Shown in pieces: positions 1-64,000 of a stretch of DNA of 64,000 nt. The position numbers and the translations under genes were made by a program. Numbering within the stretch: the first letter of the stretch is position 1; each line of letters starts with the position of its first letter. Origin of the DNA: Methanocorpusculum sp. Its GTDB lineage: Archaea > Halobacteriota > Methanomicrobia > Methanomicrobiales > Methanocorpusculaceae. The stretch is from NCBI GenBank assembly GCA_017387505.1, contig JAFOFB010000015.1, positions 287,469 through 351,468 on the forward strand. Direction: 5' to 3'. A model generated the notes under the pieces. That model ran no database searches, was not told where the DNA came from, and saw nothing but the letters and a program-made list of their open reading frames with translations.

Positions 1-1
1 C

Positions 2-628
2 GGATCCATCCTTCCGGAGAACATCCAGGCACTCAAAGAGTCCGATGTCAACTCCGCAATTGTCCTCGCATTCAACCCAGGAGAGCCAACCGTCGCAGGA
101 CGTGAAAAGGTTCTTACTGAGGGTGGCGTTGCAGGTCAGGAGAAGGGTATGCTTCAGATCGCAGAAGAGTGCGGTATCACCCGCCCGATCCTCGACTCTG
201 CAGCAACTCCGCTCGGACTTGGTGCAGCAGGATCCATGCGCGAAATTCTCGCATGCAAAGCAATCCACGGTCTCCCGACAGGTGGTGCATACCACAACAT
301 GACTGTTTCCTGGACCTGGCTCAAGCGCTGGAGAAAGAACGTCTTAGCAGATGGATACAAGGGTAAGGACCTTCTCTTCGAACAGATGGCACACCACCAC
401 TTCGGAGGAATGGAGGGTATCCGCCAGACTGCATGGTCTTCCGCAGATGTCGGATGTAACATCATGGCAATGACCCTTGGTGCAGATTTAATCATGTACG
501 GTCCAATCGAGAACATGGAAGGTGCAGCAACCGCAGCAGCATTCTGTGATATCGTTATGGCAGAAGCATTCCAGGACTTCGGCGGAACTCCAGCAGTTAC
601 CGACGGTCCAATCAACAAACTTATCTAA
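2..628 (+). CDS. mtrH: Tetrahydromethanopterin S-methyltransferase subunit H, 3' part
   Basis: C-terminal part of MtrH, the subunit of the membrane-bound Na+-translocating methyltransferase that carries the methyl group from methyl-H4MPT to the corrinoid prosthetic group of MtrA. The reading frame is open from base 2, so the gene starts before the window. The visible ~208 residues include the stretches GGVAGQEKGML, LGLGAAGSMREI and the C-terminal TDGPINKLI, consistent with the MtrH TIM-barrel family. A strong hairpin follows the stop, so this is probably the last gene of an mtr operon. Only the left portion is missing; the end looks intact. Confidence 0.9.
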   Translation, partial: GSILPENIQALKESDVNSAIVLAFNPGEPTVAGREKVLTEGGVAGQEKGMLQIAEECGITRPILDSAATPLGLGAAGSMREILACKAIHGLPTGGAYHNMTVSWTWLKRWRKNVLADGYKGKDLLFEQMAHHHFGGMEGIRQTAWSSADVGCNIMAMTLGADLIMYGPIENMEGAATAAAFCDIVMAEAFQDFGGTPAVTDGPINKLI

Positions 629-639
629 GTTTGTTCCCC

Positions 640-664
640 AAAAAGGGGACTTCCCCTTTTTGTT
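640..664 (+). terminator. Hairpin terminator after mtrH
   Basis: Perfect 10-bp inverted repeat (640-649 with 652-661) with a two-base loop (four bases if the last pair is open). The 3' arm ends in a T run, and the hairpin starts 11 bases after the mtrH stop. This is what a transcription end for the mtr operon would look like. Confidence 0.7.
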
Positions 665-717
665 TCGCACTCTCTTTTCCGAAACTTCCCTATACTTTCA
701 GACCAAATAGTTAGTTA

Positions 718-1251
718 ATGGTCAGGGCTTTTATCGCAGTCGAACCTTCTGCAGAAATCAGGAATGAAATTTCTGTCGCAGGTCAGGAACTACGCGGCGC
801 GGGACGTCTTTCTTTTGTCTCACCGAATTTAATGCATATTACACTCAAATTCTTAGGCGAAGTTCCTGAATCGCAAATCCCGAAAATCACTGCCTCGCTT
901 GATGGAATTTCAGCATCTCCATACACACTTCAGGCATCAGGTATCAGTACCTTTGGTCGCCCGCCGCGTGTAATCAAAGCCGAAGTGCATGACAGCGGAG
1001 CAACAGCCGCTCTTGCCTTGGATGTTGAATCCCGTATGGCAAAGCTGGGATTTGCACGCGAAGAAAAGCCGTTTTCACCGCACATCACAATTGCCCGTGT
1101 AAAAGAATATTCTCCGGCTCTTTTACCGAAAATTAATGGAATCAAAGAACGTAACTTTGGAGAATGTGATATCTCTGCTGTTCTCTTAAAGAAAAGTGTC
1201 TTAACGCCGTCAGGTCCAATATATAGTACTATTCATCGGGTGGAATTATGA
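718..1251 (+). CDS. thpR: RNA 2',3'-cyclic phosphodiesterase (2'-5' RNA ligase family)
   Basis: 177-residue 2H phosphoesterase. Both signature motifs are present, H40-I-T42 and H122-I-T124, as expected for the two catalytic HxT motifs of the LigT/ThpR family. Members hydrolyse 2',3'-cyclic phosphate RNA ends and can join 2'-5' ends in vitro. The length is typical. A TATA-like stretch about 25 bases before the ATG suggests a leaderless start. The stop overlaps the next ATG by four bases (ATGA), so it is co-transcribed with the CCA-adding enzyme, which fits a shared role at tRNA ends. Confidence 0.88.
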   Translation: MVRAFIAVEPSAEIRNEISVAGQELRGAGRLSFVSPNLMHITLKFLGEVPESQIPKITASLDGISASPYTLQASGISTFGRPPRVIKAEVHDSGATAALALDVESRMAKLGFAREEKPFSPHITIARVKEYSPALLPKINGIKERNFGECDISAVLLKKSVLTPSGPIYSTIHRVEL

Positions 1252-2642
1252 GAAACGAATACGAAACCGCAGTCTTATCACGCATTCTCCCAAGCGACGC
1301 GGAACGCGTAGAGTCTCATCTGATGGGACAGAAAATCATCGACGCTGTTTATGAGGCAGCCGGCGTTCCCGCAATGATGACCGGCTCTGTTGCCCGCGGA
1401 ACCTGGGTAAAAGGAGACAAAGATATAGACGTCTTCATGCTCTTCCCGCCGGAACTATCCCGCGAAGAACTGCAGGAAAAAGGACTCGCTGCAGCATATG
1501 CAGTTGTCGAAAAGTTCGGCGGAACATCCGAGGAAAAATACGCAGAGCACCCCTACCTTAACGCAGTAATCGAAGGATACGACGTTGACTTAGTCCCGTG
1601 CTATCAGGTCGCATCCACCGCCGAAATGAAATGCGCAGTTGACAGAACTCCGTTCCATACCCGATACCTCATAGACAAAATCGCCCCGCTTCGCGAAGAC
1701 GTCCTTCTCCTAAAACAGTTCTGCAAAGGCGGAGGAGTCTACGGCTCCGACCACATGACAGGCGGCTTCTCCGGCTATCTTTGCGAACTGTTAATCCTCC
1801 ACTTCGGCGGATTTACCAACTTCATGCAGGCAGCCTCCAAATTCCGCTACGGAGAAGTAATAGACATCGAAAAATACTACGAAGACAAAAAAACAGTCCG
1901 CTCACTCTTCACAGACCCGTTAATCGTAATCGACCCGACCGACAAACACAGAAACGTAGCAGCCGCCTTAACACCAACACGCTTCTCCGAGTTCATGGAA
2001 CTCGCCCGCGACTACTGCGAAAAACCAGGAGCCTGCTACTTCGTACCAGACGCCGCAACAACAATCTCCAAACCCGAATTCACCGCCCTTCTTGAGCGCA
2101 GAAAAACAGCACTCTACGCCCTCTCCTTCAAAACACCCGACTATGCAGCAGACACCGTTGTCCCTCAGCTTAGAAAAAGCATGGAGACAATCCGCGCCAT
2201 GCTGATAAAAGAGGAGTTCCAGGTACACCGCTCCGAAGTATTCATGGGGCCTGAACACTCCATAATCATCTTCGAACTACTAGTCACAGAACTTCCAAAC
2301 ATCATCGTCCGTGAAGGTCCTCCTGTATGGAATCACACAAACGCAGACAAATTCGTTGACAAATACCTGCATCAGGAAGAGTTTGCAGGCCCTTGGATTT
2401 TCGAAGACAGATACTACACAGAAGTCCCAAGAAAATATATCACAGCCTCCTCGCTCCTCGAAGACAGAAAGAAAATCTTCTCTGGAGCTCTTGGAAAACA
2501 TGTCCGCATCTCGATGGAGGAAGGCTACGATGTTCTTTGCGGAAGCGACATATGGTCCGAGGAGTTCTCCTTCTCACTTTCCGCATACTTCGCCCGCTCG
2601 TCACATGCGGTCCGTAAAATGAGACAGCTCTGCAATGAGTGA
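1248..2642 (+). CDS. cca: CCA-adding enzyme (archaeal class I tRNA nucleotidyltransferase)
   Basis: 464 residues. Adds or repairs the 3' CCA end of tRNA using CTP and ATP. The nucleotidyltransferase signature is clear: GSVARGT at 46-52, then D59 and D61 as metal-binding carboxylates. A third acidic residue lies in the YDVDLVPC stretch. The length is normal for the archaeal class. It overlaps thpR by four bases and larE by eight, so it lies inside a tight operon. Confidence 0.95.
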   Translation: MRNEYETAVLSRILPSDAERVESHLMGQKIIDAVYEAAGVPAMMTGSVARGTWVKGDKDIDVFMLFPPELSREELQEKGLAAAYAVVEKFGGTSEEKYAEHPYLNAVIEGYDVDLVPCYQVASTAEMKCAVDRTPFHTRYLIDKIAPLREDVLLLKQFCKGGGVYGSDHMTGGFSGYLCELLILHFGGFTNFMQAASKFRYGEVIDIEKYYEDKKTVRSLFTDPLIVIDPTDKHRNVAAALTPTRFSEFMELARDYCEKPGACYFVPDAATTISKPEFTALLERRKTALYALSFKTPDYAADTVVPQLRKSMETIRAMLIKEEFQVHRSEVFMGPEHSIIIFELLVTELPNIIVREGPPVWNHTNADKFVDKYLHQEEFAGPWIFEDRYYTEVPRKYITASSLLEDRKKIFSGALGKHVRISMEEGYDVLCGSDIWSEEFSFSLSAYFARSSHAVRKMRQLCNE

Positions 2643-3363
2643 GATATTTCCGGCAAAATCAGCACTGATTGCTTTATCCGGCGGTGTTGACAGTGCAGTG
2701 CTTCTCGCAAAAGCAAAGGAGGCAGGAGTTGTTCTCCACGCGGCAACAGTTATCTCCGAGTTTACCCCAAACGCGGAGATAAAAGCGGCAGAGGAGCTTG
2801 CGGCACGTTTTGATGTTCCGTGGCATCCAATCTGCCTCGGGCTTCTTGTTTTTGAGGAGATCCGCGAAAACCCGCCGGAGCGTTGTTACCTCTGCAAAAA
2901 AATCATCATGCGTGAGATGAAAAAACTAGCCCGCCTCTTAGGCATGGAGGCTGTTTTTGACGGAACACACGTAGATGATCTTACAAAAGCCCGCCCCGGC
3001 ATTCGAGCTCTTGAAGAAGAAGGCATCATAAGCCCGTTTGCTCTTGCCGGAATCGGCAAAGCAGAAATCATCTCCGAAGCAAAGCGGCTTGGAATCAATG
3101 CCGCACCGCCTTCAGCCTGCCTTGCAACCCGCATCCCGTTTGGAACAACTCTGACCGAAGAGCTTTTGGAAAAAGTGGACGCGGCAGAATGCATTCTTCG
3201 AGACGGCGGTGTAGAGGGTATTCTTCGTGTCCGCATCTGTGGCACACAGGCAGTTGTCGAGACTGAAACTCAGGCCCGTCAAACAGCAAAAATATACGAA
3301 AATAAACTCAAACAATTAGGAATAGAAGAGGTCTCATACAGGGACTACAGTGCAGGTGTATGA
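2635..3363 (+). CDS. larE: LarE-like sulfur transferase (ATP-pyrophosphatase family)
   Basis: 242-residue PP-loop protein with SGGVDS at 15-20, a CYLC pair (C84, C87) and SACLATR with C162. C162 sits where LarE proteins that sacrifice their own cysteine sulfur carry that residue. In the nickel-pincer pathway LarE puts sulfur on the pyridinium bis-carboxylate mononucleotide. The assignment is supported by larC 1.2 kb downstream. A more general ATP-dependent sulfur transferase of the ExsB/TtuA superfamily is the alternative. It overlaps cca by eight bases and thiI by four. Confidence 0.8.
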   Translation: MSEIFPAKSALIALSGGVDSAVLLAKAKEAGVVLHAATVISEFTPNAEIKAAEELAARFDVPWHPICLGLLVFEEIRENPPERCYLCKKIIMREMKKLARLLGMEAVFDGTHVDDLTKARPGIRALEEEGIISPFALAGIGKAEIISEAKRLGINAAPPSACLATRIPFGTTLTEELLEKVDAAECILRDGGVEGILRVRICGTQAVVETETQARQTAKIYENKLKQLGIEEVSYRDYSAGV

Positions 3364-4565
3364 TGGAAAACAGAGCGGTAATGGTAAGAATCGGCGAACT
3401 CTGGCTCAAGTCCGAGCCGGTTAAGAAGCAGTTCATGAAAACTCTTCTTCGAAATATCAAAGCAGCACTTGATGGTGCAGGCGTATCTTATGAAATTGAA
3501 GAGTTTCGCGGCCGCGTCTTAATCTACGGAGACGCAGAAAAAATAGCCGCCGCCGTATCCCGCGTCTTTGGTATCGTTGACGTCTCCATCTGCACAACCT
3601 GCAAAAACACACCCGAGGAAATAGGAAAAGCCGCCGTTGCTCTCGCGAAAGAAAAACTGAAGCCCGGAATGACCTTTGCCGTCCGCGCAAAAAGACAATT
3701 CGTCAAAGGCTTCACAAGCCAGCAGCTTGCAGCCGCCGTTGCCGACGCCGTCTGGAACGAGATTCCGGGCTTTATTGTTGACCTCGACAACCCCGAGTAC
3801 GAGATTTTTGTAGAAGCAAGAGAGTACGGGGGCATTGTCTACGACAGCAGAATCGCAGGACAGGGGGGACTTCCTTTAGGCACAGCGGGACGTTCTGCAG
3901 TCCTTCTTTCCGCAGGCATCGACTCACCAGTTGCCGCATGGCTCATGATGAGAAGAGGTGTTGTCCTCTCCGGCGTCTTTGCCGATGCAGGACGCTGGGC
4001 TGGACCTGCAACCCGCAGTTTAGCACTCGACAACGCCAGAATCCTTTCCACATGGTCTCCCGGAAGAGCATTCCCTCTCTGGATTGTAAATGTCGAACCC
4101 TTCCTTGATGCAGTATACAAATCCTGCGACACCCACTACACCTGCCTTTTCTGCAAACGGTTCATGATGCGCATAGCAGACAAAATCGCCGCAAACAACC
4201 GCCTCGAAGGAATCGTCTCCGGCGAAAACTTAGGACAGGTAGCATCGCAAACTCTCCAGAACATGAAGGTAATCACCGCATCTGTAGAAACACCAATCCT
4301 TCGCCCGCTCTTAACCTACGACAAAGAAGAAATCGTATCAATCGCCAGAAAAATAGGCACATACCACGAATCACCGGGAGACACAACATGCCATGCAGTT
4401 CCCAAAAAGCCTGCAACCCGCTCCGAACCAGAAAAAATCTGCCACGATGAGGGCAGAATGGACTTAGACGCTTTGCTTGACGCAGCAGTTGAATCTGCCG
4501 AACTCTGGCTTGCAAAGGACGGAGAAGTTTACCAAAAAGAACGCCGCGAACTAATCGCAGACTAA
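3360..4565 (+). CDS. thiI: tRNA 4-thiouridine sulfurtransferase
   Basis: 401 residues. An N-terminal ferredoxin-like/THUMP region (about 1-165) precedes a PP-loop ATPase domain with SAGIDS at 184-189. ThiI makes 4-thiouridine at position 8 of tRNA and can take part in thiazole synthesis. The G-Q-G-G-L-P-L-G-T segment (167-175) before the PP-loop is typical of the family. Cysteines cluster in CDTHYTCLFC, and no C-terminal rhodanese domain is present, as is usual in methanogens. The start overlaps larE by four bases. Confidence 0.92.
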   Translation: MMENRAVMVRIGELWLKSEPVKKQFMKTLLRNIKAALDGAGVSYEIEEFRGRVLIYGDAEKIAAAVSRVFGIVDVSICTTCKNTPEEIGKAAVALAKEKLKPGMTFAVRAKRQFVKGFTSQQLAAAVADAVWNEIPGFIVDLDNPEYEIFVEAREYGGIVYDSRIAGQGGLPLGTAGRSAVLLSAGIDSPVAAWLMMRRGVVLSGVFADAGRWAGPATRSLALDNARILSTWSPGRAFPLWIVNVEPFLDAVYKSCDTHYTCLFCKRFMMRIADKIAANNRLEGIVSGENLGQVASQTLQNMKVITASVETPILRPLLTYDKEEIVSIARKIGTYHESPGDTTCHAVPKKPATRSEPEKICHDEGRMDLDALLDAAVESAELWLAKDGEVYQKERRELIAD

Positions 4566-4600
4566 GAATTATCCCCCAACAAAACAAACATAAACTAAAG

Positions 4601-5764
4601 ATGCAGTATCTGGTATTTGACCCGCGTTTTGGTGCCGCAGGAGACATGATAATGTCCTCCCTCCTCGCCCTTGGAGCTGACCGAAACGAAGTTTTCCAAG
4701 CAATAAAAACCATATCAGTCCCGACTGTCGAGGAAACAGTGCGCAATGGAATCCCGGCACTCTCAATCAAAACCAACACGGGAAAAACACATAGAACCCT
4801 TACAGATATCATCGAAATAATTGATGCATCGGAGGCATCAGATAACGCAAAAGCTCTTGCAAAACGGGTATTTGCCAGAATCCAGAAAGCAGAAGAGACC
4901 GTGCATCAGTCTCACCACGTCCACTTCCACGAGGTTGGAGCAGACGATGCAATAGCTGATGTTCTTGGCTCATGTACCGCTCTTCTCTCCTTAAATCCAA
5001 AAGCAGTCAAAGTCCTGCCTCTCGCTGTAGGATTTGGAACTCTCACCTGCTCACACGGGATAATGCCGGTACCAGCACCCGCAACCGCTGAGATTCTAAA
5101 AGACTCATCCCTTGAAGTAATCATCGGAAACTTCGAAGGAGAACTCTGCACACCAACAGGTGCTGCTCTTCTCTCGGAGTTTGCCGCATCATATCCTGCC
5201 TCCCTGGAAGCTGGAAAACTCATCGCTCTTGGACGCGGAGCCGGAAGCCGCAACCCGTCAGATCACCCAAATATCTTAACTGCATACCTGATGGAATCAG
5301 GGGCTGACGAGACAACAATCGACGTGCTTGAAACAAACGTCGATGACATCTCAGGCGAAATCTTAGCCGAAACCATTTCGCGCTTAATGGATGCCGGAGC
5401 ACGCGATGCATCAATCACCCCGCTTATCATGAAAAAAGGACGGGCAGGACATCTTATCCGTGTGGTCTGCATGCCGGAAGACTCAGCAAGGCTTGCAAAA
5501 CTCTTAGCCCGCGAGACAGGAAGCCTTGGGGTGCGCTGTATTCCAATGGCAAAGCGCTTTGTAGCAGAGCGAATGTCGAAGACAGCAACCGCCGTAATTA
5601 ACGGGCGAGTCTACACAGCATCCGTAAAACATGCATCAATCGATGGCGAAGTTTACTCAAGAAAGTCCGAGTTTGACGACTGCAAAAGAATCGCTGATGA
5701 GGCAGGTGTGTCAGTCAGAGATGTAAAGCGCATCTTCGAGGAGGAAGCATGGAGCTCCCGGTAA
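4601..5764 (+). CDS. larC: Nickel pincer cofactor biosynthesis protein LarC
   Basis: 387 residues, opening with FDPRFGAAGDM, the LarC (DUF111) family start. LarC is a CTP-dependent cyclometallase that inserts nickel into the thiolated pincer precursor. A histidine-rich patch (HQSHHVHFHE, about 106-115) is a plausible metal-binding segment. The gene is continuous with no sign of the ribosomal frameshift that splits larC in some bacteria. Neither LarB nor a lactate racemase is seen in this window. The end overlaps radB by 16 bases. Confidence 0.9.
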   Translation: MQYLVFDPRFGAAGDMIMSSLLALGADRNEVFQAIKTISVPTVEETVRNGIPALSIKTNTGKTHRTLTDIIEIIDASEASDNAKALAKRVFARIQKAEETVHQSHHVHFHEVGADDAIADVLGSCTALLSLNPKAVKVLPLAVGFGTLTCSHGIMPVPAPATAEILKDSSLEVIIGNFEGELCTPTGAALLSEFAASYPASLEAGKLIALGRGAGSRNPSDHPNILTAYLMESGADETTIDVLETNVDDISGEILAETISRLMDAGARDASITPLIMKKGRAGHLIRVVCMPEDSARLAKLLARETGSLGVRCIPMAKRFVAERMSKTATAVINGRVYTASVKHASIDGEVYSRKSEFDDCKRIADEAGVSVRDVKRIFEEEAWSSR

Positions 5765-6420
5765 AGCTGAAAACAGGAGCAGACGGTCTTGATGCGCTTT
5801 TAGGCGGCGGACTAGAGACCAAAATGATAACCCAGTTCGTGGGCGAAGCAGGTTCAGGAAAAAGTACCTTCTGCCTGATTGCCGCAGTAAACACCCTTCG
5901 CGCAGGAGACGGTGTTATCTACATAGATACAGAAGGATTCTCAATCGAACGCTTCAGCCAGATTGCAGGAGAGGAGACCGAAAGGCTTGCTGCAAATCTC
6001 TATGTTTTCGAGCCTGACACTTTTGCTGAGCAGGGGCTGATGATTTCGGAAGCCGAGAAGCTTGTAAAGACAGGCCGTGCAAAATTAATCATTGTCGACT
6101 CGGCAACAGCACTCTACCGTGTCGAGCAGATTGAATCAAAGGATGCTCTTTCAATGCTTTCACAGCAGATGATGGTGCTTTTAGGGATTGCAAAACGATA
6201 TGACATCCCGGCGGTTATTACAAATCAGGTCTTTATGGATATAGACCGCCACAGGTTAAACGGCCTTGGCGGAACATCTCTGTCTCACATCTCAAAGGCC
6301 ATTATCATGGTCGAAAAACACGAAAAGTTCCGCCGTGCTGTTATCATGAAACACCGCTCTCAGCCGGAAGGAAAACACTGGGACTTTGTAATTACGGCAG
6401 AAGGAACTGCTTCTGTCTAA
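5749..6420 (+). CDS. radB: DNA repair and recombination protein RadB
   Basis: 223-residue RecA-fold ATPase. Walker A is GEAGSGKST at 32-40, and Walker B lies in KLIIVDSATALYR near residue 110. RadB is the short euryarchaeal RadA paralogue, lacking the N-terminal helix-hairpin-helix domain, and acts as a recombination mediator. The length matches the family. It begins inside the end of larC, so it is translated from the same transcript, although the functional link is unclear. Confidence 0.92.
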   Translation: MELPVKLKTGADGLDALLGGGLETKMITQFVGEAGSGKSTFCLIAAVNTLRAGDGVIYIDTEGFSIERFSQIAGEETERLAANLYVFEPDTFAEQGLMISEAEKLVKTGRAKLIIVDSATALYRVEQIESKDALSMLSQQMMVLLGIAKRYDIPAVITNQVFMDIDRHRLNGLGGTSLSHISKAIIMVEKHEKFRRAVIMKHRSQPEGKHWDFVITAEGTASV

Positions 6421-6455
6421 TCTTTTTTTTGAAAAAAAAAATAGTTGTTCAGAAT

Positions 6456-8042
6456 TTATAACTGAACGAACTTTGCAGAGGTGATACCGTCTGCGGATGC
6501 AACTTCTGCCATAACTTCCGGAGCGACAACGGAGTCGACTGCTAAAATCATAAGAGAGTCAGTTCCGACATTTGCTCCGCCGACCTGCATAGAGGAGATG
6601 TTGACATTGTTCTTTCCAAGGAGAGTTCCAACAACACCGATGATACCCGGTCTGTTGATGTGGTCTGCTAAGATAACATTTCCAACAGGTACGATGTCAG
6701 TCTTGTATTTTCCAATGGAGATGATGCGTGCTCCGCCTTCTTTGGTAACAGTACCGGAAACAGTCTTCTCGCCTGCTTCGGTCTTGATGGTTAAGGTAAC
6801 AAGGGACTTGTAGTCGCCTGCTTCGTCGGAGGTCTTCTCGACAATGTTCATGCCGCGGCCCTTTGCAACGAACTCTGCATTGACGATGTTGACCGGCTCG
6901 TGGAGAACCATAGAGAGCATACCCTTGACACCAAGGCGGGTAACGTACTTTAAATTCTGCTTGAGCTCTGCAACTTCACCTAAGTATGCGAACTCTGCCT
7001 CAGTGATTGGTGCTTCTGCAATCTGACCAACTAATGCACCCATCTTCTCTGCAAGCTGTGCGTATGCATCAACCTTTGCGCGTGCATCCGGGGCAACAAG
7101 CGGTGCGTTTACTGCGCTCTTTGCAGAGCCGCCGTTTAAAACATCGCGGCACTGGTATGCGACAGAGATTGCGACATTCTTCTGTGCTTCAACAGTGCTT
7201 GCTCCAAGGTGCGGGGTAACGATAACTGAGTCGAGAGTTAAGAGCGGAGACTCTGTCGGCGGCTCGTTCTCGAAAACATCGAGTGCTGCGCCTGCAACCT
7301 TTCCAGCAACGATTGCGTCATAGAGTGCTGCTTCATCAATGATACCTCCTCTGGCACAGTTGATTAAGCGCACGCCGTCCTTCATTGTTGCAATGGAGTC
7401 CTTGTTGATTAAGTGGGTAGTGGACGGGATAAGCGGAGTGTGGACGGTGATGACATCTGCCTTGGTGAAAAGCTCTGCAACAGACATCATCTCAACACCC
7501 ATAGCTGCTCCTACTTCTGCCGGGATGAACGGGTCGTATGCGATAACAGTCATCTCGAGTGCCTGAGCACGCTTTGCAACTTCGCATCCGATTCTTCCAA
7601 ATCCGACAACACCTAAGACCTTGCCGTTCATCTCGTTACCCATGAACTTGGAACGCTTCCACTCTCCCTTCTTTAAGGATGCGGATGCCTGCGGGATATT
7701 GCGTGCTAAGGCCATCATCATACCGATGGTGTGCTCGGTTGCTGCAAGGGTGTTTCCTTCCGGTGCGTTGGAAACGATGATACCCTTCTTGGTTGCTGCA
7801 TCAGTATCAATGTTGTCAACGCCGACACCTGCTCTGCCGATATATTTCATCTTGTCTGCGGCTTCGATGATGCGGGTGGTAACCTGAGTTCCTGAGCGGA
7901 CGATTAATGCATCGTATTCTCCGATGATTTTGACGAGTTCGTCTTCGGAAAGGTCTGCTTTTTCGTCGACTTCACTGAATTCTTTTAAGATATTTACTCC
8001 CTCGACTGCGAGAGGGTCGGATACAAGGACTTTGAAGGTCAC
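6456..8042 (-). CDS. serA: D-3-phosphoglycerate dehydrogenase
   Basis: 528 residues. First step of serine synthesis: oxidises 3-phosphoglycerate with NAD+. It has a D-2-hydroxyacid dehydrogenase catalytic part, a Rossmann motif VVGFGRIG near residue 147, the intervening (ASB) domain, and a C-terminal ACT domain (about 455-528) expected to bind serine. The start is GTG, giving VSDPLAVEG-type N-terminal sequence; a TATA-like stretch lies just upstream on the - strand. It is 64 bases downstream of the M42 peptidase gene. Confidence 0.95.
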   Translation of the reverse strand: MTFKVLVSDPLAVEGVNILKEFSEVDEKADLSEDELVKIIGEYDALIVRSGTQVTTRIIEAADKMKYIGRAGVGVDNIDTDAATKKGIIVSNAPEGNTLAATEHTIGMMMALARNIPQASASLKKGEWKRSKFMGNEMNGKVLGVVGFGRIGCEVAKRAQALEMTVIAYDPFIPAEVGAAMGVEMMSVAELFTKADVITVHTPLIPSTTHLINKDSIATMKDGVRLINCARGGIIDEAALYDAIVAGKVAGAALDVFENEPPTESPLLTLDSVIVTPHLGASTVEAQKNVAISVAYQCRDVLNGGSAKSAVNAPLVAPDARAKVDAYAQLAEKMGALVGQIAEAPITEAEFAYLGEVAELKQNLKYVTRLGVKGMLSMVLHEPVNIVNAEFVAKGRGMNIVEKTSDEAGDYKSLVTLTIKTEAGEKTVSGTVTKEGGARIISIGKYKTDIVPVGNVILADHINRPGIIGVVGTLLGKNNVNISSMQVGGANVGTDSLMILAVDSVVAPEVMAEVASADGITSAKFVQL

Positions 8043-8106
8043 GATAATCTCTATATTATTTGCTGTTTAGAGATATAGTGTTGGCGGGATGATGCCTGAA
8101 AAAAAG

Positions 8107-9165
8107 TTAGAAGTTTGGTTTTGTCTTGACTGCAAGACGGAGAAGCTCGATTGCTCCCTGTAAATCCTTTAAGTCAATGACTTCAACCGGAGAGTGGATG
8201 TAGCGTGCCGGAACTGATACCGGGACACTCGGGATTCCGCCGCGCTCGAAGTTGATTGCAGAAGCATCAGTGTTTCCGCCGTCTCCAACTTCAATCTGAA
8301 TCATGATGTCATGCTTTTTGGCGGTCTTCTTGAGCCAGTCAACCATGCGCGGGTCTGCTAAGTGGCCGCGGCCTGATGCAGAGACCATGACAACAACAGG
8401 TCCTTCTCCCATGAAAACAGGTGCCTTGCGTCTCTCAATTCCAGGTGAGTCTCCCGGGATTGTTACATCCGTTGCGATTGCAACATCTGGGTTGAGGGAA
8501 AATGCCGCAGTCTTTGCACCCTTAAGTCCGACCTCTTCCTGAACGGTAAAGACAGCATAGATGGTGTGCTTGGACTCCATCTCTTTTAAGGCTCCAATAA
8601 GCATTGCACATCCGACACGGTTGTCTAATGCTTTGCCGGTTACAACAGTTCCTGCAAGCGGCTGGTAGTCGCGGTCGATGGTTACAGTTGTTCCAACAGT
8701 GATACCCATGGCTTCAACCTCCTCTGTGGAGTGTGCTCCGACATCAATGAAGAGGTTTGCAAGCTCGATTTGCTTCTTTCTGTCTGCCTCTTCCATAACG
8801 TGCGGCGGCTTCATTCCAAGAACACCCGGGATGTCGCCTTTCTCACCGTGGAGAATCACACGCTGGGAAACTAAGACAGGATTGTACCATCCGCCTACAC
8901 CGACAAATCTGATGAATCCCTTCTCATCGATGTACTGGACCATTAAACCAATCTCGTCCATGTGGGCGGCGAGCATGATTTTGAAATCATCACCTTTCTT
9001 TACGGCAATCAGATTTCCCATACGGTCGGTTTTGATTTCATCCACATACGGTGCAATCTCATCGCGGATGATTTTGGCAACAGCTCCCTCAGCTCCGGAG
9101 ATTCCGTTTGCATTGGAGAGCTTTTCAAGTAATGCGTTAATTTCTTTCAGTTCCATCTTATTCAA
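8107..9165 (-). CDS. M42 family metallo-aminopeptidase
   Basis: 352 residues. M42 enzymes are large self-compartmentalising zinc or cobalt aminopeptidases (TET/deblocking type) that trim peptides from the proteasome. Metal-ligand segments are visible: AAHMDEIG, LDNRVG, the catalytic EEVGLKG, ATDVT, and a late histidine in ARYIHSP. It is often misnamed an endoglucanase. The start overlaps the aminotransferase stop by eight bases, which indicates co-translation. Confidence 0.9.
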   Translation of the reverse strand: MNKMELKEINALLEKLSNANGISGAEGAVAKIIRDEIAPYVDEIKTDRMGNLIAVKKGDDFKIMLAAHMDEIGLMVQYIDEKGFIRFVGVGGWYNPVLVSQRVILHGEKGDIPGVLGMKPPHVMEEADRKKQIELANLFIDVGAHSTEEVEAMGITVGTTVTIDRDYQPLAGTVVTGKALDNRVGCAMLIGALKEMESKHTIYAVFTVQEEVGLKGAKTAAFSLNPDVAIATDVTIPGDSPGIERRKAPVFMGEGPVVVMVSASGRGHLADPRMVDWLKKTAKKHDIMIQIEVGDGGNTDASAINFERGGIPSVPVSVPARYIHSPVEVIDLKDLQGAIELLRLAVKTKPNF

Positions 9166-10267
9166 CCACCTGCTGAATTCTCTTCAGCGCTTCTTTGATA
9201 TTTTCCTGTGATGCTGCATAACTCATGCGTGCATATCCTTCTCCAAGGCTTCCGAAGGCAAGACCCGGGGTAATGATAACATCGTTTGCAACAATTGCAG
9301 AAACGGTTTCTGCATCAAGCTTCGGGAAAGCATAGAATGCACCCTCAGGCATTGAAACATCGATTCCCATCTCGCGAAGTCCGGTGATTAAGAGCTTTCT
9401 GCGTGCATCATACTCTGCTCTCATTGCATCAACGGAAGACTGGTCTCCGGTGTATGCTTCAAGGGCTGCGTACTGGGCAATGGAGGTCGGGCATGCAAGA
9501 GAATACTGCTGAATCTTTACTGCCTGATCAATAATCTCAGTTGCTCCGGCCATAAATCCGATACGCCATCCGGTCATTGCATAGGTCTTACTTACTGCGT
9601 TGATGGTTATAACATTGTCTCCGAACTTTGCGGAAGAGACAAACTTTGTATCTCCGTAGCAGAACTTCTCGTAGACCTCATCAGAGAGAACAGTCACTCC
9701 ATAGTCAGCGGCTGCTTCAACTACAGCGCGGATTGTCTCTTCAGTTTCAACCATACCCGTCGGGTTTGCCGGGCTGTTTAAGACCATGACCTTGGTTTTC
9801 TTATCGCTGAACTCCTCTTTGAGTGCTTCGACATCTAAATGTAAGTCAGGGCGAAGGGCAACCGGTGCCGGCACTCCGCCTGCGAGTTTTGCAAGAGAGC
9901 CGTATGAGACAAAGCCTGGATTGTTAAATACAACCTTGTCTCCCTCTTCAACAAGAGAAGAAATTGCGGCATGCAAAGCGCCGGAACCGCCTGCGGTGAT
10001 TAAGACCTGTTTTGGAGTATATTCCAGTCCATTCTCACGCTTCAGTTTATCAGCAACTGCTGCACGCAGTTCGTCAATTCCTGCATTGTTGGTGTATCCT
10101 GTTTTACCTTCGGAAATTGCACGAATGGCCGCGGCTTTGATATTTTCCGGAGTGTCGAAGTCAGGCTGTCCAAGGCCCATGTTGATGGCATTTGGACCTG
10201 CCGCTTCGAACATCTTGCGGATGCCGGATATATCTATAGATGTGACGCGTTTTGCGAAGTCAGTCAT
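9158..10267 (-). CDS. PLP-dependent class I/II aminotransferase
   Basis: 369 residues of fold type I. The PLP-binding lysine lies in NAVSKTYAMTGWRIG (about residue 230). Earlier landmarks are PANPTG and LSDEVYEKF (the Asp that contacts the pyridine nitrogen). Similar archaeal proteins act on aspartate or aromatic amino acids; the sequence does not decide the substrate. Three bases separate it from the upstream phi gene and it overlaps the M42 peptidase, so the three form an operon. Confidence 0.9.
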   Translation of the reverse strand: MTDFAKRVTSIDISGIRKMFEAAGPNAINMGLGQPDFDTPENIKAAAIRAISEGKTGYTNNAGIDELRAAVADKLKRENGLEYTPKQVLITAGGSGALHAAISSLVEEGDKVVFNNPGFVSYGSLAKLAGGVPAPVALRPDLHLDVEALKEEFSDKKTKVMVLNSPANPTGMVETEETIRAVVEAAADYGVTVLSDEVYEKFCYGDTKFVSSAKFGDNVITINAVSKTYAMTGWRIGFMAGATEIIDQAVKIQQYSLACPTSIAQYAALEAYTGDQSSVDAMRAEYDARRKLLITGLREMGIDVSMPEGAFYAFPKLDAETVSAIVANDVIITPGLAFGSLGEGYARMSYAASQENIKEALKRIQQVVE

Positions 10268-10269
10268 TT

Positions 10270-10875
10270 TTACTCGATGTTGGTGTGGCGTTTCTGAAGT
10301 TCGCTTTCCTCAATCTGGCGCATGGTCATAATCGTAGAGATTACTGCATCCGAGAAAATCAGAGAAGAAGTCTCAAAGATGGTTCCAAGCGGAGCAAAGG
10401 AGCGGTGCTCTCCAAGCATCTGGCGAATTTCATACTCGTGAGCATCACAGGTTACAGGGTCACGCTGGGTTTCGATTTTGATAATGTAGTCAGCAATTCT
10501 TCCAATGCGTGAGTCAGGGTTTGAGGAGATAAGAGCAACCTTCGCACCGATTCCTTTTGCTGTCTCTGCGATATCTCCGATGGTCTTGGTGTTTCCAGAG
10601 CCAGAGAATGCAACGATTAAGTCTCCTTCAGCAATAGCCGGAGTGATGGTCTCGCCTACCACATAAGAGATAAATCCGGTGTGCATAAGACGCATTGCAA
10701 AGGATTTTGCAACAAGTCCGGAGCGTCCGGCACCCATTACATAGATGCGGTTTGCAGAAAGGACTGCGTGGACAAATGATGCAATCTGCTCTTTGTCGAT
10801 TCCTTTTGCAATTGCCTCGATACGGGTGGTCATAAGACACATCATGTTTGCGACAGAATTGCCTTCTTCAGTCAT
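10270..10875 (-). CDS. hxlB: 6-phospho-3-hexuloisomerase
   Basis: SIS-domain protein with GAGRSG, FSGSGNT and ISSNPDS sugar-phosphate-binding segments. It interconverts hexulose-6-phosphate and fructose-6-phosphate; in archaea this ribulose-monophosphate route supplies pentoses. The frame is open 60 bases further upstream, but a TATA box on the - strand (TATAAAG at 10904-10910 of the + strand) lies about 28 bases before the ATG at 10875. I therefore choose that start, giving 201 residues. The partner hexulose-phosphate synthase is not in the window. Confidence 0.85.
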   Translation of the reverse strand: MTEEGNSVANMMCLMTTRIEAIAKGIDKEQIASFVHAVLSANRIYVMGAGRSGLVAKSFAMRLMHTGFISYVVGETITPAIAEGDLIVAFSGSGNTKTIGDIAETAKGIGAKVALISSNPDSRIGRIADYIIKIETQRDPVTCDAHEYEIRQMLGEHRSFAPLGTIFETSSLIFSDAVISTIMTMRQIEESELQKRHTNIE

Positions 10876-10903
10876 AGATAATTCTATATTTGTTCTCATA
10901 GGG

Positions 10904-10910
10904 TATAAAG
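10904..10910 (-). promoter_or_regulatory. TATA box for hxlB
   Basis: CTTTATA read on the - strand, about 28 bases before the ATG at 10875. The spacing fits an almost leaderless archaeal transcript and argues against the longer upstream start. Confidence 0.5.
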
Positions 10911-10973
10911 CGTCGGAAGCATCTTCAAGAAACATACTTATCTTCCTTCCCGTCAGATATCCTAAGTAAGATT

Positions 10974-13439
10974 ATGGCGGATATATCTCTCAAAGTAGAT
11001 AGTGCATATCCAAACGATCAGGGATATGGACGTGTGCGTCTTGACCCCAAGTCGATGGAGACCTTGGGTGTAACTCCCGGCGATATTGTAAAAATCAAAG
11101 GAGAGAAAACAACTTCTGCAAAGGTCTGGCGTGCTGCAACTCAGGACTGGAACCAGGGAAAGGTTCGAATCGATAAATACACTCGTGCTAATGCAGGTGT
11201 TTCCACAGGAGACAGGGTTACAATCTCCAAAATAGAAGAGGAAGCATCAGCAGTATATGTGGAACTGACCCCGCCTCCGGGAGTTCCTGACCAGTTACTT
11301 GACGGAAATAATTTTGATGCTGCAGCAGTCATCAACTTCCCGATATCTCTTGGAGACATTCTGCCGATTAAAACCCGTCTCATGGGAAATCCCGTAATCG
11401 AGTTCAAAGTAACCGCCTTAAAACCTGAAAACGCCTGTATCATAAGCCCGCTAACCGACTTTGAGATAAACGATATTGCAGAGTTTGAAGGTTCGAAGAA
11501 GATTACCTATGAGGATATTGGAGGCTTAAAAGCAGAACTTGCCCGTGTTCGTGAGATGATTGAGCTTCCAATCCGCCATCCGGAGCTCTTTGAAACAATC
11601 GGTGTAGAACCTCCAAAGGGAGTTCTTCTCTATGGCCCTCCTGGAACAGGCAAGACCTTAATCGCGAAAGCTGTCGCAAGCGAGAGCGGAGCAAACTTCT
11701 ACCCGATTGCAGGCCCTGAGATTATCTCAAAATACTATGGAGAGTCCGAGCAGAAGCTCCGCGAAGTATTCGAAGAAGCAGAGGCAAAAGCCCCTTCGAT
11801 TATATTTATCGATGAACTTGACTCAATCGCCCCGCGCCGCGAAGAGGTAACAGGAGAAGTTGAGCGCCGTGTTGTTGCCCAGCTTTTAACCATGCTTGAT
11901 GGAATCAGCTCAAGAGGTCAGGTAATCGTAATTGGTGCCACTAACCGCCCTGACTCTATTGATTCCGCCCTCCGGCGTCCGGGACGTTTCGACCGCGAGA
12001 TTGAGATTGGGGTGCCTTCTGAAGAAGATCGCTTAGAGATTCTCAAAATCCACACGAGAAACATGCCGCTTGAAGGCTCTGCCGCGTTCCATGCTGTACA
12101 GCATCCAACAGACCGTTCCGTTCAGAAGTATGAAAACAGCCGCGAGAGGCTTTTAGCATCTCTTGCTTCTGCGTCACGCGGATTTGTCGGAGCTGACCTT
12201 GCGGCTCTCGCACGCGAGGCGGCTGTTATCGCTCTTCGCCGTCAGGTTGATTCAGAGTGTCTTGAGAATGAAAAAATCCCGGACGAGATTTTGAAGTCCC
12301 TTGAGGTCACAAAGGCTGACTTCATCTCCGCGATGCATAAGATTACACCTTCTGCCATGCGCGAGATTGCTCTTGAGACTGCTGATGTTTCATGGACCGA
12401 TGTTGGGGGATGCGGAAATGCTTTAGCTGATGTTCGCGAGTCGGTTGAGTATCCTCTGACCAGAAAGGAAAAGTTCGCAGCTCTTGGAATCAGACCTCCA
12501 AAGGGAGTTCTCCTATATGGTCCTCCAGGAACCGGAAAGACCTTAATCGCCAAAGCCGTAGCTCACGAAAGCGGAGCGAACTTTATCGCGATAAAAGGCC
12601 CTCAGCTTTTATCCAAATGGGTTGGAGAGTCAGAGCGTGCAGTACGTGATATGTTCAAGAAAGCAAGACAGGTAGCGCCTTCTGTTCTCTTCTTCGACGA
12701 AATCGACTCCTTAACGCCGTCCAGAGGCGGCGGCGAAGGTGGACGTGTTCTTGAGAACGTCTTGAACCAGATTTTAGCTGAGATGGATGGTATCGAGGAA
12801 CTGAACGATGTTGTTGTTCTTGCCGCATCCAACAGACCTGATATCATCGACCCGGCGCTTCTAAGAAGCGGACGCTTTGACAGACTGGTCTATATTGCAG
12901 AACCGTCAGCAGAAGATAGAAAGGCCATCTTAGCTGTCCACACAAGAACCATGCCGATTGAGGGTTCAGTTATGGATGAACTTCTCGAAGGATTATTCGG
13001 AATTACAGAGGCCGATATCGAGGTGCTTTCAAAGAAGCTCTCGGGCCGTGAGGTTACTGTAAAACAGGTATTAGCATCCGCAAAGAAGTTCGCTCGCGAC
13101 TCTGAAACACCGTTCTTTGAACATCGCCGCCTGGTTACATCTTTGTTTGCAAAAGAAGGTGTTCATATCAAAGATGCCGCACGCGAAAAACTGCTTGACA
13201 AACTCGCCAGTGAAACCGAAGGTTATGTTGGTTCAGACCTCGAAGGTCTATGCCGTGAAGCGGCTATGCTTGCACTTCGCCGCGGTGCAGACTTTGTATC
13301 TCCTGCTGACTTTGAAGCGGCAAAGAGCTCAGTTCATCCGACAATGAACCCGCGTGTCCGTGAGTACTACGAAGGAATCCGCCAGAGATTCAAGGGCGGA
13401 CTTCAGAAGGAAGTCCAGAACTTTATTGAGTATCAGTAG
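10974..13439 (+). CDS. CDC48/VAT family AAA ATPase
   Basis: 821 residues. N-terminal double-psi barrel and associated domain (about 1-175), then two AAA modules with Walker A motifs GPPGTGKT at 221-228 and 516-523, each followed by Walker B and a second-region-of-homology arginine stretch. It unfolds proteins for degradation or complex disassembly, probably feeding the archaeal proteasome. Both lid regions carry extra sequence relative to the usual MPL-ED-VDL segment: roughly 20 residues in D1 and about 65 in D2. The ATG lies close to a TATA-like stretch, so a short leader is likely. Confidence 0.95.
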
Positions 13440-13821
13440 TAGTATTTCTAACAAACCCTATTTTTCCATATAGATAAAGGAATTGTCTGGCTTTAGATAC
13501 ATGAGGTAAAAACCGCAGACCACGCAGACAAAGCGACCAGTCGCTTTCGCTCCCTTCGGTCGCGAACTGCTGCCGCAGCCGCTTTGTGGTCGCATAAAAA
13601 AGATGGGCAATACTTTTTGGCAACGCCAAAGCGGCTGCGGCAGCAGCTCGCCGTAGGCGAGAGCGACGCGTTGCCTTGTCTGCGTGGTCTGCGGTTTTCC
13701 CTCCTCTATCCAAAGCCTACAATACATTTAATCTAAATCTATCTGAGGCTTTGAACGCGTGTAGTTTTTTCGCGTTTTTCGTTTTGTTTTCGCGTAGCTT
13801 TCGCGGGGGAAAATCACCTAC
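13440..13821. other. Intergenic region with nested inverted repeat
   Basis: 382 bases between the convergent ATPase and patatin genes. I see no gene. Short frames on both strands are created by the inverted repeat. The left edge carries a T-rich end (13459-13465) and a partial copy of the dispersed repeat family; the middle holds the nested palindrome. Confidence 0.7.
13508..13698. repeat. 191-bp nested inverted repeat, MITE-like
   Basis: Outer arms 13509-13531 and 13676-13698 are perfect 23-bp reverse complements. Inside them, 13569-13586 and 13627-13644 are perfect 18-bp reverse complements. Between the two pairs each side has its own small stem-loop (around 13532-13562 and 13648-13660). 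The element is GC-rich against its surroundings. Such architecture fits a non-autonomous miniature element or a large cruciform or RNA structure at the end of convergent genes. No transposase is near. Confidence 0.8.
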
Positions 13822-14676
13822 TCAGAAATCCAAAAACCTCAGCAGTTCATCCATCCGATTCACGGTGTCAGTATAACCGGTATCATACAGTGCTTCGAGT
13901 TTTACTCTGTCTTTGCAGACCGAACCAACACCGCAGCCGTTTGTCGGGGCGATTACAAATACACGTCCTGCTTTTTCTTCCGCGTCGATATATGAAAGCG
14001 TCTCGTTATATCTGATATGTCTGGTTGCACACTTTTTTACAAACTCAGGATACCGACGATACCACATTTTAATAATCGGCATCATCTTGTTTGACTCTTT
14101 CCGGTATCCTCTTACACGGGTTCTTACAACCACATTCTTTGTATATCCGTCAGCCTCGGCACGTCGGATTGGAATCGAATCAGAGATGCACCCGTCCATA
14201 TACAAATTACCGTCAACCACACCCGGTTTTGCAACAAGCGGCATTGAACAGGTGGCCTTCATGTACTCCATCTTGTGCCGCATAAAGTCAGTAGTCATCT
14301 GTATGTATTCAGTACCTCCTGTCTCCATATTCGTTACAACAACAAAGTATTTGCCCTTGTACTCCTCGAATGCCGCATAATCATATACATCAAGCTCATT
14401 AGGGATTTTATTGAACAGCATATCAGCCCCGAACAGGTCTCCTGTTTTTATCAGACTGTAAACACTGCAGTAATTTTTATCATCCAGGTAATCCACATTC
14501 ACACGGAAAGCGCGGCCTCTCTGTTTGGATACAAGACTTGCTCCGTGACATGCTCCGGCAGAGACTCCGTAAACAGAACTGAACTCTATATCATTATCCA
14601 GAAATGCATCAACAACACCTGCTGTATACACACCACGCATTGAACCGCCTTCAAGAACCAGTCCTGCATTGTACAT
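13822..14676 (-). CDS. Patatin-like phospholipase (RssA-like)
   Basis: 284 residues. The patatin features are clear: oxyanion-hole GGSMRG near residue 10, nucleophile elbow GVSAG near 38-42, and the Asp of the catalytic dyad in DGCISDSIP. Family members are serine lipid acyl hydrolases; this one resembles prokaryotic YjjU/RssA-type proteins of similar length and has no signal peptide. It is a single gene divergent from the downstream hydrolase; the substrate cannot be told. Confidence 0.88.
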   Translation of the reverse strand: MYNAGLVLEGGSMRGVYTAGVVDAFLDNDIEFSSVYGVSAGACHGASLVSKQRGRAFRVNVDYLDDKNYCSVYSLIKTGDLFGADMLFNKIPNELDVYDYAAFEEYKGKYFVVVTNMETGGTEYIQMTTDFMRHKMEYMKATCSMPLVAKPGVVDGNLYMDGCISDSIPIRRAEADGYTKNVVVRTRVRGYRKESNKMMPIIKMWYRRYPEFVKKCATRHIRYNETLSYIDAEEKAGRVFVIAPTNGCGVGSVCKDRVKLEALYDTGYTDTVNRMDELLRFLDF

Positions 14677-14748
14677 GAGTGAATATTGGTCGTCTCTTAA
14701 TATAAAGAGGGCATACTATTTCCCCTCACAGGTCTAATATATAGGGAT

Positions 14749-15975
14749 ATGGTTAGTTCAGGCGAACAGAAAATCCAGTGGGCATACCAGTACATGCCTG
14801 TTCTTCAGGCAATCCGCAAACGTTTTGAAGAGGAAAAGCCGCTTGCAGGACAGAAGATTGGTATGGCACTCCACGTAGAGGCAAAGACCGCATGCCTTGT
14901 CAGAACCTTAGCTGCCGGAGGAGCGGAAGTCTACATCACCGGATGCAACCCTCTCTCCACTCAGGACGATGTTGCAGAAGCCCTTCGTGAGGGCGGAATC
15001 GAGTGTTACGCAAAACGCGGATGCAACACCGAAGAGTACTACGAAGCAATCGACAAAGTTCTCGATGCAAAACCAACCTTAACTATCGATGACGGAATGG
15101 ACTTAATCAACCGTGTCCACATCGACCGCCGTGACTGCCTCCCGCAGATTGTCGGAGCATGTGAGGAGACCACTACCGGTATCCACCGCTTAAAGGCAAT
15201 GCACGCAGACGGAAAACTCGAGTTCCCGGTAATTGCTGTAAACGATACTCCAATGAAGCACTACTTCGACAACGTTCACGGAACAGGCGAAAGTGCTCTC
15301 TCTTCCATTATGCTTACCACCAACTGCCTTGTTGCAGGAAAGCACGTTGTTGTTGCAGGATACGGATACTGCGGACGCGGTGTTGCAACCAAAGCACGCG
15401 CTCTTGGAGCACGCGTAATTGTCACCGAAGTTGACCCGCGCCGCGCACTTCAGGCACACTTTGACGGATTCGATGTCTTAAAGATGTCTGAGGCAGCAAA
15501 GCTTGGAGATTTATTCATCACCACTACCGGAAACTGCTCTATCATCACCGGCGAGCACTTCCCGCTCTTAAAAGACGGAGCACTCCTCGCAAACGCAGGA
15601 CACTTCAACAACGAAATCACCATCCCGTGGCTTGAAGAGCACGCATCTGAAATCGATCACAGAGACGGAATCGACACCTACATTGTTGACGGAAAGAAGA
15701 TTCACTTACTCGCAGAGGGAAGACTTGTAAACCTCGCAACCCCGAAGGGAATGGGTCACCCGATCGAAGTCATGGACTTAAGCTTCGCAGTACAGGCACT
15801 TTCTGTTGAGTACATGGCAAAGCACGGCAAGGACCTTGCACCGGGTGTTCACGATGTCCCGACCGAAATCGATGAGTACATCGCACGCTTAAAGCTCGAG
15901 TCTGTTGGTGCTTCCTTAGATGAACTCACGCCTGAACAGATTGAATACATGGGAAGCTGGAACCACGGAACATAA
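14749..15975 (+). CDS. ahcY: S-adenosyl/S-inosyl-homocysteine hydrolase
   Basis: 408 residues. Family landmarks: GMALHVEAKTA near the N terminus, DDGMDL, the NAD-binding AGYGYCGRG, and LANAGHFNNEI. It splits the by-product of SAM-dependent methylation to homocysteine plus nucleoside. In several methanogens the physiological substrate is S-inosylhomocysteine after deamination of SAH, so both names are given. A TATA-like stretch (about 14698-14710) precedes the start. The gene stands alone. Confidence 0.92.
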   Translation: MVSSGEQKIQWAYQYMPVLQAIRKRFEEEKPLAGQKIGMALHVEAKTACLVRTLAAGGAEVYITGCNPLSTQDDVAEALREGGIECYAKRGCNTEEYYEAIDKVLDAKPTLTIDDGMDLINRVHIDRRDCLPQIVGACEETTTGIHRLKAMHADGKLEFPVIAVNDTPMKHYFDNVHGTGESALSSIMLTTNCLVAGKHVVVAGYGYCGRGVATKARALGARVIVTEVDPRRALQAHFDGFDVLKMSEAAKLGDLFITTTGNCSIITGEHFPLLKDGALLANAGHFNNEITIPWLEEHASEIDHRDGIDTYIVDGKKIHLLAEGRLVNLATPKGMGHPIEVMDLSFAVQALSVEYMAKHGKDLAPGVHDVPTEIDEYIARLKLESVGASLDELTPEQIEYMGSWNHGT

Positions 15976-15997
15976 ATCCCCTCCCTTTTTTTACATT

Positions 15998-16159
15998 ATG
16001 AACAAAGATAGAGTTGCCAGTGTCTTATTCCTCCTGGCTGCAATCTGCTGACGTATTGCTTGAATAATTGCTCTCTCTGCGGTTTACATCGCTTTAGCGG
16101 TTGTTTTCGTATGCCTGTCTGCAGTCTGGCATAGAAGAGCGAAAAAAGATAATTGTTAA
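15998..16159 (+). pseudogene. Small membrane protein remnant with two in-frame TGA codons
   Basis: From the ATG at 15998 the frame reads 17 codons, meets TGA at 16049, resumes for three codons, meets TGA at 16061, then runs to TAA at 16157-16159. If read through, it would give about 51 residues with two hydrophobic segments (around VASVLFLLAAI and ALSAVYIALAVVFVCLSAV) and a basic tail. The continuing hydrophobic pattern on both sides of the stops suggests a decayed small membrane protein. No homologue is recognised. Confidence 0.4.
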
Positions 16160-16512
16160 TTATTTGCTGAATTTTTGTTCTGCTTCCTGTTTTTAATCCA
16201 TTGAATAATTGTCATAATGACTGTTCCAAGCAGTATACAGATAACAAACCCGTACAGGACAATAATTCCAAATCTGTCCCATCCGGTAATGAAATTCATT
16301 GCATATTCACTGACGAGAATATAGATGGCACAAAGGCCAATTAACCCGAAGCGAAAAACTCTCTTCTGACATTTTTTAAGAAGAAGGTATTGGACTACAG
16401 CACCAATTAAGACACAAAGGTAAATCAGGAGTGTTAATGTTGGATTGCTCCAGTTACAGAATGCTTCAAAAAATCCAAATTCTATAAGCTCTAAAAAAAT
16501 AAGTTCCAACAT
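16156..16512 (-). CDS. Small integral membrane protein, unknown
   Basis: 118 residues with three or four predicted transmembrane segments (about 19-45, 51-64, 78-102) and a basic C-terminal tail ending KNRKQNKNSANN. I recognise no family. It sits alone, downstream of the mobA-like gene with 76 bases between them, and its last codons abut the small broken frame on the other strand. Coding is supported by the length and hydrophobic periodicity only. Confidence 0.55.
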   Translation of the reverse strand: MLELIFLELIEFGFFEAFCNWSNPTLTLLIYLCVLIGAVVQYLLLKKCQKRVFRFGLIGLCAIYILVSEYAMNFITGWDRFGIIVLYGFVICILLGTVIMTIIQWIKNRKQNKNSANN

Positions 16513-16588
16513 AGAAATATCTCCACAGAATGATTATTGGATATATCTCCGTCAGTTTTTATAATGGTTTTGTAAATAAATTGGGGTT

Positions 16589-17215
16589 TTATTTTTCCGG
16601 ATGCTTTTCTCTGTATGAGGCCTCAGGGCCCATAGCTAAGAGTTCATCCAATGTATTTACATTTCTGAAGGTTTCAAGTTCAGGGTCAAACTTTCGGAAA
16701 TCTTCAGGAGATACACGCTTTGTGTTTAATGCATGAATCATAGCATGAAGAGAAGCATCTGTGTGGGTTTTCAAGTACTCGCGTACAGCAGATACTTTGT
16801 AGACTGCATGGAGCGGTTCCATGTTGGAGTTTTCCCATTCAGGAATAATTGCGTCATAATCTCCGATGTTATCGAAGAGGTATGATACAATTGGTTTGTG
16901 GATTGTCGGCATATCACATGCGGCGATAAAGACAGTTTCTCCTTTGACCTCTTCGATTCCGGAAGCTATACCTCCGATTGGTCCAAGTCCCGGTTCTTTG
17001 TCCCAGGTACAGCGGACGATATCCGGAAGTCCTGCGAAGTGTTCTGTCTGCTTCTCGTTTTTGGCAACGATTACAATCTCATCAGCAATTCCTGAAAAAG
17101 TCATCACAAGACGCGAGATAAACGAACATCCTTTGTATGAGAAGAAGTACTTCTCACGCCCGTTTACACGTTTTGCCTCTCCGCCTGCTAAAATCATTGC
17201 TGATCTTATCGACAT
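16589..17215 (-). CDS. mobA: Molybdenum cofactor guanylyltransferase-like protein
   Basis: 208 residues. N-terminal nucleotidyltransferase signature LAGGEAKRVNGREK (about 9-22), with the basic residues that bind GTP, and a later AACDMP segment with the metal-binding Asp. MobA attaches GMP to molybdopterin for molybdenum or tungsten enzymes such as formylmethanofuran dehydrogenase. Related archaeal nucleotidyltransferases exist, so the specificity is inferred. The start overlaps the end of the panE-like gene by ten bases. Confidence 0.8.
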   Translation of the reverse strand: MSIRSAMILAGGEAKRVNGREKYFFSYKGCSFISRLVMTFSGIADEIVIVAKNEKQTEHFAGLPDIVRCTWDKEPGLGPIGGIASGIEEVKGETVFIAACDMPTIHKPIVSYLFDNIGDYDAIIPEWENSNMEPLHAVYKVSAVREYLKTHTDASLHAMIHALNTKRVSPEDFRKFDPELETFRNVNTLDELLAMGPEASYREKHPEK

Positions 17216-18120
17216 TTTAAACCCTCCTTGAAGTGTGTGAGATTAACTATTGTCTCATTGACCGGAGTTGGAATTCCATGTTTCTTTCCAAGATCTACAA
17301 TTGCTCCGTTGATATAATCAACCTCGGTGAGCCGTTTTGCCATGATATCCTGATACATGGAACTGTAGTGGGCGGCAGTTGGTGGAATCTTCTTGGTTCT
17401 CAGGAACTCAAGGTACTCATCTGCACTCTTTTGCGGAAGAACAATTCCTTCTGCGGCAGAAACTGCAAATGCCTCGCGGACAATTCCTTCGATGATATTC
17501 CATGCAGGCTCCTGCAGAAGCTCTCCATACGGACACTCCATAACAGCGCCTAACGGATTTAATGAACAGCTGTAGAATGCTTTGCCCCAGACAGCCCCTC
17601 GCACATTTTCTGATGAAATAGAACGCATGCCGCATTTGTTGAAGAGCCCGGTCAGAGCAGATACCTTATCATCTACACCTGCCGGGAAGCGTCCAAATAC
17701 AGTCTCTCCGCCGTCAACAGACACGTGAATCTCAGAGTCAGATACCCACTCAAAGCCCGTGATAATCATAGCTCCGATTACATTGTCTGTATATTCCGAG
17801 ATAATCTCCTCGTTTCCGATTCCGTTCTGGAGACTTACAACCTCAGCATCGCAGAAGATATCCTTGTATTCCTCGCAGATTCCGCGGGTTGCGGCAGACT
17901 TGGTGGAGATGATAATATAGTCCCATGGCCCTGCCGGCGGTTTTGTGCCGACGGAAAGAGGTATAGTCTCCTCGCCCCAGATTCCGGTCATGGTAAATGA
18001 ATTATTGGTAATCGCAGAAACACAGCGCTCGCGGCATACGGCAAACACCTCGGCATGCTTCGAGAGTTTGGCAGCCACGGTAAGGCCCACGGCTCCTGCT
18101 CCAAGTACTAAGATTCGCAT
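17206..18120 (-). CDS. panE: 2-dehydropantoate 2-reductase family protein
   Basis: 304 residues. Starts with the NADP-binding motif LGAGAVGLTVAAKL; later KSAAT, QNGIGNEE and a helical C-terminal domain with the catalytic Lys in RGAVWGKAFYS. It reduces ketopantoate to pantoate on the way to coenzyme A, or a related 2-keto acid. The length is typical. It is co-oriented and overlapping with mobA, so the two are translated together. Confidence 0.85.
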   Translation of the reverse strand: MRILVLGAGAVGLTVAAKLSKHAEVFAVCRERCVSAITNNSFTMTGIWGEETIPLSVGTKPPAGPWDYIIISTKSAATRGICEEYKDIFCDAEVVSLQNGIGNEEIISEYTDNVIGAMIITGFEWVSDSEIHVSVDGGETVFGRFPAGVDDKVSALTGLFNKCGMRSISSENVRGAVWGKAFYSCSLNPLGAVMECPYGELLQEPAWNIIEGIVREAFAVSAAEGIVLPQKSADEYLEFLRTKKIPPTAAHYSSMYQDIMAKRLTEVDYINGAIVDLGKKHGIPTPVNETIVNLTHFKEGLKCR

Positions 18121-18217
18121 TCTTACTTATTATTTGACCCTTCAATACAATAAAAGAAGTGATTGGATTTTTGACTTTGTATATGGATTCTTGATAATTT
18201 CAGAGCTCATTATTATA

Positions 18218-18315
18218 CATCAGATTATGTCTGATGTTGTTTTAGATTCTGCAATATTTTAAAAATATACTTCTCGTCAGAAGTGTTTATATCAGATTCT
18301 GACATAATTAGAAGT
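18218..18315 (+). promoter_or_regulatory. ABC importer promoter with repeated dyads
   Basis: TATA box at 18285-18292 (TTTATATC), 24-27 bases before the ATG at 18316. Around it are three dyad symmetries: CATCAGA...TCTGATG (about 18219-18237), CTTCTcgtcAGAAG (about 18270-18283), and TTCTgACATAATtAGAA over the predicted transcription start (about 18297-18313). The first and third share a TCTGACATAAT core. This arrangement fits a repressor that blocks initiation. Confidence 0.5.
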
Positions 18316-19530
18316 ATGCAGAAAAAGCATTTCATTCTCGCAGCAGCTCTTCTCTGTCTTGCAGTCGTATTTTCAGCAGGCTGTGTTGACAACGGAGGCT
18401 CCGGAGAAAAAGTCGAAATCCTGTATGCAGGTGTGGGTAATATGCCTCAGCTCTTAGAATCCGGAGCTGTTGATGCCGCAATCGCCTGGCAGCCGTTTGT
18501 TGCAGTTATGGAAGAAGGACAGATTGGAAAAGTCATCTCCTACTCTGAAGACCTTCCGCCGGCAGGAAAGTGGGAAGGACACACCTGCTGTGTATTTGGT
18601 GCAAACTCATACGCACTTGCAAACCCTGAGATTGCCGCAGACATGACTGCACTGATGATTCTTGGAAACGAGTACATCACTGCAAATCCGGAAAAGTCCG
18701 CAGTGCTTATTGCAGACTGGCTCTTCGCAAACCAGGATTTAACCTACGGAGGAGTTACTGTAAACTCTGTCGATGTAATTGAAGCATCTATTTCGACCAT
18801 TAAATTCTCAGGTGAAGTTACTGATGCATGGATTAAGAGCAACGAAGACTTTGTCCAGTCTCAGCGCGACTTAGCATTAGTCAACGGAAAACTTGCAAAC
18901 ACCAACAGTGAGGAAACCAGAGAACTTCTCTTCGACTTCGGTCCGTATGAAGTAGCACAGGGAATTGTTGAGTCCGGCAAATTCTTAGAGCCTTCATCCT
19001 CTGTTAAGGAAATCTCTGTTGGATACCTCGCAAGTGACCATGACGGTCCGCTCTTTATCCTCTTAAAGGACTGGAAGTTCTTCAAGGACAACTACAACAC
19101 CTACTTAAAGCCGGTCACCGAAAAAGTTGGAAAGATTGACAAGGCAGAGCTGTATGTCAACGGAAAGAAAGTCTGTGATGTAAAACTCATCGAAGGAAGT
19201 GCAGGACCACAGCTTATGACGCTTCTGCAGCAGAACCAGATTCAGTATGCAGTTGCAGGAGCTCCGCCGTTTGTCTCTGCAGTTGACAAATCCACCAGTG
19301 CTGTTGATATCAAGATCTTAGCACCAATCATGATGAACGGTTCAGGACTTGTTGTATCTGACGAAGCACCGGCAGATGACTGGAACAGCTTTATTGCATG
19401 GGTTAAGGAACGCAGTGCAGAAGGCAAGCCTGTTGTAATTGCAGACCCGCAGCTTGGCTCCATTCAGGATGTCCAGTTAAAGGCCGCACTTGACTCTGCC
19501 GGAATTGGTTATACAACCAAATCCGCATAA
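18316..19530 (+). CDS. Lipoprotein solute-binding protein of an SsuA/TauA-type importer, domain order permuted
   Basis: 404 residues from the ATG at 18316, chosen because the TATA box is about 25 bases upstream and a clean lipoprotein signal follows (VFSAGC, lipidated C23). The sequence belongs to the NMT1/SsuA/TauA binding-protein group, but the order is reversed. Residues about 33-220 match what is normally the second half (LLESGAVDAAIAWQPF, HTCCVF, NPE, EYI). Residues about 232-400 match the usual beginning (ISVGYLASDHDGPLF, AVAGAPPFVSAVDK, GSIQDVQLKAALDSAG). The ligand is unknown: sulfonate, nitrate or another small anion or amine. Confidence 0.85.
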   Translation: MQKKHFILAAALLCLAVVFSAGCVDNGGSGEKVEILYAGVGNMPQLLESGAVDAAIAWQPFVAVMEEGQIGKVISYSEDLPPAGKWEGHTCCVFGANSYALANPEIAADMTALMILGNEYITANPEKSAVLIADWLFANQDLTYGGVTVNSVDVIEASISTIKFSGEVTDAWIKSNEDFVQSQRDLALVNGKLANTNSEETRELLFDFGPYEVAQGIVESGKFLEPSSSVKEISVGYLASDHDGPLFILLKDWKFFKDNYNTYLKPVTEKVGKIDKAELYVNGKKVCDVKLIEGSAGPQLMTLLQQNQIQYAVAGAPPFVSAVDKSTSAVDIKILAPIMMNGSGLVVSDEAPADDWNSFIAWVKERSAEGKPVVIADPQLGSIQDVQLKAALDSAGIGYTTKSA

Positions 19531-19591
19531 TCCTTTTTTGTGTTATTTCCGTATGTTTGATTAAGTCAGACAACCCCTTATATAATTAGAA

Positions 19592-20353
19592 ATGAAGTGG
19601 TATACGAAGCTCATTCTCCCTGTGGCAGCAGTCCTCATATGGGAGATTGCAGCAATTCTGGTAAATAATCCATATATCCTTCCGCGGGTAGAAGATGTAT
19701 TCGCGGTTTTCTTAACTCCGTTCGCTGACATTTACGGAAGCGGAAGCTTAGTCAGCAACGCAGTTGTCAGTATCACACGTGTGGTTACTGGTTTTGTTAT
19801 CGCCTGCGTGATTGCCGTCCCTCTTGGAATTATCCTTGGACGCTATCCTCGGCTTGAAAACTTCTGTGACGGATTAATTCAGATTCTTCGTCCGATTCCG
19901 CCGATGGCATGGGTCCCGCTTTCTCTTGCCTGGTTTGGTATCGGAATGACCTCTATTGTGTTCATCATCGTGATTGGATGTTTCTTCCCGATTCTTGTGA
20001 ATACGATTGATGGTGTATCAAGAGTCAAGAAGAGCTGGCTTGAGACTGCAAAAATCTATCAGGCAAGCGACCGTCAGGTTTTATCCAAAGTTCTCCTTCA
20101 AGCCGCAGGTCCTGCAATCTGTAATGGTCTGCGCCTTGGATTTGGAATTGCATGGATGAGTGTCGTCGCAGCGGAAATGATGCCAGGAGCATCCTCCGGT
20201 CTTGGATACTTAATTATGTACACCTACAACTTCGGACAGGTTCACATCATCATCGCAGGAATGATTGCTATCGGAATCATTGGAATTGCTGCAGATCAGT
20301 TATTCCGCATTCTGCAGAAGAAGAAGTTCGCATGGGAGGCACTTGACAAATGA
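19592..20353 (+). CDS. ABC importer permease (SsuC/TauC type)
   Basis: 253 residues with about six transmembrane segments and the EAA-type loop around WLETAKIYQASDRQVLSKV, which docks the ATPase. It forms the membrane channel for the binding protein upstream. The gene follows after 61 bases that include a T-rich stretch and another TATA-like sequence, so it may have some independent transcription. Its stop overlaps the ATPase start by four bases. Confidence 0.92.
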   Translation: MKWYTKLILPVAAVLIWEIAAILVNNPYILPRVEDVFAVFLTPFADIYGSGSLVSNAVVSITRVVTGFVIACVIAVPLGIILGRYPRLENFCDGLIQILRPIPPMAWVPLSLAWFGIGMTSIVFIIVIGCFFPILVNTIDGVSRVKKSWLETAKIYQASDRQVLSKVLLQAAGPAICNGLRLGFGIAWMSVVAAEMMPGASSGLGYLIMYTYNFGQVHIIIAGMIAIGIIGIAADQLFRILQKKKFAWEALDK

Positions 20354-21138
20354 GCGAAACAGACTGGGACAAAGTATGGGTGAAGGTTGAGCATGCAACA
20401 AAGCAGTTCTTCACCAAGAAAGGAACAGTAACCGCACTCGAAGATGTTAATCTGGAAGTTCATGACGGTGAGTTTGTCTGTCTTTTAGGTCCTTCCGGAT
20501 GCGGTAAGACCACCCTCCTTCGTATGATTGGAGGTCTTGATGCTCCAACTTCCGGAACTGTTGAGATTGATGGAGAAATTGTTGACAAGCCGTCTCCGAT
20601 GATGACTATGGTCTTCCAGGAGTACTCTCTTTACCCGTGGAGAACCATTGCTGAAAACGTCGGTTTCGGTCTTGAGATGATGAAGGTGCCAAAAGACAAA
20701 CGCGCAGAAGGTGTTGCAAAGTACTTAGAGCTTGTAGGCCTCAAGGACTTTGGAAACAGCTATCCATATGAGCTCTCCGGAGGTATGCGTCAGCGCGCGG
20801 CTGTTGCCCGCGCTCTTGCAAGCGAGCCTGCTGTCATGCTTATGGATGAGCCGTTTGGCGCGCTTGATGCTCAGACCAGAAACAAGATGCAAAGAGAACT
20901 CCTCGAGATTTGGGAGAAGACAAAGAAGACCATTCTCTTTGTAACTCACAGCGTCGATGAGGCTGTTTTCCTCGCAGACAAGATTGTGATTCTAACTCCG
21001 AGACCGGGCAGAATTCACGAGATTTATGAAAACCCTCTGCCGCGTCCGCGTGACAGAACAAGTGTTGAGTTTGCAAGCCTCCGCAAAAAAGTTCTGCAGG
21101 TTATCGAAGAACTTGAGCAGGAGAATGCGAACCTTTAA
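20350..21138 (+). CDS. ABC importer ATPase (SsuB/TauB type)
   Basis: 262 residues. Walker A GPSGCGKTT, Q-loop VFQEYSLYPW, signature LSGGMRQR, Walker B VMLMDEPFGALD and the H-loop VTHSVDEAVF are all intact. It energises import through the permease encoded by the overlapping upstream gene. The subfamily is that of sulfonate, nitrate and taurine importers. Nothing in the sequence names the substrate. Confidence 0.95.
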   Translation: MSETDWDKVWVKVEHATKQFFTKKGTVTALEDVNLEVHDGEFVCLLGPSGCGKTTLLRMIGGLDAPTSGTVEIDGEIVDKPSPMMTMVFQEYSLYPWRTIAENVGFGLEMMKVPKDKRAEGVAKYLELVGLKDFGNSYPYELSGGMRQRAAVARALASEPAVMLMDEPFGALDAQTRNKMQRELLEIWEKTKKTILFVTHSVDEAVFLADKIVILTPRPGRIHEIYENPLPRPRDRTSVEFASLRKKVLQVIEELEQENANL

Positions 21139-21183
21139 TATGATACTCGTCTAACATAGTTAGCACATTTAGAGAGCTAGGAG
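21134..21183 (+). promoter_or_regulatory. Promoter and ribosome-binding site of L10e gene
   Basis: TATA-like TTTAATATGA at 21134-21143 overlaps the end of the ABC ATPase gene. A perfect small dyad CTAAC-ATA-GTTAG spans 21151-21163. A strong Shine-Dalgarno sequence AGGAGG follows just before the ATG at 21194. Many genes here look leaderless, so this leadered start stands out. Confidence 0.5.
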
Positions 21184-21193
21184 GATACTAAAA

Positions 21194-21694
21194 ATGGTAA
21201 GAAAGCCAGCAAAGATGTACCGCAACCTTGCCAAGAAGGCATACTGCCGCCGCCAGTACATGGGTGGTGTTCCAGGATGTAAGGTTGTTCAGTTCGATAT
21301 GGGAAACCTCTCCGCAGACTTCCCAGTAGCAATTCACCTCGAAGCATTAGAGGGATGTCAGATTCGCCACACCGCAATGGAAGCAGCACGTATCAATATG
21401 AACAGACGCCTTGTCAACTCTATTGGTAAGAACAACTTCCACTTAAAGATCAGAACCTACCCGCACCACGTTCTCCGTGAGCACAAATACGCAACCGGAG
21501 CAGGTGCAGACCGTGTTTCTGAGGGTATGAGACTTGCATTCGGTAAGGCAGTCGGTACTGCAGCACGCGTTCAGCCAAGACAGAAAGTCTTCACCATCTG
21601 GACCAACCCGCAGTACATCGACCAGGCAAAGGACGCTTTACTCCACAGCGGATACAAGCTCCCGACCCCGGTTCGCGTTGTTGTTGAAGAGTAA
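21194..21694 (+). CDS. rpl10e: Large-subunit ribosomal protein L10e (uL16)
   Basis: 166 residues, opening [20 protein letters not shown], the archaeal/eukaryotic L10e start. The basic protein is placed near the elongation-factor site and helps position tRNA. The length is normal. A clear AGGAGG precedes the ATG. The gene is followed by T-rich sequence and a 9-bp stem-loop. Confidence 0.95.
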
Positions 21695-21719
21695 GGCTTA
21701 ATTCGCCGGCTCTCAATAT

Positions 21720-21774
21720 ACACAATAACTTTTTTTGATTTTTGAAGGGCCCGACTGAAAGATTTTCTTTCGGT
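21720..21774 (+). terminator. T-rich tract and stem-loop after L10e gene
   Basis: A T7 run with neighbouring T5 follows the stop by about 35 bases, then a 9-bp stem (21753-21761 with 21767-21774 plus one wobble pair). Archaeal RNA polymerase stops at T-rich stretches. The convergent DUF357 gene ends about 56 bases further on. Confidence 0.4.
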
Positions 21775-21830
21775 CAATACCATACAAAACAGCGTAAGCT
21801 GTCCTTCGATTTCTGTTTTGAAAAAAAGAT

Positions 21831-22394
21831 TCAGATTGTAAACAGGTGTCTGTCACCTGTTATCTGAAAGAGTCCTGCTCTAACTCCGCAGTCAAGCCAT
21901 CCATACCCATATGAGAGTACTGCCAAAGCATTTACATAATCATCCGGCAGAAGGTCTGTGCCGACATCAAGAGCACGCCTGGCAGTTTCTCTTATTTTAA
22001 CTACCGCTGCATAACATCCCGTCTCTGAATCCGGAGCAGGGATGGAACCATCAAGAGCTCCTGTGAGCATTCGTTTGTACCTGAGCGTCTTCTCTTCTAA
22101 CTTTTCGAAGAGTTCTTTTGGGAACTCTTTTGCAAGTTCTAAGCAGTTTGTAAAGTCTGCTTCGGTATAGCCAAGATAGATTCCGCAGTCCAGCCATCCA
22201 AGTCCGTACTCTGATGCGGCAAATGCGTTGACTAAGTCTCCGTGTTTTAGAAAGACTTTAGCATCTGACGCATAGCAGGTAACCATCTCTAAAATCTCGT
22301 CAGCAGTTCCTCCAAGAATACTTCCCTTTGGGACTGCAGAGATGGCGTCTCCTGCTGTTTTCTGATAATATGAGACAAGCTCTTCAATCAGCAT
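21831..22394 (-). CDS. DUF357 protein with internal duplication
   Basis: 187 residues, all-helical in character. Two similar units are visible: one ending [20 protein letters not shown] (about residue 76) and one ending [20 protein letters not shown] (about residue 173). The family is confined to archaea and its function is unknown. It overlaps the start region of dph5 by seven bases and is therefore translated from the same transcript as diphthine synthase. Confidence 0.8.
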
Positions 22395-23146
22395 AATCCG
22401 GCAAATCTCTCTAAGTACTCGCGTTCCATATCATGGAGTTCTGCTGGGACAATCATCACGTGAAGCGGTCCGCCGAAATCAAAGTTCATCATCTCTTCGG
22501 CATTTCCTGCGTGTACAACCGGCTCTGGAGAACCTGCTCTTGCGATTCCAATGTAGGTTGGAATACTTGCTCCAACGCGTCTTGCCTGCTCTTCTAAAAG
22601 CTCAACAGCCTCTGAGACTTTCATGTAGCGTTCCTTGTCCTTCTGGATATCTAGAAAGACTAAGGTGTGGAGATTATTTTTGAGGTTTTCAGAGATGACC
22701 TCAATCGGTGTCATCGGGAACCATTTTCCATACGGGAACGGGACGGACACAGACTTTCCGAAGCGGTAGTTCTGAAGGCCTGAAAGACCGCAGACTGCGG
22801 TTGTAATTGATGCTCCGTGGATGATTTTAGTCTCAACACCTGCTTCAGCACAGCGGCATCTGATGTCAGAATGAGTCGTTGCAACCATCGAGTCGCCTGC
22901 TGTAAGGAACACTGCGTTTCCTTCTTTTGCGGCATCGATAATCTTGTCAGAGTGGATTTCCACATCTTCTCTGTACAGCGGGATGATTTTCTTTCCGTAG
23001 TACTCTTCGAGGCGCGGAATTGAAGAACCCATCAGAACAGATGTATAGACCTCAAGAAAAACTGTATCTGCATTTCTGATAGCTTCTGCTCCGCGTACAG
23101 AGACATCGTATTCATCAAAAAGACCAAGACCGATAAACGTGAGCAT
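22388..23146 (-). CDS. dph5: Diphthine synthase
   Basis: 252 residues of the tetrapyrrole-methylase fold. The N terminus [18 protein letters not shown], the TAGDSM motif and the [10 protein letters not shown] segment are typical of Dph5. It methylates the modified histidine of elongation factor 2 with SAM to form diphthine. The length is normal. It heads a two-gene unit with the DUF357 gene. Confidence 0.93.
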
Positions 23147-23197
23147 AGATACTCATTATGGGTTCTACAGGGGTTTAAAGGTGAGCGAAAAAAAAGG

Positions 23198-24412
23198 TTA
23201 GTGGAACTTTGCCCAGCTCTCTTCGAGTGCGGCAATTGCCGGAAGTTTCTTTCCGGTTAAGAACTCGATACATGCTCCGCCTCCGGTTGAGAGGTGGGAG
23301 TATTTCGGCTCAAGTCCAAGCTGTTCGATAACTGCTGCGGTGTGTCCTCCGCCGCAAACGGTAAACTCTGCGTTTGCTGCTGCGTGGAGAATGTCAAAGG
23401 TTCCGGCAGCATAGTCCGGGTCTTCGAAGACGCCTGCCGGTCCATTCATGACAATAGTTCCTGCCTGCTTAAGCTCGTCTGAGATTGTCCCAATGGATTC
23501 GGTTCCCATATCAAGAATCGGGCAGTCCTTTGGTACGGAGTTTATGGAGTACTCGCGGCGCTCGCCGTTCTCCTTTACTGCAACAAACTCCGGAAGAACA
23601 ATTCTGTCAGAGTACTTTGCAAGAATTTCGCGTGCCTTCTCGACCTCTCCGTCGTATCCTAAGTTGTGGATGAGGTTCTTGGACGGCTCTCTGATGTCGA
23701 TTCCTTTTGCGAGGTAGAAGACATTTGCAACAACACCGATGATGACAACTTTGTCTGCGGTGCCGTTTGCAAGAACGTTTCCTGCGACAGCCATAGAGTC
23801 ATCGACCTTTGTTCCTCCAAGAACGAAGGTAACCGGTTTTGGTGCGGATGTAAAGACCTTGGAGAGCATGGAGACTTCCTTCTCCATTAAAAGACCTGCA
23901 ACGGTCTTCATCGCATATGGAAGTCCGGTAATTGTCGGCTGTGAGCGGTGTGCAGTTCCGAATGCATCGTAGACACAAAGGTCGGCCATGGATGCGAGCT
24001 TTCTGACAAGGTGTGTCTTTGCTCCGTCTTCCGGCTTCATGGTGAGGTTTTCCTCGCTTGAGAAGCGGACATTCTCTAAGAGGATAACATCTCCCGGGTG
24101 TGACTCGCGGACTGCTTTCTTGGCACAGGAGCCGAAGATGTCGTCAACCTGGGTGACCGGCATTCCAAGGAGGCGCTCTAAGCGCTCTGCGTGTGCCTGA
24201 AGGGTTGTGAAGTCCTTCTTTCCCGGTCTGCTCTGGTGTGCGAGAACGACCACGCGTGCATCCTCTAATGCCTGGATGGTCGGGATGTGTTCGCGGAAGC
24301 GTTTATCATCTAAAATCGTATTGGAAGATGGGTCGATTGGGGAGTTAAAATCCACACGGAGAAGAACTGTCTTTCCGCGGGTTTCTACGTCCTGAAGTGT
24401 CCCGAAATTCAT
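23198..24412 (-). CDS. pgk: Phosphoglycerate kinase
   Basis: 404 residues. LRVDFNSPI near the N terminus, the HQSRPG phosphate-binding stretch, FVLGGTKVDDS, MNGPAGVFE and the C-terminal VCGGGHTAA are the expected conserved blocks. It transfers phosphate between 1,3-bisphosphoglycerate and ADP, used in gluconeogenesis or glycolysis. The length is normal for archaea and the gene stands alone. Confidence 0.95.
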   Translation of the reverse strand: MNFGTLQDVETRGKTVLLRVDFNSPIDPSSNTILDDKRFREHIPTIQALEDARVVVLAHQSRPGKKDFTTLQAHAERLERLLGMPVTQVDDIFGSCAKKAVRESHPGDVILLENVRFSSEENLTMKPEDGAKTHLVRKLASMADLCVYDAFGTAHRSQPTITGLPYAMKTVAGLLMEKEVSMLSKVFTSAPKPVTFVLGGTKVDDSMAVAGNVLANGTADKVVIIGVVANVFYLAKGIDIREPSKNLIHNLGYDGEVEKAREILAKYSDRIVLPEFVAVKENGERREYSINSVPKDCPILDMGTESIGTISDELKQAGTIVMNGPAGVFEDPDYAAGTFDILHAAANAEFTVCGGGHTAAVIEQLGLEPKYSHLSTGGGACIEFLTGKKLPAIAALEESWAKFH

Positions 24413-24494
24413 ATGAAAATCATTGGCTTTCTAAGGTATTAAACGGAGTGGATGTCTTGTGGTACCAAACTGCTTTCAGCGGCAAAAAAAGTAT

Positions 24495-25370
24495 TTAGAG
24501 GGTGGTGATGATTGGCTCGTCTTCAGTGACGATTACTGTGTGTTCAAACTGGGAAACAAAGCTTCCTGCAACATCGGATAAGATATGGTAGTCATAGAGA
24601 TTTCCCTGCTTTAGAAGCATCGGGATTGCAAGTTCTGCCTTTGGAATGCCAAGCCATCTGCGGGAGAATGGAAGGCCGCACATCTCATCTGCCTTCTTTA
24701 AGATTTTACGTCCGGTTGGGGAGCGCACCGGTGCATCTCCTACGACCTGGTAAATCTCAGCGCGTGTTGCTTCATGGACGGAGCCTGAGCCGGTTGTTGC
24801 GAAAGGCTCGATGGCTATGACACTTCCCTCGCGAAGAACTCCTGTTCCAAAGATACCTGTGTTCGGGATTGATAATCCGTGGTGGAGGCTGTAGCGTCCA
24901 AGTCCGTGTCCTGTTAAGTTTACAATCGGCTTGTATCCGTAAGAGGTGATGGTCTCTTCTACAACCTTTCCAATCTCGGAGACTACAAGTTCTGGCTTTA
25001 CTACACTGATTGCGGCTTCAAGTGCCTTCTGTGCGGCCTCGCAGAGTTTATCGTGCTCTCCAAGGTTTACAGACACTGCGGTGTCTGCGATGTATCCGTC
25101 GATATGGGTTCCGATATCGAGTTTTACAAGGTCGCCTTCTTCAAACACGCGCTCATCAACAGGTGACGGGGTGTCGTGGGCGGCGCACTCATTAATCGAG
25201 ATGTTTGGCGGGAAGGATGGGAATGCTCCTGCGGCCTCGATTTTATCTAAAACCATATCGAAGATATCGGTGTGGAGAACTCCCGGCTTAATCTCGGCGG
25301 CACATGAGTGGAGAACAGCTTTGGCCACTCTGCCTGCTTCCAGATAACAGTCAAGCTCTGTATCGTTCAT
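24495..25370 (-). CDS. map: Methionine aminopeptidase, type II
   Basis: 291 residues of the pita-bread fold. Metal ligands are visible in LDIGTHIDGYIADTA (two Asp), the His in GHGLGRYSLH, and the late Glu residues in AIEPFAT and the C-terminal FEHTVIV. The insert between the last ligands (about 185-250) marks the type II form used by archaea and eukaryotes. It removes the initiator methionine. It overlaps the neighbouring M24 gene by four bases. Confidence 0.93.
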   Translation of the reverse strand: MNDTELDCYLEAGRVAKAVLHSCAAEIKPGVLHTDIFDMVLDKIEAAGAFPSFPPNISINECAAHDTPSPVDERVFEEGDLVKLDIGTHIDGYIADTAVSVNLGEHDKLCEAAQKALEAAISVVKPELVVSEIGKVVEETITSYGYKPIVNLTGHGLGRYSLHHGLSIPNTGIFGTGVLREGSVIAIEPFATTGSGSVHEATRAEIYQVVGDAPVRSPTGRKILKKADEMCGLPFSRRWLGIPKAELAIPMLLKQGNLYDYHILSDVAGSFVSQFEHTVIVTEDEPIITTL

Positions 25371-26503
25371 ACTACTATTAATTCCTCCTCAAAGGTAGTA
25401 AATCTATCAAACCCGTCTTCGGTTACAGCACCCATATCCTCTAAACGAACGCCTCCAATGCCCGGGTAATAAAGTCCCGGTTCTACTGTTACAACATTTC
25501 CCTCCTCAAGAACTCCGCCGCGCACAGAAAGTGACGGGCTTTCATGGATTGCAAGGCCTACTCCGTGTCCTAAACTGTGGATAAATCCTGATGTGCCTGC
25601 TGTTACATATCCTTTCTTTGTGAAGTAGTCTGCTGCAGCGTTATGTACATCGGCGCCTGATACTCCGGCTCTAATTAGGGATACTGCAAGTTCTTTTGCT
25701 TCGTGAACTGTATCGTACATGCGGCAGATTTCATCGGACGGCTTTCCTTTAGATATCGTGCGCGTCATGTCTGCAAAGTATCCTGTTTCGATGTCGCGCG
25801 GGAATACATCCAGGACAATCGGCTGGTTGGCAAACAGCTGTCCTTCGCCTTTTGCATGCGGAAGCGCGGTATCTGCTCCGCATGATGCGATTGTATCTTT
25901 ATCGTCAAGTCCCATGCGGAAGAATGCTTCATGCATGATTTCGCGAAGCTTCTCTGATGTCAGGGGCTCGTCTTCGAAGAAAAGCCCTCCGTCTTCAGAA
26001 ACATCCGCCTTTCGAACTGTATCTACTGCGAGAGTTACTCCGCGCTCGTTTTTCTTTTGTACTGCGCGGATTTTTTCAATCTCGACCCTGGTCTTTTTTG
26101 CACGCATCGAAAGAACAGTGCCTGAATCGATTGTAACTTGTGCTGAACTTTCAAGTGCGCGGGCAAATCCGACAGGCATTGAGTATGGAACAAGGAGTTT
26201 TTCTCCGCAGAAATTTTTAATCATCTCGGCAGATGCCGCATCTGCATCGTTGTGTTTTTCCAGAAGCTCGCAAAACCCTGCCGCGGTGCGTGTTACAATG
26301 CTGCATGGTGACTCGCGGCGCGCACGCAGTTCCTCCATCGAAGATACGATTAAAAACTGTCCTCCGTCTTTTTTGTAAACGTAGATAAACGGGTCTGTTG
26401 CAAGAAAGCCGCTTAAATAACGCATATCTTCGTTGTCAGATGAATCATACACAACGTATGCATCACAGTCTCTCTGTTCCAGTTCCTCCAAAATCCCTGC
26501 CAT
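25367..26503 (-). CDS. M24 family Xaa-Pro dipeptidase-like peptidase
   Basis: 378 residues: an N-terminal creatinase-like domain (1-~135) and a C-terminal pita-bread catalytic domain. Ligand segments are VLDVFPRDIETGYFADMTRT (two Asp), HSLGHGVG, VTVEPGLY and RLEDMG. It probably cleaves X-Pro peptides. It overlaps map by four bases, so the two M24 enzymes form one operon. Confidence 0.88.
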   Translation of the reverse strand: MAGILEELEQRDCDAYVVYDSSDNEDMRYLSGFLATDPFIYVYKKDGGQFLIVSSMEELRARRESPCSIVTRTAAGFCELLEKHNDADAASAEMIKNFCGEKLLVPYSMPVGFARALESSAQVTIDSGTVLSMRAKKTRVEIEKIRAVQKKNERGVTLAVDTVRKADVSEDGGLFFEDEPLTSEKLREIMHEAFFRMGLDDKDTIASCGADTALPHAKGEGQLFANQPIVLDVFPRDIETGYFADMTRTISKGKPSDEICRMYDTVHEAKELAVSLIRAGVSGADVHNAAADYFTKKGYVTAGTSGFIHSLGHGVGLAIHESPSLSVRGGVLEEGNVVTVEPGLYYPGIGGVRLEDMGAVTEDGFDRFTTFEEELIVV

Positions 26504-26573
26504 ATTCAGTAGATATTGGTGCTCTCAAGACATGTAGTTTTTATTCCTGAGACACTGAATTAGATATAACAAC

Positions 26574-26945
26574 ATGGACGAGAAAGAGCGGGTACAGTTT
26601 AAGGGGATGTTTACTGTAAATGTAATTTATCTAAACATCCTTATCTTCGCATTAGCCTTGGCTGTTTCACTCGGAATCATTGCTCCAAATACATGGGGGC
26701 CAAAGATTCCGATTGTAGTCGGCAGTATTGTCGTTTTTGTGATTTTCCTGATTCTCTTCATCCGGAAATATCGTTCCACAAAAGCATGGCTTGCAATCCA
26801 TGGGACTACCAAGGAAGAGCGCATGGCAGAGATTCGTGCAGAACGCGAGGCAGAGCGTGCGCGTATCAGAGCTGAGCTTGAGGCAGAACTCCGCGAAGAG
26901 ATAGAAGAGGAAAAGAGACGCGAAGAGGAGGAAAAAAATGCTTGA
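26574..26945 (+). CDS. Membrane-anchored coiled-coil protein, unknown
   Basis: 123 residues. Two transmembrane segments (about 15-37 and 44-63) are followed by a highly charged Glu/Arg helix (about 80-122, with EREAERARIRAELEAEL) predicted to form a coiled coil in the cytoplasm. No family is recognised. The last eight bases overlap the start of a winged-helix gene, so membrane protein and regulator are made together. Confidence 0.7.
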   Translation: MDEKERVQFKGMFTVNVIYLNILIFALALAVSLGIIAPNTWGPKIPIVVGSIVVFVIFLILFIRKYRSTKAWLAIHGTTKEERMAEIRAEREAERARIRAELEAELREEIEEEKRREEEEKNA

Positions 26946-27219
26946 TAAAATTTTAGGAGAAGTTGATCTTTTAGAGCGCCACTTATCGGTCATGAGAGTC
27001 GTATCAAGAATGGGTCCGATTGGAATCATGAAGCTCACTGAAGAGCTTGGATTATCTCAGCACCGTGTAAGATATTCTCTTCGCGTCTTAGAACAGATGC
27101 AGTACATCAAAGCAACTCCGGCGGGGGCAGTTGCCACTTCGCGCGCGGATGAGATGCTGAAGCACTTCAATGAGGATCTTGACGGCCTTATCCGCAAACT
27201 TCAGACCCTCCGCTTCTAA
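26938..27219 (+). CDS. Winged-helix DNA-binding protein
   Basis: 93 residues. The central part (about 20-70; GPIGIMKLTEELGLSQHRVR followed by YSLRVLEQM) is a clear winged helix-turn-helix, with a short C-terminal helix. Such stand-alone archaeal proteins are usually transcription factors. It is translationally coupled to the coiled-coil membrane protein. The targets are unknown. Confidence 0.75.
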   Translation: MLDKILGEVDLLERHLSVMRVVSRMGPIGIMKLTEELGLSQHRVRYSLRVLEQMQYIKATPAGAVATSRADEMLKHFNEDLDGLIRKLQTLRF

Positions 27220-27296
27220 TATTCCTATTTTTTGAGCACTGCAAATAGGAATCTTTAATACGCACCAAGTGCTATCTAATTAGGCAACACACTTGT

Positions 27297-27369
27297 GCCG
27301 CCATAACTCAGTTGGTAGAGTGTCTGGCTGTTAACCAGAATGTCTCAGGTTCGAGTCCTGATGGCGGCG
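27297..27369 (+). tRNA. tRNA-Asn (GTT)
   Basis: Seven-base acceptor stem GCCGCCA with TGGCGGC, D arm AACTCAGTTGGTAGAGT, anticodon loop CTGTTAA (GTT) on a 5-bp stem, and TTCGAGT T-loop; discriminator G. A TTTAATA box lies about 37 bases upstream. No intron and no encoded CCA. Confidence 0.95.
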
Positions 27370-27535
27370 TGACTTTTCTTTTTGTTTTCTTAAACTCTCA
27401 AAACAGCAGTGTGGTATCGTTTTTGATATACATCACCATTATCTACTCTCGACGCAAATAATATGTGTTCTTCTGTAAGGGAACAAATTTTCGAGAAAGG
27501 GAATTTTCCCTGTCTCTTCTTTACGTAATTTTACA

Positions 27536-27607
27536 GGGCCTGTAGCTTAGTGGTGGAGCGCCCGGCTCATAACCGGGTGGTCGTGGGTTCGAACCCCTCC
27601 AGGCCCA
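27536..27607 (+). tRNA. CAU-anticodon tRNA, probably tRNA-Ile2
   Basis: Acceptor GGGCCTG with CAGGCCC, anticodon loop CTCATAA on a CCCGG/CCGGG stem, T-loop TTCGAAC, discriminator A. The G1-C72 pair excludes the archaeal initiator tRNA. The loop and stem resemble archaeal isoleucine tRNAs whose CAU is changed to agmatidine-AU. An elongator methionine tRNA is the alternative. Confidence 0.85.
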
Positions 27608-27661
27608 TTTTTCAGCTTACCAATCCAACATCATTTTATCCCGTGAATGCGATTAATATAT

Positions 27662-27969
27662 GGGACTAGCCCGGGTGGTTTGGCGTCACCTGTAATCTGA
27701 AATTGTCAATAAGCAGAGGGCGAAGTTTGAGGACGGATTCGGCAGTCCTTTTGAGGCGGCAGGGTTTCCGATGTTGATACCTTGTCCTGCGAGGTCAGCG
27801 GATGTCTGTGGTGTATCCGGAGGGATGCATCCTCTCATAGTCGTGGGCACCGGTTCAGGCCCGGAAGGGAGCAGACCTACTGTGAACGCATGGCGCCCGC
27901 AGGGTTGCGGGGCGGAGTCTGGCTCTGTCGAAGAGACTGGATATGTGTCTTCAACCGATAACACGTCCC
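27662..27969 (+). ncRNA. ffs: Signal recognition particle RNA (7S RNA)
   Basis: About 308 bases. The SRP54-binding helix 8 sequence is plain at about 27850-27884, with GGTTCAGGCC, GGAAGGGAGCAG and ACC. The 5' GGGAC (27662-27666) can pair with GTCCC (27965-27969), closing the molecule, and GGTTTGGCGTCACC is an archaeal Alu-domain-like segment. A TTTTATCC box precedes it by about 25 bases, and a T run follows the 3' end. Ends are good to a few bases. Confidence 0.9.
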
Positions 27970-27988
27970 TTTTGATTTTGAGGGTTTT

Positions 27989-28945
27989 ATGGCAAAAGTA
28001 ACAATTATCGGAGCTACCGGCCAGGTTGGCTCGTATGTGGCGCATGCAGTATCCCAGTTTCCTCACGTAAAAGAGATGTGTCTTTTCGGCCGTCCTGGAA
28101 ACGAGCAGTTCTTAGATGGTCTCGCGCACGATATGATGGACTCTTTTGCAGCGCGCGGTACAAACACTGTTGTTACATTCGGTACTGACCCAAAGGATCT
28201 CAAAGGTTCTGACATTATTGTTCTAACGTCAGGCATTCCAAGAAAAGCTGACCAGACGCGTTTGGATCTGGCTCTTGAGAATGCGCGTATTGTGAAGGTC
28301 TATGCTGAGATGGTGGGCAGAATGGCGCCTCAGTCTCTCCTTCTTGTAGTAACAAATCCTGTTGACATCATGACGACTGTCGCCCTCAAATATTCGCGCA
28401 TGATGCCAAATCAGGTGTTTGGTCTTGGAACTCACCTTGATTCCATGCGCCTGAAAGCCTGCCTTGCAGAGTTCTTCAATGTTCATGTGAGCGAAGTCCA
28501 CACGAGAATTGTCGGAGAGCACGGCGACTCTATGGTTCCAATGTGGTCTGCAACAACTGTCGGAGGTGTGTCTCTTGACAATCTGATGGATGCAGGAAGC
28601 ATCGACCGCGAGGGATTAATCGACCGCGTGAAAAACAGCGGATCGTATATCATCAAATCAAAGGGAGCTACCGTCTATGGTCCGGGCGATGCAATTGCAT
28701 CTTTAATCAGAACGATTGTGGAAGATGAAAACCGTCTGCTGACCGTTTCATCAAATCTCTGCCGCGAGAAGTTCTGTTATGACGGTGTATGCATTGGAGT
28801 TCCTGCAAGAATTACCAGAAACGGTGTCTTCCCGATTGGTGTGAAGATGTCTGATTCCGAGCTTGAGGCTTTTGCACGCTCTGTAAAGATTATCAAGGAT
28901 ATCACAGACGAGGTCTTTGACATCCTCGACAAGGAGGCAGCATGA
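27989..28945 (+). CDS. mdh: Malate dehydrogenase (LDH/MDH superfamily)
   Basis: 318 residues. NAD(P)-binding GATGQVGS at 8-15, active-site residues in TRLDLALEN, TNPVDIMT and the catalytic His in VGEHGDSMVP. The Arg in the substrate loop (SGIPRK) fits malate or lactate. It interconverts malate and oxaloacetate, in methanogens part of the reductive partial TCA branch. A GAGGG sequence sits just before the ATG, 19 bases after the SRP RNA. Confidence 0.9.
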   Translation: MAKVTIIGATGQVGSYVAHAVSQFPHVKEMCLFGRPGNEQFLDGLAHDMMDSFAARGTNTVVTFGTDPKDLKGSDIIVLTSGIPRKADQTRLDLALENARIVKVYAEMVGRMAPQSLLLVVTNPVDIMTTVALKYSRMMPNQVFGLGTHLDSMRLKACLAEFFNVHVSEVHTRIVGEHGDSMVPMWSATTVGGVSLDNLMDAGSIDREGLIDRVKNSGSYIIKSKGATVYGPGDAIASLIRTIVEDENRLLTVSSNLCREKFCYDGVCIGVPARITRNGVFPIGVKMSDSELEAFARSVKIIKDITDEVFDILDKEAA

Positions 28946-29148
28946 TGGAATATATCGTATACGAGTCAAACACCGGCTTTACAAAGCAGTATGCCGAGAT
29001 GCTTTCAGAAGCGGTCGGTCTTCCGGCTCTTCCAATGGTTCAGGCAGTAAGCAAGGTTCCGCGCGGCACTGGGATTTGGCAGATACTCTTCGCATCGGCG
29101 GAAGCTATGTCTCAGGTGCCAATCTTGAGCCTGTTGTCTCCTGGGTGA
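28942..29148 (+). pseudogene. Flavodoxin-like N-terminal fragment
   Basis: The first ~40 residues (EYIVYESNTGFTKQYAEMLS) look like the FMN-phosphate loop of a flavodoxin, starting four bases inside the mdh end. After about KVPRGTG the similarity stops. A different frame then carries GGSYVSGANLEPVVSWVKEN, which may be the end of another protein. The total is far short of a flavodoxin (~150 residues). This looks like a deletion that joined two gene remnants. Confidence 0.45.
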
Positions 29149-29154
29149 AGGAGA

Positions 29155-29316
29155 ATGAAGGTAAAGAAGAATTATCTGACTGAGGGTGTCATCGTTGGAT
29201 TCATCGGCGGTGCAGTTCTTGGTTTCCTGAACATCATCCCAATTGCTCTTAGCTGTGGGTATGGTATGCTTGCAGGACTTGTTGTCGGAATGCTTATTCC
29301 AAAAAAGAAGGCGTAA
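29155..29316 (+). CDS. 53-residue glycine-rich membrane protein
   Basis: Begins MKVKKNYLTEG, then one long or two short hydrophobic segments rich in small residues (VIVGFIGGAVLGFLNIIPIA and GYGMLAGLVVGMLI), ending in IPKKKA. The GxxxG spacing is that of a glycine-zipper membrane peptide. No recognised family. It lies just after the flavodoxin remnant. Coding status rests on composition and the positively charged ends. Confidence 0.45.
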   Translation: MKVKKNYLTEGVIVGFIGGAVLGFLNIIPIALSCGYGMLAGLVVGMLIPKKKA

Positions 29317-29799
29317 CAGAATCAGGGGTTTGGAAGCGGGTTCGTAATGTGCCAAAACGCCCGGGCACTGTTAGAGACTCTCGCTCCCGAGGGGTGTTAC
29401 AAAATATAATTCGATGTTGGGGTATATAAACCCCTGACCGCGCGGTGCGAAAGTGCCTCTGATGTGGATTTTCATGTGCGTTTTTGTGTTTGCTTTGGTT
29501 GGTTATTGGTGTGTTATTTGATTGATTTGGTTTGTTTTTGGATTTTATTTTGGATGTTTGAAATCTAAAACGCACTTTCGCGAAAATATAATGTTGTAGT
29601 GATGTGTTGGTGTTTTAATCGGTTTTTCTACATATTTGCAAATGTGTTTCACAACATTATTGAAAAGAAGTTGGTATTATTCTAAAATGACATTGGGATA
29701 TTTCCACCGCGGAGCGGCTCGCGGTGGGGATATCTTATGTTCAAATAAGTGTTCATGATAATTTTTTGAAAAATAGGGGTTGTTAGAAATCCTCTATTT
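29317..29799. other. Intergenic region, GT-rich, possible small RNA and repeats
   Basis: 483 bases without a convincing gene. It contains a strong TATA sequence (29423-29429) inside a GGGG...CCCC dyad, a G/T-rich tract flanked by a 10-bp inverted repeat, and at the right a copy of the dispersed ~110-bp repeat (29694-29801). An open frame exists on the - strand across the G/T tract, but it is Asn/Lys/Pro-rich low-complexity sequence and I do not call it. Confidence 0.6.
29447..29581 (+). ncRNA. Candidate small RNA closed by a 10-bp stem
   Basis: GCGAAAGTGC (29447-29456) and GCACTTTCGC (29572-29581) are perfect reverse complements enclosing 115 mostly G and T bases. The TATA box TATATAA at 29423-29429 places a transcription start at about 29448-29452, almost at the 5' arm. 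This is prediction only; transcription is not shown. Confidence 0.3.
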
Positions 29800-29801
29800 T
29801 T
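29694..29801. repeat. Dispersed repeat, copy 1
   Basis: Contains CCACCGCGG...CGCGGTGG palindrome (29704-29727), then GATATC, and after about 35 variable bases the block GGGGTTGTTAGAAATCCTCT within 29764-29801. The same order of blocks recurs at 32862-32978. The last block can fold as a stem (AAAATAGGGG with CCTCTATTTT) ending in T's at the 3' end of the phospholipase-D-like gene. Confidence 0.65.
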
Positions 29802-31455
29802 AGTGTCTTCTTCGCCAGATATAGAGTACAACAAGCCCTGCAATAACTGCTCCTGCCAGAATGAAGCGGATGTCAAAGCCTACAGCTGCTGATGCCGGAT
29901 TGTCTAAGACAACTCCTTCCCAATCGTAGTTGAAAACATTCGTGTAGTACTCTGCTGCCTCTTCACTTTCAATCAGGAGCCCTGCTTCGCGATTGTTTGT
30001 CGGACTGTTGTAGTTCCAGTTAATCGATGATATGAGAACGAGTTCGTCATCGATTATGAAACCCTTGTTGTGGAGTTTTAGAATTCCTTCTCTGTCTGTC
30101 AGGATTTTTGCCTGAAGGTTTTTTAGGCCTTTTCTATTTACGTCTGCTGCGATTTCATCATTGTCTTCTTCGGAATCTGTGTTGTAATACATTCCGTCAA
30201 GCTGTATGCGAACCTCTGCTCCTTCTTCTGCAGCGCGTACTGCTGAAGAAAGCCATGGATTTTCTGAATCTGAGTAGTGTGAGATGTATGCCTGCTGGAT
30301 ATCGATTGATGACTTCGCGTTGTTTAGGGCATCTCCGATTAGATAGCTTGTATCAGGAGATATGATCGGGGTTACTTCACAGTTGGTAATTGTCTTTGGT
30401 TTGAAAACTTTGACTGCCTTGTCTGATTCTGTGTCGGTTGGAAGTTGTTCGGTTCCCAAAACCCATGAGTAGATGTCGTAGCCTGCTAAGTCGTCTTCGA
30501 AGACTTCTGTGAAGTATTTGGCAACTCCGCTGTCCTCTACTGCCGCGCCCCATCCGCGGTTTCCGGAACCTGACTTCGGGATTCCTGAGTCTTTGAAGTT
30601 CTCAGATAGGACAACCGTTACCATACTGTCTGCGACGAGATACTTGGTGTGCAGATAACGATATCGTGCCGGAAGTTTTCCTTCGCTTTCGATTGTGTAA
30701 ATATCAGCGCCTGCTCTGCTCAGGTAATTTAGAACTCCCTTCTCATCTTTGGACATCCCTCCAACAGGTCCTCCCTCCATTAAGATTGTAACATCTGTTC
30801 CGCGCTTTTCTGCATCTGCAAGACTTTCTGCAAGAGATACGCTTGTGAACTCATACATCGAGATGATGATGGTGTCATCAGCCTCTTTTATCACATCAGT
30901 GATTACCTCATGAGAACAATCCGGGGAGACAAAGAGAGTTACTTTGTCTGCTGTGAATGTTTTCGGTTCAAAATCAGACTGTCCAATTTTAAACACTCGT
31001 AAATCCCACGCCCCGTCTTCGAATCGGTGGACTCTGCCGTTTCCTTTCTCAACATCATCAGGCCATGAAATGGACTGTACAGCAACACCGTTGTGAAGCA
31101 GTGTCAGACTGTCTTCGGTGTTTGCCATCTGGAACTTTTTGGAGACATTTGCATTCGGAACTTTTGGTGTGCTGTCAATAATCTCCAAATCAGGATATGA
31201 GTTGTGAATCTGGTAATACAGCTCCCCGTTTCGAGCAACAACAGTTCTGCCGCTCCTGCTTCCAAAAGATACTGTTCCCTCTCCGTCCGTAACACTCCAT
31301 GAGGAAAGGCTTCCTTTGCCTTCGAGGATGAAGTACTCATCTCCGTCTCCATCTGCATATCCGTCTGCGCAGAACTCGGTTATTGTGTATGCCGCGGCAG
31401 GTGATGCCGTAAGGCATAGGATAATTGTCAGAAGCAGTATGCGGCAAAGTCTCAT
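29800..31455 (-). CDS. Exported phospholipase-D-like protein with lamin-tail-like domain
   Basis: About 551 residues. The start at 31455 is chosen because a clean signal peptide follows directly (RILLLTIILCLTASPAAA); an upstream in-frame ATG would add nine residues. Order: lamin-tail-like beta domain (about 30-130), two PLD repeats with HTKYLV and HNKGFIIDD catalytic motifs, and a C-terminal membrane helix with RRRH stop. It is probably anchored outside the cell, acting on phosphodiesters such as lipids or nucleic acid. The first PLD motif lacks a clean downstream Asp (LVADS). Confidence 0.85.
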   Translation of the reverse strand: MRLCRILLLTIILCLTASPAAAYTITEFCADGYADGDGDEYFILEGKGSLSSWSVTDGEGTVSFGSRSGRTVVARNGELYYQIHNSYPDLEIIDSTPKVPNANVSKKFQMANTEDSLTLLHNGVAVQSISWPDDVEKGNGRVHRFEDGAWDLRVFKIGQSDFEPKTFTADKVTLFVSPDCSHEVITDVIKEADDTIIISMYEFTSVSLAESLADAEKRGTDVTILMEGGPVGGMSKDEKGVLNYLSRAGADIYTIESEGKLPARYRYLHTKYLVADSMVTVVLSENFKDSGIPKSGSGNRGWGAAVEDSGVAKYFTEVFEDDLAGYDIYSWVLGTEQLPTDTESDKAVKVFKPKTITNCEVTPIISPDTSYLIGDALNNAKSSIDIQQAYISHYSDSENPWLSSAVRAAEEGAEVRIQLDGMYYNTDSEEDNDEIAADVNRKGLKNLQAKILTDREGILKLHNKGFIIDDELVLISSINWNYNSPTNNREAGLLIESEEAAEYYTNVFNYDWEGVVLDNPASAAVGFDIRFILAGAVIAGLVVLYIWRRRH

Positions 31456-31493
31456 GATGGTCTTTTTGCGTCTAAACAACATATAGGTATGGT

Positions 31494-32015
31494 ATGAAAA
31501 GAGTTGTTGTCAAAATCGGCGGCAGTCTAATCGATGCGGCAGAAGGGGTTCTAAAGGAGCTCTTGGCATCAGGTGTTTCTGCTCTGGTTGTTCCAGGCGG
31601 CGGAATATTTGCGGATTCAGTTCGCGCGGCTGATCTGGACGATGATTCCGCACACTGGCAGGCAATCTCTTCGATGAATAGATATGGAAGGTTTCTTTCA
31701 ACATTCGGATTTCCGGTTACAGAAACTCTTTCGATGCCTGAGTCAGGCATAAGCATTCTGCTTCCTGAAAAAGTTCTAAGAAGTGCGGATCCTCTTCCGC
31801 ACTCATGGGACGTGACATCTGATTCTCTTGCGCTGTGGATGGCAGGAGAACTTGGAGTGCCTCTTCTTCTTGTGAAGTCAAGGGAGGGTGATGCTTCAGA
31901 TTTGGAGCTTGTGGATGCTTATTTTTCGACTCTTTCGGCTTCATTGGATGTTCCTGTGTGCTTTGCAAACGGCAGGTCTGAGGGGTCTGTCACCCGTCAG
32001 CTTGGGACTTTGTAA
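31494..32015 (+). CDS. mfnE: Amino acid kinase family protein, probably MfnE
   Basis: 173 residues. Starts VVVKIGGSLIDAA with the phosphate-binding KIGGS, then VVPGGGIFAD and DVTSDSLALWMA. It is a short archaeal member of the aspartokinase/uridylate kinase superfamily. The methanofuran enzyme MfnE, which phosphorylates aminomethylfuran-methyl phosphate, belongs to this group, and the host is a methanogen, so that role is likely but not proven. It is divergent from the PLD-like gene with 38 bases between the starts. Confidence 0.65.
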   Translation: MKRVVVKIGGSLIDAAEGVLKELLASGVSALVVPGGGIFADSVRAADLDDDSAHWQAISSMNRYGRFLSTFGFPVTETLSMPESGISILLPEKVLRSADPLPHSWDVTSDSLALWMAGELGVPLLLVKSREGDASDLELVDAYFSTLSASLDVPVCFANGRSEGSVTRQLGTL

Positions 32016-32062
32016 GCCACACTTTTATAATGACTGGGCGCCAATAAGTTAAGGAGTTTCAT

Positions 32063-32218
32063 ATGGCAAAATGTACATCTTGCAATGCCCCACTCGCAGA
32101 GCGCGGGGCAATCGAATTCAAGTGCCCGGACTGCGGTGAGATTATCTACCGCTGTGCACAGTGCAGAAAACAGAGCGTTAAATACACCTGCCCGAAGTGC
32201 GGCTTCATGGGACCGTGA
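32063..32218 (+). CDS. Small zinc-ribbon protein (HVO_2753 type)
   Basis: 51 residues. Four CxxC knuckles (CTSC, CPDC, CAQC, CPKC) would bind two zinc ions. This compact family is common in euryarchaea, and the gene usually lies directly before aEF-1beta, as here. It is tied to translation by context only. A Shine-Dalgarno sequence AAGGAG at 32051-32056 supports the start. Confidence 0.85.
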   Translation: MAKCTSCNAPLAERGAIEFKCPDCGEIIYRCAQCRKQSVKYTCPKCGFMGP

Positions 32219-32223
32219 GTATC

Positions 32224-32481
32224 ATGGGAGACGTAGCATTAATCTTAAAAGTCATGCCGGAATCTCCGGAAGTTGACCTCGCAAAGATGCAGGAAGACAT
32301 TAAGGCAAAGGTTGCCGGTGTTCAGGATATCAAGGTCGAACCAATTGGATTCGGTCTTTCCGCACTCAAAGTCGCAGTCGTTACTCAGGACGGCGCAGGT
32401 GCAGACGACCAGGTCGTTGCATCTTTCGAGGGCATTGCAGGCCTCGAGAATGTTGAAGTTGAGTCTATGACTCTTCTCTAA
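32224..32481 (+). CDS. ef1b: Translation elongation factor aEF-1beta
   Basis: 85 residues from the ATG at 32224; an upstream in-frame start is rejected because MGDVALILKVMPESPEVDL is the family's N terminus. It is the guanine nucleotide exchange factor for aEF-1alpha. The length is typical. It lies five bases after the zinc-ribbon gene and so forms an operon with it. Confidence 0.9.
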   Translation: MGDVALILKVMPESPEVDLAKMQEDIKAKVAGVQDIKVEPIGFGLSALKVAVVTQDGAGADDQVVASFEGIAGLENVEVESMTLL

Positions 32482-32494
32482 ACGCCCATATCCC

Positions 32495-32545
32495 CGCGAC
32501 GCCTAAGGAGCATGCGGCCTTCGGCCTTAGCTCCGGGGTGTGAGG
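32495..32545 (+). terminator. GC-rich stem-loop after aEF-1beta
   Basis: CTAAGG and CCTTAG arms bracket an inner GGCC-TTC-GGCC stem, and CCCCG/CGGGG lie further out. It begins about 15 bases after the stop. There is no T run, so it could equally be a repeat-derived palindrome. Confidence 0.35.
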
Positions 32546-32861
32546 GGTTTGGGTGCTAAATATTTTTTTACTAAGATTGTTTTTGTGTATCTGCCGACAT
32601 GGGCAGGTCATTATTGAGTTTTTCCGGAGAGGGAGCGTAATCGACTACAGTACTTCGCTAATTTTTGAAGAAAGAAATCCTGTCACCAACAATATTTGAA
32701 AGAGAATCCACGAATCAGCGCGAATCACGTTCCGTTCGCACGTCTCCTATCCTTGCTCATGCCTTGAGCCGCTTCACGTCTCGCGGTTCTGCACCCCTGA
32801 TTTTTGGAAAATGATTGTCTGACCGTTATCTCTGAAACGGGGTGCGGGGCGGCGACTTCGG

Positions 32862-32978
32862 CGCGGAGCCGCCCGCGGTGGAAATATCCTCTTGATGTTA
32901 AGAAGCAGGACAGAACCATATCCTAAATATCGGTTGTGGTCTTTTTGAAAATTGGGGTTGTTAGAAATCCTCTATTTT
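32862..32978. repeat. Dispersed repeat, copy 2
   Basis: CGCGGAGCCGCCCGCGGTGG (32862-32881), AAATATCC, about 60 variable bases, then GGGGTTGTTAGAAATCCTCT ending at about 32973. The same blocks are in the same order and orientation at 29694-29801. The final TCCTCTATTTTGAAAATAGGA forms a 9-bp stem. Confidence 0.65.
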
Positions 32979-33023
32979 GAAAATAGGATGTTCTGAGATG
33001 CTCTCAGATATTTTATTGAAAGT

Positions 33024-33950
33024 TTAGAGACTGTTGAAGTACGCAACGGTCTCTTTGATTCCTTCAGCCAGGTCAAACTCAGGTTCGTATCCAAGCTGTT
33101 CTTTGGCTTTTGAGATGTCGGCAACCGAGTATCTGACATCTCCATCCCTGGCTTTTTCGTAGTGCATCGCAACGGTCTTTCCTGCCGCCTGCATAATAAT
33201 CTCTGCGAGGTCGTTTAACGAAGTCTGGATGCCGGTTCCAATGTTGAAGAGTCCGGAGACATCGGAATCCATGGCTAAGAGATTTGCCCGGGCGACGTCT
33301 TTGACGAAGACGAAGTCACGCGTCTGTTCTCCGTCACCGAACACTGTTGGGCTTTCGCCTGCACAGATTTTTTCTGTGAACTTCGGGATGACTGCTGCAT
33401 ATTCTCCATTCGGGTCCTGTCTTGGACCGAAGACATTGAAGTAGCGAAGAGATACAGTCTGGATTCCGTAGAGTTCTGCATAGGTTTTGCAGTACATCTC
33501 GCCTGCAATTTTGGAGACAGCATATGGGGATAATGGTTCCGGGAGCATATCCTCACGCTTCGGGAAGATTGGATTGTCTCCGTATGCTGCGGCACTGGCG
33601 GATAAGACTACTTTTCGGATATGGTGTTTTCTTGCTGCTTCAAGGACATTTATTGTGCCTGTTGCATTTATTTCGTGTATGTGCGCAGGGTTTTCGATGG
33701 ACTTCTGTACGCTTGCAACGGCTGCTAAGTGGAAGATTCCGTTGATGTTGTATTTGGTGCAGATTTCATCAAGTAAGGTGGTGTCCATGATGGAGCCCTC
33801 GATGAAGATGGCTTTTTGGTTTGCTTCGAGGTTTTCTTTTCTGCCCGAATACATGTTGTCGAGGATGACTGGTGTGTCTCCCCGTTTGATTAAGGCTTCT
33901 GCGATATGTGATCCGATGAATCCGGCGCCTCCGGTGACCAGGTAATGCAT
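33024..33950 (-). CDS. galE: NAD-dependent sugar epimerase (UDP-glucose 4-epimerase type)
   Basis: 308 residues, extended SDR family. GGAGFIGS near residues 7-14, LAAVASV, SAAAYGD, and the catalytic Y-x3-K in PYAVSKIAGE. It likely interconverts UDP-glucose/galactose or their N-acetyl forms for surface polysaccharide or S-layer glycans. The length is typical of archaeal members. It is at the left end of the sugar-nucleotide locus, divergent from a glycosyltransferase. Confidence 0.85.
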   Translation of the reverse strand: MHYLVTGGAGFIGSHIAEALIKRGDTPVILDNMYSGRKENLEANQKAIFIEGSIMDTTLLDEICTKYNINGIFHLAAVASVQKSIENPAHIHEINATGTINVLEAARKHHIRKVVLSASAAAYGDNPIFPKREDMLPEPLSPYAVSKIAGEMYCKTYAELYGIQTVSLRYFNVFGPRQDPNGEYAAVIPKFTEKICAGESPTVFGDGEQTRDFVFVKDVARANLLAMDSDVSGLFNIGTGIQTSLNDLAEIIMQAAGKTVAMHYEKARDGDVRYSVADISKAKEQLGYEPEFDLAEGIKETVAYFNSL

Positions 33951-34193
33951 ATGGTATTATTGGGTGTGATATATGTTTTAGGTTGTGGTTGGTGCTTGAA
34001 AGTTTTGATTTTGTATGCTGATTTTATTTGAGACTTAGATGTACTTCTGTTCTTGTATTGAGAAATGGTATGGTGTTGCTTCTTTCTCTTGGAATATTAT
34101 CTGGTTCATTCACAGAATGGATGTATCTCTTTATATTGGATGAGCACTAATACTTCTTCATCTTACCATTTATCATTTGGAGGTGCGGTTGTT

Positions 34194-35120
34194 ATGACTC
34201 AGGAGACGGATATTATTCAGCAGATGACGCAGGACTTTGATGAGATTGCGTCACGAAAGCCTACAGTGATGGTTGCCATGCCTGCCTATAATGAGGAACG
34301 GCGTGTTGGTAATACCGTTTCCGGCGTGAAACCGTATGCGGATGTGGTGGTGGTGGTTGATGACGGCTCAAAGGATAAGACCGTTGCCGTCGCTGAGGAA
34401 GCAGGGGCAGTTGTTGTCCGTCACCGGAGAAATAAGGGATATGGCGGGGCTTTGAATACGATTTTTTCGACCGCGAAGAAGTACAAGCCGGATATTTTAG
34501 TGATTATTGATTCCGACGGGCAGCACAATCCGGAAGATGTCCCGCGGTTTGTTTCCAAGATTGCGGAAGGCTATGATGTGGTAATCGGTTCCCGCTTCTT
34601 AACGCAGGAGAGCAAGGTCGTCATTCCCGGATACCGCAAGCTTGGAATGAAGGTTTTGGATACTGCAACGGATATGGTGATGAACGGGGCACATGTGAGT
34701 GATTCGCAGTCTGGTTTCCGTGCATACACGCGTGACGCCTACAATGTGGTAAACATTTCCGGAAACGGGATGTCAGCAGGTTCGGAGATTCTGATGCAGA
34801 TTTCCGACCGGAAGTTGGCGATTGGTGAGATTCCAATCTCCGTGCGGTATGATTTGGAGGATACGAGTTCTCAGAATCCGATTCGCCACGGTGTTTCCGT
34901 GCTGATGAATCTGGTGCGGTTTATTTCGATTCGCCGTCCGATGACATTCTTCGGGCTTGGCGGCGGATTTGTGCTGCTGGTGGGGCTTGGGCTTTGTATC
35001 TGGGCTTTGCAGGTGTTTATGATGGATGGCAGTTTGCCGCTTACGATTGCGCTTGGCGGCGGGCTGATTCTGTACTCGATTTCACAGATGATGAGTATGG
35101 TTGTGGTGGGGAAGTATTAA
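34194..35120 (+). CDS. Family 2 glycosyltransferase (dolichol-phosphate sugar synthase type)
   Basis: 308 residues from the ATG at 34194, which has GGAGGTG nine bases upstream; the longer frame adds only poorly conserved residues. VAMPAYNEE, VVVDDGSKD and IDSDGQH (the metal-binding DSD) define the GT-A domain. Two C-terminal transmembrane helices (about 240-265 and 280-302) anchor it. It is likely to load a sugar on a polyprenyl phosphate for glycan assembly. Confidence 0.85.
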   Translation: MTQETDIIQQMTQDFDEIASRKPTVMVAMPAYNEERRVGNTVSGVKPYADVVVVVDDGSKDKTVAVAEEAGAVVVRHRRNKGYGGALNTIFSTAKKYKPDILVIIDSDGQHNPEDVPRFVSKIAEGYDVVIGSRFLTQESKVVIPGYRKLGMKVLDTATDMVMNGAHVSDSQSGFRAYTRDAYNVVNISGNGMSAGSEILMQISDRKLAIGEIPISVRYDLEDTSSQNPIRHGVSVLMNLVRFISIRRPMTFFGLGGGFVLLVGLGLCIWALQVFMMDGSLPLTIALGGGLILYSISQMMSMVVVGKY

Positions 35121-35146
35121 GAATCATTTTTTTTTGAGAGTTGTTT

Positions 35147-36265
35147 ATGAAAATTATTCGTATTTCCAGTGAACTCTACCCGCATGTTGTCGGAGGTGTT
35201 GGGTTACACGTCCATGACTTATCCCATGATCAGGCAGAGAATGGCGACAACATTACGATTTGTACCTGTCTGGCTGACACCGATACCGGATTTATCTCCC
35301 GCGAAAATCCTGCAACATATAACCTCGGAAGACGTCTTGTCCTCTTTGGAAACACCTTCTGCTTCAACCTTCTCCCCATTCTTTGGAAGACATGCAAGGA
35401 CTATGATGTTGTGCATGCCCACTCGCATCTGTATATTTCCACGTTCCTCTGTGCAGTGGTTCGGCGGTTCAGGAAGTTTCCTCTGGTGATTACAAATCAC
35501 GGCCTGATATCCCAGTCCGTTCCTTCCTGGTTCCAGAATCTGTATAATAAAACAGTCGGGCGTTTTATCTTTTCCACTGCTGACTGCATCATCTCATACA
35601 CCAAAGAGGAGAAGGAAATTATTTCCAGCTTTGGTGTTGATACAAAGCATGTCAGAATCATTCATAACGGAATCAAAGTTGAACGATTTTTAACTCCGCT
35701 TGATGTTCCAAATAAGAAACAGCTCTTGTGGATTGGCCGGTATGTTTCAGGGAAAGGTGCTCGCTATCTTCTGGAAGGCTTTGCTGGTTTTTCAGTGAAT
35801 CATCCAGAATATACTCTTCTCATGGTTGGTCGCGGCCCGGAAAAAGATGAGATGATTCAACTTGCTGAATCTCTCTCTATCTCTGATAAGGTTTTGATGG
35901 TGGATTTTATCCCAAATGATGAACTGCAGGCAGTTTATCAGGAGTCAGAGATTTTTGTTTCTTCATCTCTGGCTGAAGGTGTCCCAAAGACTATGCTTGA
36001 GGCAATGGTCTGCGGGCTTCCTGTTATCTCAACTGATCTTCCACAGTTGATTGATATTGTGGATGATTGTGGTATTATTGTTCCAGTGAAGGATTCTGCG
36101 GCAATTACTTCTGCTCTTGAAGAGATGGTTTCGAGTCCGGAAAAGATGCAGGAGTATGGTAAAAACAGTCGCCAGAAAGTTCTTGAAAATTATGACTGGC
36201 GTGATACGGTTTTGAAAACTACTGAGTTATTTGAAGAGTTGTCCTCTTCTAACTCCAAAAAATAA
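35147..36265 (+). CDS. Family 4 glycosyltransferase (GT-B)
   Basis: 372 residues from the ATG at 35147; a TTG two codons earlier is possible. N-terminal GGVGLHVHDLS, then ADCIISYTKEE, and the donor-binding LWIGRYVSGKG and the E-x7-E motif in SSSLAEGVPKTMLEAM. It transfers a hexose from a nucleotide sugar to an acceptor in the cytoplasm. It lies 26 bases after the family 2 enzyme and is in its operon. Confidence 0.88.
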   Translation: MKIIRISSELYPHVVGGVGLHVHDLSHDQAENGDNITICTCLADTDTGFISRENPATYNLGRRLVLFGNTFCFNLLPILWKTCKDYDVVHAHSHLYISTFLCAVVRRFRKFPLVITNHGLISQSVPSWFQNLYNKTVGRFIFSTADCIISYTKEEKEIISSFGVDTKHVRIIHNGIKVERFLTPLDVPNKKQLLWIGRYVSGKGARYLLEGFAGFSVNHPEYTLLMVGRGPEKDEMIQLAESLSISDKVLMVDFIPNDELQAVYQESEIFVSSSLAEGVPKTMLEAMVCGLPVISTDLPQLIDIVDDCGIIVPVKDSAAITSALEEMVSSPEKMQEYGKNSRQKVLENYDWRDTVLKTTELFEELSSSNSKK

Positions 36266-36283
36266 ATAGGATTTTTTTTAATA

Positions 36284-37150
36284 TTATTTTTCCAGAGCCT
36301 GCAGGACAAGATTTTTGTATCTCTCATCCATCATCAAGAGTTTCAGGTTCGACACAATCCACGTGTCAATATCTCCAATATCATACCGTGTGCTTTTTGC
36401 GATAACACCAAGATAATCAGTGTACTTAGCTAAAGCATCTGTAAGCTGAATCTCGCCTTTTCTTCCGGGAGCAGTGTGTTCTAAAATCTCGAAAATCTCA
36501 GATGTCAGCACATAGCGACCCATTGCTCCGATGTTTGACGGTGCTTCCTCCGGAGACGGTTTTTCGATGATGTCCATAATCTGATAGACGCGGTCTTCGA
36601 TTAATTTACCGTCAATGATTCCGTAGTCCTTGATTTTGTGTTCCGGAACAACCTCGACACCAATAACCGGCTGCTGATATTTGACAAGCATATCAGCAAG
36701 CTGAGCTGTACATGGCTTCTCTCCTGTATCCGGAAGACAGATAGTGTCACCAAGAAGAACTGCAAATGGTTCATCTCCTACATGCTGCTTTGCACAAAGA
36801 ACGGCATCACCTAATCCGCGCTGCTCCTTCTGTCTGATGTAGTGGATGTTTGCTAAGTCCGAAAGGCGTTCACTTGCTTCCAGAAGTTCGGTGTTTCCGG
36901 AGTTTTGTAGATGCATGTTCAGTTCAGCAGATACATCGAAGTGATCTTCGATAGCACGCTTGTTTCTTCCGGTGATGATTAAGATATCATCACATCCCGA
37001 TGCAACGGCTTCCTCCACCACATACTGGATAACAGGTTTGTCAACAACCGGCACCATCTCCTTTGGCATTGCCTTGGTAATCGGGAAGAAGCGGGTTCCA
37101 AATCCTGCTGCCGGAATAACTGCTTTAGTTACTTTTTCCATTTCAATCAC
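36284..37150 (-). CDS. galU: UTP-glucose-1-phosphate uridylyltransferase
   Basis: 288 residues. The nucleotidyltransferase start PAAGFGTRFFPITKAMPKEM, then KPVIQYVVEE, and LLGDTI with the metal-binding Asp are standard GalU. It makes UDP-glucose from UTP and glucose-1-phosphate. It overlaps the UDP-glucose dehydrogenase gene by four bases, so UDP-glucose synthesis and oxidation are co-expressed. Confidence 0.93.
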   Translation of the reverse strand: MIEMEKVTKAVIPAAGFGTRFFPITKAMPKEMVPVVDKPVIQYVVEEAVASGCDDILIITGRNKRAIEDHFDVSAELNMHLQNSGNTELLEASERLSDLANIHYIRQKEQRGLGDAVLCAKQHVGDEPFAVLLGDTICLPDTGEKPCTAQLADMLVKYQQPVIGVEVVPEHKIKDYGIIDGKLIEDRVYQIMDIIEKPSPEEAPSNIGAMGRYVLTSEIFEILEHTAPGRKGEIQLTDALAKYTDYLGVIAKSTRYDIGDIDTWIVSNLKLLMMDERYKNLVLQALEK

Positions 37151-38415
37151 CAGCAGATTCCTTCCGCATCCGGAATGGATAAGATATGCCGTCCGTCAAT
37201 TACTGCACGTGTCTTCATCAGGTTGAACTCATCATTAAGTTTCGTAAACTCAGGCCACTCGGTCATCACAAGACATCCATCAGCATCAGTGAGGGCTGCG
37301 GCAGCAGAATCAACATACTCTGCATCCGGCAGTAATTTCTGCATGGCATCAGATGCCATCGGATCATAGCAGACCGGCTTTGCGCTAACGGCAAGAAGTT
37401 TTTCGATGACCGGAATACTGCGTGACTCACGGATGTCATCCGTGTTGTCCTTAAAGGCAAGACCGAGAACTGCGATGCGTTTGCCTGAAAGTTCTCCAAT
37501 CTTTTCTTCTAAGAGGGAAATCATTCTAAGCGGCTGGAGGTCATTTACTTTCAGGACTGCATCCAGGAACACCGGCTCTAAGTTTTCCTTTCTGATAATG
37601 TCAGCTAATGCAGAAACATCCTTCGGGAAACAGCTTCCGCCAAAACCAGCACCGGCATTCAGGAACTTTGGAGATACACGGGAATCCATACCAACACCTT
37701 TCATCACTTCATAAACATCCACACCAATCTTCTTACATAGGTTTCCAATTTCATTGGCAAAGGAAATTTTTGCGGCAAGAAGTGCATTGGAGGTGTACTT
37801 AATCATCTCAGCAGCGGTTGGTTCGACATCAAGGATTGGTGCATCAATTCCTGCATACAGATTGTGCATAATTTCTGCAGCACGTGCGTTAGCTGTTCCA
37901 ATCACAATTCTGTCAGGATTCATGAAGTCAAATACTGCTCTTCCCTCACGCAGGAACTCCGGGTTCATGCAGCATCCGAATTTAAGGTCAGGAAGTTTTT
38001 CACGAATGGTTTTGCAGACTACATCCCGCGTAGTTCCAGGCGGCACTGTACTTTTCACTACAACAACAGGATACTCAGAGTGTGCTTTGGCAAGTTCGTC
38101 TGCAATGTTTTCTGCTGCCTGTTTGATGTAGGTTAAGTTTGCAGAACCATCCGGGTTTGGTGGAGTGCCTACAGCGATGAAGACTGCGTCTGCTGTCTGA
38201 ACAGATTCATAGGTGGTTGATGCAGTGAGGTTCTGTCCCACGTGTGACTTTAAGATGTCTTCTAAACCTTCCTCGTAGATAGGAGGTACGGCATTGTTAA
38301 TCGCTTCAACTTTTTCCGGGAAGATTTCAACGATAGTGATATTGTGGCCGAGGGTAGACAGGCATGCTCCGGTAACAAGACCCACATACCCTCCGCCGAT
38401 GATTGTGACGTTCAT
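37147..38415 (-). CDS. ugd: UDP-glucose 6-dehydrogenase
   Basis: 422 residues. NAD-binding GGGYVGLVTG, KSTVPPGT, the catalytic Cys in GFGGSCFPKD (about residue 260) and a C-terminal UDP-binding domain with LGLAFKDNTDDIRES. It oxidises UDP-glucose to UDP-glucuronate. It is first in an operon with galU. UDP-GlcNAc/ManNAc dehydrogenases are close relatives, but galU next to it favours glucose. Confidence 0.9.
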   Translation of the reverse strand: MNVTIIGGGYVGLVTGACLSTLGHNITIVEIFPEKVEAINNAVPPIYEEGLEDILKSHVGQNLTASTTYESVQTADAVFIAVGTPPNPDGSANLTYIKQAAENIADELAKAHSEYPVVVVKSTVPPGTTRDVVCKTIREKLPDLKFGCCMNPEFLREGRAVFDFMNPDRIVIGTANARAAEIMHNLYAGIDAPILDVEPTAAEMIKYTSNALLAAKISFANEIGNLCKKIGVDVYEVMKGVGMDSRVSPKFLNAGAGFGGSCFPKDVSALADIIRKENLEPVFLDAVLKVNDLQPLRMISLLEEKIGELSGKRIAVLGLAFKDNTDDIRESRSIPVIEKLLAVSAKPVCYDPMASDAMQKLLPDAEYVDSAAAALTDADGCLVMTEWPEFTKLNDEFNLMKTRAVIDGRHILSIPDAEGICW

Positions 38416-38580
38416 GATGGTTTTTCCTGCAGGTGAATAGTAGTGTTATATTGGGTGTGGTGTGTATTTAGTGTGTTGGTGAGATTGATGAATGATTGAT
38501 GTGGGTGATTAATTCAGCTTTATCTTTCATATATCTGCGCATAACCTATTTTGTCTCTGAGAACACATACTATCTATAAC

Positions 38581-39567
38581 ATGTCCACTCAGCTGTCAAA
38601 GACTATCCTTGTCACTGGTGCCGCGGGATTCATTGGCTTCCATTTGTCCAAACGTCTTCTGGAATCTGGCATCCGTATCATCGGGTTTGACAATATCAAT
38701 TCATACTATGACCCGTCACTGAAGCATGCTCGTCTTGATATTCTGAATCGGTATCCTGACTTCACCTTCATCAAAGGCGATTTGGCAGACCGTGATGCAG
38801 TTAATGCAATCTTCGGAGAGTATCATCCTGAAATTGTAGTAAACCTAGCAGCACAGGCAGGGGTTCGCTACTCGATTGAGAATCCGCAGGTATATATTGA
38901 AAGCAATGTGGTTGGCTTCTTCAACATCCTGGAAGCATGCCGCCACCATCCGGTAAAACATCTGGTCTATGCGTCCTCCTCATCGGTTTACGGCAATCAA
39001 GAGAAGACACCGTTTTCCACGACTGACTATGTCAGTAAACCGATTAGCCTGTATGCGGCAACAAAGAAGACGAACGAACTGATGGCATACACATACAGTC
39101 ATCTCTATGGCATTCCGGCAACAGGTCTTCGGTTCTTTACAGTCTACGGCCCATATGGACGCCCGGACATGGCATACTTCAGTTTCACAGAAAAAATCAT
39201 GAAGGGTGAGACTATTAAGATTTTCAACAACGGGGATATGTATCGCGACTTCACCTATGTTGATGACATTGTGCAGGGTATTGTAAATCTGCTTGAGCAT
39301 CCGCCTGAAGCTGACGCTGCAGGAGACAGGCATAAAGTGTACAACATTGGAAACAACAATCCGGAAAAACTTATGCACTTCATTGAGGTTCTGGAGAAGT
39401 GTCTTGGCCGAGAGGCAAAGAAGGAGTTTCTGCCGATGCAGCCTGGGGATGTCTATCAGACCTATGCTGATGTGGATGATTTAATCGCGGACTTCGGATT
39501 CAAGCCTGAGACAAGTATTGAGGAGGTGCTTCAGAAGTTTGTGGAGTGGTATAAGGGGTATTATTGA
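38581..39567 (+). CDS. UDP-glucuronate 4-epimerase-like sugar epimerase
   Basis: 328 residues from the ATG at 38581 (an upstream in-frame start is less likely). TGAAGFIGFHL, INSYYDPSLKHARL, LAAQAGVRYSIENP and catalytic Y-x3-K in LYAATKKTNE; RDFTYVDDIV is typical. The sequence resembles CapI/GlaE-type UDP-glucuronate epimerases, making UDP-galacturonate from the product of the neighbouring dehydrogenase. This fits a uronic-acid surface glycan. Confidence 0.87.
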   Translation: MSTQLSKTILVTGAAGFIGFHLSKRLLESGIRIIGFDNINSYYDPSLKHARLDILNRYPDFTFIKGDLADRDAVNAIFGEYHPEIVVNLAAQAGVRYSIENPQVYIESNVVGFFNILEACRHHPVKHLVYASSSSVYGNQEKTPFSTTDYVSKPISLYAATKKTNELMAYTYSHLYGIPATGLRFFTVYGPYGRPDMAYFSFTEKIMKGETIKIFNNGDMYRDFTYVDDIVQGIVNLLEHPPEADAAGDRHKVYNIGNNNPEKLMHFIEVLEKCLGREAKKEFLPMQPGDVYQTYADVDDLIADFGFKPETSIEEVLQKFVEWYKGYY

Positions 39568-39579
39568 GGAGAAATCCTC

Positions 39580-40494
39580 TTATTCTGTTTTTTGCGGGAG
39601 CTGAATCCAGCTTCCGAAGGTGTAGTCCCATTCTTCAGGTTCGAAAGGAGTAAAACCGCTGTAGTGGAAAAATGTGAGTTCTCCAAAATATATTTGCCCG
39701 TTGATATCGTAGAAATCCACTCTTACTTCCGGCAAACCTTCTGAGAGTTTTGCAGCAAGTTCTTTCATCTTATCGAATGATTTTGGTTTTGGGATGTATT
39801 TTGGAGAGTTTGGATGTCCCTGAATAAATGGAAGATGGTTGTACTCTGCATCATAGTAATCGAACTTTGTCTCTCCGCACTGTCTGTCTGTTGCAATAAA
39901 TAATGCTTTGACCTCTCCATTGAAGGCAAAGAATTTGTAATCCTTCAGTTCATAGCCGGATTCATCAACCATATACTTCTCTGCAATAATTTTAGGTTGG
40001 AGATTCTTGTACGGTCACTCGCGTCCGCCAGGATAATAACTCAGTCGTAAGGAGTTAGTGAGATTTCTTTTTGCCTTTGCAAAATCAAACGATGCCTTAT
40101 CTTTGCAGATGACAACACTCCCTGAGTCATGGTTACATTTGAGAACAAACTGCTCCGGCAGTTCATCCAAGTTAATGTCTTCTGCTTTGTCCCATACACC
40201 AAGAAGCGGAATCAGATACTCTTCACCAATTGTGTTTTTGATGTATTCACGGACTGCATACTTATCCACGAGCTCAGTATATTTTGGATTTCTGTCATGG
40301 AGTTTGAGCCACTGAAGCTTCTCGCTGTAGGTCTGCGGGTTTTCAAGATTCAGTTTCTTTTTCATCTGAAGCCGGAAAGCAATTTTTAAGTATCTCTCAT
40401 CGGAAACCCAGTTTAAGAGACCCAAGGAGCCAAGGGCAATCCAGAAAAGTTCTGGATGATGCATGATTTTGATGAATTTTTCTTTGAAGTCCAT
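39580..40494 (-). pseudogene. TupA-like ATP-grasp protein, interrupted by in-frame TGA
   Basis: One continuous frame of about 304 codons broken once, at 40015-40017 (TGA on the - strand). The first part ends SYYPGGRE and the second continues PYKNLQPKIIAEKY and MVDESGYELKDYKFF. In this family the segment normally reads GGREWPYK, so the TGA replaces a tryptophan TGG by one base change. The family is found in polysaccharide clusters. Both halves are otherwise well preserved, so the mutation is recent, or it is a sequence error. Confidence 0.8.
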
Positions 40495-40708
40495 GAAATT
40501 TGAATCCTATTACTAGAGGATACATTTTGTAGACTGTTAGTGATTAATGTTTTGGTCATACTGTCAATATCTATTTTTGTAGGATTTTCTCATTGTGTGA
40601 TATTTTTGAATTTAGTGTTTTTCAGGGTATAAAATCTCTAGATTTCAAACTCAAACCCGCATGTAATACATTCCTCTAGTAATAGGAATCACTTCTAACC
40701 CTTATTCT

Positions 40709-41647
40709 ATGTCCTCTATTCTCCAACTCCCAAAAACCTCATGCTGCGGCTGCAGTGCCTGCTCTCTTTCCTGTCCTATGCAGCTCATCCGCATGACACC
40801 AGATGCTGAAGGCTTCCTCTATCCTGAAATACAATATCCAGAGAGATGCATCCACTGCGACAAATGTGAAAAGGTCTGTCCAATCATAAACGTAGACACA
40901 ATCCAAATCCCAACACATAATCAACAGGTTTACGCAGGTTTTGTCAGAGAGACAACCTACCTCCAAAAATCTGCATCTGGTGGAATTGCGTCTGCAATAT
41001 CGCAGAAAATAATCAACGAAGGCGGTGTGGTATATGGAGTTGCATACATTGATGACTTCACCAAAGCTGAATATAGGAAAGCAGAAACACTCGCAGAACT
41101 CGAAGCATTCCGCAGCTCAAAATACATTCAGGCAGAGAAAGGAACAATCTTTTCTGATGTAAAAGACACGCTCGAAGCTGGCAAAGTGTTCTTAGAGCCG
41201 TTCTATGCAACAGATTACGGAAGAGCATTTGGAATATTCAGCAGACCTTCCTGCTACGAATGTACATACAAAGGAGACAAACGGGTTGCTGATATCACGT
41301 TGGGAGATTATTGGGGATGTACACCAGAAGATATCTTCTACAACCAGTCTGGCGTTTCTGTTATCTTCGTCCATACTGAAAAAGGGGCAGCACTTATTGA
41401 AGGTGTCAGAGATTTAGAGCTCACCGAAACAGAACTTGAACACGCATCAAAAGCCAACCCTATGCTTCAGACCTCAAAGACAAAGAATCCAAGGCGTGAT
41501 GTATTCACTGAAGCCTTAGTCGAAAATGGGCTTTCTGCTGCGTGCAGAAAATCGCAGATGGCAAAGCAGCGGGTTGTTGGGTTCGCGGTGAAATGGTGTC
41601 CTAAGTGGGTGAAGAAGGTGGTGAGGGAGGTTTTATGGGGAAGGTGA
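40709..41647 (+). CDS. F420H2 dehydrogenase/hydrogenase beta-subunit-like Fe-S protein, internally shortened
   Basis: 312 residues. Two [4Fe-4S] motifs at the N terminus (CCGCSACSLSCP and CIHCDKCEKVCP), a segment SASGGIASAIS, and a late SCYECTYKGDKRVADITLGD. Relatives in polysaccharide loci are about 380-400 residues. Here, after DVKDTLEAGK, the usual FSGTPCQ...CHGVPS stretch is absent, and the sequence goes directly to FLEPFYATDYGRAFG. An in-frame deletion of roughly 80-100 residues is likely, so activity is doubtful. The pyruvyltransferase that often follows is missing. Confidence 0.75.
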   Translation: MSSILQLPKTSCCGCSACSLSCPMQLIRMTPDAEGFLYPEIQYPERCIHCDKCEKVCPIINVDTIQIPTHNQQVYAGFVRETTYLQKSASGGIASAISQKIINEGGVVYGVAYIDDFTKAEYRKAETLAELEAFRSSKYIQAEKGTIFSDVKDTLEAGKVFLEPFYATDYGRAFGIFSRPSCYECTYKGDKRVADITLGDYWGCTPEDIFYNQSGVSVIFVHTEKGAALIEGVRDLELTETELEHASKANPMLQTSKTKNPRRDVFTEALVENGLSAACRKSQMAKQRVVGFAVKWCPKWVKKVVREVLWGR

Positions 41648-42011
41648 ATAACTATGGACTTTTGGGATATGGGTCTATGCGGAATTCTTACGCATCGTTA
41701 AAATAGGTGTCTGATAAGTCAGGGTATTTAACATGAGAGTGGCGGAACTGTCTAATCTCTCATTACGCAGTTAGATACTATTACGAAACAACATTGTCGC
41801 ATTTACTTTAATAAGTATATGGGGTGTTCTAACATGTGCTTGTTGTACTGCGTATAAGTTGTCCTGTCATACAAAAAGAATATATTTTGAAAAGCCAATT
41901 GTATATACATATACTTGTATCAATAATTGATATGTATCTTCTTTAATTTCAATGAGGAATCGTATTATGTGTGACGATGAAACAATTGGATAATTTAGTG
42001 TGTATAGATAA
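41648..42011. other. AT-rich intergenic region
   Basis: 364 bases. I find no gene. A 23-codon frame starting at 41635 (including NNYGLLGYGS) overlaps the end of the previous gene and is probably chance or a remnant. The region has several TATA-like sequences (41905-41935) before the next gene, and base composition shifts sharply to AT, marking the left side of the accessory region. Confidence 0.5.
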
Positions 42012-42995
42012 ATGAGTTATTTCAAAAAGAGACTCGAATCTTGGTTCAGTAATTTTACCTGTACCAAAGTATTGTCTTGGAAAAAGGCTCTCATTTCATT
42101 TTTTGTAGGTCTTGTTATAACTCCTGTGGTATCTCTGTTATTAAACATCCAGACAACATTTGTTGGAATTTTTATTTTACTTATCATTTTCCTTGTCTGC
42201 TTCATCTTCTTAACCTCAGTATTTTTCTATAAGATTCTGATAATGCATGATGCATTCATCGATGAAAATCAGATGACGGACTTATACTTTATTAAAAGAA
42301 GTAAGATTGTTGAGATAAATCTTGAGAATCTCAAAAATAAGGAGTGTGTTGTAACTGATCGTTTCTCTGTGAGAAACATGACAGGACAGGATTATGAAGA
42401 CTATGTCTTAAAGTTCTATTCGTCCACTGGAACTTTCTCAGATACATCTCGTTATGTTGTAAATATTAACGGCGATGAACGCCCTCATGAACCACGTTAT
42501 GTCACATTCAATAAATCACAGGTCATTGATACAGCAACAAAAGAAATCATTGCTAATACTCTTGATGCTAAAATCAAATTGAATCTTCCTTCATCTAAAG
42601 TTTGTGATTTCTCTTTGAAAAGACCGTCAAAGACCATGCCAAAACTTTTCAACTTTGATAATAATCGTGTTGATGATACCTGTCTTGAATCTGTGTCTGC
42701 AACAATCACTCACAAAACAAAAAAACTCAAACTAGCATGTTATCTTGACAAGGCAGTAATAGACGCAGGATATACAATCAACCCGCATTGTAATTCATCT
42801 GGTGAATTTATGTTTGAAATAAGGGATGGTGGAAGACAGAATATGAAAAATTACAAAACCATGCTTTCAGATATGCACATCATCCCAAGAAGGAAACAAA
42901 ATGGGCTTGTATGGACAATTCCTAATCCAAGGGTTGGTTATACATACACTTTATCATTCTGTTTATCGAAAGACAAATCTGTTCTTTCAAATTAA
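42012..42995 (+). CDS. Two-helix membrane protein of unknown function
   Basis: 327 residues. Two transmembrane segments near the N terminus (about 27-45 and 50-74), then a cytoplasmic or external domain of about 250 residues rich in Lys, Asn and Ser. I recognise no family or catalytic motif. Codon use is AT-rich, unlike the sugar locus to its left, which suggests transfer. It stands alone, with 364 bases before and 583 after. The 2-TM plus soluble-domain plan is common among defence effectors, but that is only a resemblance. Confidence 0.65.
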   Translation: MSYFKKRLESWFSNFTCTKVLSWKKALISFFVGLVITPVVSLLLNIQTTFVGIFILLIIFLVCFIFLTSVFFYKILIMHDAFIDENQMTDLYFIKRSKIVEINLENLKNKECVVTDRFSVRNMTGQDYEDYVLKFYSSTGTFSDTSRYVVNINGDERPHEPRYVTFNKSQVIDTATKEIIANTLDAKIKLNLPSSKVCDFSLKRPSKTMPKLFNFDNNRVDDTCLESVSATITHKTKKLKLACYLDKAVIDAGYTINPHCNSSGEFMFEIRDGGRQNMKNYKTMLSDMHIIPRRKQNGLVWTIPNPRVGYTYTLSFCLSKDKSVLSN

Positions 42996-43578
42996 TCTTT
43001 TTTTTTATATTATCCCACACAACCAATCATCCATCATCCATCACCCACACCCCATCAAAAAAACAGCACACCAACCGGAGAAACTCTTCCTTTCAAGACT
43101 CATCTCTCCTCCGGAGTCACTCTTCCTGTTGTTTAGATAACAGGATGTAAGTAAACCTCCTTTTTTTGCCCATTCATCCATCAGCATCACAACCTGCGCC
43201 TGCCATCTGCCTCACTATCTCTCTTATTACCATCGATTCCATCTCTATTATCTCCGCTAATTACTCACTACACCCGGCCTATCCAAAAATCTCCAGACAC
43301 TGGTGACAGATGATGGATGATTGTAAATCTAAAATATCATTCAGTCATGATTCCGGTCCGTCATGAAATCTCCAAATCCTCCAAAACATCTATATCTCAT
43401 CAAACCATCATCTCATCCAAGAATAGATATTTTCAGATAAATCACTAATGTAACATTTGAATTCAAAAACCCAAAACAGAATCTCAACACATATATTTAT
43501 CTGAGAATAAATCTCAGTTATATATGCAAATGGTCATACTAACCCACAATAACCCCAACAATACATAAAGGAAAGCCC
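42996..43578. other. Pyrimidine-rich intergenic region
   Basis: 583 bases without a gene. The + strand is strikingly rich in C and T with repeated CATCCATCA-type words. CCGGAG-nn-ACTCTTCCT occurs twice (about 43076 and 43113). Near the right end, a CTGAGA-ATAAA-TCTCAG stem (about 43501-43517) and a GGAAAG ribosome-binding site precede the ATPase gene. Confidence 0.5.
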
Positions 43579-44853
43579 ATGTTAATTCAGTTCAGATTCA
43601 GTAACTACAAATCATTTCGTGATGACACCATACTTGACCTCTCTGCAACAAAAGTCACAGAACATCAGCACCACATAACAGAAATTGGAAAAGAAAAAGT
43701 CCTCAAAACATCTGCAATTTATGGAGCAAATGCCAGTGGGAAAACAAACATTTATGCCGCATTCCAATACATGGCCTACTATGTCCTCCACTCATTTGGA
43801 TTTGGAGGAGACAACACTGCAGACAAAATAAATGAATACAAAAAACCGGAACCATTCCTATTCGATACAGAGTCAAAAAACCGTGATTCCTCATTTGAAG
43901 TATACTTCATCGACAAAAATGACGGGATTACCTACAACTACGGATTCTGTTTAACTAAAGATGGAATCACAGAAGAATGGCTCAACAGAAAAGCAAAAAG
44001 TAGACCGGAATACAGAACAATCTTCTATCGCGAAGAAAACAAAGAATTAAACCTGCAAAAACTTCCAAAAAGATTGCAGGAAAACATCAGAATATCACTA
44101 AACAAAGAAACACTCATTGTATCACTTGGAGCAAAACTCAAAGTAGACATACTTGAAAAAATCTACAACTGGTTTGGTCAGATTACATTCCTCAACTTCG
44201 GAGACCCGATAGAGAATCTACTCCTGTCAAAACAACTACCAGTAGAATTCTCTGAAAAACCAGAGGTTAGAAAAGATGTAGCTTCGTATCTTGCAGCATT
44301 CGATAAAAGTATTGTTGACTTCGCAGTAGAGGAAGTAAATACTTCAGAAGATGACTCAGAAAAACTATTCAAAGTCTGGGCAATCCATAAAACAAATGAC
44401 ACAGGAGATGCAGTAAACCTTCCACTTGGTCTCGAATCTGCCGGAACACAAAAGATGTTTTCTATGTATTCGCCGCTTCAAAGGACGATTGCGAACGGAA
44501 GCATTCTCTTCATTGATGAACTCAATGCCAGACTGCACCCGCTTCTCGTTAGAAACTTCATACAAACATTCCTTGACCCGGAAAGAAATCCAAATAATGC
44601 CCAACTCATCTTCACAACACATGACACAACACAGCTCGAAAACTCGCTTCTCAGAAGAGATGAGATATGGTTCGTTGAAAAAGAAGAAGATGAAACATCA
44701 AAACTCTACTCTCTGGTAGACTTCAAAGGTGAAGACAATGAAAAAATCAGAAAAGATGAGAACTACGCCAAAAACTATCTCCTTGGAAAATATGGAGGAA
44801 TCCCTGATCTGAAAATCATCACAGCCGGAGGGATAAATATCCATGCCGCGTGA
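43579..44853 (+). CDS. AAA15-family ATPase (RloA/AbiLi-like)
   Basis: 424 residues. Starts FRFSNYKSFRDDTILDLSA, with Walker A GANASGKT at 49-56, and late SILFIDELNARLHP as Walker B with the D-loop, and TTHDT as the switch His. This is the SMC/OLD-like ATPase type found in RloAB, AbiL, retron and other defence modules. No TOPRIM domain is fused; it is supplied by the next gene, whose start overlaps by 11 bases. A hairpin and GGAAAG lie upstream. Confidence 0.85.
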   Translation: MLIQFRFSNYKSFRDDTILDLSATKVTEHQHHITEIGKEKVLKTSAIYGANASGKTNIYAAFQYMAYYVLHSFGFGGDNTADKINEYKKPEPFLFDTESKNRDSSFEVYFIDKNDGITYNYGFCLTKDGITEEWLNRKAKSRPEYRTIFYREENKELNLQKLPKRLQENIRISLNKETLIVSLGAKLKVDILEKIYNWFGQITFLNFGDPIENLLLSKQLPVEFSEKPEVRKDVASYLAAFDKSIVDFAVEEVNTSEDDSEKLFKVWAIHKTNDTGDAVNLPLGLESAGTQKMFSMYSPLQRTIANGSILFIDELNARLHPLLVRNFIQTFLDPERNPNNAQLIFTTHDTTQLENSLLRRDEIWFVEKEEDETSKLYSLVDFKGEDNEKIRKDENYAKNYLLGKYGGIPDLKIITAGGINIHAA

Positions 44854-45502
44854 AATACGTAATGCAAAACGGATACCACGTGATGTAAGGACAGGCAGAC
44901 TAAACACAAGAAATACTGAATACTTCCTAATCGTAACTGATGCAAAGCAGACCGAGCAAAATTATATCAAAGTATTCCAAAAATCCCTCCCGCAAAATGC
45001 TCAGCATCGCATATCTATAAAAGTATGTCAGGAAAACAGCCAGAATAAACTCATAGGTGAATGCAAACGCCTGGCAAATATCGATCCAAAATATCAGCGC
45101 CACATCTGGATTTTACTTGACCGTGATGAAGTTCCAGTATTCGACAAAATAATCACTGAAGCAAAGAAAAATGACATAAAAGTTGCATGGTCAAATCCGT
45201 GTATTGAAATCTGGTTCTCGGCATACTTTGAAAATATCAAAACACATACCTCTGCAGAACAGGCAACAGATGCATTCAAAGAACTCTTCAAACAAATGAC
45301 AAATATTCCATACAGGAAAAATGATGACGAAATCTACAAACGATTAACTCAGTTTGGTGATGAAACAAAAGCAATTATGAGAGCAGAACAAAAAAGAAAA
45401 GAACATAATAGTGCTGGAATCAAAAAACCATCAATTATGGTTCCGGCAACAACAGTTGATGAACTCATCTCTGAGATGAGAAATGTTGTAGATGATAAAT
45501 AG
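44843..45502 (+). CDS. RloB-like TOPRIM protein
   Basis: 219 residues. Matches the RloB/AbiLii family: EYFLIVTDAKQTEQNYIKVF near the start, HIWILLDRDEVP in the middle, and NPCIEIWF. TOPRIM nucleases use Glu from an E-G-x-x-T-E motif and a D-x-D; here the first motif reads T-D-A-K-Q-T-E, with the usual Glu-Gly replaced, while DRDE is kept. It is translated with the ATPase. RloAB pairs were first noted in type I restriction loci and a related pair is the phage-abortive AbiL system. Confidence 0.8.
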   Translation: MPREIRNAKRIPRDVRTGRLNTRNTEYFLIVTDAKQTEQNYIKVFQKSLPQNAQHRISIKVCQENSQNKLIGECKRLANIDPKYQRHIWILLDRDEVPVFDKIITEAKKNDIKVAWSNPCIEIWFSAYFENIKTHTSAEQATDAFKELFKQMTNIPYRKNDDEIYKRLTQFGDETKAIMRAEQKRKEHNSAGIKKPSIMVPATTVDELISEMRNVVDDK

Positions 45503-45579
45503 AATCTAAAACAGATTTTCACACCGGCTTTGCTCCAAAATAGAATTACTGTGTTTTTTAAGGCTATAAATCAGTGAGA

Positions 45580-45655
45580 AAAAGCCACAAACCACACAGA
45601 CGCTACTACGGAGCAGCGACGAGTTACTTAGTTTGTGTTGTCTGTGGTTTAATGG
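45580..45655. repeat. Degenerate relative of the 13508 inverted repeat
   Basis: Left arm AAACCACACAGACG and right arm GTCTGTGGTTT enclose about 50 bases. The arms share the ACC-CAGAC character of the perfect 23-bp arms at 13509-13531 and 13676-13698, but the interior does not match. It lies just after the RloB gene. Confidence 0.45.
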
Positions 45656-46034
45656 TATATAATGACAGGGGAAACCACTCCAAACTACAAAATGTATGGC
45701 AGTGTTTGTGCTGTGAAAATGGAGCAAAGCCTTTCATACCAAAACCAATATCATCTCTCACACCTATTTTTCCTTCATGCTAACATAAAATCCACAAAAC
45801 CTCCAAGCTCTTTTCTGACCTTGCCGGGTACACACCATACCTGAGCACACTATAAGCCCCGCAATTGCAGAAAAACGTCTTTGCATGCGCGGCAGTTTTT
45901 TCTTTCCTAAAATGACGAATCAAAATAACGAATTTACATAACTTCCGCGTATATTCGCAAGACATTATATTCTTAAAATCAACAAAATATTGATTATTTT
46001 GCAAAATTATGATTGAAAATATTAAAATATGTCG

Positions 46035-46053
46035 CAAAACACATGCTGTTTTG
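46035..46053. promoter_or_regulatory. Dyad operator candidate upstream of RHH gene
   Basis: Perfect 7-bp dyad CAAAACA and TGTTTTG with a five-base spacer, about 100 bases before the ribbon-helix-helix gene. Such proteins often bind dyads in their own promoter. Confidence 0.35.
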
Positions 46054-46155
46054 TCGAGATGCAGAGACACTCTAAATCCTGCATTGAGACAGAAAAAAAC
46101 CGGCTGCATATATCAGGCAGCAGGAAATACCAACCACCATAGGATACAGTAAAAT

Positions 46156-46677
46156 GTGAGCAAAAATACAGACAAACCAATGTTCTACTTCCGGCTAGAT
46201 GCCGGACTGATAGAAAAACTAGACCGCAGAATACACCGCCTCGGATATGCCTCCCGTGCTGAATTCTTCACTGCAGTTTCATATGCAGTTCTGCTTGGAA
46301 CCTTAGCTGATGAGACCACAAACCAAACCAGCACCATTCAAGGACAATCCGGCCTATCTCAACATCTGCCAACCCTTCCGGATTCACTCAAAATCTGGAT
46401 GGAAAAATCAGTTCCTAAAATCTCAGAAGAACAGATCTTATCAGACCTGCAGACCATAATTCGTGAAAACCTGTTTCCTGTAATCGCCATGAAAGGAAAA
46501 GACATCGCCTTTACCAGTACCTGGAAAGACATAAGAGACATCTACCGCGAACAAACCGGAATCTGGGTAACCGAAAGCGATTTGAAAGAAGCATACACTG
46601 CATTCGACGCCGTAAACAGAACTGAACTTATCCGCTACAGGGAAGAACAGATGGAATACAGAACAAATCAGGAATAA
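46156..46677 (+). CDS. Ribbon-helix-helix domain protein
   Basis: 173 residues, GTG start. Residues about 9-48 (FYFRLDAGLIEKLDRRIHRL then GYASRAEFF) fit a MetJ/CopG ribbon-helix-helix. The remaining 120 residues, with a helical C-terminal part, are unfamiliar. AGGATA lies about 11 bases before the GTG. It is the first gene of the 46.1-48.4 kb cassette and could be its regulator. Confidence 0.65.
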   Translation: MSKNTDKPMFYFRLDAGLIEKLDRRIHRLGYASRAEFFTAVSYAVLLGTLADETTNQTSTIQGQSGLSQHLPTLPDSLKIWMEKSVPKISEEQILSDLQTIIRENLFPVIAMKGKDIAFTSTWKDIRDIYREQTGIWVTESDLKEAYTAFDAVNRTELIRYREEQMEYRTNQE

Positions 46678-46720
46678 AACCCTGAATATCACCGCCAAAC
46701 AAAATATCGGACATAAAATC

Positions 46721-47005
46721 ATGAATATACCAACACCTCCGCAAAATGCAGACAACCCTGCAATCTATGCAGACTCCACGCACCCCAAAAGATACAGCAT
46801 ACAAACAAACGAACAGTACCGCACTGAACTCATCCTTGCATGCAGAAAATGTTTCGAAACCGCATCTGACCAAAGCCATTTTTCAGCATGCATGAAAGGC
46901 ATTCAGGCACTAATTGCTGAAATATCTGTCACCTTCAGGACTGATGAAATCTTCCTGCAGGGAGCAGAACTTGCATTCCTCTCTATCATGGAGGAAAAAC
47001 AATGA
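46721..47005 (+). CDS. Small protein of unknown function
   Basis: 94 residues. The first 30 are Pro/Asn-rich, and the rest is helical (TELILACRKCFETASDQSHF). No family recognised. It overlaps the HNH endonuclease start by four bases (ATGA), which supports that it is a real gene in the cassette operon. Confidence 0.6.
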   Translation: MNIPTPPQNADNPAIYADSTHPKRYSIQTNEQYRTELILACRKCFETASDQSHFSACMKGIQALIAEISVTFRTDEIFLQGAELAFLSIMEEKQ

Positions 47006-47688
47006 CGCAAAATCCAACCCATTCTTCGGAGACACAGGAGAACACCATTCTCACAACCGAACACTACTGCCGAAAAAACGATGCTGAAATCCAGCGCAGA
47101 ATCGATCGCGGCATATGGCGCCCGTCACTTGACACTGGACACGTGTACTCAACGGTCAAAAAAGCAAACCTCAAAGAATCACCCAAAAGAAACGGATATT
47201 TAACCGTAACCGACCACAAACAAATCTTTCGGGTTCATCGAATCATCTGGATAGCAGCTCATGGAATCCCTGATGCCGAATACCAGATAGACCACATCAA
47301 CGGAAACAAAGAGGACAACCGCCTTCAAAACCTCCAGCTGATAACAGGACATGACAACACTGCACGAAGCAGCCTTGCACTAACCTTCGCTGATGCCGAA
47401 GAAATTCGAAAGCTGCACAAAGAAGGATACTCAAGACGCACACTTGCAGAACAATACGGTGTATCAGAAACCACCATTCGCAGGATTGTAACCTATCAGC
47501 GGTACAAAACAAACCCGCCGCGTGAACAAAATCTGGAGCGTGCCAAAGAAGAAGCTTCACAAATAAATCCAGACATCCAAAGCCGTATACGAAAAGAAGC
47601 CTCAAACGGAACATCTCTCTTACAGATTGCCAGGCGTTACAACATAACAATGACAACTGTACGCTGTATCATCAGAGGTGACGTATGA
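47002..47688 (+). CDS. HNH endonuclease with two C-terminal helix-turn-helix units
   Basis: 228 residues. HNH_3-type core with FRVHRIIWIAAHG and QIDHINGNKEDNRLQNLQLI carrying the His-Asn-His residues (about 95-115). Two HTH units follow: LHKEGYSRRTLAEQYGVSET (about 136-155) and a second around LLQIARRYNITMTTVR. This is the plan of phage and intron-borne homing-type endonucleases that target a site. It overlaps its neighbours by four bases on both sides. It has no sign of an intron or intein in place. Confidence 0.85.
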   Translation: MTQNPTHSSETQENTILTTEHYCRKNDAEIQRRIDRGIWRPSLDTGHVYSTVKKANLKESPKRNGYLTVTDHKQIFRVHRIIWIAAHGIPDAEYQIDHINGNKEDNRLQNLQLITGHDNTARSSLALTFADAEEIRKLHKEGYSRRTLAEQYGVSETTIRRIVTYQRYKTNPPREQNLERAKEEASQINPDIQSRIRKEASNGTSLLQIARRYNITMTTVRCIIRGDV

Positions 47689-48242
47689 ACACAGAACAAA
47701 TAACACCTGAAAATCTTGAAGCAGTCAATGCCTCTGACAACCTTATGTGGTATCATACACCGCAGGATTTCCTGGATGCCATAACCTCAAAATATCCTTG
47801 TCCGGCACTCTCAAGCCATGAAAGAGCATACTGGCTCTATCAATGCAGGGAAGCAGCCCGATGGATTGCAGGTTTCATAAACGAAGAGTACAGAAAGGAA
47901 ATTTCTTCACTCATCGAACAAAACACCGCCTCTAAACTCTATGAAATCATCTCAATCGAACGCCCGGAAAGCCGTGTAAACATCTCTCTCATGCGTCAGA
48001 AATATCCGGAACTGTTCGAAGAGCTTGTAAGCGTAAAAGCATCGGATGCTGCAAAGATTCTTGGAAAGAAAACGCTCTATGACCTCGTCAAAGAAAAAAT
48101 AGGGGACAAAGAAATCCGTAACTTCGAATACGTGACGGTAGGTGATGTTGCACGCACCATGCTTGCAGAAGATGCCGCAGAACTCATCGAAACACGGATG
48201 AAAACGACCGACTGGGTTGTACAGGAGAAGGATACATCATGA
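47685..48242 (+). CDS. Cassette protein of unknown function
   Basis: 185 residues, acidic and mainly helical. No clear domain. A central stretch, VNISLMRQKYPELFEELVSV, then KASDAAKILGKKTLYDLVKE, has the look of phage-encoded proteins, but I cannot place it. Four-base overlaps with the endonuclease before and the HTH protein after show tight coupling. Confidence 0.6.
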   Translation: MNTEQITPENLEAVNASDNLMWYHTPQDFLDAITSKYPCPALSSHERAYWLYQCREAARWIAGFINEEYRKEISSLIEQNTASKLYEIISIERPESRVNISLMRQKYPELFEELVSVKASDAAKILGKKTLYDLVKEKIGDKEIRNFEYVTVGDVARTMLAEDAAELIETRMKTTDWVVQEKDTS

Positions 48243-48439
48243 AAACATGGCGCGACATCGAAGAACTTGCAGACCGAAGAAAACTCCAAACCTTAATTGA
48301 TGAAGAAGGTACTCCGCTTCGAATCTCCAGAAGACTTGGATGCTCATTGGACTCTGTTAGAAATGCCATGCATCACCATGGTCTAAAAGCCAAGTATTAC
48401 CTGATAGGGGCTGAAACAAAACAGCGCCTGAGACTCTGA
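48239..48439 (+). CDS. Small helix-turn-helix protein
   Basis: 66 residues. TPLRISRRLGCSLDSVRNAM (about 26-45) is a good helix-turn-helix with a short basic tail. It ends the overlapping four-gene run started at 46721 (46156 is separated by 43 bases). It could be a DNA-targeting or regulatory subunit. Confidence 0.65.
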   Translation: MKTWRDIEELADRRKLQTLIDEEGTPLRISRRLGCSLDSVRNAMHHHGLKAKYYLIGAETKQRLRL

Positions 48440-48490
48440 AAAAGAGTCTCAAATCTATTTTTCCACAAAAATCGCCCAGACCTCCTACCT

Positions 48491-48639
48491 ATTTATATCA
48501 GACAAAATGCAATAGATAATCAGAGAAGAGAGAGTAGAGAAGAAAAGCAACTGCTCTCTCTAACTGCTTTTTTTCTCTGTATCTTCTCCTTCTCGAAAAC
48601 CAAAACTGGACAGACATCTCTGTCCAGACGGAGAAAACC
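48491..48639 (+). promoter_or_regulatory. Promoter and structured leader of the acidic protein gene
   Basis: TATA box ATTTATATCA at 48491-48500 predicts transcription from about 48522, leaving a leader of about 118 bases. The leader can fold: CAGAGA (48521-48526) with TCTCTG (48574-48579), AGAGAGAG (48527-48534) with CTCTCTCT (48554-48561) followed by a T7 run (48568-48574), and a perfect 9-bp stem CTGGACAGA (48606-48614) with TCTGTCCAG (48619-48627). The last stem ends three bases before the GGAG ribosome-binding site. Confidence 0.5.
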
Positions 48640-49134
48640 ATGACATCTAACTTTGTTGAAACCGCAAAATCCAGAACCGCCAAAAGAACCTACAACAAAA
48701 TCGAAAACATCGACGACTTTGAGGCAGGAATTGCAAACTTCCTTGCAGACGAAAGTATGGCCATAACCAGAAAAGCTGCATCCACTTCCTCTTACAAGGT
48801 AAAGGTCGAGTACTTCGATGCCGCAGGAGATGACAAAGGTTACATCAACTGCTACGCAGCAGACAAAACTGCATACAACGACATGGCATCTCTTCTTACC
48901 GGAACTGAAGCCGCTGAAACTGTAGCAGGAGTTGGAGGGTCTGCCTCCCGCGATTCCGAAGATGACACCTGGAGTGTCAAATACTCCTGCGAAAGAGAAG
49001 AAGATACCTTCATCATCACATTCACCCGCGAATACATCCATGTCACCGGATTTGCAGAAGATGCAACCATCGAAGCAATCGAAACCTGGGCAGATACCGT
49101 TGCCATCTTCGGCGGAGAAGAGGCAGGAGCATAA
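48640..49134 (+). CDS. Acidic small protein of unknown function
   Basis: 164 residues, strongly acidic, Ala/Thr/Ser-rich with few hydrophobic clusters; C terminus GGEEAGA. It ends in a helix and a central beta-rich part (SYKVKVEYFDAAGD; DTFIITFTREYIHVTG). I recognise no family. GGAG lies about eight bases before the ATG, after a long structured leader. Its acidity and structured leader are reminiscent of DNA-mimic or anti-restriction proteins, but that is speculation. Confidence 0.6.
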   Translation: MTSNFVETAKSRTAKRTYNKIENIDDFEAGIANFLADESMAITRKAASTSSYKVKVEYFDAAGDDKGYINCYAADKTAYNDMASLLTGTEAAETVAGVGGSASRDSEDDTWSVKYSCEREEDTFIITFTREYIHVTGFAEDATIEAIETWADTVAIFGGEEAGA

Positions 49135-49267
49135 ACACAAACAAAAGCTCCGGGAGAAAATCCAGGACTTCATCTGTGAAGAGCCGGTTCAGTATTTCCT
49201 ATACTGGCTGCTTTGCATCTGCTTAATGATAGAAGAATATCTTATCAGAATGCTGATAGAAAAGTGA
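49098..49267 (+). CDS. Possible small membrane peptide
   Basis: A frame shifted relative to the acidic gene continues past its stop with a basic stretch (KHKQKLREKIQDF) and a hydrophobic segment (FLYWLLCICLMIEEYLIRML) to TGA at 49265-49267. A TTG near 49098 would be the start, overlapping the acidic gene. Coding is unproven; the helix and basic lead-in are the only support. Confidence 0.25.
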
Positions 49268-49378
49268 GAGAACAACCCCTCTCACTTTTCAAATATCAAT
49301 ATCCTCATTACTCATTTTCACAACCACTCATGCCCCAAAACCTCTTTCCCTAATCCGCACCCATATATCCATACACCC

Positions 49379-49969
49379 ATGAGCAATCCAATAACAATCG
49401 AAGGCCGTTTCTGGCAGGCTAATTCATACCTCGTCAACCACACCCTAATCGACGCCGGAATCGACCCGGAAAGAATCATTCCATACAAAGACCAGATAAA
49501 AAATATCGTCTTAACTCACGGTCACTTCGACCACACAGTCAACGCAAATGAGATTGCAAAACTCACCGGAGCTAAAATCTACATCGGAGAACATGAACTC
49601 CCATTCCTAACCGATTCATCGCTGTCCCTTTCAACACACTTCGGCTCTCCGCAGATTCCAATCAACGCCGAGCCGTTAAAAGACGGTGATGTAATCGACG
49701 GCTTTACTGTTTTCCATACTCCGGGACACACTGGCGGCAGCATCTGCCTCTTCCGCGAAGAAGACGGCATCTTAATCGCAGGAGATACTATCTTCCCCGA
49801 AGGCTCATACGGCAGATATGACTTTCCGACTGGAAGCATCAGTGACCTTCGAAACTCAGTATCCTGCATGGCAGAGCTTCCGGTAGAATCACTCTGGAGC
49901 GGACATGGTGAACCTGTCGAAGCAGGTGCAAAGGCACATGTGATGCTTTCGAAGAGAAATCTCATCTGA
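49379..49969 (+). CDS. MBL-fold metal-dependent hydrolase
   Basis: 196 residues, glyoxalase-II-like. THGHFDHT gives the HxHxDH metal motif, HTPGHTGGS and AGDTIF supply the next ligands, and WSGHGEP the last His. Substrate unknown; similar archaeal proteins are thioester or phosphodiester hydrolases. A CATATATCC box about 22 bases before the ATG suggests a leaderless start. The DUF123 gene begins two bases after its stop. Confidence 0.88.
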   Translation: MSNPITIEGRFWQANSYLVNHTLIDAGIDPERIIPYKDQIKNIVLTHGHFDHTVNANEIAKLTGAKIYIGEHELPFLTDSSLSLSTHFGSPQIPINAEPLKDGDVIDGFTVFHTPGHTGGSICLFREEDGILIAGDTIFPEGSYGRYDFPTGSISDLRNSVSCMAELPVESLWSGHGEPVEAGAKAHVMLSKRNLI

Positions 49970-49970
49970 C

Positions 49971-50399
49971 ATGCAAAAAGGAATCTACACCCTAATCCTC
50001 CGCCTCACTGAACCAAAAGAAATCCGAATCGGAGCATTAGGTATCATCTCCTTCAAACCTGGTTACTACATTTACGCAGGCTCAGCCTTAGGCTCTGGAG
50101 GGCTTTCCCGCGTATCCCGCCACATTCGTTTTTACCGTGAGAGATACAGAAAAGCCAAATGGCATATCGACTATCTAATGGAAGAAGCAGTTCTTGAAAA
50201 AACCATCTGCGCAGAAACCGGAGACAGACTTGAATGCATATTAGCCTCAGGCATCAGCGGCGACTGCGTGGAAAACTTTGGCTGCTCTGACTGTGACTGT
50301 AAAAGCCACCTGTTCTTCCGCGAAGAAGAGCCGACAGAAGAGATTCTTTCTGTTTTCAAAAAAATGGGACTTGTGTCCCATGAACATCAGGTAAAATAA
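49971..50399 (+). CDS. DUF123 protein (GIY-YIG-related)
   Basis: 142 residues. KGIYTLILRL followed by PGYYIYAGSALGSGGLSRVSRHI is a GIY-YIG-like core, and C-terminal CSDCDCKSHLFF is the conserved Cys-rich end of the DUF123 family. Members may be nucleases fused to or found near endonuclease III; the function is not settled. It follows the MBL hydrolase closely and is likely in its operon. Confidence 0.85.
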   Translation: MQKGIYTLILRLTEPKEIRIGALGIISFKPGYYIYAGSALGSGGLSRVSRHIRFYRERYRKAKWHIDYLMEEAVLEKTICAETGDRLECILASGISGDCVENFGCSDCDCKSHLFFREEEPTEEILSVFKKMGLVSHEHQVK

Positions 50400-50402
50400 A
50401 AT

Positions 50403-52313
50403 TTACACCAGACGGTATGTCTCTAAGTTCTGCGGAGACACAGTCTGGATGTGGTATTTCTTGTAGATGGAACTTGCAAGGTTGATGGTTTTGGACTCTT
50501 CACCGTGGATTGTAAAAACACGCTCCGGCTTCGGCTGAACGTACTGCACATAGTTCATGAGCTGTTTTCTGTCTGCGTGACCGGAGAAACCTTCGACGGT
50601 CTGGACTTCCATATTGATAATGATACTGTCCTTCTTACCCATCGGGACCTCACGCCATCCCTTCTGGATGCGGCGTCCGTAGGTTCCGTCTGCCTGGTAA
50701 CCGACGAAGATTAAAGTGTTCTTCTCAGACTCTGCAAGGTTCGAGAGGTAATCGAGGACTGGTCCGCCGTTTAACATACCGGATGTTGAGATGATAACGC
50801 ATGGGTCCTTGGAGAAGATAACCTCCTGACGCTTCTCGTATGAGTCAACCTGCTCGAAGCACTCGGCAAGGAACGGGTTGTAGTTATCGCGGAAGATCTG
50901 GTTTCTTAAGTCATTATTCAGGTACTCAGGATATGCAGTGTGCATTGCTGTTGCTTCCTTAATCATACCGTCTAAGTAAATCTTACATGCCGGAAGCTTC
51001 TTGTTTCTGATACCTTCCTCTAATGCGAGCATAAGCTCCTGGGAACGTCCGACAGCGAATGCCGGAATTAATGCCTTTCCGCCGCGGGATAAAGTCTCGC
51101 TGATGACTTCGCAAAGGTGTGCTTCTGCATCGGCTCTGGACGGAGAGAAGTCCTCGGAACCGCCATAGGTGGATTCCATTACAAGTGCTTCAAGTCTTGG
51201 GAACTGTGAGACTGCCGGGTTGAACAGTCTGCTCTTTGCGTAGTATAAGTCACCGGTGAATGCGATATTGTAGAGACCGTTTCCGACATTGAAGTGAGCG
51301 ATTGCAGAGCCTAAGATGTGTCCTGCGTTGTGGAGAGTGAGCTTTAAGTCCGGTGCGATATCTGTTACATCACCGTATCCTAAGGTGATGGTGTGCTTCA
51401 CAAACTCGCGAACCTCGTTGGAGGAGTACGGCGGTGCTTTGTCTTCCTTGTTGTTGACATCAAGGTAGTCGAGCTGAAGCATGGCTGCTAAGTCACGGGT
51501 TGCAGGCGTTGTGTAAACCGGTCCGTCGTATCCGTATCTGTACAGAAGCGGTACGTATGCGGTGTGGTCTAAGTGTGCGTGGGTTAAGACGACTGCGTCA
51601 AGAGTGGAGAATGGATAGATTTCCGGAACGTGAAGATACGGAGAAGATGCTGCACCAGTTGCTCCCGGAGACTCTCCGCAGTCGATTAAGACTTTGCTCT
51701 GCGGGGTAGTTAAGAGGAATGCGGCACGTCCGACCTGGCGGCAGCATCCAAGGGTGGTAACTCTAAGCCACTGGTCACGGTCGCGTCCGGTGTATAAGGA
51801 ATCGCGGTGGATTCTTCTTCCGCAACGTCGGAGGAACTCTTTTCTCTCGTCACGTGCTTCGCGGAGGTACTGTCTGACCTGCTTGATGGTCATGGATGGA
51901 ATCGGCGGAGTTCTGACAACTCTTGGTGTCCATCCGGTTTTCATGGTGATGTCGCGAAGGGTTGCTCCATTCTTACCAATAACCACTCCCGGTTTTTCTG
52001 CTTCGATAAGCATCTCGCCGGTATCAGTATCGAAGAAGATATCAGTGATTCCTGCTCCTTCCGGGACGACCTTTTTGACCATGTCATAGGCAATCTCAGT
52101 GTCTCCTAAGATATTCGGGCGGACCACGATACGTTTTCGAAGGTCTCGTGCGAGTGTTTTGATTAAATCCTGTTCGGCTGCGAACTTCTCCGGATTGTCG
52201 GTGTAGATAACCATCTCAGGCCCTTCGAATTCGACATCGGTGACTTCAACACCGCGCGGGACTTTTTTGTTGATGGTTTCTTTAAGTTCTTTCAGTCTGT
52301 CTTCAACCTGCAT
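50403..52313 (-). CDS. fttA: FttA/aCPSF1 beta-CASP ribonuclease
   Basis: 636 residues. Two KH domains at the N terminus (about 1-150, including [16 protein letters not shown]), then a metallo-beta-lactamase domain with [11 protein letters not shown], a beta-CASP insert, and the C-terminal [11 protein letters not shown] and TIHGEE motifs. It is the archaeal CPSF73 homologue, which cuts nascent RNA after U-rich stretches and ends transcription. All catalytic blocks are intact. It is 20 bases downstream of the proteasome beta gene. Confidence 0.95.
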
Positions 52314-52333
52314 AAAAATCGTTCCAAAAAAGA

Positions 52334-52975
52334 TTAGGCGTGTGCCGGCTGCAAGTAGCCGGCTATGGTATCCTCATCAATATATTCAAATTTGTCTTTG
52401 GTAATGACTGCAACATTATAGCCTTCACCGGATGCTGCGTCGCGGCGCATGGCTGCGCGAAGTGCGTGGACAGCGAGGCGGACTGCATCGTCTTTTGTCA
52501 TGTTTGGTACAAAGCGGTCTTCTAATACACCGTATGCGGTAAAGGAGCCGGAACCTGTAGAGACGAAGTTCTCTTCGAGTGTTGCTCCTCCTGCAGCATC
52601 AACGGAGTAGAGGGATGAACCGTTTGCATCAACTCCTCCGACAACGAGCTGAACGCTGTACGGGGTAAAGCGGTTGTCATTTAAGTAGTTGGAAAGTACA
52701 GTAGATACAGCTCCAACACTGATCGGATGTCCGTGGCGGAGTTCGTAGAGAGAGGCTTCTACATTGATGATACGGATGAGGCGCTGTGCATCTCCGACTG
52801 TTCCGGCGATGGTCATACCGATATTCTGGGAGATGGCGTGGACTTTCTTTGCTTTTTTGCTTGCAATTAAGTTACCCATGGTTGCCCGGCGTTCAGTGGC
52901 AAGGACAACTCCGTTATCGAATGCGATACCTACGGTTGTAGTTCCTGATTTTACGTCCTGATTTACCTGTGTCAT
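52334..52975 (-). CDS. psmB: Proteasome beta subunit
   Basis: 213 residues from the ATG at 52975. The alternative start four codons earlier is a TTG, and GAGGT sits six bases before the ATG, so the ATG is chosen. A short propeptide (about 9 residues) precedes the conserved TTTVG, whose Thr would be the N-terminal nucleophile after cleavage. The catalytic Lys is in ERRATMGNLIASKK. It forms the proteolytic chamber of the 20S core. Confidence 0.93.
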   Translation of the reverse strand: MTQVNQDVKSGTTTVGIAFDNGVVLATERRATMGNLIASKKAKKVHAISQNIGMTIAGTVGDAQRLIRIINVEASLYELRHGHPISVGAVSTVLSNYLNDNRFTPYSVQLVVGGVDANGSSLYSVDAAGGATLEENFVSTGSGSFTAYGVLEDRFVPNMTKDDAVRLAVHALRAAMRRDAASGEGYNVAVITKDKFEYIDEDTIAGYLQPAHA

Positions 52976-53104
52976 GAGAAACCTCAAGAAGGATACGCTA
53001 AGAAATATGGTTTACAAAACCCGTTCGAACGAACGATAAAAGCGCTGATTATTTATTCAGCACGACAGGAGATAAACCTATCTATACAGGAAAAAAGATG
53101 AGGG

Positions 53105-53911
53105 TTATACCCTCTTAAAGACTAAGGCGGTAAGACCTCCTTCATCTGCTGTCGGCATATTCACAAGAGTGTATCCTGCGGCTTCTGCTTTTATTTTGAT
53201 ATCAAAGATTTCTGCATCATCAAGAACAGTTGCGAATATAACAGAGACCGAATCTCTAAGTGCCGGCTCATTATCCAGAATATCCTCAAACACCCCGTCA
53301 GCATCCACAATTAATGTGATATTTGATTTATCCACAAAGGCTGAATCGCGGATAACTTCTGATAATGTCAACGACTGAACTTCCATCTGCAGTTCAGTGA
53401 CTGAGTCTGAAGAGTACACTGATGTATATACTGCTGTGCTGCCTTCCGCGCTGTTTTTGGCCAGTACATACGGCGAAAGTGAGGATTCATAATATATTGC
53501 CCCCTGAACAAAGCGTGTTCCAAGATTGTTTATCTTTTTTGTCTCTTTCAGGAGAGTTGTATAGTATGGATTCGGCTCTAACGCGATATGCTCATTCTTG
53601 ATAAAAATCCTGTCGTTTACATACGCGGATACCACTCCGAGTCCTGCGCCCACTTCAATCACCGGATTTTCACGCGGCAGGAACTCATCAATCGCGTCAA
53701 AGAGGCTTGTCTCGTATCCGTTCGGATTAAGCAGAAGAGACATGATAAGCGATGACGGAACATATTCAGGGTCAACAGCAATCACATTCTCCCGAACCAT
53801 CACCTCGTGCGGGAGCGGGTTTAGTGTGCTGATGCATCCGGCACCGAATATGGATGCGACAAGTACAGCCGCTGTTAAGACTGCAAAAACATGCTTTCGG
53901 CTGATATTCAT
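53105..53911 (-). CDS. Lipoprotein with methyltransferase-like fold
   Basis: 268 residues. A lipoprotein signal (basic MNISRK, hydrophobic helix, ASIFGAGC with C26) is followed by a domain with VIEVGAGLG at 84-92 and an acidic residue 20 residues later in IALEPNPYY, the hallmark of a Rossmann SAM-methyltransferase (FkbM-like). Later ITLIVDADGVFEDI fits a further strand. Exported methyltransferases lack an obvious SAM source, so it may bind something else. Isolated gene, unknown role. Confidence 0.7.
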   Translation of the reverse strand: MNISRKHVFAVLTAAVLVASIFGAGCISTLNPLPHEVMVRENVIAVDPEYVPSSLIMSLLLNPNGYETSLFDAIDEFLPRENPVIEVGAGLGVVSAYVNDRIFIKNEHIALEPNPYYTTLLKETKKINNLGTRFVQGAIYYESSLSPYVLAKNSAEGSTAVYTSVYSSDSVTELQMEVQSLTLSEVIRDSAFVDKSNITLIVDADGVFEDILDNEPALRDSVSVIFATVLDDAEIFDIKIKAEAAGYTLVNMPTADEGGLTALVFKRV

Positions 53912-54012
53912 AACTAAACTATACTCACTTATGATTTAGGTATTTTTCTCCTCTCAACTACTTATTAAATTATCACATCCAATACTTAAGGAGACCAAAG
54001 GACTGGACTACT

Positions 54013-54285
54013 ATGATAAAAACCGTCGAAATTCTCTTCTCTGGAAAAGTACAGAAAGTCGGCTTTCGTTCATGCGTTAAAAAAACTGCAGACAGCGTGG
54101 GGCTTACTGGAGAAGTAGAAAACCTTTCAGACGGAAGGGTTCGCGCTCTTGTGACGGGTGAGGGGGCTATTATTGAGAAGTTCCTGTCAATGACCTACTC
54201 ATGTCCGCGTGCAATTGTTAAAAATATTGAAGTCTCAGACTATGTTTTCACTGAGTTTGTGAACTTTGCGGTGAAGAGAGAATAA
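54013..54285 (+). CDS. acyP: Acylphosphatase
   Basis: 90 residues. The catalytic Arg is in FSGKVQKVGFRSC and the Asn in GEVENLSDG, as in the family, giving a complete active site. It hydrolyses acyl phosphates. The start has AAGGAGA about 20 bases before it. The usual Gly-rich VQGV loop reads KVQKVG, a small deviation. Confidence 0.9.
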   Translation: MIKTVEILFSGKVQKVGFRSCVKKTADSVGLTGEVENLSDGRVRALVTGEGAIIEKFLSMTYSCPRAIVKNIEVSDYVFTEFVNFAVKRE

Positions 54286-54287
54286 TC

Positions 54288-54869
54288 ATGAAAACAGAAA
54301 AATCCATTACATATTTTTCAGCTCAGGGAAAGGAGAATACAAAAGACTGTGCAGAGCTTGCGGCAGCACGCGCAAAGGAACTTGGAATTTCTGATGTCGT
54401 AATCGCATCGTGCAGCGGATACACTGCCCGCATCTTTCAGGAAGTCTGCCGCCGCGAAGGTCTGCACCTGGTTGTTGTAACTCATGCTGTAGGTTTCGAA
54501 GGTCCGGGAATCTGGGAATTTGATTTGTAACTGGCTGAAGAGCTGAAGAAAGAAGGTGTCAGCATTGTAACAGGTACTCACGCGTTATCCGGCATGGAGC
54601 GTGCGATTTCGAGAAGACTTGGCGGAGCATCAAGAACAGAAGCCATCGCTGAAGCCTTCCGCCGTACTGTCGGCATTGGTATGAAGGTGGCTGTTGAGTG
54701 CGTCTTAATCGCCGCAGATCAGGGAGCAATTCCTGTCGACCGCGAGGTTGTTGCTGTCGGAGGTACTGCAGAAGGAGCAGACACTGTTCTTGTCATCCTC
54801 CCGTCCCACACTGCATCCTTCTTTGACCTGCAGGTTAGAGAGTTCGTGGCTATGCCGAGGAACCGGTGA
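54288..54869 (+). pseudogene. Pyruvate kinase C-terminal-domain-like protein, interrupted by TAA
   Basis: A 193-codon frame of the stand-alone pyruvate kinase alpha/beta-domain family is broken once by TAA at 54528-54530. Upstream TYFSAQGKENT and CSGYTARIFQE, downstream VTGTHALSGMERAIS and CVLIAADQGAIPVDREVVAV are well kept. Between them the expected FD-x-E-LAEEL reads FDL-stop-LAEEL, so one base change of a GAA would explain it. Recent mutation or sequence error. Confidence 0.75.
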
Positions 54870-54873
54870 GTAA

Positions 54874-55728
54874 ATGGTCTTTACATCCTTAGCTCAGGCA
54901 GTAAAAGCCTATGGAAAGATGCCGCATGTCTGGATATCAGGTATCTTTGCAGCTCTTGCCATCCTTTTGACCTACTATCTGGCATTTACAGTAAGCGAAG
55001 TAGCAGGCCTTGCTGTGATGGTTATCTTCTTCTTCGCTTTCCCGTATATTCTGGCCGGAACTTATGGTGTTTTAATCGATAACAACAAGAAGAAGGGGGC
55101 ATTCAAGATATATGCCAGATACGGTTTCCGCCGCTGTCTTTTCCCGAACATTCTGCTCGTTCTCCTGACCTGGTTTTTAATGAATCTGGCAACGTCACTC
55201 CTGCTTATCTTCGGAGTGTCTCCGGAGATGGCATTATACGTCAGTCTCTTTGTTGTAATCCCTCTCGTGTTCTTCTGCTACTTCGCAGATATCACTGCAA
55301 TCCGTCACAACTTAACTATGGGGCAGGCAGTAAAAGACAGTGCAAAGCGGGTGTCTGCCGGTTCCTTCTCGATTACTGCATTCTATCTGATGAACATCGC
55401 ACTGCTCTTCTTCGCATCGTTTTTCATGTCGCTTGTCATGAGCTTTGTCGGATTCGAAGCACTCATGCCTTTGACTGAACTAACAGAGGAGGCTGTTGCA
55501 TCTATGCCTCTTGAAGAGCTGACTGCTCTTGTATTAACTCCTGAGGTTATCTTTGCCACTGTCATCTCTCTTGCAGTGACAGCTCTCGTGTTTGTTCTGT
55601 TCTTTGTTTCGTTCAAGACCTACTTCTTCAAGCGCATGCTTACGGTCTACAATGGTTCAGCATACCACAGAGCACAAGAAGAGGACGGCGAGTACGACGA
55701 AAAGGGACGCTGGTTCAAGTACAAATAA
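54874..55728 (+). CDS. Integral membrane protein, unknown
   Basis: 284 residues with about six transmembrane segments (20-65, 96-137, 160-189, 220-248 contain the main hydrophobic blocks) and a charged C terminus (EEDGEYDEKGRWFKYK). The pattern resembles DUF4013-type prokaryotic membrane proteins, but I cannot name the role. It begins four bases after the interrupted pyruvate-kinase-like gene and was likely in its operon. Confidence 0.75.
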   Translation: MVFTSLAQAVKAYGKMPHVWISGIFAALAILLTYYLAFTVSEVAGLAVMVIFFFAFPYILAGTYGVLIDNNKKKGAFKIYARYGFRRCLFPNILLVLLTWFLMNLATSLLLIFGVSPEMALYVSLFVVIPLVFFCYFADITAIRHNLTMGQAVKDSAKRVSAGSFSITAFYLMNIALLFFASFFMSLVMSFVGFEALMPLTELTEEAVASMPLEELTALVLTPEVIFATVISLAVTALVFVLFFVSFKTYFFKRMLTVYNGSAYHRAQEEDGEYDEKGRWFKYK

Positions 55729-55735
55729 TCTCTTT

Positions 55736-56737
55736 TCACTCTTTTACCATTCTGATCACTCTCTGCGGGAATGGAATCTCAATGCCTCTCTCGCGGAAAA
55801 TACGGTCAATCTCACAGTTTACAGCATCTGCTGCGTCGCGTCGTACACGGGTTGATGCAGCGCCAAATGTAACCTCAAATATAAGTGCTGAATCTCCAAA
55901 CTCCATAAAGTCAACCTCGGTTTCTATCGCCTGGGATACATCCTTTGACTTCCCTATCGCTGAAGTCACAGCATCATGCAGGGACTGTTTTACAAGAGAA
56001 ATATCTGAGCCGTATGCAACACCGACATTCTCACGGATTAGGAGTACTTCAGTCGGTTTTGAGTAGTTCATGATGATATTATTCGAGATTGTGGAGTTTG
56101 GAATAATCATCATCTGACTGTCTTCAGTCATGATGCGTGTGCTTCGAAGCCCAACGTGCACCACGCGCCCGTAAGTGTTGCTTAGATACACCCAGTCTCC
56201 TTCAGTAAACGGCCAGTCTGTATAGAGCACAATACCTCCGAAGATATTTCCAAGCAAATCCTGTGCTGCCAAAGCTGCCGCAATTCCTAAAACACCGGCG
56301 CTTGCAAGAAGCGGGGAAATATCGACCTTAAGCGTTGAAAGAACCGTAAATATACCTGCGGCCCAGATAACAATCTCTGCCGCGAACTTTGTAATAGGGG
56401 CTATCTTTTTTGTTTTATCACGGCCTGGCGGCATTGCATGGTCAATTAAGAATATTACAACGCGATACACTGCCCATGTTGCAAGAATTATGCTGACTGC
56501 TGAAAAATATCTGTCCTCGAGCGAAATATACTCAGAAAATATAACTGATACAATACTGTATGCAGTAACCAGACCAGTACAAACCATAAGCGGGGCGTAA
56601 AGGGCCTTTACAACCGCCTTTGATACACCTTTTGTTTTGGAATAGAGAATCCTCTTTGCGGCATATGTCGCAAATATCACCACAAGTCCAACTAAAAGAA
56701 CAATACTGCTGTACAGTAATGTATCGGGAGTTACCAT
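55736..56737 (-). CDS. MscS family mechanosensitive channel
   Basis: 333 residues. Five N-terminal hydrophobic helices (to about 150) include the pore-lining helix (LLASAGVLGIAAALAAQDLL) rich in Gly/Ala, then the beta domain (FTEGDWVYLSNTYGRV) and a C-terminal alpha/beta domain. It releases solutes on hypo-osmotic shock. The length is mid-range for the family. It is convergent with the upstream membrane protein gene. Confidence 0.9.
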   Translation of the reverse strand: MVTPDTLLYSSIVLLVGLVVIFATYAAKRILYSKTKGVSKAVVKALYAPLMVCTGLVTAYSIVSVIFSEYISLEDRYFSAVSIILATWAVYRVVIFLIDHAMPPGRDKTKKIAPITKFAAEIVIWAAGIFTVLSTLKVDISPLLASAGVLGIAAALAAQDLLGNIFGGIVLYTDWPFTEGDWVYLSNTYGRVVHVGLRSTRIMTEDSQMMIIPNSTISNNIIMNYSKPTEVLLIRENVGVAYGSDISLVKQSLHDAVTSAIGKSKDVSQAIETEVDFMEFGDSALIFEVTFGAASTRVRRDAADAVNCEIDRIFRERGIEIPFPQRVIRMVKE

Positions 56738-56824
56738 ATCTGACTATCTGTCAGAGAATACAAAAGCACTTTAGAAAGCGGCAGAAAAGAGCTGGAAAAT
56801 ATTGTGTAAATGGGTTTCCCCAAT

Positions 56825-57808
56825 TTACATAATCTTTCCGAGCAGGCGGATAGAGTTGGTCATGTCCGGTCCAAGTGGGGAACCGAAGATGATCTGGGTA
56901 ACGCCGGCTGCGGTTAAGTCTTCACACTTCTGGCGGATGGTGTCTGGGGTACCGCAGATGGTGAATGCGTTGAGTTCTGCATCAGTGACGAGCTCGTTGA
57001 CAGACTTGAAGTCGAAGCGTGCGAGTGCGTCCTTGATCTTTGCAACGTTGTTGAGGTCGAGACCGTGGCGCTGGAGAAGTGCTTCTGGAGATCCTGCTGC
57101 AATGAATGCGGAAACGATCTTTGCTGCCTTCTTTGCCTTCTTCTCGTCCTTGTCGATGGAGAGTGCAGTGTATGCACCGACGTCGAATCCCTTCTTTCCG
57201 ACAGATTCACATGCTGCCTTGATGATTGGGATTGCAACTTCGAAGTCCTTCGGGTTGGATGCGTTGATAAGTGCTCCGTCTCCCTTAAGACCTGCGAGCT
57301 CGAGTACTTTCGGACCCTGTGCACCGACGTAGATTGGGATACCCTTCTTTCCTGGGAGAGTAACACCGGTCAGCTTTGCACCGTCGTAGTCGAAGAATGC
57401 CTTGCCGGACTTCTTGACTTCTGCACCAGTGGTGAGTTCACGGATGGTGTCGATTGCGTCACCGAGTCTTCCGACTGGCTTCTCTGGGTTGATGCAGAGC
57501 TTTGGAAGAGTGGAGAGGTCACCTGGGCCGATACCGAGAGTTGCACGGCCGTCGGAGATCTCATTGAGGGTACAGGCGAAGGATGCCATTGCTGCTGGGG
57601 TGTCGGTGAATGCGTTCATGATTCCCGGACCCATCTTCATGGTGGTGGTTGCCTGTGCGACTGCGGTTAAGACTGCATAGCAGTGTCTGTTGTTGTAGTG
57701 GTTAGTGATCCAGGCGTAGTCGATGTCCTTGTTCTCTGCGAGCTTACAGTACTCGACGACTTTCTTAACATTAATGTTTCCTGGAACAAATTCAATTCCG
57801 TAAGTCAT
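56825..57808 (-). CDS. mer: 5,10-methylene-tetrahydromethanopterin reductase (F420-dependent)
   Basis: 327 residues, luciferase-like TIM barrel. MTYGIEFVPGNINVKKVVEY, AWITNHYNNR, GPGDLSTLPKL and IYVGAQGPKV are typical Mer segments. It reduces methylene-H4MPT to methyl-H4MPT with F420H2, the step just before Mtr in methanogenesis. The length is normal, and the gene stands alone. It fixes the metabolic identity of the organism. Confidence 0.97.
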   Translation of the reverse strand: MTYGIEFVPGNINVKKVVEYCKLAENKDIDYAWITNHYNNRHCYAVLTAVAQATTTMKMGPGIMNAFTDTPAAMASFACTLNEISDGRATLGIGPGDLSTLPKLCINPEKPVGRLGDAIDTIRELTTGAEVKKSGKAFFDYDGAKLTGVTLPGKKGIPIYVGAQGPKVLELAGLKGDGALINASNPKDFEVAIPIIKAACESVGKKGFDVGAYTALSIDKDEKKAKKAAKIVSAFIAAGSPEALLQRHGLDLNNVAKIKDALARFDFKSVNELVTDAELNAFTICGTPDTIRQKCEDLTAAGVTQIIFGSPLGPDMTNSIRLLGKIM

Positions 57809-57952
57809 AGTTCTTTACACCTCATTTTAAGAGTTTCATTCCTCAACATAAATATATTCTGATTTTACTGGGGAATTGCCGCCCGTAAAACGGCCGGATT
57901 CCGCTCTTCAAAAAAAAGTCCCAAAAAAGGCGTATTTGTGTGCGCCTTTGAG

Positions 57953-58024
57953 TGGACCTGCCGGGGATCGAACCCGGTTCTTCGGGTTCGAAGCCCGAAA
58001 GGATATCCACTACCCCACAAGTCC
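57953..58024 (-). tRNA. tRNA-Arg (TCG)
   Basis: On the - strand: acceptor GGACTTG with CAGGTCC (one wobble), D arm GGGTAGTGGATATC, anticodon loop CTTCGAA (TCG) on a CGGG/CCCG stem, T-loop TTCGATC, discriminator A. No intron, CCA not encoded. Confidence 0.93.
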
Positions 58025-58097
58025 GTTGTAATATATGTATGTTCTTCTTCTTTTTAACCCCTGTTGATTTAATACGAAGGTGCGCGTAATTTTATGT

Positions 58098-58529
58098 ATG
58101 GTTTTATCTTCATCTGTAATCCGCACAAGGCTTGAGAACGGAACTCTTGGAATCGAACCGTTCGCAGAAGAATCTCTTCAGCCGTCTTCATATGATCTTA
58201 GAAGTGCAGAAGACATCGTAATCAAAAAAGGAGAACTAACTCTTGTTCCAACAATGGAGTTTGTATCTCTTCCAGATGATCTCTGCGCAACGCTTTGGGG
58301 CCGCTCATCCTTTGGAAGAAAAGGTGTTACATTAGGCGCAGGATACATTGACCCGGGATTTCGCGGCAATCTCACACTCTGCATGGTAAACAACGGCCCT
58401 GAAGACATCGAGGTTACAAAGGGAATGCGTGTTGTGCAGATGCTGATTCATACAGTCGAAGGAAAGGTCGAGTCTGCATACAACGGACAGTATCAGGACA
58501 GCCGCGGCGTTGTTGAATCAAAGCTGTAA
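58098..58529 (+). CDS. dut: dUTPase / dCTP deaminase family protein, probably dUTPase
   Basis: 143 residues from the ATG at 58098, chosen because a TATA-like TTTAATAC (about 58068-58075) lies about 25 bases upstream; a GTG six codons earlier is open too. LQPSSYDLR, WGRSSFGRKGV and AGYIDPGFRGNLTL are the shared dCTP deaminase/dUTPase motifs. The shortness (family deaminases are about 190) favours the archaeal dUTPase, which keeps uracil out of DNA. Its stop overlaps the convergent TctA-like gene by 12 bases. Confidence 0.85.
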   Translation: MVLSSSVIRTRLENGTLGIEPFAEESLQPSSYDLRSAEDIVIKKGELTLVPTMEFVSLPDDLCATLWGRSSFGRKGVTLGAGYIDPGFRGNLTLCMVNNGPEDIEVTKGMRVVQMLIHTVEGKVESAYNGQYQDSRGVVESKL

Positions 58530-59741
58530 AAGCCCGAAAGAGAACAGCATTACAGGAAGCATAACAGCTCCCATACAGTAGAGTCTCGGGAATCCAAGCT
58601 TTCCCGGAATCCATCCGACTGCTGTTGAAAGGATTAGAATCATCATCCCGAAAGGCCCGCAAAACACTGCGGTTAAAATAATCAGAAATATCAGAACAGA
58701 TGCAGAAAGCATCTTCTGATTCACTTTTGCGATATACTTACCTGTCTTTGCGAAAAGAACAGTCAGCATATATGCGGCGGCGGCCGATGCTCCGGCAGCG
58801 GCTAAAAGCATGAATATATTTGGAAGAGGAAACTCTGCAACAGCTGCCAAAGCTCCGGAACGCATTCTGCCTACAGCATACAGCGCGGCAAGCCCTAAAA
58901 CAGCGTTTGCTGTGTTCGCGGCGGATGTTGAGAGCAGATATCCGCGCGGATTTGACTCATAATCTCCGCTTCTATGAAACGCGAGAAGGGCATTTGCTGT
59001 TCCGCTCGAAAATCCGGGAAGCCAACCGACAATTGCGCCGGCAAAAGTTCCCTTGATTGTGTTCCATACTGTATCTTTCCTTGACACAAAAAGCCCTGAA
59101 AAACTCTGTTCAGCATATGCAGGTTCAGCCCTTAGAGCATGCAGAAGAACAGGAATTCCAAAAAGTCCTGTTAATAGCGGAAGCAGGACCTCTCCTGCAC
59201 CGAAAACCCCAAACGAAAAGTAAGAAAACCGCATCGAAAATACTCCAAGAAGTCCTGATGCCAGAAACATCAGAAGAGCCCAGAAAGGTGTCTTTGAAAA
59301 CACAATCAAAAGACCTGCCGCGGTTAGAATCACAAGACCAATCGCCCAGTCGATTTCATTCTGAAACATTGGCAGAACAAAATAAAACGCCGCAAAAAGA
59401 GGCATCGCATACACAAAACCCCAAAGGCTTCCAAGCGCGGAAAGCCGGACTGCCTCTTCTCCTTTTCCTGAAAGATAGAGCCGGTGTGCCGGGAGAACTG
59501 AAAGCACTGTGTCTGCATCAGGAACTCCGATAAATGTCGAAGGTACCGCATCTAAAAATGTGTGCACAATCATGCACGAAACAAGAAGACAGCAGATCCC
59601 CTCCGCTCCAAACACCATGGCGAGCGGGACTGACGCGGCAGATATCACCGCGGCAAACGTATTCGTATGAAGCCCCGGAATCAGTCCGGATAGAGTGCCT
59701 AAGATAACGCCTGCGAGTGTTCCAAGCAGGAGAGACAGCAT
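58518..59741 (-). CDS. TctA-like multi-pass membrane protein
   Basis: 407 residues with about ten transmembrane segments. LSGLIPGLHTNTFA and the later WLPGFSSGTANALL are the paired conserved loops of the DUF112/TctA family, the large membrane subunit of tripartite tricarboxylate transporters. The small membrane and binding-protein partners are absent, as usual for the archaeal form, so the substrate is unknown. It ends overlapping dut and is divergent from hemD. Confidence 0.85.
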   Translation of the reverse strand: MLSLLLGTLAGVILGTLSGLIPGLHTNTFAAVISAASVPLAMVFGAEGICCLLVSCMIVHTFLDAVPSTFIGVPDADTVLSVLPAHRLYLSGKGEEAVRLSALGSLWGFVYAMPLFAAFYFVLPMFQNEIDWAIGLVILTAAGLLIVFSKTPFWALLMFLASGLLGVFSMRFSYFSFGVFGAGEVLLPLLTGLFGIPVLLHALRAEPAYAEQSFSGLFVSRKDTVWNTIKGTFAGAIVGWLPGFSSGTANALLAFHRSGDYESNPRGYLLSTSAANTANAVLGLAALYAVGRMRSGALAAVAEFPLPNIFMLLAAAGASAAAAYMLTVLFAKTGKYIAKVNQKMLSASVLIFLIILTAVFCGPFGMMILILSTAVGWIPGKLGFPRLYCMGAVMLPVMLFSFGLLQL

Positions 59742-59796
59742 ACTACACTCATACGCATGCGTCGGTTATTTAATTTGGCACGTCAATACTTCTCTT

Positions 59797-60492
59797 ATGT
59801 TAATCGCCATCACTCAGCATGCCGGAGCTGTGGAAGACGAGGCAATTTGTGAAAAGTACAATCACAAAGCAAAACTGGTAGCCCCTGCAAGGTATCACGA
59901 ACACTCAGACGAAATCGAAAAGTTCGTCACAGCCGCAAATAACCACGAGTTTGACGCTATTTTCTTCCCAAGCGCCCTTGCCGCAGAGAAGCTTGGAGCT
60001 TTAGTTGACCCGCGTCTTGCAACAAAAGTCCGTATGATTGCAAACGGTCCACAGACTGCAAAAGACCTCCACAACGCAGGTCTCGCCGCAGAAATGCTCC
60101 CGTTCTATTACTCGCGCGATTTAGTGCCGTATCTTGGAAAATGGATTCGCGGCAGAAAAATCGCAATCCCGAGAGCTGACTACACATATCCTCAGCTCGC
60201 ATCAGACATTGAGCGCGCAGGGGGGGTTCCGTTCGAGTTCTCCTGCTTCGAACTCGCTCCAACCAACGAACCGCTCGACCTTGAAGGATGCGGTGCCGTC
60301 CTCTTCACAAGCCCTGAGGTCTTTGAGATGTCCCCTCTCCCGAAGGTAAAAGATATGATTATGATAGCCATCGGAGACGTTACGGCGAGCGCAATGATGT
60401 ACGGCGGATGTCCTCCGTCTGTTGTCGGCGACGGTTCTGTAGAAGGCTCACTTATCGCCTTAAACTCCTATCTCTGGACGGAGCGTTTCTGA
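59797..60492 (+). CDS. hemD: Uroporphyrinogen-III synthase family protein
   Basis: 231 residues from the ATG at 59797; the frame is open earlier, but the family starts here (LIAITQHAG) and a TTATTTAAT box lies about 28 bases upstream. Two lobes with IFFPSALAAEKL and VLFTSPEVFEMS, each followed by a conserved A-IGDVTASAM-type segment. It closes and inverts hydroxymethylbilane for corrinoid, F430 and siroheme synthesis. Divergence is high, so the catalytic role is moderately sure. One base separates it from cbf5. Confidence 0.78.
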   Translation: MLIAITQHAGAVEDEAICEKYNHKAKLVAPARYHEHSDEIEKFVTAANNHEFDAIFFPSALAAEKLGALVDPRLATKVRMIANGPQTAKDLHNAGLAAEMLPFYYSRDLVPYLGKWIRGRKIAIPRADYTYPQLASDIERAGGVPFEFSCFELAPTNEPLDLEGCGAVLFTSPEVFEMSPLPKVKDMIMIAIGDVTASAMMYGGCPPSVVGDGSVEGSLIALNSYLWTERF

Positions 60493-60493
60493 G

Positions 60494-61336
60494 ATGGGAT
60501 ACACGGGGATTCTCCTCGTAGACAAACCGCGCGGACCTTCAAGTCATCAGGTTGCTGCATGGGTGGGCGACATGCTTGGATGCAGTGTGGGACATTCCGG
60601 CACTCTTGACCCGATGGTATCCGGCGTACTTGTGGTCATGCTTGGAAAAGCGGTAAAGTTAGCGCCTCTTCTTCTCCAGCACGAAAAAGAGTACATCGCA
60701 TGTATGCGGCTTCATGCAGATGTTGACCGCGAAACAGTCGAGCGCGTCGTAAAAGGTTTCACGGGCCGTGTATATCAGAGACCTCCGCGCAGGTCTGCTG
60801 TTAAGCGCGCGCTTCGAATCCGTGTAATCTATCGGATAGAGGTTCTCGACATGCAGGGGCGTTTAGTGCTCCTTAGAATACGATGTGAGGCTGGAACATA
60901 CATTCGAAGCGTATGTGTGCACATAGGAAACGTACTTGGATGCGGCGGCCAGATGATTGAACTGCGCCGTACAATGTCCGGGGGCTTTACTGCAGATGAA
61001 TCATACACCCTTCACGAAATTCGTGACGCGGTTGAAACCGGCAATACTGCTCTTTTGGAGCAGATGATTCTCCCGCCTGAAAAAGCAATCTCGGACATCC
61101 CGAAAATAGTTATCCGCGACCGTGCGGCAGACGCTGTTGCCCACGGCGCATCACTCGCGTCTCCGGGTGTAATTTCTGTTGAAAAGTTCAAGGCAAACCA
61201 GAGTGTTGTTCTGGTAACGGAGGCTGGAAAACTCGTAGCTCTCTCAAAAGCGCTGTTTGACTCCGATAAAATGCCTGTTGGACAGCATGGAATTGTTGCT
61301 GTTCCAACGCGTGTTTTCGCAGAGCCGATTCGCTAA
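60494..61336 (+). CDS. cbf5: RNA-guided pseudouridine synthase Cbf5
   Basis: 280 residues. ILLVDKPRGPSSHQVAAWV, GHSGTLDPMVSGVL (catalytic Asp in TLDP) and C-terminal PUA domain (about 195-275). Cbf5 isomerises uridine in box H/ACA complexes. Archaeal Cbf5 is usually 320-340 residues; this one lacks the N-terminal extension that wraps the PUA domain, starting directly at the catalytic core. The shortening may be lineage-specific. It is followed by tRNA-Ser. Confidence 0.9.
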   Translation: MGYTGILLVDKPRGPSSHQVAAWVGDMLGCSVGHSGTLDPMVSGVLVVMLGKAVKLAPLLLQHEKEYIACMRLHADVDRETVERVVKGFTGRVYQRPPRRSAVKRALRIRVIYRIEVLDMQGRLVLLRIRCEAGTYIRSVCVHIGNVLGCGGQMIELRRTMSGGFTADESYTLHEIRDAVETGNTALLEQMILPPEKAISDIPKIVIRDRAADAVAHGASLASPGVISVEKFKANQSVVLVTEAGKLVALSKALFDSDKMPVGQHGIVAVPTRVFAEPIR

Positions 61337-61376
61337 GTTAATATGTCGGCACATCCAATATGATATGCCGATTTAG

Positions 61377-61460
61377 GCTGAGGTAGTCTAGTGGTAGGGC
61401 GCGGGCCTGGAAAGCCCGTGAGGCGAAAGTCTCTCGTGAGTTCAAGTCTCACCCTCAGCG
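61377..61460 (+). tRNA. tRNA-Ser (GGA)
   Basis: 84 bases. Acceptor GCTGAGG with CCTCAGC, anticodon loop CTGGAAA (GGA) on GGGC/GCCC, long variable arm (about 61424-61440), T-loop TTCAAGT, discriminator G. A TTAATATG box is about 37 bases upstream. Confidence 0.95.
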
Positions 61461-61550
61461 CTCACTTTTTCTGAATTTGTTTTGTTACAGTTTTCTTTTA
61501 CATCACATTTCCACATCTTAATTATCCATCCCGCCCAATAGTAAGACACT

Positions 61551-62048
61551 ATGGTAGAGCTCACGATTAAAAAGCGTCACGCAATAAAAAAGGGTCAGCT
61601 CAACTCCTTAATGCAGAAATTATCTGAAAGCATCGGAGAAGACGCAAAACTCTATACTGCGCAGATGATTGAAATCGCAGAAACCGCTGCAAAATTCAAT
61701 ATCTACATCATCGACAAAAAGCCGCTCTTAATGGAAAAAGATGACTGGGCGTTCCCGACTCTTAGAGGGGCTGTCATGAGACCATTTTCCGGACGCCGCA
61801 TCATCGTTGACATGGGGGCAGTACCTTACATGGTAAATGGTGCGGACATCATGAGGCCTGGAATCGTTGACGTAACAGAAGACGTCAAAGCAGGACTTCC
61901 GGCATTAGCTGTTGATGAAAGCCATGGAAAACCGCTCGCGGTTGTAATTCCGATGTATGACGCAGAAGGCATCCTCGCGCTTGAGAAAGGAAAAGCCGCT
62001 AAAAACATTCACTACATCGGCGACGAGCTCTGGAATCTTGAGCTCTAA
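61551..62048 (+). CDS. PUA-domain RNA-binding protein (MCT-1/Tma20-like)
   Basis: 165 residues. N-terminal region with IKKRHAIKKGQL and a C-terminal PUA domain (about 78-155, GRRIIVDMGAVPYMVNGADI then MRPGIV). The family is linked to translation initiation and reinitiation in eukaryotes; the archaeal role is inferred. It heads a conserved group of + strand genes (SepF, ZPR1-like, Rsm22-like). Confidence 0.8.
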   Translation: MVELTIKKRHAIKKGQLNSLMQKLSESIGEDAKLYTAQMIEIAETAAKFNIYIIDKKPLLMEKDDWAFPTLRGAVMRPFSGRRIIVDMGAVPYMVNGADIMRPGIVDVTEDVKAGLPALAVDESHGKPLAVVIPMYDAEGILALEKGKAAKNIHYIGDELWNLEL

Positions 62049-62099
62049 GTGACATCAGACAGATAAACATATAAATTCTCTCACTAAACTATCTATCAT

Positions 62100-62477
62100 A
62101 TGGGATTTCTCGACGGAGTATTCGGTTCGAAGGACAAAAAGCAGTCCGACGAAGAAACATATATGAAACTTGACCTTCAGGCATTCGAAGGCGCAGCAGG
62201 CGAGGCAGCTCCGGCAACCATGTACGTCAAGGTTGCTTCTGTCACCGACATCAAAGACTGTCCGGCAATCAAGGACGAAATCTACAACGGAAACATCGTA
62301 ATCGTTGACATCACCAAACTCAAGCTCGACAAAATCATGTTCGACAGAGTAATGGGTGACTTACGCGCAGTATCCCGCGACGTAAACGGCGACATCATCG
62401 GTCTTGGTGACCAGAGATATGTCATCGTTGTCCCGACCGGTGTTCGCATCTCCCGTGAAAAGATTGGCGGATACTAA
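62100..62477 (+). CDS. sepF: SepF-like cell division protein
   Basis: 125 residues. An N-terminal membrane-targeting helix (MGFLDGVFGSK), a short linker, and the SepF domain (about 38-120) with CPAIKDEIYNGNIVIVDIT and a Gly-rich end (RISREKIGGY). Archaeal SepF is the membrane anchor for the FtsZ ring in FtsZ-bearing archaea. It has the expected small size. Confidence 0.9.
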   Translation: MGFLDGVFGSKDKKQSDEETYMKLDLQAFEGAAGEAAPATMYVKVASVTDIKDCPAIKDEIYNGNIVIVDITKLKLDKIMFDRVMGDLRAVSRDVNGDIIGLGDQRYVIVVPTGVRISREKIGGY

Positions 62478-62482
62478 AATCA

Positions 62483-63031
62483 ATGCGGCAGATTGTAACA
62501 GCCCCGTGTCCTGACTGCGGAAAGGAGATAAAGTTCATCTATGACACGGAAAATATCCCCTATTTTTCCGACATCCTTCTAATCAGCGGCGTATGCGAAT
62601 GCGGATTCCGCATCGTGGACACGATGATTTTAAACGAGCGTGAGCCATGCATCTGGGAAATGAATGTCACAGAAGTAGAGGACTTAAACGCACGTGTTGT
62701 CAGAAGCACCGCAGGCGAAATTGATATCGAAGAGCTCGGCTTAAACATCAAGCCGGGACCTGCCTGCAGCGGCTTTGTATCAAATGTTGAAGGCGTCTTA
62801 ACAAGAGCAGAAAGTGCTGTAAGAAGCGCTCTTCTGTCTGCAGAAGGCGATGAAATCCGGGCCGCCATGGAGGTTCTGGAAAATATCAATAAGGCACGTG
62901 AGGGAGAATTCTCCTTTACGCTCAAAATCACAGATCCGTCAGGCAACTCCGGCATTGTATCTCCTAAAGCAAAACGGACAAAACTCGATGTCGAAAGAGA
63001 AGACGACATGAGTTTCGTCCCATACAACTGA
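62483..63031 (+). CDS. ZPR1-type zinc-finger protein
   Basis: 182 residues. CPDCGKEIKFIYDTENIPYF, then CECGFRIVDTMIL, gives a C4 zinc ribbon, and the following domain (about 70-160) matches ZPR1 proteins, which bind eEF1A as a chaperone in eukaryotes. It begins five bases after sepF. No frame defects. Confidence 0.85.
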   Translation: MRQIVTAPCPDCGKEIKFIYDTENIPYFSDILLISGVCECGFRIVDTMILNEREPCIWEMNVTEVEDLNARVVRSTAGEIDIEELGLNIKPGPACSGFVSNVEGVLTRAESAVRSALLSAEGDEIRAAMEVLENINKAREGEFSFTLKITDPSGNSGIVSPKAKRTKLDVEREDDMSFVPYN

Positions 63032-63037
63032 TTTTTT

Positions 63038-64000
63038 ATGGATAATCCGCGATACACTCCAACGGATGAGGAGATGAAATCTATCTCCTCTCTCCTTGCG
63101 GAACGCAGTATTCCAAAGCTTAACCAGGTAACTTTATCCTATATCGAAAAGGTTACCGACAAGAAATGGAATGATGAATCCGTTCTCGAAAAGATTCGCG
63201 CAGGAATTGCAGGACAGAAGGAGTCTTACTGGAAAGAAGGAGACAAAAAGTCTGTTGCCTACCGCGGCGCATACAGCGTCCTCTCTTACATGGCATACCA
63301 GATGCCAGGTTATGTGCATGAAGTATCCGAGTTCTTCGCAGGCCTTTTGACATCAGGCCTTATTCGAAAGCACATCAAAGTGCTCGACGTCGGAGCAGGG
63401 CCTGGAACCGCAACCCTTGGTATTGCCCGTGTTTTGTCAGCAGTTCCTTCGATGAGTGCCGAGATTACAGCAGTCGAGCGTGCAGACACTCATCGCGAGG
63501 CATACTCGTTTGTTGTTCCGCGTATGCTTCAGTCGTTTGGCGGAAACACGAAAGCAAACAAGCCTCAGGCTTTAGATATAACCAAAGAGCTTCCGGAAGG
63601 CGAGTTTGACTTAATCATCTGCGGAAACATCATCAACGAACTGACATCTCTGGACCTCGAAGGCAAAGCAAATCTCCTGATTGAGCTTTCAAAGCACTTA
63701 ACCCGTGACGGAAATCTGGTCGTACTCGAACCCGCCGATCTCGAGAACTCAACTGCACTTCGTAATATATCCCGCATCGCAAAGGAAAAAGGGCTTACTA
63801 TCTATGCTCCGTGTAATGACATACGCGGTGTCCCGTGCAAAGTCTCTCCATGCTGGACATTCAAGTCCTACGCAGACATCAAGCCGACACGTCTTATGTA
63901 TGCATTAGGCGGAGAAAAGGAAAAGTACCGCTTTGTAAATACTGATGTGAAGTTCTCGTACGCGGTTTTCAGAATCGATGGACACAGAAAATGCGGATAC
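63038..64000 (+). CDS. Rsm22-family methyltransferase, partial
   Basis: 321 residues visible, running off the right edge without a stop. Start ATG at 63038, seven bases after the ZPR1-like stop. VLDVGAGPGTATL is the SAM-binding motif I, and FDLIICGNIINEL is motif IV. The C-terminal part has cysteines (C-N-D; VPCKVSPC) that may hold a metal site as in the Rsm22 small-subunit ribosome factors. It probably acts on ribosome assembly. Confidence 0.85.
   Translation, partial: MDNPRYTPTDEEMKSISSLLAERSIPKLNQVTLSYIEKVTDKKWNDESVLEKIRAGIAGQKESYWKEGDKKSVAYRGAYSVLSYMAYQMPGYVHEVSEFFAGLLTSGLIRKHIKVLDVGAGPGTATLGIARVLSAVPSMSAEITAVERADTHREAYSFVVPRMLQSFGGNTKANKPQALDITKELPEGEFDLIICGNIINELTSLDLEGKANLLIELSKHLTRDGNLVVLEPADLENSTALRNISRIAKEKGLTIYAPCNDIRGVPCKVSPCWTFKSYADIKPTRLMYALGGEKEKYRFVNTDVKFSYAVFRIDGHRKCGY

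Follow-up and report, generated by a model that had tools for sequence, protein, structure and literature searches.

A circularly permuted NMT1/SsuA-type substrate-binding lipoprotein in Methanocorpusculum and related archaea

The window, the 64,000-nucleotide stretch of a Methanocorpusculum contig that was analyzed here, carries on its forward strand a gene for a substrate-binding lipoprotein of the NMT1/SsuA type (18316..19530; 404 aa) in which the two halves of the familiar protein seem to have changed places. This raises the question of whether the chain is truly permuted and, if so, whether it still serves an importer. The initial annotation had described a circularly permuted SsuA/TauA-type protein. 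The open reading frame and its translation, the swapped profile stretches, the gain in score upon rotation, and the rotated order of elements in an AF2 model confirm that description, and we show below the permuted order, a conserved breakpoint, the operon context, and a confident rotated fold model.

Apart from the order of its chain, the locus resembles those of ordinary relatives. A signal peptide (18316..18384, forward strand) ends in the lipobox VVFSAGC, with a predicted lipidated Cys23; G22 and C23 are invariant in the orthologue alignment, and in the translation of the frame VEILYAGVGNMPQLLESGAVDAAIAWQPF begins about 10 residues downstream of Cys23. The FSAGC motif matches the export signal and lipobox of NMT1/SsuA-TauA proteins, and the gene also shares their operon arrangement with a BPD permease and an ABC ATPase. 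The permease (19592..20353, forward strand; BPD_transp_1) is NtrB/TauC/SaoP-like and the product of a single gene; the ATPase (20350..21138, forward strand) is SaoA/NtrCD/TauB-like. Both are ordinary and adjoin the binding-protein gene, as the annotation had stated; the permease also neighbors the permuted genes checked elsewhere, and, where loci were checked, the ATPase comes after it as in the window. No PF13379 protein other than the window protein was found in its genome.

In native order, Pfam profile NMT1_2 (positions 6 to 149) aligns with residues 231 to 398, while NMT1 (positions 114 to 215) aligns with residues 25 to 127, so that the two stretches are swapped relative to each other. 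Joining the end of the protein to residue 33, which had been proposed to restore the familiar order, makes the NMT1_2 match continuous (positions 11 to 245; E value of 2.3e-22 versus 3.1e-19 in native order). The mature protein was also rotated in steps of 4 residues and scored on an ordinary-order profile built from 17 ordinary archaeal relatives. The best domain rises from 58 bits unrotated to 129 bits for the rotation that starts near the linker, within a broad optimum, and the two pieces meet at one position of the ordinary model. A rotated alignment no better than the direct one had been named beforehand as the refuting outcome; the rotated one scores much better. Four ordinary control proteins are best unrotated or gain only 1 bit, and distant permuted relatives improve as the window protein does (for example, from 95 to 200 bits).

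Family membership is significant by PF13379 (70.2 bits against a cut-off of 24.7), and the score for TIGR01728 (SsuA_fam) is 53.5 bits, below the cut-off of 163.5. The protein has no end-to-end profile match in the usual order and is collinear only once rotated; we classify it as a permuted relative of the NMT1/SsuA-TauA family rather than an ordinary member. Against PDB sequences, a distant permuted relative shows half-matches only, its N-terminal half aligning with an inner segment of the CmpC/NrtC binding-protein domain and its C-terminal half with the N terminus of TauA. The permuted order accounts for such fragment-like scores: profiles that match by halves, SsuA calls below cut-off, and the lack of an order-dependent fold match.

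The first block (residues 33 to 226; 18412..18993, forward strand), normally the C-terminal half, matches ordinary-model positions of about 181 to 342. By this match and by secondary-structure mapping to the ordinary-order model, it comprises the second half of lobe 2 (VEILY to AIAWQPF), the crossover strand, the HTCCVF strand, and the C-terminal helices of lobe 1. The description of a second-lobe block that comes first thus holds for the swap but not for the content of the block, which is only part of lobe 2 together with the C-terminal part of lobe 1. A linker (residues 221 to 231; 18976..19008, forward strand), modeled as the loop that separates helix 209-220 from strand 232-237, leads from the old C terminus to the old N terminus. 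The block that opens the ordinary mature protein does come last: residues 229 to 404 (19000..19527, forward strand), normally the N-terminal half, match ordinary-model positions of about 34 to 180, running from ISVGYLASDHDGPLF to GSIQDVQLKAAL and terminating in the loop past the GSIQD helix. The breakpoint is common to all 89 distinct permuted ORFs, with the C-terminal block ending at positions 172 to 184 and the N-terminal block starting at positions 169 to 195 of the ordinary profile. Lobe 1 also has an extra beta hairpin (residues 276 to 293; 19141..19194, forward strand), identified by DSSP of both models and the orthologue alignment; the ordinary-order model has no matching strand pair at that place. 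The hairpin recurs in the long relatives of the window protein, and a shorter permuted class apparently lacks it, judging by sequence.

The AF2 model of the window protein, computed from 21 orthologues, has a pLDDT of 88.5 and a pTM of 0.86, and that of an ordinary relative used as a control (L086) has a pLDDT of 88.3. By DSSP, the elements of L086 (a, helix; b, strand) run b61-65, a69-79, b90-94, a98-106, b112-116, a117-126, b130-138, b141-146, a154-157, b161-164, and a170-181 up to the cut, and then b191-194, a197-205, b211-215, a218-224, b228-233, b242-249, and helices past it. The window protein begins with b32-37, a40-49, b54-58, a61-67, b71-76, b90-97, and helices to residue 220 and continues with b232-237, a241-251, b263-266, the hairpin, a296-305, b311-315, a316-325, b332-340, b343-348, a356-368, b373-377, and a383-394. 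After rotation the two lists match one by one. Ordinary connectivity had been named as the other refuting outcome; the confident model is predicted to lack the type II fold in its ordinary connectivity and has instead the rotated order relative to the L086 control.

Foldseek finds a single PDB match to the window model at an E value of ≤1e-3 (TM of 0.25), and none of the top 50 has a query-normalized TM above 0.29. In comparison, the L086 model has 1,453 matches at an E value of ≤1e-3, including TauA (6.9e-21), SsuA (target-normalized TM of up to 0.85), and CmpA, likewise among the matches at about 1e-20. Because Foldseek is a sequential, order-dependent method, the lack of a sequential match is expected of a permutant, and its failure is not itself a superposition. 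Sequence and Foldseek searches of the PDB found no solved structure of such a permuted binding protein, and a viral fold library gave nothing useful for it.

In the ordinary protein, the two ends of the chain form lobe 1, with lobe 2 as an insert. In the window protein, the short linker joins the old N and C termini, both on lobe 1, and the new termini come from a cut of lobe 2 at the loop past the GSIQD helix. Lobe 2 would then be built from both chain ends and lobe 1 would become the continuous middle, while the hinge would retain two crossings and the cleft would be preserved. With the cut in the middle of lobe 2, this topology would give that lobe both the chain ends and the lipid anchor. 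The anchor, about 10 residues ahead of the first strand, would thus sit on what is normally the inner insert, in agreement with the suggestion that permutation moved it to the other lobe; its assignment to lobe 2 is inferred by way of the secondary-structure mapping. The lobes would probably still close on a ligand and dock on the permease. That permease, the product of a single gene, presumably acts as a homodimer, in which case either lobe might be able to carry the tether.

Within the genus, 24 of 25 genomes carry the orthologue in this permuted arrangement, nearly always at full length, and two of these genomes are single contigs. Orthologues, which had been suggested as a check in other Methanomicrobiales, are present across the order: about 120 of its 232 genomes have matches below an E value of 1e-25, a count that includes a second, more divergent permuted class. 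Further permuted proteins occur beyond the order. In the named collection the best matches are Methanocorpusculum, and a Methanoregula metagenome-assembled genome (MAG) has a full-length copy that is 45% identical; residues are strongly conserved in the orthologue alignment. Since the swap is conserved in many related archaea, the permutation is a long-lived working variant, not a broken gene. A third permuted class, shorter at about 340 aa, is found elsewhere in the phylum (L078-L085, L087, L088, L094, L096, and L197-L202), with A. fulgidus and Ferroglobus placidus possibly among its carriers. TIGR01728 matches these shorter relatives in two swapped stretches, with its positions 1 to 127 at the C terminus and the second stretch elsewhere.

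Permease and then ATPase genes lie downstream at every permuted locus tested, and a permease is linked to 126 permuted rows, not all of them distinct. A lipobox-like motif is found under a strict pattern in 65 of 87 distinct permuted proteins, and most of the others show either a variant lipobox or a run of hydrophobic residues at the N terminus. The second, divergent permuted class (L097-L111) belongs to the same taxonomic order and likewise has permease and ATPase downstream where checked; many of its members have an apparently uncleaved N-terminal hydrophobic stretch instead of a lipobox. One Methanomicrobiales-type permuted protein (L077, G369:C58:2537-3745) lies on a 6.5-kb contig from another family of the phylum, by horizontal transfer or MAG contamination. 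In one Archaeoglobus-type permuted operon (L159:2659-5144, G330), a DUF1850 gene is directly downstream, followed by a fused TRAP transporter permease gene. Among bacterial plasmids, no place covers 80% of the query and no permuted copy was seen; four plasmid proteins align on the ordinary profile in one ordinary-order stretch. Bacterial chromosomes and other archaeal phyla were covered by one narrow pattern scan only.

These data bear on whether the swap could be apparent and not real. The pseudo-symmetry of type II binding proteins, the odd registers of some weak OpuAC and SBP_bac_11 matches, and some short phmmer pieces that put the first block on the wrong half would all suit an ordinary protein whose swap is an alignment accident arising from the likeness between its lobes. 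However, long specific motifs of either half match in swapped order with high significance, their pieces meeting at a single model position; rotation doubles the score of this protein and not that of ordinary ones; and the model has the rotated order of elements. The rotation scan with its ordinary controls and the fold control rule out chance or lobe pseudo-symmetry, and we regard an accident as highly improbable. An artefact of assembly or annotation, or decay of the gene, might be suspected because the window genome is a MAG (24 contigs; 83.5% complete), but the same order in nearly the whole genus, single-contig genomes included, and across the order without stops, along with the strongly conserved residues, leads us to reject this reading, which is scarcely conceivable. 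The agreement within the genus thus rules out both chance and assembly error.

A chimera that joins the C-terminal half from one binding-protein gene to the N-terminal half from another might also be suspected, since fusion of neighboring paralogues is a usual route to permutants and two genomes have tandem permuted copies. Nevertheless, in trees of the separate halves, L086 is the closest ordinary row to all 24 permuted rows whichever half is used, so permutation of one gene is more likely than fusion of two. With the halves agreeing on the nearest ordinary lineage, we reject the chimera as improbable. The gene almost certainly encodes a working ABC-importer binding protein of the NMT1/SsuA/TauA/NrtA superfamily, with a type II fold and a circularly permuted chain.

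Such a chain probably arose when one ancestral gene was duplicated in tandem and the copies fused, with the outer halves lost afterwards. Duplication does occur at this locus, since two genomes of the genus have the permuted gene as a tandem pair (L166:5574-6818 and 6935-8170 in G019:C61; L023/L028 in G002:C65); no duplicated or fused intermediate gene was found. The G019 pair lies upstream of one permease-ATPase pair. Tandem copies have diverged (45% versus 55% identity to the window protein). Trees of the rotated proteins and of the permeases place the permuted proteins in two clades, and the best protein tree groups the Methanomicrobiales-type permuted clade with ordinary proteins of what we take to be the Methanocella type (support, 97/79). 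The tree tests do not reject a single clade of permuted proteins (p-AU of 0.40, 0.20, and 0.14), and we lean towards two origins over one. The fuller proposal, that permutation at the same lobe 2 loop arose at least twice independently, in the Methanomicrobiales-type and Archaeoglobus-type clades, and was kept for a functional advantage of the moved tether, is possible but rather doubtful.

The window protein shares with SsuA, TauA, and NrtA-CmpA (PF13379, TIGR01728; type II) its motifs, predicted lobes, operon partners, and exported, often lipid-anchored location but differs in that its chain is rotated, its termini lie in lobe 2 and not in lobe 1, and it has the extra hairpin. Natural permutation of binding proteins is already known. 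Tp0684 (TpMglB-2) of Treponema pallidum, assigned to “Type Ic / Cluster Bc,” is a lipid-tethered sugar-binding protein of type I fold that is conserved in its permuted form; ordinary sequence searches failed to match one of its ends, and its authors suggested that the permutation perhaps answers a membrane-anchoring need (PMC4990184). Both cases are natural, conserved circular permutations of a lipid-tethered ABC binding protein. However, Tp0684 is bacterial, has a type I sugar-binding fold rearranged inside the N lobe, and needs a fourth crossover, whereas the window protein is archaeal and type II, is cut within lobe 2, and has two crossovers. It belongs to NMT1/SsuA type II and not to the type I MglB-like fold of the TpMglB-2 group, and no sugar-binding (MglB-like) profile is among its Pfam matches.

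CPSARST found permutation relations among OpuAC, ProX, ModA, and CysB, betaine- and molybdate-binding proteins included (PMC2395249). These too are permutations between type II binding-protein folds, but they were detected by structure among proteins under 24% identical (PMC2395249), whereas the permutation described here is visible by sequence within one family and is conserved in orthologous operons. The window protein does not match PF04069 (betaine binding) at an E value of ≤1, which sets it apart from OpuAC/ProX; distant permuted relatives have weak partial matches. Searches of the open-access literature yielded no description of permuted SsuA/NMT1 or archaeal binding proteins. This large natural set occurs alongside ordinary-order relatives of the same phylum whose permeases are homologous, which makes it testable whether the tethered lobe matters and how permuted genes become fixed.

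The window protein very likely works in uptake by an ABC importer, and its family suggests a sulfonate, nitrate, or similar small anion as the substrate. Coenzyme M is speculation; no paper on its uptake in Methanocorpusculum was found. The conserved flanking genes (gatDE, argH, and por) are housekeeping genes and were rejected as a clue to the substrate. No riboswitch or other RNA clue was found, the Rfam matches in the window being tRNAs and SRP RNA only. The archaeal SRP RNA gene (27659-27972) adjoins genes for tRNA-Asn and tRNA-Met and is ordinary.
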